The notes beneath the pieces are model-generated. The model did no database searches, was not told the DNA's origin, and saw nothing but the letters and a program-made list of their open reading frames with translations. Shown one piece after another: positions 1-25,027 of a stretch of 25,027 bases of DNA. The stretch spans positions 1 through 25,027 of IMG/VR virus record IMGVR_UViG_3300028173_000054; one strand, written 5' to 3'. Origin of the DNA: a virus. The first letter of the stretch is position 1. Each line of letters begins with the position of its first letter. Made by a program: the position numbers and the translations under genes.

Positions 1-2576
1 ATTCAGAAGCACAATCTATTTCATTTCATGGTACTTCTGGTAAAGGTGGATTTTCACCTGGTACAGCTACAAGAGATAATGTAAGATTAGCTATAGGACA
101 AATTACAAATGGTATCTATGGTATGATAGGGTACGATGGTTCTGGTAATACACTTCTCGAATTAAGTGAAACACAAAATGTTATAGCCGGTTGGTCAATT
201 AGTGAAGAGACACTTGGTAATGATTATATGGCGTTATCTGGGTCAGCTTCAGATGGTTCGGACGCTCCAAGAATTAGAATGGGTGAGAGCAAGACTGTAC
301 ATCGAATGTTTATTGGTAATCTTGGAGACATTCATGGTGTAGGTAGTGATGCATGGGGCCTTCGTGGGTTTGATGGTACTGGTATAACCGCGGACGATGT
401 AATTGTTGAGGTAAGTAATCAGAAAGCTCGTCTCGCTGGCTGGGATATGAGTCCAGGAAAGTTAGAGAGTGGTACAGTTGCTAGAATAGACGGAAATACC
501 GCTACAATAGCTCTTGGTACTAATGCTACTACTCATACAAGTACCACACCACAACCTTCATTGTTTTTTGTAAGTGCATCAGAAGAACCAATCTTTTTTG
601 TTGGTGAAAATTTTAGTTATGTGAATGATGTATTGACTGCTGGTGGTTGGAAGATTGGTAATCAGATGATGTCGAGTTCAGTTTCAGCAGATACTGATGG
701 TATAATAATAGATGCTGAAGCTAAAGTCATAACATTTCATGGTGCCGATGGTAAAGATTCATTTTCACCTGGTACAGCTACAAGAGATAATGTAAGATTA
801 GCGATAGGACAAGTTGCGACAGATATTTATGGTATGATAGGATACGATGGTTCTGGTGATACACTTCTCGAATTAAGTGAAACACAAAACTTAATAGCGG
901 GTTGGACTATTAGTTCATCTTCAATTGCTAATGGAACGAGGATGGTATTAGATGCGGGTAAAAGTTCAGTTAGTATAAATGATACTGTATGGGGAAATAC
1001 TGGAGTTCAAATACAATATAATCTTGGAACACCAAGAATGTTTGTTGGTAAAAAAGGAGGCGGTTTTATCGAATTTGATGGGCAAAATGTTTCTATAAGT
1101 GGTTCTTCATTTCTACTTGGTAAGACAGGTACTGGTGGTCAATATCTAAGTGGTTCTGATGGTAAGTTAGAAATAAGTTCATCCACGTTTCACCTAAATT
1201 CGAGCGGAAACGTGACAATGACTGGTAAAATAACTTCTGAGACAGGAACTCTGGGTGGATGGGATATTCAAAGTGGATATGTGGAAAAAGATGGAGTACG
1301 ATTAAATGCTGGAAATAATAATGCTTATATGGGTATTGGTATTGCTTCATATGCTACAGATGGTGGAATATTCCTTGGTGAGACAAGTACTGGACTTTAT
1401 CAATTAAGTGCAGTTAATGGTACAAAACATTTAAAGTGGGATGGAACTAACTTAGAAATAAACGCCGGGAATTTCTCGTTAGATTCAAGTGGTAATGTAA
1501 CCGCTACAAGTGTAGATTTAACAGGTGATATAACTGCAGAAAGTGGTTATATTGGAACGGAAGCTGATGGATTCACATTAACCAGTGAATATTTTACAAG
1601 TAATGCATCAAAAACATCGGTAACAAATACAACTGATGGTGTATATGTTGGAACAGATGGATTCGCCGCAGGAACTGGTCAACTTATTATGAAATCAAGT
1701 GGTCAAATATCTGGTTCAACCTTTAAATTTTCAGATAACTTGAGTGGTGACGTATCAGCTGCGAGATATGGAGACGCAAGTTTTGACAATTACGTATATA
1801 ATGATGGTAGTTCGTTCAATATACAAACAGAAGCGTTTAATTTAAATACTGCTAATATAGTAATTAGTAGTAGTAATAATGGTGTTATAGCATTGGGTAG
1901 TACACCACCAACAGATTATATTGGTGTTGGTGCTAATAGGAAAAAAGGATTTTACGTAAGTGGACTTGGTAGTTTACTAATTGGTAACTCAGATGGGGGT
2001 AGAATACAATACGATTATAGTACTGAAAATCTTATAATGAGTGCATCAAGTTTCATGTTAGGAAAAGGAAGTACTGGTACTGGTGGTCAATTTATTAGTG
2101 GTTCGCCAACTGGTGGTGGAACGATTGAGATAAGTTCAAGTAATTTTCACTTAACTAAAGCTGGTAATGTTACAATGGCAGGCACAGTTTCGGCGAGTGC
2201 TGGTGATATAGGTGGATGGTACATTGGAACTGATGAGATTTCTGCGACATCGGCGTCAGGGTATGGTTCAACACTTGATACTATTGCTTTAAGTAAAGAT
2301 GAATTAGCATTATATGTAAAAGATAATGATACCAGTCAATATGTAGCTAAATTTGGTAAGTTTGTATTGGATTCACCGGCCACCGTGGGATTATTATTTC
2401 CAAGTAGAGTTCCAAATGGCGGATTTGAAAATGCTACACATTGGACATATGATGACCAAGGTTATTATCAAAATGATGGCCCAGAAAGGTCGTCTGGTGG
2501 CCCGTCCGCTAGTGGTAGTTATGGTGCGTCTATGACATTTAATAATTTTAATACTCCCGAACAAGCATCAGAATAA
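1..2576 (+). CDS. Repeat-rich tail-fibre / adhesin-type structural protein, 5' partial
   Basis: The reading frame is open from the left edge (codons in phase with position 3), so the gene starts outside the window; the first in-frame ATG at 123 lies inside a repeat and is not the start. At least 858 residues are visible. They are Gly/Ser/Thr-rich with almost no Cys, and are built from modules centred on G-W-x-I motifs (AGWSIS, AGWDMS, GGWKIG, AGWTIS, GGWDIQ, GGWYIG). One 57-residue segment recurs exactly 237 codons later (24-194 and 735-905), and a FxLGK...GGQ...SG...EISSSxFHL module occurs twice (1101-1262 and 2042-2219). Such beta-rich repeats are typical of phage fibres and adhesins, so a host-contact role is inferred. 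The C-terminus reads PNGGFENATHWT, like the first strand of a carbohydrate-binding jelly roll, and then stops; the next gene seems to carry the rest. No enzyme motif was recognised. Confidence 0.8.
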   Translation, partial: SEAQSISFHGTSGKGGFSPGTATRDNVRLAIGQITNGIYGMIGYDGSGNTLLELSETQNVIAGWSISEETLGNDYMALSGSASDGSDAPRIRMGESKTVHRMFIGNLGDIHGVGSDAWGLRGFDGTGITADDVIVEVSNQKARLAGWDMSPGKLESGTVARIDGNTATIALGTNATTHTSTTPQPSLFFVSASEEPIFFVGENFSYVNDVLTAGGWKIGNQMMSSSVSADTDGIIIDAEAKVITFHGADGKDSFSPGTATRDNVRLAIGQVATDIYGMIGYDGSGDTLLELSETQNLIAGWTISSSSIANGTRMVLDAGKSSVSINDTVWGNTGVQIQYNLGTPRMFVGKKGGGFIEFDGQNVSISGSSFLLGKTGTGGQYLSGSDGKLEISSSTFHLNSSGNVTMTGKITSETGTLGGWDIQSGYVEKDGVRLNAGNNNAYMGIGIASYATDGGIFLGETSTGLYQLSAVNGTKHLKWDGTNLEINAGNFSLDSSGNVTATSVDLTGDITAESGYIGTEADGFTLTSEYFTSNASKTSVTNTTDGVYVGTDGFAAGTGQLIMKSSGQISGSTFKFSDNLSGDVSAARYGDASFDNYVYNDGSSFNIQTEAFNLNTANIVISSSNNGVIALGSTPPTDYIGVGANRKKGFYVSGLGSLLIGNSDGGRIQYDYSTENLIMSASSFMLGKGSTGTGGQFISGSPTGGGTIEISSSNFHLTKAGNVTMAGTVSASAGDIGGWYIGTDEISATSASGYGSTLDTIALSKDELALYVKDNDTSQYVAKFGKFVLDSPATVGLLFPSRVPNGGFENATHWTYDDQGYYQNDGPERSSGGPSASGSYGASMTFNNFNTPEQASE
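24..194 (+). repeat. Copy 1 of a 171-bp intragenic direct repeat in the fibre gene
   Basis: This segment matches 735-905 at a fixed offset of 711 bp (237 codons), with few substitutions. It encodes the module from FHG through GTATRDNVRLAIGQ and GYDGSG to AGW. Confidence 0.9.
735..905 (+). repeat. Copy 2 of a 171-bp intragenic direct repeat in the fibre gene
   Basis: This is the partner of 24-194. Differences are scattered substitutions with no length change, as expected for an old in-frame module duplication. Confidence 0.9.
1101..1262 (+). repeat. Copy 1 of the FxLGK / EISSSxFHL fibre module
   Basis: This is a protein-level repeat of about 54 residues: SSFLLGK, TGGQYLSGS, LEISSSTFHL, GNVTMTGKI, then GGW. 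It corresponds to 2042-2219, where a few residues are inserted. Confidence 0.8.
2042..2219 (+). repeat. Copy 2 of the FxLGK / EISSSxFHL fibre module
   Basis: The order of motifs matches 1101-1262: SSFMLGK, TGGQFISGS, IEISSSNFHL, GNVTMAGTV, GGW. The DNA has diverged more than in the 171-bp repeat. Confidence 0.8.
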
Positions 2577-2616
2577 ATCCGCGTAATGTTTAAGTATATA
2601 CAAATAGGAGTATAAT

Positions 2617-4167
2617 ATGGCGTCAATTAGTACACAAGCCGCAATTAAAAATGAGTTTGAATTAACTGGGAGTGGAGGTGAAGCTCCCATCGCACCAGGG
2701 TTAGCAGTAGCTGGTTCATTTTTATCCAAAGGAAGCAATAGTTCGGCACCGTATTGGACAGTTACATATGATATTTGGGGGTCACATGTGAGTGCTTCAA
2801 CTACTACGTGGACAAAATTGTATGAAGCTTCGGGTAGTGCTGTTTCCACCAATTGGGCAAAATCATCATTTACATTTAAATCTCCAGTTACTGATGCTGA
2901 CGGGACAACTGTTGCAGAATGGAATAAAATTTCATTTAGGGTAACTGGTTCATTAAGACGGACTGGAATATTTAGCCCTACCTATACTACTAGCGTGTAT
3001 TTTGATGTCTTTAAACTGACGGCTAACAGACCACAAGTGCATGCGTCAGATGAGGGGATGTTGATTTATAATTCTGCAGAGAATTACATTAATATGACGG
3101 CAGAAGGATTAGAGATGGTCGGGGGTTCAGTTGAAGCTAATGATGTATATGCACCTTATATTAAGTCACCTGAATTTGTAGTACCAGACGGGGGAGTAAT
3201 GACAGCCGAATCAGCATATGGGGCATTGACTATTAAAACAAGAGATGTTGGTATTGCAACATCAGCTTCAACGTTTGAAGCAGGTAATCTTATTTTACGA
3301 GGTGGAGAAGGTATGGGTATGGGTGATACTGGTGGTAATATTTATCTGATACCTGGTTCTGGTTCAATGGGCGATGGTGGAACATCTGGTGGTGGCCCAG
3401 TTGGTGTGGGAGGTGGAGTGGTTGTAGTTGGCCCTCATTCTACACCAAGAATTATTCTTAGTGGTTCTGTAGTTCCAACGCAGGGAAGTTTTGATTGTGA
3501 AATGCAATTCAAAGACCCACTTGGTGATAAGGGTGTTGCATTTTTTACAAAACAAACAACGGGCCTTGGTGCAGCGGGGTCAGGATTATTTAAAGTCGTT
3601 TGTCCAAATCTCGATGGTAGATTGTCGTTGGGAGCCGGGAGCTGGACGAGTAGTAACAATATTGTAATTGCTGAAAATGGTAGAGTAATAATCCAACCTA
3701 CTGGTGGGGCTAACGATGTAGCCGCTTCAGCACTCTACGAGTTAAATGTAGTAGGAGATATTAATTATTCTGGTAATCTTACTAATGTTTCAGATAGAAG
3801 ACTTAAAATAGATATAGAAGATATTACTGGTTCTTTGGAAGTAGTAAATAATTTGGAACCAGTTAGGTTTAATAAAATAGGATATCGAACTATAGTTCCC
3901 GATACTGGAAATCCAAGACTTGATGGTATGAATGTAACACAAACTTCAATGAGTGAAGATAATACGGTAATTACGGGTAGTAGAGTAGAAATTGGATTTA
4001 TAGCACAAGATGTTTTACCATATGTACCAGAAATTGTAATGAGTGGTTCGGTAGGTGGACATTATAGTGTGGATTATGCAATGTTAACAACCCACTTGGT
4101 TGGAGCAATTAAAGAATTAAAAGCGGAAGTAGATGCATTGAAGAATGTATCACATTCACACACATAG
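2617..4167 (+). CDS. Tail-fibre protein with C-terminal S74 intramolecular chaperone
   Basis: 516 residues. The ATG at 2617 is fixed by an AGGAG at 2606-2610 and an in-frame stop at 2605. The C-terminal ~127 residues are a peptidase S74 (endosialidase-type) chaperone: S392-D-R-R-L-K397 holds the Ser/Lys pair used for self-cleavage in this family, followed by IGFIAQDV, VPEIV, YSVDYAMLTT and an AIKELKAEVDAL coiled end. The family trimerises fibres and then cuts itself off just before the serine. Residues ~15-135 look like the later strands of a jelly-roll carbohydrate-binding domain (ending in YFDVFKLT) whose first strand appears at the end of the upstream gene. A very Gly-rich stretch follows near 220-275 (GGEGMGMGDTGG, GGGPVGVGGGVVVVG). 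Likely partner of the upstream fibre gene; receptor unknown. Confidence 0.85.
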   Translation: MASISTQAAIKNEFELTGSGGEAPIAPGLAVAGSFLSKGSNSSAPYWTVTYDIWGSHVSASTTTWTKLYEASGSAVSTNWAKSSFTFKSPVTDADGTTVAEWNKISFRVTGSLRRTGIFSPTYTTSVYFDVFKLTANRPQVHASDEGMLIYNSAENYINMTAEGLEMVGGSVEANDVYAPYIKSPEFVVPDGGVMTAESAYGALTIKTRDVGIATSASTFEAGNLILRGGEGMGMGDTGGNIYLIPGSGSMGDGGTSGGGPVGVGGGVVVVGPHSTPRIILSGSVVPTQGSFDCEMQFKDPLGDKGVAFFTKQTTGLGAAGSGLFKVVCPNLDGRLSLGAGSWTSSNNIVIAENGRVIIQPTGGANDVAASALYELNVVGDINYSGNLTNVSDRRLKIDIEDITGSLEVVNNLEPVRFNKIGYRTIVPDTGNPRLDGMNVTQTSMSEDNTVITGSRVEIGFIAQDVLPYVPEIVMSGSVGGHYSVDYAMLTTHLVGAIKELKAEVDALKNVSHSHT

Positions 4168-4174
4168 ATATAAA

Positions 4175-4597
4175 ATGGAAAATAAAGTAATTGAATATCT
4201 TAAAAATGAAATTTATTTTAGAGTACAACCATCACCCGTACATGGTGTTGGTTTATTTGCTATTAAAGATATTCCAAATGGTACTAATATTATTGTAGAA
4301 TTTCCACACGAATTTAGTGAGATGATAAGTAAGAGTAAATTGGTAGGTATTCATGAAAATGTTCTGAAGTTATTTAACGGGATGTATTATTCTACTGAAG
4401 AATTTCTAAGAATAAAATTATATCCATTTTTAAAACTTCATTATATTACTTTTATGAACCATTCAGACACACCAAATATGTATCTTTCTAAAGAAGATGG
4501 AGTTTATAGTGGAATTACTCTATCAGATATTAAGATTGGTGAAGAGATATTTGAAGATTATAGTAAATTGGCCAAATTAAGTAGAGGAGTTAAATAA
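4175..4597 (+). CDS. SET-domain protein (putative protein lysine methyltransferase)
   Basis: 140 residues from ATG 4175; an in-frame ATG at 4145 would add ten residues overlapping the fibre gene, and neither start has a clear SD. Motifs in order are those of a minimal SET domain: SPVHGVGLFAIKDI (the GxG cofactor-binding strand, G24/G26), FMNHSDTPN (the NHSxxPN pseudoknot motif, N95-H96-S97), and IGEEIFEDY (GEEhxxDY, ending in the conserved tyrosine Y129). SET enzymes move methyl from S-adenosylmethionine to lysine; the substrate cannot be told from sequence. No pre- or post-SET cysteines are present. The gene is flanked by fibre genes and its stop overlaps the next start (TAATG), so it is co-translated with them. 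A structural protein of the virion or a host protein are both possible targets. Confidence 0.75.
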   Translation: MENKVIEYLKNEIYFRVQPSPVHGVGLFAIKDIPNGTNIIVEFPHEFSEMISKSKLVGIHENVLKLFNGMYYSTEEFLRIKLYPFLKLHYITFMNHSDTPNMYLSKEDGVYSGITLSDIKIGEEIFEDYSKLAKLSRGVK

Positions 4598-5628
4598 TGG
4601 CAAATTTAAGTAAAACAGGAATAACAGGCGGTTATTCGATAACACCCGCACATATAACTAATTTATATGATTGTTTAACAGGTGATATTTCATTTGATAA
4701 TATCAATATAGCTAAATTTGAATATTTGAACGCAGGCGGAACAGCTGGTTCGGGTGGTTATGGTATTAGAGACAATAGTGGAACGATGGAATTTAAAAAT
4801 ACTGGTGGTGCATGGGCATCAATTGCTACTGGTTCTGGTGCGTCACTTTCAGCAGGTGGAGCCGATGGTAATATTCAATATAATGATGGTTCTGGTGGTT
4901 TTGCTGGTAGTTCTAAGTTTATATTTAACAGTACAGATAGAGGATTTGCCGTAGGTGATTTTGCAAGTACAAATAACAATACGTTTATTAGTATGTCAGA
5001 TGTTAGTGGTGAAATAACATTAAATTCGATTGGCGTAATTACAAACGGTGATTATTCTGGATATTCGCTTGGTACGTATATGTCAATTGATGACCCGAAT
5101 GAAATTACACGTATACAATGCGAGGGTACTACATTTATAGGTGATGATGACTGGGTTGGATATGGTAATGGTACACACATAGAAGTTAATGATGTTAATT
5201 TGTTGATAAGTATGAGTGCTACAAATGGAGTTATAGTAAGTACATTGGCGACTGGTTTGTCTATTGATGTTGGAGCGGATGCCAATGGTAAATTACAATT
5301 AAATGTGTCTGATTATAGATTAAAAAAGAATATTGAATCAATACCAAATGCATTAGATAAAGTTTTACATATGGATGGTGTTAATTTTGAATGGAAAGGT
5401 AAAAATGAAGGCAACGACCATTTTGCAGGAGGAACAGGAAAACGCATAGGTTTGATAGCTCAAGATGTTGAGAAAGTATTACCAGAAGTAGTATTTCAAA
5501 AGGATGGTTATTATGGTATGAATTATAGTCCAATAGTAGCTTTATTAGTTGAAGCTATAAAAGAACAACAACCACAAATGGATGAATTAATGGAAAGATT
5601 AGATAAATTAGAGAATAGTAATGGGTAA
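4597..5628 (+). CDS. Tail-fibre protein with S74 chaperone, tandem copy 1
   Basis: 343 residues, with GAGGAG just before the ATG that overlaps the SET-gene stop. The N-terminus (LSKTGIxxGxxIxxxxITNLYD) is nearly the same as in the following gene, so it probably docks both proteins to the same site. The middle is Gly/Ser/Asn-rich beta sequence with IGDDDWVGYGNGTHIEVNDV. The C-terminal third is an S74 chaperone: S238-D-Y-R-L-K243, HFAGGTGKRIGLIAQDV, LPEVVF, YGMNYSPIVALLVEAIKEQQ, then a short coiled coil. S74 domains fold the trimer and then autocleave before the Ser. The stop overlaps the next start by 8 nt, implying coupled translation. Confidence 0.88.
   Translation: MANLSKTGITGGYSITPAHITNLYDCLTGDISFDNINIAKFEYLNAGGTAGSGGYGIRDNSGTMEFKNTGGAWASIATGSGASLSAGGADGNIQYNDGSGGFAGSSKFIFNSTDRGFAVGDFASTNNNTFISMSDVSGEITLNSIGVITNGDYSGYSLGTYMSIDDPNEITRIQCEGTTFIGDDDWVGYGNGTHIEVNDVNLLISMSATNGVIVSTLATGLSIDVGADANGKLQLNVSDYRLKKNIESIPNALDKVLHMDGVNFEWKGKNEGNDHFAGGTGKRIGLIAQDVEKVLPEVVFQKDGYYGMNYSPIVALLVEAIKEQQPQMDELMERLDKLENSNG
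5416..5496 (+). repeat. Near-identical segment in fibre copy 1
   Basis: This 81-bp segment matches 6437-6517 with a single mismatch, and the first 55 bp are identical. It encodes the DHFAGGTGKRIGLIAQDV part of the S74 domain. Confidence 0.9.
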
Positions 5629-6637
5629 TTTAAGTAAAACTGGAATATCTTCTGGTACTACAATAAATTCTACATATATAACTAATTTATATGATTTCTT
5701 CACTGGAACAACAGCATATGATAACATAAATATTGCTGATTGGGATTATATTAACGCTGGTGGTAATAAAGGTGAAAGTGGTTTTGGTTTTAAGAATAAT
5801 AGTGGTACTATCCAAATCAAACCTAATCCCGATGGTACTTGGGGCGACTTAGCGGCAGGCGAAATTAAACCAAGTGGTAGTGCTGGTTCTATTGTTTTTA
5901 ATGATAGTACTTCTTTTGGAGGAGATGATAAATTTTATTTTTCAACTCTATTAACCTCCGCGGTATTCCAAGTTGGTGATACTAATCATACAGACAATAA
6001 AACTAAGATTAGTATGTCAGATGATACTGGATTGTTAGAGTTAGCACATATTGGAGTGTCGGCTCAAGGAGACTCGACAGGTATGTCACTTGGTTCGTAT
6101 ATAACTGTTGATGATGTTAATGAAGTAATAAGAATACAAAGTGAAGGTAGTGTAATTATAGGTGATGATGATTGGATTGGATATGGTAATGGTACACACA
6201 TAGAAGTTAATGATGTTAAACAACAAATTAGTATGAGTTCCACCCTTGGAGTATCAGTTTCTACTTTATCTACGGGTGGCGGTATTTCAGTTGGAGCGGA
6301 TGCATATGGAACTCTGAATACATATGCGTCTGATTATAGATTAAAAAAGAATATAGAACCAATAGAATCTGCATTAGATAAAGTTCTTGGTATAACTGGT
6401 GTTAACTTTGAATGGAAAAGTAAAGAAGAGGGGAATGACCATTTTGCAGGAGGAACAGGAAAACGCATAGGTTTGATAGCTCAAGATGTTGCGAAAGTAT
6501 TACCAGAAGTAGTATTTAAAGAAGGGGAATACTATGGTTTGAACTATTCGCCATTGGTATCGTTGTTGATAGAAGCAGTAAAAGAAAGACAGAAACAAAT
6601 CGAAAATCTTAAAGAAAGACTCAATAAATTTGAGTAA
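5621..6637 (+). CDS. Tail-fibre protein with S74 chaperone, tandem copy 2
   Basis: 338 residues, a paralogue of the preceding gene with the repeat offset at 1021 bp through the C-terminal half. It shares the N-terminal docking-like segment (LSKTGISSGTTINSTYITNLYD), the IGDDDWIGYGNGTHIEVNDV block and the S74 chaperone (S237-D-Y-R-L-K242, GKRIGLIAQDV, LPEVVF, YGLNYSPLVSLLIEAVKE). The centre, about residues 45-190, differs most, the pattern expected of exchangeable receptor-facing parts. The start lies inside the last codons of copy 1 with no strong SD, so it probably relies on coupling. Confidence 0.88.
   Translation: MGNLSKTGISSGTTINSTYITNLYDFFTGTTAYDNINIADWDYINAGGNKGESGFGFKNNSGTIQIKPNPDGTWGDLAAGEIKPSGSAGSIVFNDSTSFGGDDKFYFSTLLTSAVFQVGDTNHTDNKTKISMSDDTGLLELAHIGVSAQGDSTGMSLGSYITVDDVNEVIRIQSEGSVIIGDDDWIGYGNGTHIEVNDVKQQISMSSTLGVSVSTLSTGGGISVGADAYGTLNTYASDYRLKKNIEPIESALDKVLGITGVNFEWKSKEEGNDHFAGGTGKRIGLIAQDVAKVLPEVVFKEGEYYGLNYSPLVSLLIEAVKERQKQIENLKERLNKFE
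6437..6517 (+). repeat. Near-identical segment in fibre copy 2
   Basis: This is the partner of 5416-5496 at offset 1021. Identity at the DNA level, not only in protein, indicates a recent duplication or gene conversion in the chaperone region. Confidence 0.9.
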
Positions 6638-6638
6638 T

Positions 6639-6652
6639 GATATTTATATATA
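6639..6652 (+). promoter_or_regulatory. Candidate late promoter, GATATTTATATATA
   Basis: The 41-nt gap before the lysozyme gene holds GATATTTAT followed by an AT run, about 30 nt before the ATG. The same 8-9 nt core occurs in four other gaps of this window (near 14849, 19098, 22089 and 24961). The core contains TATTTATA, the reverse complement of the T4 late-promoter box TATAAATA. Function is inferred from recurrence only. Confidence 0.4.
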
Positions 6653-6678
6653 GGGAAATCCAATACATAGGAGTTAAA

Positions 6679-7155
6679 ATGTTAACAAAATTTGAAGATA
6701 TAATAGAAGTGGTTTTAGAGCACGAGGGTGGATATGTAAATGACCCGAAAGACCCTGGTGGCGAGACAAACTTTGGTATTGCGAAGCGTTCACACCCTGA
6801 CGTAGATATAGCCAATCTAACTAAAGATGGTGCTAAAGAAATCTACAAGGAACATTATTGGGTTAAGAATAAAGTAGAATCTCTGTCAGAAGAGTTGCGT
6901 CACATTTACTTTGATATGTGTGTAAATCAAGGTAGAGGAAGAGCAGTAAAGATTTTACAACAAACTGCTAACGCTAAAGGAGCAGGATTAAAGGTAGATG
7001 GTGGAATGGGGCCGATGACGATAAGAGCAATGGATGGTGTTGAGTTAGATAGAGTTCGTGCATATCGTGTTAAGTATTATGCCGATTTAGTAACAAGAAA
7101 ACCAGATTTGGAAAGATTTTATTTTGGTTGGTTTAGGAGAGCATTGGAAGTTTAA
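6679..7155 (+). CDS. GH108-family lysozyme (endolysin or virion muramidase)
   Basis: 158 residues from ATG 6679, chosen because AGGAG sits at 6669-6673; an in-frame ATG at 6637 lacks an SD and overlaps the promoter-like motif. The N-terminal half is a glycoside hydrolase 108 domain with the signature H-E16-G-G-Y, NDPKDPGGETNFGIA and YWVKNKV, where E16 is the expected catalytic acid. The C-terminal half (QGRGRAVKILQQTAN, VDGGMGPMTIRAM) is the peptidoglycan-binding type 3 domain that usually follows. The enzyme cuts the glycan strands of peptidoglycan. No signal peptide or membrane segment is seen, so export would need a holin, or the protein rides in the virion. The stop overlaps the next start (TAATG). 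Confidence 0.92.
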   Translation: MLTKFEDIIEVVLEHEGGYVNDPKDPGGETNFGIAKRSHPDVDIANLTKDGAKEIYKEHYWVKNKVESLSEELRHIYFDMCVNQGRGRAVKILQQTANAKGAGLKVDGGMGPMTIRAMDGVELDRVRAYRVKYYADLVTRKPDLERFYFGWFRRALEV

Positions 7156-8015
7156 TGTTAAGAAAACTTTTAAAAGAAATAATAAAAATTGAACTTCGAG
7201 AGTTTCTCGAAGATACAGGGAAACTTTGTGTTGTTCTAATGGGATTACCAGCCGCTGGGAAGTCAACTTGGATTAATAATGAAGCAAAAACCTATATACC
7301 AGGATTTACAGGGTATAGTGTAACTAATTCTGATGCACAAGTACAAGCTTTACAATATGATACTGCAATGTTACATTATAATCATTTAATAAAGGAGATA
7401 GATAGTGAAAGACGTTTTCAAGAGTTTATACTTCAGACAACTTATACTTCTAATAGAGGTAAACAAATAAGTTTACCAGTTGATTATGGTTGGTGGGAAG
7501 AAAATAAGAGTAAGGGTGCTAGTTGGTATTATAAACAATTATATAAATCATATTATGCGTCATATTTTGATATAAGAGATATAGCAAAGAAATATGAAAA
7601 GGATTTGTTTAATACTAAAATACATAAAGCTGGAAAACTTCTTGTAATAGATACTGTCGCGTCAAAACCACCAAAAATTTTAGGTAGATTGAAAAAAACT
7701 CGTCAACAAGGATATCATAATATTATTGTTTATTTAGAAATACAATCAGATTTAGCTGTAGCAAGAGATAAGTGGAGAGAAAAAAATAAAGGTAGAGGCG
7801 TAGGAGCATCTATAATTGATAATTATGCTAAAAATATGAGTTCCGCGTATAAAGTTTATAAAACAGAAGGAAAAGATGATAGTGGGTTAGTTGACAGATT
7901 AATGTATTTTAAATGGTATCCGGCCGGAGCATCACCAATTAAGGGTGTTTGGAAAAAATTGGAAGATAACCGATATTCTATTAAAAGAAAAATAAGAAAA
8001 TTGAGGGAGAAATGA
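7155..8015 (+). CDS. P-loop kinase, zeta-toxin / polynucleotide-kinase-like
   Basis: 286 residues. After a charged amphipathic N-terminal helix (residues 1-19) comes a beta strand and a clear Walker A, G30-LPAAGK36-ST. Later features fit the zeta-toxin/polynucleotide-kinase fold: SVTNSDAQ after the second strand, LVIDTVASKPPKI, the GYHNIIVYLEI strand, and DLAVARDKWREKNKGRGV, an Arg-rich lid-like segment. Members phosphorylate small molecules (zeta toxins act on UDP-amino sugars) or nucleic-acid ends; the substrate here is not known. The C-terminus is basic. It is translationally coupled to the lysozyme and followed at once by the nucleotidyltransferase-ligase gene, suggesting a nucleic-acid end-processing or nucleotide-salvage pair. 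The N-terminal helix resembles capsid-targeting helices elsewhere in the window, but its cleavage site (FLE/D) is not canonical. Confidence 0.75.
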   Translation: MLRKLLKEIIKIELREFLEDTGKLCVVLMGLPAAGKSTWINNEAKTYIPGFTGYSVTNSDAQVQALQYDTAMLHYNHLIKEIDSERRFQEFILQTTYTSNRGKQISLPVDYGWWEENKSKGASWYYKQLYKSYYASYFDIRDIAKKYEKDLFNTKIHKAGKLLVIDTVASKPPKILGRLKKTRQQGYHNIIVYLEIQSDLAVARDKWREKNKGRGVGASIIDNYAKNMSSAYKVYKTEGKDDSGLVDRLMYFKWYPAGASPIKGVWKKLEDNRYSIKRKIRKLREK

Positions 8016-8016
8016 A

Positions 8017-10611
8017 TTGAACGGAATGCAAAAACTTGTTGAAAGTGTTGTTCGAGACACTATCGGTGAAGCCTCAGACCCACAATCAAACACAGCACCA
8101 AAGAAAATAGAACAAGTAGTTGGTGTTTATGTTGGTAGATTTCAACCTTTTCACGTTGGTCATTTTAACACTTATAATGAGATGGTTAAACAATTTGGTA
8201 AAGGTAATGTTTTTATAGCTACGTCAAATGTTAGTGGTGGTGATAGACACCCATTTAATTTTAAAGAGAAACAAAAAATTATTAGTAAAATGTATGGTAT
8301 AAAGAAGAGTTCTATTGTTCAAGAAAAGAATGTTTATTCTCCAGTTAATATTTTATCCAAGTTTGATTCAGAAACTACAGCTGTAGCGGTAGGTTTAGGT
8401 AAAAAAGATTCTGGTAGACTTGGTGGTAAGTATTATAAGAAATTTACTGGAAAAAATATGAAGGGTTTCGAGAAAGAAGGCTATATTTATATAGTACCAA
8501 CGTTTAAGTTAAAAGTTGGTGGTACTACTATAAGTGGAACAACAGTTAGGAAGATATTGGGTTCGCCTGATATAGATGAAAATAAAAAGAAAAAATTATT
8601 TAAGGTTATTTTTGGTAAGTTTGATAATTCAATGTATGATTTTATAACGAATAGAGTAATGTTTGACCATATAAAGCTAGATGGTGTATTATTAACAAAA
8701 GAAATGCTTGGTAAATTTTTTATAGAGAATAATGTAAAAGATATTTTAAAAGAGGCTTCAACAATTACGACTACTAATTCGAAGAGGGGTGCAAATGCAG
8801 GTGGTGGAGCTCCAGATGATGGGCCAGGAACGTTCTACCAAAATTTTTCGGATTATTATAGAGTATCAAAAGATGCAGTTCCTTGGTTTATGCAAAAAAC
8901 AGGTTGGAGTGTTGTAGAATTTTTGATTAAAGATAAAGAAGAAGAAGTTTTAGACCCCGATATGGATTTTACTATGATTAGGAATCCAATCTCAGCTGCG
9001 ACATTTGGAAGAGCTGGTTCTATACCAGGTGATAAACAAGTAATGAAAAAATATAAATTAAGATTAAGTAGTGTGTTAGAAAGACTTGGATGGGAAATAA
9101 TCAAGTGGATGGGTACAGATAGTAAAGGTGTTCAAATATCACAAAAACCAACTAATGAATATGGTAAAGGTAAAACTACGTGGTCTTCTAAAGGAACTAA
9201 ACATGAGAAAGCTACATTATCAACAAATGCTGATATGAGTGATGCGGGTTTACCAGTTAAAAAACAAAAACCAGACGATGAAATTGGTCAATTAAATTTA
9301 ATTGATAAACAGAAAGGTATTGGATGGAAAGGTTTAAACGAAAAAATAGATATAGTTGATGAAGTAAAACAACTAATACTTGAAGGTGGCGCATATGGTC
9401 ATTTAGCTCACCCATTTGATGATAATAATTTAACATTTAGAGATTTTAGAACAATAATTACTAATACTTTAAAAGGAGAGATTAGTAAAGAGAAACCAGC
9501 TACTGAAAAGACAGATGGCCAGAATATAATGATAAGTTGGCGAGATGGTAAACTTATAGCCGCCAGAAACAAAGGACATTTGAGAGATAGGGGTGCTAGT
9601 GCTCTAACTACCGCCGGGATTAGTAAGATGTTTGCAGGTAGAGGTGATTTACACACAGCGTTTAGTATGGCTATGAAAAATTTAGAAACCGCTATAAGTG
9701 CTCTTAGTGACGCCCAAAAAGATAAAATTTTTAAAGAGGGTGAACAATTCATGTCTTTGGAAATTATCTATCCAAAAACAGCTAATGTTGTACCATATGA
9801 AAAATCATTGTTAATATTCCACGGCGTAATTCAGTATGATGAGATGGGAGCTCCAATTGGGGATATGTCTTCATTCGCTCGTATGTTAGCAGGTATGATT
9901 AAACAAATTGATAAAGATGTACAAAGTGAATTTGCAATTGAATATCCACCAGTAGTAGAATTACCAAAAATAAAGGATTTTTCAAAACGTAAAAAATATT
10001 ATATTGGTAAATTAAATTCTTTACAGAAAAAGTATAAGTTAAAAGCTGGTAATACCTTGGGTGATTATCATCAAGCGTTTTGGACAGACTATATTACTAA
10101 AGCTACAAAGAAAACAAAGACTAAATTACCAGAAAGTGTGTTTATTAAATTAGTTAAACGATGGGCTTTCTTTGATAAGTCATATAAGTTATCACAAGTT
10201 AAAAAAGATTTAAAGAAATTTCCAAAGTTTTTAGATTGGGTGTTAGAAACCGATAAAGAAAACCACAAAGAAATATATAAAGACAATATTTTACCCTGGG
10301 AAGAATTATTTTTAGGACTTGGCGCAGAAATAATGTTGAATATGACACATTTGTTGACTGCTAACCCAGAAGCTGGTGCGTTGAAAATTAAAAATGATTT
10401 GGAATCTACTATTAAGGCTATTCAAAGTACTGGTGATTTAAGTTTGATAAAAAAATTAGAAGGTCAATTAAAAAAATTAGAAGCAATAGGTGGATTTGGT
10501 TCAATCGTTTCATCAGAAGGTATAACATTCACGTATGGTGATAAATTATATAAGTATACTGGTACTTTTGCACCAATCAATCAAATTTTAGGTTTATTAA
10601 AATACATATAG
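8017..10611 (+). CDS. Fusion of HxGH nucleotidyltransferase and RNA/DNA-ligase-like enzyme (possible polyprotein)
   Basis: 864 residues. The TTG start at 8017 is preferred because GAGGGAGA ends six bases before it; ATG 8026 is the alternative. Residues ~34-215 are a cytidylyltransferase/NMN-adenylyltransferase-type domain: GVYVGRFQPFHVGH (H46, H49) and ISGTTVR (172-178). Residues ~262-445 are not recognised. Residues ~457-864 look like a covalent nucleotidyltransferase (ligase): K498-T-D-G (motif I), ARNKGH (motif Ia), SLEIIYP and LLIFHG (motif III/IIIa region), E834-G-I (motif IV) and KLYKYTG (motif V). Three segments (TIGE18/AS, ILKE246/AS, LILE456/GG) look like prohead-protease sites, each after a short helix and each before a new domain. 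The substrate is unknown; RNA repair, NAD metabolism and nucleotide capping all fit. Confidence 0.78.
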   Translation: MNGMQKLVESVVRDTIGEASDPQSNTAPKKIEQVVGVYVGRFQPFHVGHFNTYNEMVKQFGKGNVFIATSNVSGGDRHPFNFKEKQKIISKMYGIKKSSIVQEKNVYSPVNILSKFDSETTAVAVGLGKKDSGRLGGKYYKKFTGKNMKGFEKEGYIYIVPTFKLKVGGTTISGTTVRKILGSPDIDENKKKKLFKVIFGKFDNSMYDFITNRVMFDHIKLDGVLLTKEMLGKFFIENNVKDILKEASTITTTNSKRGANAGGGAPDDGPGTFYQNFSDYYRVSKDAVPWFMQKTGWSVVEFLIKDKEEEVLDPDMDFTMIRNPISAATFGRAGSIPGDKQVMKKYKLRLSSVLERLGWEIIKWMGTDSKGVQISQKPTNEYGKGKTTWSSKGTKHEKATLSTNADMSDAGLPVKKQKPDDEIGQLNLIDKQKGIGWKGLNEKIDIVDEVKQLILEGGAYGHLAHPFDDNNLTFRDFRTIITNTLKGEISKEKPATEKTDGQNIMISWRDGKLIAARNKGHLRDRGASALTTAGISKMFAGRGDLHTAFSMAMKNLETAISALSDAQKDKIFKEGEQFMSLEIIYPKTANVVPYEKSLLIFHGVIQYDEMGAPIGDMSSFARMLAGMIKQIDKDVQSEFAIEYPPVVELPKIKDFSKRKKYYIGKLNSLQKKYKLKAGNTLGDYHQAFWTDYITKATKKTKTKLPESVFIKLVKRWAFFDKSYKLSQVKKDLKKFPKFLDWVLETDKENHKEIYKDNILPWEELFLGLGAEIMLNMTHLLTANPEAGALKIKNDLESTIKAIQSTGDLSLIKKLEGQLKKLEAIGGFGSIVSSEGITFTYGDKLYKYTGTFAPINQILGLLKYI

Positions 10612-10618
10612 GATAATT

Positions 10619-11215
10619 ATGAGTGATTTTGGAAAAAGTGGAAAAGAACGAGTTCGTGAATATAAAGCGATGGAATCTATTCTAAGAGGCGAGACTCCCG
10701 AAAAAAGAATAATAGTTGGATATAAGGGCAAGAAGAAAAAGCTCACAGGAGAAACAATACAGGGGCATTTGACAGATATCATGAAGGAAGTTAGAATGCC
10801 TTGGTTTTGTCCTGAGTGTAAGAAGACGATGAAAGCTAAAGTAAATGATAAGATGTGGAGATTATTTGGTCATTGCTTTGATTGTCAAGTAAAAATTGAA
10901 AATAAACTTCGTATTGAGGGTAAATATGAAGAATGGGCTAAAAAGAAAGTTTTGTTGAATCAACGTTCTTTTGTAACTGAACAATTAGAGGGTGTTGAAG
11001 AGTGGAAAACCCAAGGAGATGTAACTTTTTATAATCAGGTTAATCCAGATGGTCATACCATAGAAAAGGAAACTTGGAGTACAGATAAAGAACAATTAGA
11101 AAAACTTGCAACTGAAGCAGTGGACAATTATACTGATTTATTAGAAAGAATTAATTTAGAATTATTAAAATTAGATAATGAAGGAGTAAAAAATGGCAGT
11201 AACATCAATAGCTGA
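10619..11215 (+). CDS. Zinc-ribbon protein upstream of terminase, function unknown
   Basis: 198 residues, starting eight bases after the ligase stop. Two Cys pairs, C64-PE-C67 and C86-FD-C89, about 18 residues apart, make a probable zinc ribbon, followed by an ENKLRIEGKYEEW helix. The rest is charged and mostly helical, and the N-terminus is Lys-rich (YKGKKKKLTG). No enzyme motif is seen. The position, two genes before terminase, is where a DNA-recognition or packaging accessory protein could sit, but it does not resemble T4 gp16 by eye. The last 23 bases overlap the next gene, whose SD (GGAG) is inside this one. Confidence 0.7.
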   Translation: MSDFGKSGKERVREYKAMESILRGETPEKRIIVGYKGKKKKLTGETIQGHLTDIMKEVRMPWFCPECKKTMKAKVNDKMWRLFGHCFDCQVKIENKLRIEGKYEEWAKKKVLLNQRSFVTEQLEGVEEWKTQGDVTFYNQVNPDGHTIEKETWSTDKEQLEKLATEAVDNYTDLLERINLELLKLDNEGVKNGSNINS

Positions 11216-11414
11216 GTTAAAAACGAAAATACAAACTCTTAGTGGTAATAAGAGGGAGAATTTACGTAATTCAATTTATTTGTCAACAATAGCAACAGAA
11301 TTGCAAACCGAAATAGTAGATTTAGAAGCTTCGACAGCTGATGCGGATTTAGTTTCTCAAGCTAAAACATACTTGACTAAAATACAAACACAATATACGA
11401 GTTCAGTATCATAA
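11193..11414 (+). CDS. 73-residue helical protein next to terminase
   Basis: The ATG at 11193 has GGAG eight bases upstream inside the preceding gene. The protein is acidic, Thr/Ser/Leu-rich and predicted largely helical (ELKTKIQTLSGNKREN, ELQTEIVDLEAS), with no Cys or Trp. The stop ends directly before the terminase ATG. It could be a very short small-terminase subunit or an unrelated structural peptide; nothing in the sequence decides this. Confidence 0.65.
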   Translation: MAVTSIAELKTKIQTLSGNKRENLRNSIYLSTIATELQTEIVDLEASTADADLVSQAKTYLTKIQTQYTSSVS

Positions 11415-12995
11415 ATGAGTAACTCAGGAGACTTAAAAAAGTTAATTAGGTCTGAGTATGTAAAATGTGCTAAAGACCCAGTATACTTTATGAAAAAGTA
11501 TTGTATGATACAGCACCCAATAAAAGGTAAAATACCGTTTCATCTCTGGGATTTTCAAGAAAAGACATTGAATGATTTTAAAGGTCATGAACTTAATGTA
11601 ATTCTTAAAGCAAGACAATTAGGTATGTCTACCTTGACGGCCGGATATTCATTGTGGATGATGACATTTCACGAAGATAAAAATATTCTTGTTATAGCTA
11701 CAAAACAAGATACGGCGAAAAATCTTGTAACTAAAGTTCGTGTAATGCATGCTAATTTGCCAACGTGGTTAAAACAAAGTTGTGTAGAAGATAATAAATT
11801 GTCATTAAGATATAGAAATGGTTCACAAGTTAAAGCCGTAGCTAGTTCAGATGAAGCGGGTCGTTCAGAAGCGTTATCATTACTTGTTCTCGATGAAGCG
11901 GCGTTTATTGACAATATTGATAGGATATGGGCAGCCGCGTCACAAACATTGTCTACAGGTGGTCAATGTATTGCATTGTCTACACCGAATGGTGTTGGTA
12001 ATTGGTTTCATAGAATATGGATGGACGCCGAAGATGGTATTAATGGATGGAACTTTATTAAGTTACATTGGACAATACATCCAGAACGGGGGGAGGAATG
12101 GAGAGCTAAACAAGATACTTTATTGGGGCCTTCCTTAGCGGCACAAGAATGTGATTGTAGTTTTATAACATCTGGTCAAACGGTAATAGATGGGATGATT
12201 ATAGAAGAATATAGAGAAACTCAAGTGAAAGAACCAATAGAACGTAGAGGATTTGATTCAAATATGTGGGTTTGGGAGTATCCAGATTATTCTAAAGATT
12301 ATGTTGTTAGTGCAGATGTTAGTAGAGGTGACGGCTCCGATTTTTCTGCGTTTCATGTATTTGATATTGAACAAATGGAACAAGTTGCAGAATATAAAGG
12401 TAAAATTGGAACTAAAGATTTTGGTAATATGTGCGTTAGTGTAGCTACAGAATATAATAAAGCTTTATTGATTGTTGAAAATAATAATATTGGTTGGTCT
12501 GCTATACAAACCATAATAGATTCAGAATATCCAAATTTATTTTATACATCAAAGGATTTAACATATGTTGATACAGCCAGACAGATTACAAATAGGTATA
12601 GAAGTACTGATAGAAACATGGTGCCTGGATTTAGTATGACTTCCAAGACAAGACCACTTGTTATTGCAAAATTAGATGAATATTTTAGAGAAAAGTCAGT
12701 TAAAATTCATTCGCAAAGATTAATTGATGAGTTGTTTGTATTTATATATAAGAATGGTAAAGCTATAGCTATGACTGGATATAATGACGACCTTGTTATG
12801 AGTTTAGCAATAGGTTTGTGGGTTAGAGATACTGCATTAAGATTGAGAGCAGAAGGTATAGAATTAACAAAACGTTCATTGGACTATTTTCAATCACATC
12901 AAGCTATATATGATGAAGGTAGTGAACATGAAAATGATTCTTGGAAGATGGATGTTGGTAAAGAACAAGAAGATTTAACTTGGTTAATAAAATAA
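11415..12995 (+). CDS. terL: Terminase large subunit, gp17-like packaging ATPase and nuclease
   Basis: 526 residues, shorter than the 610 of T4 gp17. ATPase domain: the adenine-side FHLWDFQEK motif, Walker A variant KARQLGMST (65-73, matching the T4-type RQLGKT loop), Walker B LLVLDEAAF (D160, E161), and the coupling motif ALSTPNG (187-193). Nuclease domain, RNase H fold: D301 in SADVSRGDGSDFSA, E355 in LIVENNNIG and the D458/D459 pair in NDDLVMSLAIGLW, the three acidic metal-binding positions of the family. The protein docks on the portal and pumps DNA into the prohead, then cuts the concatemer. It starts at the first base after the upstream stop with little SD, so it is probably coupled. 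No intein or intron interrupts it. Confidence 0.97.
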   Translation: MSNSGDLKKLIRSEYVKCAKDPVYFMKKYCMIQHPIKGKIPFHLWDFQEKTLNDFKGHELNVILKARQLGMSTLTAGYSLWMMTFHEDKNILVIATKQDTAKNLVTKVRVMHANLPTWLKQSCVEDNKLSLRYRNGSQVKAVASSDEAGRSEALSLLVLDEAAFIDNIDRIWAAASQTLSTGGQCIALSTPNGVGNWFHRIWMDAEDGINGWNFIKLHWTIHPERGEEWRAKQDTLLGPSLAAQECDCSFITSGQTVIDGMIIEEYRETQVKEPIERRGFDSNMWVWEYPDYSKDYVVSADVSRGDGSDFSAFHVFDIEQMEQVAEYKGKIGTKDFGNMCVSVATEYNKALLIVENNNIGWSAIQTIIDSEYPNLFYTSKDLTYVDTARQITNRYRSTDRNMVPGFSMTSKTRPLVIAKLDEYFREKSVKIHSQRLIDELFVFIYKNGKAIAMTGYNDDLVMSLAIGLWVRDTALRLRAEGIELTKRSLDYFQSHQAIYDEGSEHENDSWKMDVGKEQEDLTWLIK

Positions 12996-13007
12996 TAAGA
13001 GGGTAAC

Positions 13008-14840
13008 ATGGCAGATACAAGTTTAAGAAGTAGACTAAAAAGACTATTTTCAACAAATGTGATTGTAAGGCATTCTGGTGGAAAGACTTTAAAAGTAGCT
13101 GACACAAATAGAGTACAAGCTATAAATAAAGATATCACCGATAGATTTACTAAATTATATACAAACATGGCAAATATAGGTTATGGTACTAAAAATAATA
13201 TGTTCCAATCATCGCAACGAATTGGTTTATTTCAAGACTATGAAACAATGGATGCAGACCCTATAATATCATCAGCACTTGATATTTATGCAGACGAATC
13301 AACAATGCGGTCTGAGTATGGTAAGATATTAGAAATACATTCCCAAGATGATAATATTAATGATATTTTACAGAATTTATATTATGATATTATTAATATA
13401 GAATTTAATTTATGGCCATGGATTCGTAATATGTGTAAGTATGGTGATTTCTTTTTACAACTTGAGATACATGAAAAATATGGAATTACAAATGTAGTTC
13501 CACTATCTGCATATGATATTACCAGAGTTGAGGGAGAGGATGAAACCAATCCACATTATGTAAAATTTGTTGTGGAAGGTGGACAAAGTGTGCATACATA
13601 TTCGGCAGGTAAAGCTGACAATGAATTTGAAAATTATGAGATAGCACATTTTAGACTATTATCAGATAGTAATCTTTTACCATATGGTAAGTCTATGGTT
13701 GAAGGTGCTCGTAAAGTTTGGAAACAATTGTCACTTATGGAAGATGCTATGTTAATACATCGTATTATGAGAGCACCAGAGAAGAGGATATTTAAGATTG
13801 ATATTGGTAATATACCACCAAATGAAGTTGATAATTATATGCAACGTATTATTAATAAGATGAAGAAAGCACCAGTTATAGATAAAGATACAGGCGATTA
13901 TAATTTAAAATATAATATTCAAAATTTAACTGAAGATTTTTTCTTACCAGTACGTGGTGGAGATAGTGGAACTGAAATAACTGAAGCTCCTGGGTTATCA
14001 TATGAAACAGTAGATGATATTGAATATTTGCGAAACAAAATGTTAGCCGCTTTAAAGATACCTAAAGCGTTTCTTGGTTATGAAGAAGAGTTGAACGCAA
14101 AAGCAACTTTAGCCGCAGAAGATGTTAGGTTTGCACGTACCATTGAAAGACTTCAAAGAATTGTTGTTAGTGAGTTAACAAAAATTGGTATTGTTCATTT
14201 ATATTCACAAGGATATTGTGATGCAGACCTTGTTAATTTTAGTTTGAAGTTGACAAATCCATCTATGATATATGAACAAGAAAAAATAGAGTTGTGGTCA
14301 AGTAAAGTTGATTTGGCTGGAACTATGAAAGATAATAAACTTTTATCAACAGAATTTATATATGATAAAATTTTTGGATTTTCTGACCAAGAAAAAGCAA
14401 ATGAACGATTACAAATCATTGATGACCAAAAACGACAATTTAGATATGAAGCTATTGAACAAGAAGGTACAGACCCAGCCGCGGAAGGTGGCCCTGGAGA
14501 GGATGAGTTTGGTGAAGATGATTTGACATCGCCAAAAGATGATGGTATGCATAGAACTGGAGATGAACTTGGGCCAGAAGGTGGTTCACCAAAAGGTGGG
14601 TGGAAAGGTGCAGGTAGACCAAAAAGACCAGCTAAATTTGGTAAAGATGGTTCGGCTAGAGGAAGAGACCCGCTCGGAGTTGTTGATATGAAAAAAGGTG
14701 GTTCGTCATTAGCTTTAGCTCACTTTGAGAGGTTGAAAAAGTCAATGGGAAAGAAAGATTTACAATTATTACAAGAAACAAACTCTTTAGAAGAAGAGTA
14801 TAAACGAGAAGTAAAAGATACTTTAGATAACGATAAATAA
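13008..14840 (+). CDS. 20: Portal protein, gp20-like
   Basis: 610 residues against 524 in T4 gp20; GAGGG lies just upstream. The body is typical of the T4 portal family: FQDYETMDADPIISSALDIYADE (start of the clip/stem region), WIRNMCKYGDFF, AYDITRVEG, AHFRLLSD, YGKSMVEGARK, RIMRAPEKRIFKIDIGN, MLAALKIPKAFLGYEEELNAKATLA. Twelve copies form the vertex ring through which DNA is packaged and ejected. The extra length is mostly a C-terminal low-complexity region, residues ~485-570, first acidic (GEDEFGEDDLTSPKDD), then Gly/Lys/Arg-rich (GGWKGAGRPKRPAKFGKDG), followed by a helical end. Such a tail could contact scaffold or DNA inside the prohead. Confidence 0.96.
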   Translation: MADTSLRSRLKRLFSTNVIVRHSGGKTLKVADTNRVQAINKDITDRFTKLYTNMANIGYGTKNNMFQSSQRIGLFQDYETMDADPIISSALDIYADESTMRSEYGKILEIHSQDDNINDILQNLYYDIINIEFNLWPWIRNMCKYGDFFLQLEIHEKYGITNVVPLSAYDITRVEGEDETNPHYVKFVVEGGQSVHTYSAGKADNEFENYEIAHFRLLSDSNLLPYGKSMVEGARKVWKQLSLMEDAMLIHRIMRAPEKRIFKIDIGNIPPNEVDNYMQRIINKMKKAPVIDKDTGDYNLKYNIQNLTEDFFLPVRGGDSGTEITEAPGLSYETVDDIEYLRNKMLAALKIPKAFLGYEEELNAKATLAAEDVRFARTIERLQRIVVSELTKIGIVHLYSQGYCDADLVNFSLKLTNPSMIYEQEKIELWSSKVDLAGTMKDNKLLSTEFIYDKIFGFSDQEKANERLQIIDDQKRQFRYEAIEQEGTDPAAEGGPGEDEFGEDDLTSPKDDGMHRTGDELGPEGGSPKGGWKGAGRPKRPAKFGKDGSARGRDPLGVVDMKKGGSSLALAHFERLKKSMGKKDLQLLQETNSLEEEYKREVKDTLDNDK

Positions 14841-14848
14841 AGTTCTTC

Positions 14849-14860
14849 TATATTTATAAT
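14849..14860 (+). promoter_or_regulatory. Candidate late promoter, TATATTTATAAT
   Basis: The 54-nt gap after the portal gene holds TATATTTATAAT about 35 nt before the next ATG, followed by TTATAGTAC and a GGAG SD at 14885-14888. It shares the ATATTTAT core with the other candidate sites. Confidence 0.4.
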
Positions 14861-14894
14861 TGTGTTATAGTACAAAAATTAATTGGAGTAACAA

Positions 14895-15770
14895 ATGAGT
14901 TCACTTATAAAGCATTTAAAAATTAAAAATACTGGAATATTGTTTGAGTTGTTAACCAGACAAGTTACCGCTGATATTATGAAAGATGCAAAGAAATCCA
15001 CCGCCGTTATGTTGATTAAGAAATATTTTAAAGAAAGTACGGAACTTGGCCAAGAATTACAACTTTATAATGTGTTGGCACATGAAAAGTTTTCACATGA
15101 AAATCAAGCTGAAAGGTTAATTGATGCCGTTGTTAAAACAAGAACTAAATTATCTAATACAAAATTAAAACAAGAAAAATATAATCTCATTAAGGATATA
15201 AAAGATAATTATGTTATTAGTGAATTTTTTAGTTCACGTATTCCTAATTATAAACTCTTAGCTTCAGTATATAAAGTGTTTGGATATGTTTCTGATGGTA
15301 CAAAGCATGACCCGACTGACGAAGTTAAAAGTAGATTTGCAATAGTTGAACATATTATTAGAAAAAAGATAGACACTAATATAAAAACAAATAAGATAAT
15401 TGAACAATATAAAAAACAAGATAAAGATTTGAGATTATTATCTTATAGTATTTTAATAGACAAGTTTAATACAAAGTATTCATCTTTAAATGAAGAACAA
15501 CAAGTTTTACTTAAAAAATATATACAGAATATTTCAAATACGAATTCTTTAAGAGAATTTATTAATACTGAAGTTAAAAGATTAACTAAAACGTTAAGAT
15601 TGAGTTTAAAAGAAGTTGACGATAAAGTTACTGTTATAAAATTAAAGGAAGCTACAAAATTAACTAAGAAGATGACAAATCATAAAATTGTTAAGGATGA
15701 AGATGTTGTCAATTTAATGAGATATTATGAGTTAGTTAAAGAAGTTAAAAATGTCATCTCAAAAAATTAA
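14895..15770 (+). CDS. Head-cluster protein of unknown function, 291 residues
   Basis: Starts seven bases after GGAG. It is Lys/Leu/Ile-rich, almost wholly helical and has no Cys or Trp. The N-terminus HLKIKNTGILFELLTRQVT stands out as a probable conserved core; later parts include YVISEFFSSRIPNYKLLASVYKVFGY, EHIIRKKI and a basic coiled-coil-like C-terminal third (TKTLRLSLKEVDDKVTVIKLKEA). It sits directly after the portal, where T4 has its small prohead core genes 67 and 68, so a role in prohead assembly is likely, but I cannot assign it to a named family. The last 20 bases overlap the next gene. Confidence 0.72.
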   Translation: MSSLIKHLKIKNTGILFELLTRQVTADIMKDAKKSTAVMLIKKYFKESTELGQELQLYNVLAHEKFSHENQAERLIDAVVKTRTKLSNTKLKQEKYNLIKDIKDNYVISEFFSSRIPNYKLLASVYKVFGYVSDGTKHDPTDEVKSRFAIVEHIIRKKIDTNIKTNKIIEQYKKQDKDLRLLSYSILIDKFNTKYSSLNEEQQVLLKKYIQNISNTNSLREFINTEVKRLTKTLRLSLKEVDDKVTVIKLKEATKLTKKMTNHKIVKDEDVVNLMRYYELVKEVKNVISKN

Positions 15771-15993
15771 AACCAAACAACTTAAAGAGTTGTTGAGACA
15801 AATAATAATTGATGTAATAAATGAAGCATCAGCTACTGGTAATATAGATGGGGGCGAAGGGCCTCCAAAAACACCACATTGGATAAGTCAAAAGAAAAAG
15901 AAGAAAAAGTCTGGATATGGTGGTGGTCATAAGAAACCAACGGTTTTGGGATATATGTTGGCTATTGACCCAAAACTAAGAAAAGTTAATTGA
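15751..15993 (+). CDS. Small basic protein with capsid-targeting-like N-terminus
   Basis: 80 residues, starting inside the end of the preceding gene. Residues 5-25 form an amphipathic helix (QLKELLRQIIIDVINE) ending in I23-N-E25 followed by A26-S, a match to the T4-type prohead-protease site. The remaining 55 residues are Gly- and Lys-rich (SQKKKKKKSGYGGGHKKP), with no fold apparent. This layout, a removable N-terminal helix plus a small basic mature part, is that of T4-type internal head proteins. Role inferred, not recognised by family. Confidence 0.68.
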   Translation: MSSQKIKTKQLKELLRQIIIDVINEASATGNIDGGEGPPKTPHWISQKKKKKKSGYGGGHKKPTVLGYMLAIDPKLRKVN

Positions 15994-16007
15994 TTTTAGG
16001 TGATACA

Positions 16008-16208
16008 ATGGCTACGTCTTGGAAAAAAGACGGTCTACACTTTTTACATAGATTACGTAGTTTATCTAATTTAAAGAGGAGATGGGTTGTTGAAAAAACT
16101 AAAGTTAAAGGTCAAGAACCAAGTAAAGTAGAAACTTTACAATTTATTGATAAATGGATTAAAAAACTGGATGATATGAGAACAGAAATTTTAAAAAGTA
16201 GGAGTTGA
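16008..16208 (+). CDS. 66-residue basic protein, function unknown
   Basis: The ATG at 16008 is chosen over a TTG at 15990 because TAGGTG lies 5-10 bases before it. The product is short and basic with two helices (LHFLHRLRSLSNLKRRWV and KVETLQFIDKWIKKLDDMRTEIL). No Cys, signal peptide or membrane segment. The gene ends three bases before the next start and shares its end with that gene's SD. Probably a minor head-assembly protein by position only. Confidence 0.6.
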   Translation: MATSWKKDGLHFLHRLRSLSNLKRRWVVEKTKVKGQEPSKVETLQFIDKWIKKLDDMRTEILKSRS

Positions 16209-16211
16209 GTC

Positions 16212-16850
16212 GTGAGATTTAAAATAAAGGAAGTACATTCTTGGTTAAATAATCTACCAGAAAATAAATGGAGAAAAATTTATAAGGTAGATGCTAAAAG
16301 AGTAGCTCATTTTGTAAATCATGGTAGTAATGCAACTTTACCCACTACTTTAAGTAGAAAATTCGGGGATGCTACTTTTCTTAGAGAAAAAAAATTAGCT
16401 AAAAACTTTGTTTTGCATAAAATTGATGAAAAGAAACAATTTGATAGAAAGAGTAATAAACCTATAGTTGAAACATTTAATAAAAAACTTTTAAAAATAA
16501 TATATGAAGAAATAATAAAACTTGATAGAAGTGGTATATTAAAAGAAAAAATATCACAAGAAGTTAGAGAATTACGTCTTTTTATAGATAATGATGCAAG
16601 AATTTATAAATCGAGGTATATTCCAATACTCAAAAATTTGAGTAAGTTTAAGAAAAAGGGTAAATACGAGTCTAAATTAGCTATAAAAGCTTTTATGTAC
16701 CTAATTGACGATGGGGTGAAACAATATATTAAAAATTATGGTGGTGACCAAAGTACATTTTCAAAAAAAGATAAATTGGAGTTAGCGAAAGATTATACCG
16801 AAGAATTTGAATCACAATATAATAATCAAGAATTTGATTTTATGAAATAA
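16212..16850 (+). CDS. Lys-rich head-cluster protein, function unknown
   Basis: 212 residues with a GTG start at 16212, supported by AGGAG about eight bases upstream. It is strongly basic and helical: FKIKEVHSWLNNLPENKWRKIY, VAHFVNHGSNATLP, FVLHKIDEKKQFDRKS, then long helices including EEIIKLDRSGILKEKISQEV and IKAFMYLIDDGVKQYI. There is no clear protease-site N-terminus and no catalytic motif. It lies just before the prohead protease gene, in the place of T4 core genes 67/68, and could be a DNA-binding or core protein. I do not recognise the family. Confidence 0.68.
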   Translation: MRFKIKEVHSWLNNLPENKWRKIYKVDAKRVAHFVNHGSNATLPTTLSRKFGDATFLREKKLAKNFVLHKIDEKKQFDRKSNKPIVETFNKKLLKIIYEEIIKLDRSGILKEKISQEVRELRLFIDNDARIYKSRYIPILKNLSKFKKKGKYESKLAIKAFMYLIDDGVKQYIKNYGGDQSTFSKKDKLELAKDYTEEFESQYNNQEFDFMK

Positions 16851-16862
16851 GGAGTTAAATCG

Positions 16863-17483
16863 ATGTCAAAATCACTTTTAATAGATATTTTACCCTTTGA
16901 GGTAACATCACAACAAATAAACGAGTCCATGTCAGACAATCGTGGTAGATTGGTAGTTAGTGGTGTGTTACAGCGAGCTAATTCTAAAAATCAAAATGGT
17001 CGTATTTATCCAAAAGAAGTTTTAATACGTGAAGCTAAAAAATATACAAAAGAATTTATTAAACAAAGTAGAGCTCTTGGTGAATTAGACCATCCAGAGT
17101 CTTCGGTTGTTAATTTAAAAAATACATCACACAATGTTAAAGAGATGTGGTGGGAAGGTGATAATTTACTTGGCAAGTGTGAAGTTCTTTCTACACCAGC
17201 TGGTAACATTTTAAAAGAATTGTTTAAATCTGGTATAAAACTTGGTATTTCTTCACGAGGACTTGGTTCTGTTGAATCCGCAAACGATGATGATACACAA
17301 GAAGTACAAAAAGATTTCGAATTGATAGCATTTGATTTTGTTTCTAACCCATCTACACATGGGGCTTTTATGCATCCAATGAATGAAGGTGTTAATAAAG
17401 AAAATACACGTAATGATGGAACTACTTGTGATAAATGGTGTAGAACTGAAGCAATAATTTCAGACATATTAACTGGAATATAA
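16863..17483 (+). CDS. 21: Prohead maturation protease, gp21-like
   Basis: 206 residues, with GGAG at 16851-16854 fixing the start. Family features: RLVVSGVLQRANSKNQNGRIYP, GELDHPESS with H77, and LGISSRGLGS with S130/S131, giving the His and Ser expected of the herpesvirus-assemblin-like serine protease fold; then FELIAFDFVSNPST. In T4 this enzyme sits in the prohead core and cuts scaffold, capsid and internal proteins after (L/I)-x-E, then destroys itself. A matching site in its own N-terminus, QI19-N-E21 followed by S22, fits self-processing. The last ~30 residues, with two Cys, are unlike the core and may be a removable tail. Confidence 0.93.
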   Translation: MSKSLLIDILPFEVTSQQINESMSDNRGRLVVSGVLQRANSKNQNGRIYPKEVLIREAKKYTKEFIKQSRALGELDHPESSVVNLKNTSHNVKEMWWEGDNLLGKCEVLSTPAGNILKELFKSGIKLGISSRGLGSVESANDDDTQEVQKDFELIAFDFVSNPSTHGAFMHPMNEGVNKENTRNDGTTCDKWCRTEAIISDILTGI

Positions 17484-17485
17484 AT

Positions 17486-18103
17486 ATGAATCATTCTATG
17501 TGGAAAAAGTGGAGAGACTTTAGATACGAAGCTTTAACTGAGGGTGACAAAGACCCAACAATTGAAAATTTGATAGCTGGTATGATGGGTGCGGCCATGA
17601 ATCTGATTCCTACCCTTACTAATATGACAAAATACATGGATTTCATTATGAAACCAAACGACCCCAAAAAAAGTCCAGAGGAAAATGATTTAAATACACT
17701 AACCGTTCGTAATGCACTTGAAGATTTAGATGAAAATGCTAAATTGTTATTAAAAAATTATAAGTTCATAAGAAAGTATATTAAAGATGAATATGGATTT
17801 ACTATGCACGGTAGTGTAGATAAAGATGATAGTGATAAAGGTAAAAAAAAAGATGAAAATTTAATAGAATCTGGACAATGGGTTGTAAGAATTAAAAAAG
17901 GTAAACGAGTAAAAAAATTAGAATGTCCACCAGGATTTAAAGTAGATAGTGGTGGAAAACGTTGTAAAAAACAGACCAGTAAAGATATAAAAACTGGAAA
18001 AAAAGCTGCTAGAAAACGAATGAAAAAAATGAAGTCTCAAATGGGTAAAATTCAGAAGAAACGAGCTAAATCTTTGAAAAAAAGAGCGAGTATGAAACTT
18101 TAA
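17486..18103 (+). CDS. Head protein with Lys/Arg-rich tail and capsid-targeting-like N-terminus
   Basis: 205 residues, starting three bases after the protease stop. Residues 5-19 (MWKKWRDFRYEALTE) end in L17-T-E19 followed by G20, a textbook match to the prohead-protease consensus. Residues 24-105 are helical (LIAGMMGAAMNLIPTLTNMTKYMDFIM). After an acidic/Lys linker comes WVVRIKKGKRVKKLECPPGF...GGKRCKK (C147, C160) and a histone-like tail, residues 165-205, in which about half the residues are Lys or Arg. Being next to the protease, with a removable N-terminus and a basic tail, it is likely an internal core protein that neutralises or organises packaged DNA. An alternative is a scaffold partner binding the acidic gp22-like protein. 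Confidence 0.75.
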   Translation: MNHSMWKKWRDFRYEALTEGDKDPTIENLIAGMMGAAMNLIPTLTNMTKYMDFIMKPNDPKKSPEENDLNTLTVRNALEDLDENAKLLLKNYKFIRKYIKDEYGFTMHGSVDKDDSDKGKKKDENLIESGQWVVRIKKGKRVKKLECPPGFKVDSGGKRCKKQTSKDIKTGKKAARKRMKKMKSQMGKIQKKRAKSLKKRASMKL

Positions 18104-18104
18104 T

Positions 18105-18278
18105 ATGAAAAATTTTATAAAAATTGAAAAACAGACTATTAAAAACATTGATAAAGGTATTGGTGATACAATTTCTCGTGCTATAAAAACTATATCTCGT
18201 GGAACAATTAAAGAATGTAATGGATGTACTAAAAGAAGAGAAACTTTAAATAAAGTTCTTCCATATAACAGAGATTAG
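18105..18278 (+). CDS. 57-residue CxxC protein, function unknown
   Basis: A short open frame one base after the preceding stop. The product reads KNFIKIEKQTIKNIDKG, then GDTISRAIKTIS, then KECNGCTKRRETLNKVLPY. The Cys-x-x-Cys-x-Lys-Arg...Leu-Asn-Lys...Pro-Tyr ending looks like that of other tiny phage head or tail proteins, from memory of similar sequences. A single Cys pair could bind a metal only as a dimer. It fills the space between 18103 and 18281 exactly, with good spacing, which supports it as a real gene. Confidence 0.65.
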   Translation: MKNFIKIEKQTIKNIDKGIGDTISRAIKTISRGTIKECNGCTKRRETLNKVLPYNRD

Positions 18279-18280
18279 TT

Positions 18281-19090
18281 GTGATTAAGTTAAAAAATAT
18301 AGTGGAAGAATCCGTAAATGAAGATTTCTGGGCTACACCAGCTCCATTTAGTTCACATGATACAAAGGAAAAAGCGTTGAAACAATTAGCAGCTATAGAA
18401 ATTTCTAAACATATACATTCGGAACTTAAAGAAATGGTAAAAGAAGTGTTAACTGAAGCTGGAACTTCGTCTATTGGTGGTTATGATTTTGGAAAATCCA
18501 ATATGGGTGATTCTGCAAATATACATATGACTACTGGTTATCCAAGAACGTATACTGTTATTGGTAGAGCATTTTATAATAGAGCTGATGGTGCTGGTCA
18601 TTCTTATAAATCATTATATACGGTTTTACTTAATAATAGAACGGATGAAGTAGTTATTAATGCATTAAATTTAGGTACAGGTGATTCGGCTACAGCATTT
18701 AGAAGTAGTTTAGAAGCTTTTGGAATGGATTCGAGGTTTCCAAGTGATGTACGAAATATTGTTTATGAGTTTTTAGGTATACCCGACCCATTACTTACAT
18801 CACTACGAAGATATGATGAGTCGTGGGGAAGAAGTTCTACCAGTTGGTTTGGGGGAGGCGGTGGCCCATCGAAACCAATGGATAAAAATATGCCAAATAA
18901 ATTTTTAATTAATATACCAACATTAAAAGATGCTAAAAAAGTGTTAAAAAAATTGAAAGTAAGGTGGAAGACTGCGATAGATGATTTGACTAAGCCTGGT
19001 ATATGGTATTTTAGAGATAAGAAAGGCGTTACTGTTGGTGGATGGAAAGAGACTCAAAAAACACTTTACTATGAAAGAAAACTTTTTTAG
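18281..19090 (+). CDS. Putative packaged head protein, 269 residues
   Basis: GTG start at 18281, two bases after the 57-residue gene. The N-terminus has two helix-plus-site segments: KLKNIVEESVNE14/D and ELKEMVKEVLTE59/A60-G. The second matches the prohead-protease consensus well, so maturation may remove 59 residues. The mature part begins with a Gly-rich linker and a beta-rich region (YTVIGRAFYNRADGAGHSYKSLYTVLLNN), then NALNLGTGDSATAFRSSLEAFGM; a Gly patch (WFGGGGGPSKP) leads to a C-terminal alpha/beta part (NKFLINIPTLKDAKKVLKKL...WYFRDKKGVTVGGW). No catalytic motif recognised. Likely capsid cargo or core protein by its N-terminus and location. Confidence 0.65.
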   Translation: MIKLKNIVEESVNEDFWATPAPFSSHDTKEKALKQLAAIEISKHIHSELKEMVKEVLTEAGTSSIGGYDFGKSNMGDSANIHMTTGYPRTYTVIGRAFYNRADGAGHSYKSLYTVLLNNRTDEVVINALNLGTGDSATAFRSSLEAFGMDSRFPSDVRNIVYEFLGIPDPLLTSLRRYDESWGRSSTSWFGGGGGPSKPMDKNMPNKFLINIPTLKDAKKVLKKLKVRWKTAIDDLTKPGIWYFRDKKGVTVGGWKETQKTLYYERKLF

Positions 19091-19097
19091 ATTTAAT

Positions 19098-19108
19098 GAT
19101 ATTTATAT
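19098..19108 (+). promoter_or_regulatory. Candidate late promoter, GATATTTATAT
   Basis: The GATATTTATATAT motif runs into the first ATG of the next open frame (ATG at 19109 and 19112), leaving no room for an SD. If it is a promoter, transcription would begin at or after that ATG, which favours a downstream start. Confidence 0.38.
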
Positions 19109-20434
19109 ATGATGAGTAATGTTTCAAAAAAGAATTGGAAATCTTTAGTTGCAATTGCAAAAACAGCTAGAGAATTTTCTGGCAAAACTGGTGATTCATA
19201 TGATGGAAGAGGATATTTTCCAAATAAAAATATGAGTAATGCAGTTAGAAGTGCCGAAGAAAGAGACGCTAAAATGCAAGGTAAAGCGTTAGTATCTAAA
19301 ATGGAAAGTCAATATGATAATGCAGATGAATTGAATAAAGGAACACGATATATGGATGTTCCTAAAAAGATGATAAAACATAAACTTGATATAAAAGTAG
19401 GAAAACCTGGTACTACACATTTTATCAATACTGAAAATAAAATGAAATATATATTTGGAGAAAGTAAAATGAAGAAATCACAATTTAAACAATTAATAAG
19501 AGGTATGGTGTCTGATGTACTCGAAGGTAAGGGTTCAGCCCCTGGTTCACCAAAAGGTGGAGAAGGCGGAGGTTCAGGGTTTGCAACACCTGGTGCCGTT
19601 TCTAAAGGTGGATTTTCATTACGAGATTTTGCCAAAGTCCTTGGTGGTTTTGGTGGTGGAAGAACAAGTAAAGCTGGCGTGAAGAACGTGAGCAAGGGGC
19701 TCCAACCCGACGTCACAAAAGCAGCAAAACAAGCAAAATATTCTTTATTTAAGGGCAAAGAGATAGATTCTTGGAGAGAAATGGCATTATCCGGGGGTGA
19801 ATTTGTTGCAAAATCCAAGTACCAGACTACTAAATCAAAAACAAAGACGGTATCTTCTAAAATGAGTTCTTTAGCGGCAATACGTCAAACAGATAATAAT
19901 TTTATTAAAGCCGCTGGTGGTCGTAAAACAGGAACTGCTAGTGCTAAAATGAAAGTTAGTGCTAATTATATTGCTCAGAAATCAACCGCTATTTCACAAT
20001 ATACCGCTATAATTGATAATGAAAAAAATAACTTGGACAATATGTTAAATACTATTGTTGCTGGTGGTGGTGCTGGTACCAATGAACATCAAGCACTTTT
20101 AAATTTAAAAGAAGATTTAGACCTTAGAAGAGCAGAATATGTATTAAAGTGGGATTATGCTACAGCGGCTTATTCTGGAGACAAGACTGGTATGCAAAAT
20201 GTTCGAAATTCTTTGGAAACAAATAAAAATTCAAGGATGAAACGAGTTAAGAAAGTGGGTTCTGGTACTTATTCATCCGTAGCGGCGTGGTCGTCAGGCG
20301 GTAAATACTCGGCAGGAGATGTTGTTACTGCTGCTGGAACCCAATATACGGCCATTGGTAAAGATAGTAAAGCTTGGGGTGCGAATGACCCATCCGGACG
20401 TGGAAGTCAAAGCTACTGGCAACCAAAGAAATAA
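19109..20434 (+). CDS. Head-cluster paralogue 1, with internal start and C-terminal CBM5/12-like domain
   Basis: 441 codons if read from 19109, but that ATG has no SD and abuts a promoter-like motif. An in-frame ATG at 19469 has GGAG eight bases upstream and begins MKKSQFKQLIRGMVSDVLEG, nearly the start of the next gene, so a 321-residue product is likely, with the first 120 codons a separate extension or leader. From 19469 the helix ends in VLE19/G20, a relaxed protease-site match. The core (SKGGFSLRDFAKVLGG...SSLAAIR...LKEDLDLRRAEYVLKWDYATAAY) aligns with the next gene along its length. The last ~55 residues (VAAWSSGGKYSAGDVVTAAGTQYTA...YWQP) are absent there and resemble a CBM5/12 chitin-binding-type module: W-x3-G-x-Y-x-A-G-D-x-V, then aromatic residues. 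Confidence 0.72.
   Translation: MMSNVSKKNWKSLVAIAKTAREFSGKTGDSYDGRGYFPNKNMSNAVRSAEERDAKMQGKALVSKMESQYDNADELNKGTRYMDVPKKMIKHKLDIKVGKPGTTHFINTENKMKYIFGESKMKKSQFKQLIRGMVSDVLEGKGSAPGSPKGGEGGGSGFATPGAVSKGGFSLRDFAKVLGGFGGGRTSKAGVKNVSKGLQPDVTKAAKQAKYSLFKGKEIDSWREMALSGGEFVAKSKYQTTKSKTKTVSSKMSSLAAIRQTDNNFIKAAGGRKTGTASAKMKVSANYIAQKSTAISQYTAIIDNEKNNLDNMLNTIVAGGGAGTNEHQALLNLKEDLDLRRAEYVLKWDYATAAYSGDKTGMQNVRNSLETNKNSRMKRVKKVGSGTYSSVAAWSSGGKYSAGDVVTAAGTQYTAIGKDSKAWGANDPSGRGSQSYWQPKK
19457..19471 (+). promoter_or_regulatory. Internal ribosome binding site and ATG
   Basis: GGAG at 19457-19460 lies eight bases before the in-frame ATG at 19469. The encoded start, MKKSQFKQLIR, is paralogous to MKKSQVRQLVR at 20437. 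Both points support initiation here, either as the only start or as a second product. Confidence 0.6.
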
Positions 20435-20436
20435 TT

Positions 20437-21141
20437 ATGAAAAAATCACAAGTTAGACAATTAGTTAGAGAAACCATTATGGATATGTTTGAAGCAGAGA
20501 TATCCAAGGGTGGATTTACATTACAAGACTTTAGTAAAGTACATGGTGGAGACACTGGTCAAAGAAAACAAGATAAAGGTTTGTTTAACCTTCAGAAAAA
20601 AGTGGAATTTGGTCTTAAAGGAGCTGATATAGATGCTTGGAGACATAAAGCTCTATTAAGTGGTGATAAAGGAAAATTATCACCTGGGAAATATCAAAGA
20701 GATGTTACTAAAGTAAAAAGTGTTAGTGCTAAAATAGATAGTTTAGCGGCCATAAGAGCTCTTGACGAACCTTCAAGAAAAGAAACTGGTGGAAGAGCAA
20801 ATCCATCTGGTAAAGTTAGTGCCGCGTATATAAGTGGAAAAGATGAATCTATTAAACAGTACAATCAACTGGTGGATGACGAAATTAATCGGTTGAAAAC
20901 AATACAAACTGGAAGTCAAGAAGGTGATGTTAATTTTGTAGCACTTGGAAACTTAATAGAAGATTTGGAGTTAAGAAAAGAAGAATATGCATTAAGGTGG
21001 GAGTTTATAACGGCGGCATATAATAAAAATCAAGCGGCTATGAATAACGCTCGCGAATCTATTAAAACTGTAAGAAGTCAACTTTTACAAAGACAAAAAG
21101 CCGTTGGTAAAGAACCAGCAAAAAATGGTGGTAAAAAATAA
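20437..21141 (+). CDS. Head-cluster paralogue 2, capsid-targeting-like N-terminus
   Basis: 234 residues, starting two bases after the preceding stop. The N-terminal helix KKSQVRQLVRETIMDMFE19/A20 has Met rather than Leu/Ile at the third position before the cut, a near match to the prohead-protease site. Then come SKGGFTLQDFSKVHGG, KVEFGLKGADIDAWRHKAL, VSAKIDSLAAIRAL, VSAAYISGKDESIKQYNQLVDDE and LGNLIEDLELRKEEYALRWEFITAAY, all with equivalents in the upstream gene. It is helical, with a basic C-terminus (RQKAVGKEPAKNGGKK). It lacks the CBM-like end of its neighbour. Probably an internal or core head protein; the family name is not known to me. Confidence 0.72.
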   Translation: MKKSQVRQLVRETIMDMFEAEISKGGFTLQDFSKVHGGDTGQRKQDKGLFNLQKKVEFGLKGADIDAWRHKALLSGDKGKLSPGKYQRDVTKVKSVSAKIDSLAAIRALDEPSRKETGGRANPSGKVSAAYISGKDESIKQYNQLVDDEINRLKTIQTGSQEGDVNFVALGNLIEDLELRKEEYALRWEFITAAYNKNQAAMNNARESIKTVRSQLLQRQKAVGKEPAKNGGKK

Positions 21142-21158
21142 CATTTTAAAGGGATGAT

Positions 21159-21830
21159 ATGATGAAAAAGAAAAGTAAATTAAACGAATTTTTTATTGCC
21201 GGTGGTGTTGTTAGTCGAAAAGCATTTGATAGCCGATTAGATACACCAGTCAGAGGGTCGGGTGTAAAATTATCATCCTTAGTAAAGGAAGGTAATCCAG
21301 AATCTTGGGATGAATCCGAAACAACTATGAATGTTCAAAGATTTCTTGAAGATGTTAAGAATTATGCACAAATTGGTAATAATATTTATAGAGAAACCAA
21401 TCTTAAAGAAATAGCCATCAAAATTTCTGAAATTGTTGAGTCTGCAAAGATTCATACTATGAATGAAACTGATGATTGGTTTGATAGAGTATCCGTAAAA
21501 AGAAATATGAAGGAATTGGGTAGTCTGGCTGGTTCTTTTGTTAAAGTTGCTAAAGAATCTAATTTGATGCAACGAAGAATGGAAACTTTATATGAAGATA
21601 TGGGTAATATATTGAGTAGGTATTATGAAATAGAGGAAGTTTCTTCTATTACTGAAGCCGAAAAGGTAGATAATTTAGATAAACCAGAGTCTGGTGGTAA
21701 AGAAGAATATCAGAAATTTTTCAAATCAGCTTTAAAGAAGTTTGGTGTTGATTCACCAGATGAACTTGACGAAGAAGGTAAAAAAGACTTCTTTAATTGG
21801 GTAGATAAAAATTGGGCAAACAAAAAATAA
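21159..21830 (+). CDS. Head-cluster protein of unknown function, 223 residues
   Basis: ATG at 21159 or 21162, after AAAGGG. The N-terminus is basic (MKKKSKLNEFFIAGGVVSRKAF) and leads to LSSLVKE44/GN. The middle is helical (VQRFLEDVKNYAQIGNNIY, DDWFDRVSVKRNMKELGSLAGSFVKVAKES). A site I164-T-E166 followed by A167-E fits the protease consensus and would release the last 57 residues, which form a compact acidic helical piece (EEYQKFFKSALKKFGV, DEEGKKDFFNWVDKNW). No catalytic residues recognised. By position between paralogue 2 and bS21 it belongs to the head operon; role unknown. Confidence 0.68.
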   Translation: MMKKKSKLNEFFIAGGVVSRKAFDSRLDTPVRGSGVKLSSLVKEGNPESWDESETTMNVQRFLEDVKNYAQIGNNIYRETNLKEIAIKISEIVESAKIHTMNETDDWFDRVSVKRNMKELGSLAGSFVKVAKESNLMQRRMETLYEDMGNILSRYYEIEEVSSITEAEKVDNLDKPESGGKEEYQKFFKSALKKFGVDSPDELDEEGKKDFFNWVDKNWANKK

Positions 21831-21853
21831 ATTAATTATATATAGGTTATAGT

Positions 21854-22069
21854 ATGATAAAAGTAGTTGTAAAAAATAATAACATAGAGTACGCTCTAAA
21901 ACAATTTAAAAGAAAAGTAAAAGATTCTGGTTTATTGCTCGAATTAAGAGAACGAGAACATTATAAAAAATTATCAGATATAAAACGAGTAAAAAAATCG
22001 AAAGCAAAATTAAGAATTAAATACGACAAGTTACGTGTACAACGAGAAAAATTGCTTAGAGGCTTTTGA
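21854..22069 (+). CDS. rpsU: Ribosomal protein bS21 homologue
   Basis: 71 residues, the usual bS21 length. The line-up with bacterial bS21 is clear: IKVVVKNNNIEYALKQFKRKVKDSGLLLELREREHYKK corresponds to the conserved N-terminal two helices (IKV...E..F..ALR.FKR..EK.G...E.R.RE.YEK), then a Lys/Arg-rich C-terminal helix. bS21 sits on the small subunit by the mRNA exit and the anti-SD end of 16S rRNA and aids initiation. Phage-borne bS21 is known from marine phages such as Pelagibacter phage HTVC008M. Here it lies among head genes, just before the scaffold and capsid genes, which are likely to be heavily translated. Its own start has only a weak SD (TAGG). It may replace host bS21 to favour late phage mRNA. 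Confidence 0.9.
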   Translation: MIKVVVKNNNIEYALKQFKRKVKDSGLLLELREREHYKKLSDIKRVKKSKAKLRIKYDKLRVQREKLLRGF

Positions 22070-22213
22070 ACGTTTTAGTATACTAGCTTATATTTATTTA
22101 AAAACCAAATACACCATTTTGCCAATCGGTAAATCCTATATGGTGTACCTAAGATAGTTCACATATTATTGTTCCAAATAACAATACTAATCCTAATTTT
22201 ATGGAGATAAATT
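22070..22213 (+). promoter_or_regulatory. 144-nt structured leader of the scaffold-capsid unit
   Basis: No gene is present here. In order: TTATATTTATTTA at 22089-22100 (candidate late promoter core); hairpin 1 with an 8-bp outer stem TACACCAT (22110-22117) / ATGGTGTA (22140-22147) and a 5-bp inner stem TTGCC/GGTAA (22119-22123 / 22128-22132, one G-U pair); hairpin 2 with a 7-bp stem TATTGTT (22167-22173) / AACAATA (22180-22186) and loop CCAAAT; then GGAG before ATG 22214. Neither hairpin has a T-tract, so they are not ordinary terminators; mRNA stability, processing or translational control are possible roles. Confidence 0.55.
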
Positions 22214-23260
22214 ATGGACGACCTTTTGAAAGACGCAATAGCAGACGCAAAAGCAGTTCGCGAGACAGCATTGGAAAATGCTAAAGTAGCTTTACAAGAA
22301 GCTTTTACTCCGAGATTAAATCAAATGCTTTCTCAGAAGATTCAAAGTGAAGTTGATGACGACATTTATGAAGAAGATGAGGAAGAAGCCGATGAAGATG
22401 AAGCCGATGAAGAAGAGGCTGAAGCTGAAGCTGATGAATATGCCGAAATGGATGCTGATGAAGCAGACGAAGAAGCAGAAGAAGACGCTCCAGATGAAGA
22501 AGAACCCGCTGAAGAAGAGGGTGAAGACGAAGCTGGTGAAGAAGAGGCAGAAGAAGAGACAGAAGAAGAGGAAGACGACCTTGACCTTGAAGCAGTTCTG
22601 AGGGAATTAGAATCAGAATTGAATGAAGAGGATGACGAGGAAGGTGAAGATTACCCTGTAGCGGATGAAGATGAACCCGTTGATATGGGTGAACCACCCG
22701 TCGAACTTAGTCCTGAGGATGCCGAAATGATGCCAGAACCTTCCGGCGAAGAAGGCGAACTTGATTTAGACGCTCCTATGCCAGATGAATATGGCGAGGA
22801 AGACGAAGAGGAAATTGACCTTGAAGAAGTACTTAGAGCTCTACAAGAAGAAGATGATGAAGAAGAGGAAGAAGAAGAAGTTGATGAAATTTCCAATTTG
22901 AAATCTGAACTTGGAGAACACCGTGAAGTGGTTAAGTATCTGCGGTCTAAATTAAATGAGGTTAATCTACTCAATGCTAAACTCTTGTTTACGAACAAGT
23001 TGTTCAGGAATCATTCTATGACTAATGAACAGAAAATTAAAGTCATTGAGCAGTTTGACAGAGCTAAGAGTCTACGTGAGGTGAAACTTGTCTTTTCGAC
23101 AATCGCCGAATCGTATGGTTCGAAAGCTAAAAGTGTTAACGAAAGTAATAGAGGTTCAGCTTCAAAAACTGTTGCTTCAACTAAACCCAAATCAAAGGCT
23201 GTTTTAGCCGAGGGTTCAGAATTGAAGACACGTTTTCAGAAGTTGGCTAAAATACTTTAA
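22214..23260 (+). CDS. 22: Prohead core scaffold protein, gp22-like
   Basis: 348 residues, with GGAG just before the ATG. The N-terminal helix (DDLLKDAIADAKAVRETAL) ends in L27-Q-E29 followed by A30-F, a protease-consensus site; a second, L331-A-E333 followed by G334-S, lies near the C-terminus. Residues ~48-225 are extremely Glu/Asp-rich. The C-terminal third has the gp22 hallmarks: a coiled coil (EISNLKSELGEHREVVKYLRSKLNE), NLLNAKLLFTNKLFRNHSM, and EQKIKVIEQFDRAKSLREVKLVFSTI. In T4, gp22 forms the core around which the gp23 shell assembles and is chopped into small peptides by gp21. The acidic insert is far longer than usual for T4 gp22 and could pair with the many basic head proteins upstream. 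Confidence 0.92.
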   Translation: MDDLLKDAIADAKAVRETALENAKVALQEAFTPRLNQMLSQKIQSEVDDDIYEEDEEEADEDEADEEEAEAEADEYAEMDADEADEEAEEDAPDEEEPAEEEGEDEAGEEEAEEETEEEEDDLDLEAVLRELESELNEEDDEEGEDYPVADEDEPVDMGEPPVELSPEDAEMMPEPSGEEGELDLDAPMPDEYGEEDEEEIDLEEVLRALQEEDDEEEEEEEVDEISNLKSELGEHREVVKYLRSKLNEVNLLNAKLLFTNKLFRNHSMTNEQKIKVIEQFDRAKSLREVKLVFSTIAESYGSKAKSVNESNRGSASKTVASTKPKSKAVLAEGSELKTRFQKLAKIL

Positions 23261-23290
23261 AATTGAAACCGTTTAACTTGGAGATTAAAA

Positions 23291-24901
23291 ATGTCAAAAA
23301 GTAATCTAAAGTCTATTGAAGGCTTAATGGATAAATATAATCCATATAAAGAGCGGCTAAATGAAACTCGTAAGTTGGTAAACAAGTGGGAGCCCACTGG
23401 TTTACTCGAAGGTATTAGTGAAGAATCTAAAGTATTTGGAATGGCAAGTCTATTGGAAAATCAAGCTCGTCAATTAATTGATGAGTCTTCCAGGACAAGT
23501 ACCCAGTCTAACTCGGAAGAGTGGAGTGGTGTTGCACTTCCTTTGGTACGTAGGATTTTTGGTGAATTGGCGGCACAAGATTTCGTATCTGTTCAACCAA
23601 TGAATTTACCTTCAGGACTTATTTTTTACCTTGATTTCAAATATGGAACAGCTCAAGCTGGTCACACAGAGAATTCAGATGTACATGGTATGACATCTGG
23701 TTCTAATGTCGATGCTTCTGGTGGTCTATATGGAGCAGGTAAATTCGGATATTCAATTAACGATTCCGTAGCAAGTATAGCAGAAGGTAGTTATTCATCT
23801 GCTTCAGTTGTTTGGGGTGACGTTGATTTTGAACCCGACCTGAGTTCTTCATTAGCCAACCTAAGAAAAGTCACTATCGCCTTAGCAGACGATGGTATGA
23901 CAAATCCTGACCAAGATGGTGTAAGAGCCTTCGAAATTTCAGGTTCTGATACAGCGGCTATCGCAACTTATTATCCTGCTTATTCTAACTGGGATGGTTC
24001 AAACTGGAACTTTATTGTAAAGACTTCTGGTGCGTACGAAGTTGATGGCTCTGTACATATTAAGTATCACAAATCACCTACTGATATAACTCGTGGTGAT
24101 TTTGAAGATACACCTGCCGAACCACCAACGGATATTGGAATTCCTGAGATTGATATTCAGATGAAATCTATTCCGATTGTAGCAAAAACTCGTAAACTGA
24201 AAGCTGTTTGGACTCCTGAGCTTGCTCAAGATTTAAATGCTTATCATTCTGTTGACGCAGAAGCTGAGTTGACTGCTATGTTATCAGAATACATCTCAAT
24301 GGAAATTGATTTGGAAATCCTTGATATGTTGATGAGTAACGCTTCAGCAAAAACAGAACGTTGGTCAGCAAGAGTGGGGTATGAGTATAATGCTTCTACT
24401 GCTCTTTTCGCTGCCACATCTGATAACGCTTCCGCGTACGTAAAAGGAACTTGGTTCCAGACTCTTGGTAACAAGATACAGTCTGTTTCCAATGCAATCC
24501 ATCAGAAAACTCTACGTGGTGGAGCAAACTTTATGGTCGTAAGTCCTGAAGTTGCTACTATCATTGAGTCTATTCCTGGATATGCTGCTGATACGTCTGG
24601 TGACGCGTCACAGAGTTCATTTGCAATGGGTGTACAAAAAGTTGGTTTATTGAACAACCGTTTTACGGTCTACAAGAATCCATACATGCAAGAGAACGTA
24701 ATACTTTGTGGTTTTAGGGGAAGTAATTTCCTTGAAACTGGTGCTGTATACGCTCCATATGTACCACTTATCATGACTCCGTTGGTCTATGACCCAACTA
24801 ACTTTACTCCTCGTAAGGGTGTGATGACAAGATACGCGAAGAAAATCGTGCGTCCTGAATTCTATGGTAAGGTTGTTGTTGCTGATGTTAATTACGTTTA
24901 A
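23291..24901 (+). CDS. 23: Major capsid protein, gp23-like
   Basis: 536 residues, with GGAG upstream. The N-terminal region follows T4 gp23: LVNKWEPTGLLEG, then LLENQARQLIDE65 followed by S66-S. A cut after Glu65 matches both the protease consensus and the T4 cleavage position (Glu65/Ala66). HK97-fold core: EEWSGVALPLVRRIFGELAAQDFVSVQPMNLPSGLIFYLDF, then an inserted Ser/Gly-rich stretch, the long-helix region KLKAVWTPELAQDLNAYHSVDAEAELTAMLSEYI, and FMVVSPEVATIIESI, QKVGLLNNRFTVYKNPYM, YVPLIMTPLVYDPTNFTPRKGVMTRYAKK. Codons look different from most of the window, with more C-ending ones (AAC, GAC, TAC), as expected for a very highly expressed gene. Confidence 0.97.
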   Translation: MSKSNLKSIEGLMDKYNPYKERLNETRKLVNKWEPTGLLEGISEESKVFGMASLLENQARQLIDESSRTSTQSNSEEWSGVALPLVRRIFGELAAQDFVSVQPMNLPSGLIFYLDFKYGTAQAGHTENSDVHGMTSGSNVDASGGLYGAGKFGYSINDSVASIAEGSYSSASVVWGDVDFEPDLSSSLANLRKVTIALADDGMTNPDQDGVRAFEISGSDTAAIATYYPAYSNWDGSNWNFIVKTSGAYEVDGSVHIKYHKSPTDITRGDFEDTPAEPPTDIGIPEIDIQMKSIPIVAKTRKLKAVWTPELAQDLNAYHSVDAEAELTAMLSEYISMEIDLEILDMLMSNASAKTERWSARVGYEYNASTALFAATSDNASAYVKGTWFQTLGNKIQSVSNAIHQKTLRGGANFMVVSPEVATIIESIPGYAADTSGDASQSSFAMGVQKVGLLNNRFTVYKNPYMQENVILCGFRGSNFLETGAVYAPYVPLIMTPLVYDPTNFTPRKGVMTRYAKKIVRPEFYGKVVVADVNYV

Positions 24902-24926
24902 CATTTAGAACGCGATAGATAAAATT

Positions 24927-24953
24927 GGGGAGTCTTTTGACTCCCCTTTTTTT
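24927..24953 (+). terminator. Rho-independent terminator after the major capsid gene
   Basis: A perfect 8-bp stem GGGGAGTC (24927-24934) / GACTCCCC (24939-24946) with a TTTT loop is followed by seven T. It ends the scaffold-capsid transcript 26 bases after the capsid stop. Confidence 0.95.
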
Positions 24954-24960
24954 ATAGCGA

Positions 24961-24970
24961 GATATTTATT
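24961..24970 (+). promoter_or_regulatory. Candidate late promoter, GATATTTATT
   Basis: GATATTTATT sits just after the terminator and 40 nt before the next start codon, where a new promoter would be needed. It shares the core with the sites at 6639, 14849, 19098 and 22089. Confidence 0.45.
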
Positions 24971-25009
24971 ATTGATAAAATGTACATTTATTAATAGTTG
25001 GAGAATAAT

Positions 25010-25027
25010 ATGGCAACTCAACCAATA
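25010..25027 (+). CDS. Start of the next gene (3' partial)
   Basis: An ATG at 25010 with GGAG at 25000-25003 opens a frame reading MATQPI to the window end. Only six codons are visible. A head vertex or tail protein would be usual after gp23, but the sequence cannot show this. Confidence 0.7.

Follow-up and report, generated by a model that had tools for sequence, protein, structure and literature searches.

The prohead protease gp21 of phage T4 recognises and cuts after L/I-X-E; its substrates are IPI-III, Alt, gp22, gp67, gp68 and gp23, and the propeptide of gp23 is 65 residues long (PMC9026906). In the giant phage SPN3US, 13 of 14 mapped cleavage sites remove N-terminal propeptides (PMC10052503). 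Polyvalent proteins of phages and conjugative elements are multidomain effectors delivered with the DNA; they have been proposed to be split into units, and they have been likened to the polyproteins of RNA viruses (Iyer et al. 2017, PMC5512222). RNA repair and NAD+ systems, as found in jumbo phages, are known phage themes (PMC7824862). In the open-access literature, we found no report of packaged phage enzymes being released from a polyprotein by a capsid protease.

The window analysed here is the whole of a 25,027-nucleotide stretch whose source record is a 25-kb virus fragment. We consider it quite likely that one of its genes encodes a packaged modular cargo polyprotein of T4-like (mostly marine) phages, which their S77 protease would cut at the joints between modules. 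The direct evidence consists of the sites themselves, their positions between folded domains, their conservation, the shuffling of modules flush with them, and the existence of separate-gene versions. The parts of the gene are listed below, with a slash marking each candidate cut.

8017..10611, plus strand: polyprotein gene, 864 aa, TTG start; targeting-type helix, NMNAT-like domain, middle module, RNA-ligase-like domain
8020..8070, plus strand: N-terminal helix ending TIGE18/, capsid-targeting-sequence-like (sequence; AF2 helix 2-15; similar gene starts)
8071..8754, plus strand: candidate piece 1, residues 19-246, NMNAT/cytidylyltransferase-like, folded at 32-215 (PF01467, phrog_395, Foldseek)
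8698..8754, plus strand: joint 2 helix and site FFIENNVKDILKE246/AS ([LIM]xE in 39/39)
8755..9384, plus strand: candidate piece 2, residues 247-456, middle module with conserved DDGPxTFY, no confident fold
9352..9384, plus strand: joint 3 helix and site IVDEVKQLILE456/GG (AAGGAG-N9-ATG instead in other lineages)
9385..10608, plus strand: candidate piece 3, residues 457-864, covalent-nucleotidyltransferase/RNA-ligase-like, folded from about 462 (alignment, AF2, Foldseek)

The translation of 8017-10611 agrees exactly with the sites named in the preliminary description, TIGE18/AS, ILKE246/AS and LILE456/GG (P3-x-P1 of I-G-E, L-K-E and I-L-E, hence P3 of I, L and I), and with its piece lengths of 228, 210 and 408 residues; cuts at 18, 246 and 456 yield an 18-aa peptide in addition. 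The TTG start is plausible because GGGAG lies just upstream and close relatives have ATG at the same position. Matches to [LIM]xE/[AGS] number five in the ORF (at 9, 18, 246, 456 and 706), compared to 1.8 expected from composition, and four in the 277 residues outside the AF2 domains, compared to 0.6 expected. When residues 216-461 were shuffled, sites appeared at both joints in 0.19% of draws. Taken alone, these chance statistics are modest, and the conservation described below is much the stronger evidence. It should also be noted that the match at residue 706 (about 10132-10134) is a conserved KLPE/S inside the folded ligase. Since an LxE/[AGS] match lies within a fold and close to two matches are expected by chance, we rejected a reading based on the motif alone as insufficient.

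The gene sits in what is, by sequence and gene order, a T4-like head cluster, with the following neighbours.

7155..8015, plus strand: P-loop kinase gene adjoining the polyprotein gene, with its own N-terminal helix (AAA_33 E 2.5e-5, Zeta_toxin E 1.8e-4, both slightly below the Pfam cut-off)
11415: putative terminase (sequence and gene order)
13008: putative portal-like gene (sequence and gene order)
16863..17483, plus strand: prohead protease, Peptidase_S77, T4 gp21-like (PF03420 E 4e-32; phrog_207 E 5e-56)
22214: putative acidic scaffold-like gene (sequence and gene order)
23291..24901, plus strand: putative major capsid protein, gp23-like, with LIDE65/SS (sequence)

The LIDE65/SS site of the capsid protein falls at the residue where T4 gp23 is cut, and the C-terminus of the S77 protease itself contains PMNE/GV. 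A helix followed by [LIMVF]xE/[AGS] begins many other genes of these phages, and the motif is enriched at N-termini in these contigs. The polyproteins of relatives contain a fused P-loop kinase, possibly of a different family from the 7155..8015 gene. Elsewhere in the window, the ORF at 19109-20434 has an internal in-frame ATG (19469; region 19457-19471) with GGAG upstream at 8-nt spacing. After this ATG comes a targeting-like helix, MKKSQFKQLIRGMVSDVLE/GK, which has a paralogue at the beginning of the following gene (20437), and the ORF is perhaps another fusion with an internal start.

AF2 gave high confidence at residues 32-215 (NMNAT-like) and from about 462 to 864 (RNA-ligase-like), an N-terminal helix at residues 2-15, and low confidence at 16-27, 216-343 and 362-461. 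All three sites fall in the low-confidence regions, outside the folded domains, which bears out the earlier claim that sites 246 and 456 flank the domains. Piece 1 matches PF01467 (E 5.4e-6) and phrog_395 (E 3.9e-13), has an NMNAT as Foldseek match (E 2.4e-5), and carries GRFQPFHVGH (HxGH) and ISGTTVRK (ISSTxxR-type) in the matching fold. By motif and fold it is predicted to be an NMNAT-like HIGH nucleotidyltransferase; because its score is far below the NadM equivalog cut-offs, we assign no substrate. PF01467 is the only Pfam match of the polyprotein, in which we found no MPTase or signature peptidase domain.

An alignment of the ligase-like domain shows invariant E-K-x-D-G (motif I KxDG), EG[IV] and YKxTG (downstream motifs IV and V). 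Foldseek returned an archaeal RNA ligase (probability 0.89) and T4 Rnl1 (probability 0.72), with E-values of about 0.01. No ligase family in Pfam, PHROG or NCBIfam matched piece 3, and a PDB profile search with the ligase alignment gave chance hits only. By its motifs, piece 3 resembles an RNA ligase or covalent nucleotidyltransferase, and it may share the ligase fold. For the middle piece (247-456), two AF2 attempts produced no confident fold (pLDDT 41), and no sequence match was found in annotated phages or PHROGs; we therefore rejected it as a third enzyme. The polyprotein thus appears to consist of two enzyme-like domains and one module without an assigned role. The preliminary description had proposed three enzymes, each piece being one domain, in a polyprotein with prohead-protease sites at its joints. 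The sites stand, supported by unfolded joints and separate-gene homologues, and the first and last pieces are folded as described, but the count of three enzymes is unsupported for the middle piece.

At joint 2, P1 is Glu and P3 is L, I or M in 39 of 39 relatives (window included), in which residues 230-243 and 249-266 are freely variable. The relatives that keep P1 and P3 fixed within variable linkers are at about 45% identity. The P1' residue is Ala or Ser in some 60% of them; roughly a third have Val, Asn or Tyr there, and sites of the latter kind deviate from the simplest motif. One relative (L035) lacks a site at the usual place, the nearest being LDE/S 13 residues upstream. At joint 3, a DNA pattern scan anchored solely on GGAYGHxxHPFD gave 79 distinct junctions, comprising 65 Glu, 13 Met and one Cys; every one of the 64 readable Glu junctions has L or I at P3. 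The Cys junction (L348) has an apparent inserted element and was counted for neither side. Near position 2199 of that contig, Cys and an HNH-like sequence precede the ligase start, and the ligase reading shifts after about 125 aa; the gene possibly contains inteins or an inserted homing element.

In the Met lineages, the protein reads KELLLM/GGAYGH and the DNA reads AAGGAG-N9-ATG, in frame, with the Met at the same residue as Glu. Lys-Glu is encoded by AAGGAG at 22 of 24 Met-type joints, whereas just 1 of the 133 Lys-Glu pairs elsewhere in these ORFs is encoded in this way. A wider Met-type sample has AAGGAG in 58 of 69 cases, and AGGGGG, AAGGGG or AGGGAG in the others. No in-frame AAGGAG-ATG was detected in 69 Glu-type ORFs, and in Glu-type proteins with KELLLE the Lys-Glu codons are AAAGAA or AAAGAG. 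In three Met-type cases the residues are altered to RG or KG with the purine-rich block retained. Since this block is kept even where the amino acids change, and given the AAGGAG codon bias, the Met-type joints point to selection on the DNA for an in-frame internal translation start. In the genes of these phages, AGGAG usually lies 5-7 nt from the start codon (9 nt in 2 of 83), so internal starts at 9-nt spacing may be weak.

A Met that precedes Gly is normally removed, and proteolysis and internal initiation would both give a ligase N-terminus of GGAYGH. On a tree of the ligase domain, built by a quick search and with some long branches, there are eight changes between the Glu and Met states, seven of them forced by well-supported branches (at least seven switches). 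A changed protease specificity in the Met lineages is unlikely, as the other joints of these proteins retain Glu sites. Glu-less homologous fusions had been regarded as evidence against cleavage, and 28 listed relatives with KELLLM/GG initially seemed to be such a case; we set this objection aside when their DNA showed AAGGAG-N9-ATG. Glu is present at the large majority of joint-3 junctions, and most of the 14 that lack it have an SD-ATG instead. Separately, L230 (from position 995, scan strand) contains a separate gene of 943 aa from GGAYGHMNHPFD, which follows directly after an ATG just past a stop codon, suggesting that MGGAYGH is a native start in another family.

Homologous fusions number about 100 and reach 2094 aa, with various modules swapped in. 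P-loop kinase/zeta-toxin-like modules are present in L070 and L073, a CCA-tRNA nucleotidyltransferase with an HD domain in L119 (PolyA_pol E 4.5e-31) and a Zn_protease match in L114; identified by eye were a ParB-like DGHHRW module and a DEDDh-like exonuclease module. The last of these is in L166, where the order is middle, exonuclease-like, NMNAT-like and ligase, with E/[AG] at the joints. Large indels between relatives start and end after Glu in 32 of 65 cases (null mean 1.8, maximum 7, 500 draws), and 23 of 65 are bounded by [LIMVF]xE (null 0.35); the 65 were partly deduplicated, so the events are only partly independent. The test allowed a slack of 2-4 residues, the same for the null; without slack there was no signal among the indels, the aligner placing gaps arbitrarily. 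Clean flush examples are L021/L022 and L029/L030. A scan of genomes for a cellular origin gave five contigs, each of which comes from a metagenome-assembled genome and is probably viral.

E/G stands before the kinase module in all 16 of its contexts, in which the module forms a separate gene, is N-terminal or is internal. The cultured phages with this module include HTVC008M (MIPFILKE/GLYDPGIFKA) and Melnitz (MKTFAELQE/GVYDPNIFKA), where it has a gene to itself, and Agrobacterium phage Atu_ph07 (SEVTE/GVNDKHIFKA), where it is internal. The Atu_ph07 protein (AUZ94865.1, L205:1754-4090) has 778 aa, starts MKWNDLNE/A and continues with an upstream domain, which may be an ADP-ribosyltransferase, before VTE/G and the kinase module. 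In cultured Microcystis phage Mel-JY01, an NMNAT-like domain is joined to the ligase by IIAE/GG without a middle module; a cut in this protein (WWT39297.1) would yield a peptide that starts GGLGGHMNHPFDD. In Synechococcus phage S-SM2, SSM2_109 (L204:2492-4618, T4-GC 119; 708 aa) lies just before the terminase gene, starts with one of the modules of the polyprotein family and has many xNE/[AGE] joints; polyproteins of this type may also exist in cyanophages.

The preliminary description had proposed a search for homologues in which the parts are separate genes starting with the helix. Modules do occur as separate genes of this kind, with the helix and a site. The ligase does so with LILE/GG in L037/L118 and with LLKE/GG in L343 and L345, and the kinase module from the family's other polyproteins behaves likewise. 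The middle module is a separate gene in L150, where the N-terminus FIVENDIISIIKE/GA has the helix and IIKE/G; this start, FSGDKIGDFIVENDIISIIKE/GAG, is similar to the helix at joint 2 in the window, FFIENNVKDILKE/AS. Separate middle-module genes with an L150-like start are found in L157 and L195. These two contigs each have a second, separate middle-module copy (L157:2213-2992, L195:2794-3684), downstream of the full ligase gene and ending in a cut-off ligase start (about 60 aa, counted from GGAYGH), which looks like a duplication or recombination remnant. In L049, a stop codon at position 562 in the joint-3 linker, where relatives read NE, splits the modules upstream from the ligase. Translation of the ligase could resume at a GTG, which would leave the helix and LLLE/GG intact, or the stop could be a sequencing error.

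These separate genes could be taken to mean that packaged proteins became fused by loss of stop codons and that the internal helices are non-working leftovers. Fusion is surely part of the history, given that separate-gene versions carry the same helix and site, and the point stop in L049 shows that change can also go in reverse. Non-working leftovers would be expected to decay, yet the P1 Glu and a P3 of Leu, Ile or Met are fixed within variable linkers, the joint-3 Glu is replaced almost only by an internal start, and new modules are inserted flush with the sites. We therefore consider it improbable that the old N-termini are relics, the alternative offered in the preliminary description.

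Alternatively, the joint helices and Glu might belong to domain folds, packing surfaces or internal core-binding helices and remain uncut. The hydrophobic residues of LLxE and KELLLM are conserved as well as the Glu, and the ligase residues directly after the joint are invariant, as a structural role would have it. However, AF2 confidence is low at both joints and the ligase fold starts after the site; the short product of the internal-start lineages drops everything upstream of GGAYGH; and E/G precedes the kinase regardless of the upstream module. Such a role is thus quite unlikely to account for the sites. It is very unlikely that short shared sequences around xNE/A simply drive module exchange without a proteolytic role, since, while exchange at these points is clear, it is residues and not nucleotides that are kept (codons around E/GG differ widely between relatives, and Glu with a hydrophobic P3 persists without shared DNA), and mere exchange does not explain why a ribosome-binding site takes over at the same residue. 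Relic, structural and recombination-only readings each cover parts of the data, and they explain poorly the substitution of a ribosome-binding site for a cut site at one residue.

Returning to cleavage of a packaged polyprotein, we infer targeting, cleavage, packaging, ejection and the functions of the pieces from the features described. The N-terminal helix would target the polyprotein to the prohead core, like T4 capsid-targeting sequences, and the gp21-like S77 protease would cut after Glu in [L/I]-x-E/. The cut at residue 18 would free the targeting peptide, and those at 246 and 456 would separate the modules. The head would then contain an NMNAT-like enzyme, the middle module and an RNA-ligase-like enzyme, and these freed pieces would be ejected with the DNA. 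A likely use would be early repair of host damage (tRNA/RNA sealing, NAD+ supply). Across the family, the predicted functions suggest tRNA/RNA repair in the case of RNA ligase, kinase and CCA-adding enzyme, and those of the NMNAT-like domain and kinase could serve NAD+ supply.

More generally, the family probably represents a string-of-beads cargo system in which modules (kinase, CCA-adding enzyme, NMNAT, exonuclease, ligase and others) are shuffled between capsid-protease sites within one packaged precursor. At the ligase joint, proteolysis and an internal ribosome-binding site would be interchangeable and repeatedly switched, with the same GGAYGH. If this is true, dsDNA phages pack enzymes as a precursor that the capsid maturation protease releases, following the logic of Gag-Pol. 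One targeting helix would load several enzymes at a fixed ratio, and the cut sites would confer modularity. The site rule would also offer a sequence-based route to packaged enzymes in metagenomes, and a cargo for RNA sealing, NAD+ supply and CCA repair suggests counter-defence delivered from the head.

Compared to the T4 gp21 system, the window is alike, by sequence, in having an S77 protease in the same gene cluster, L/I-X-E/ at the sites, a short N-terminal helix of the targeting type followed by a site, and a site at residue 65 of the major capsid protein. Processing in T4 trims the ends of enzymes and internal proteins (both termini in the case of Alt); division into several pieces is confined to scaffold and core proteins, and most of those pieces leave the head. 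In the window, by contrast, enzyme-like domains are joined by sites. The prohead proteases of giant phages (SPN3US gp245, phiKZ gp175) share P1 Glu after a short motif and packaged enzymes (vRNAP); their substrates differ in that no multi-enzyme string has been reported there. Polyvalent proteins likewise have several domains in one polypeptide. A built-in MPTase is their proposed cutter, while a separate capsid protease would cut the polyprotein of the window. The RNA repair and NAD+ systems of jumbo phages, and T4 Pnk/Rnl1, include similar components (ligase, kinase, CCA-adding enzyme, HIGH nucleotidyltransferase) described as genes of their own; in the window's family these are fused behind targeting-type helices in a head-gene cluster. 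Retroviral Gag-Pol and RNA-virus polyproteins are packaged as a precursor that the particle's protease cuts into enzymes. The logic proposed here is similar, without homology and with a phage protease that is encoded separately.
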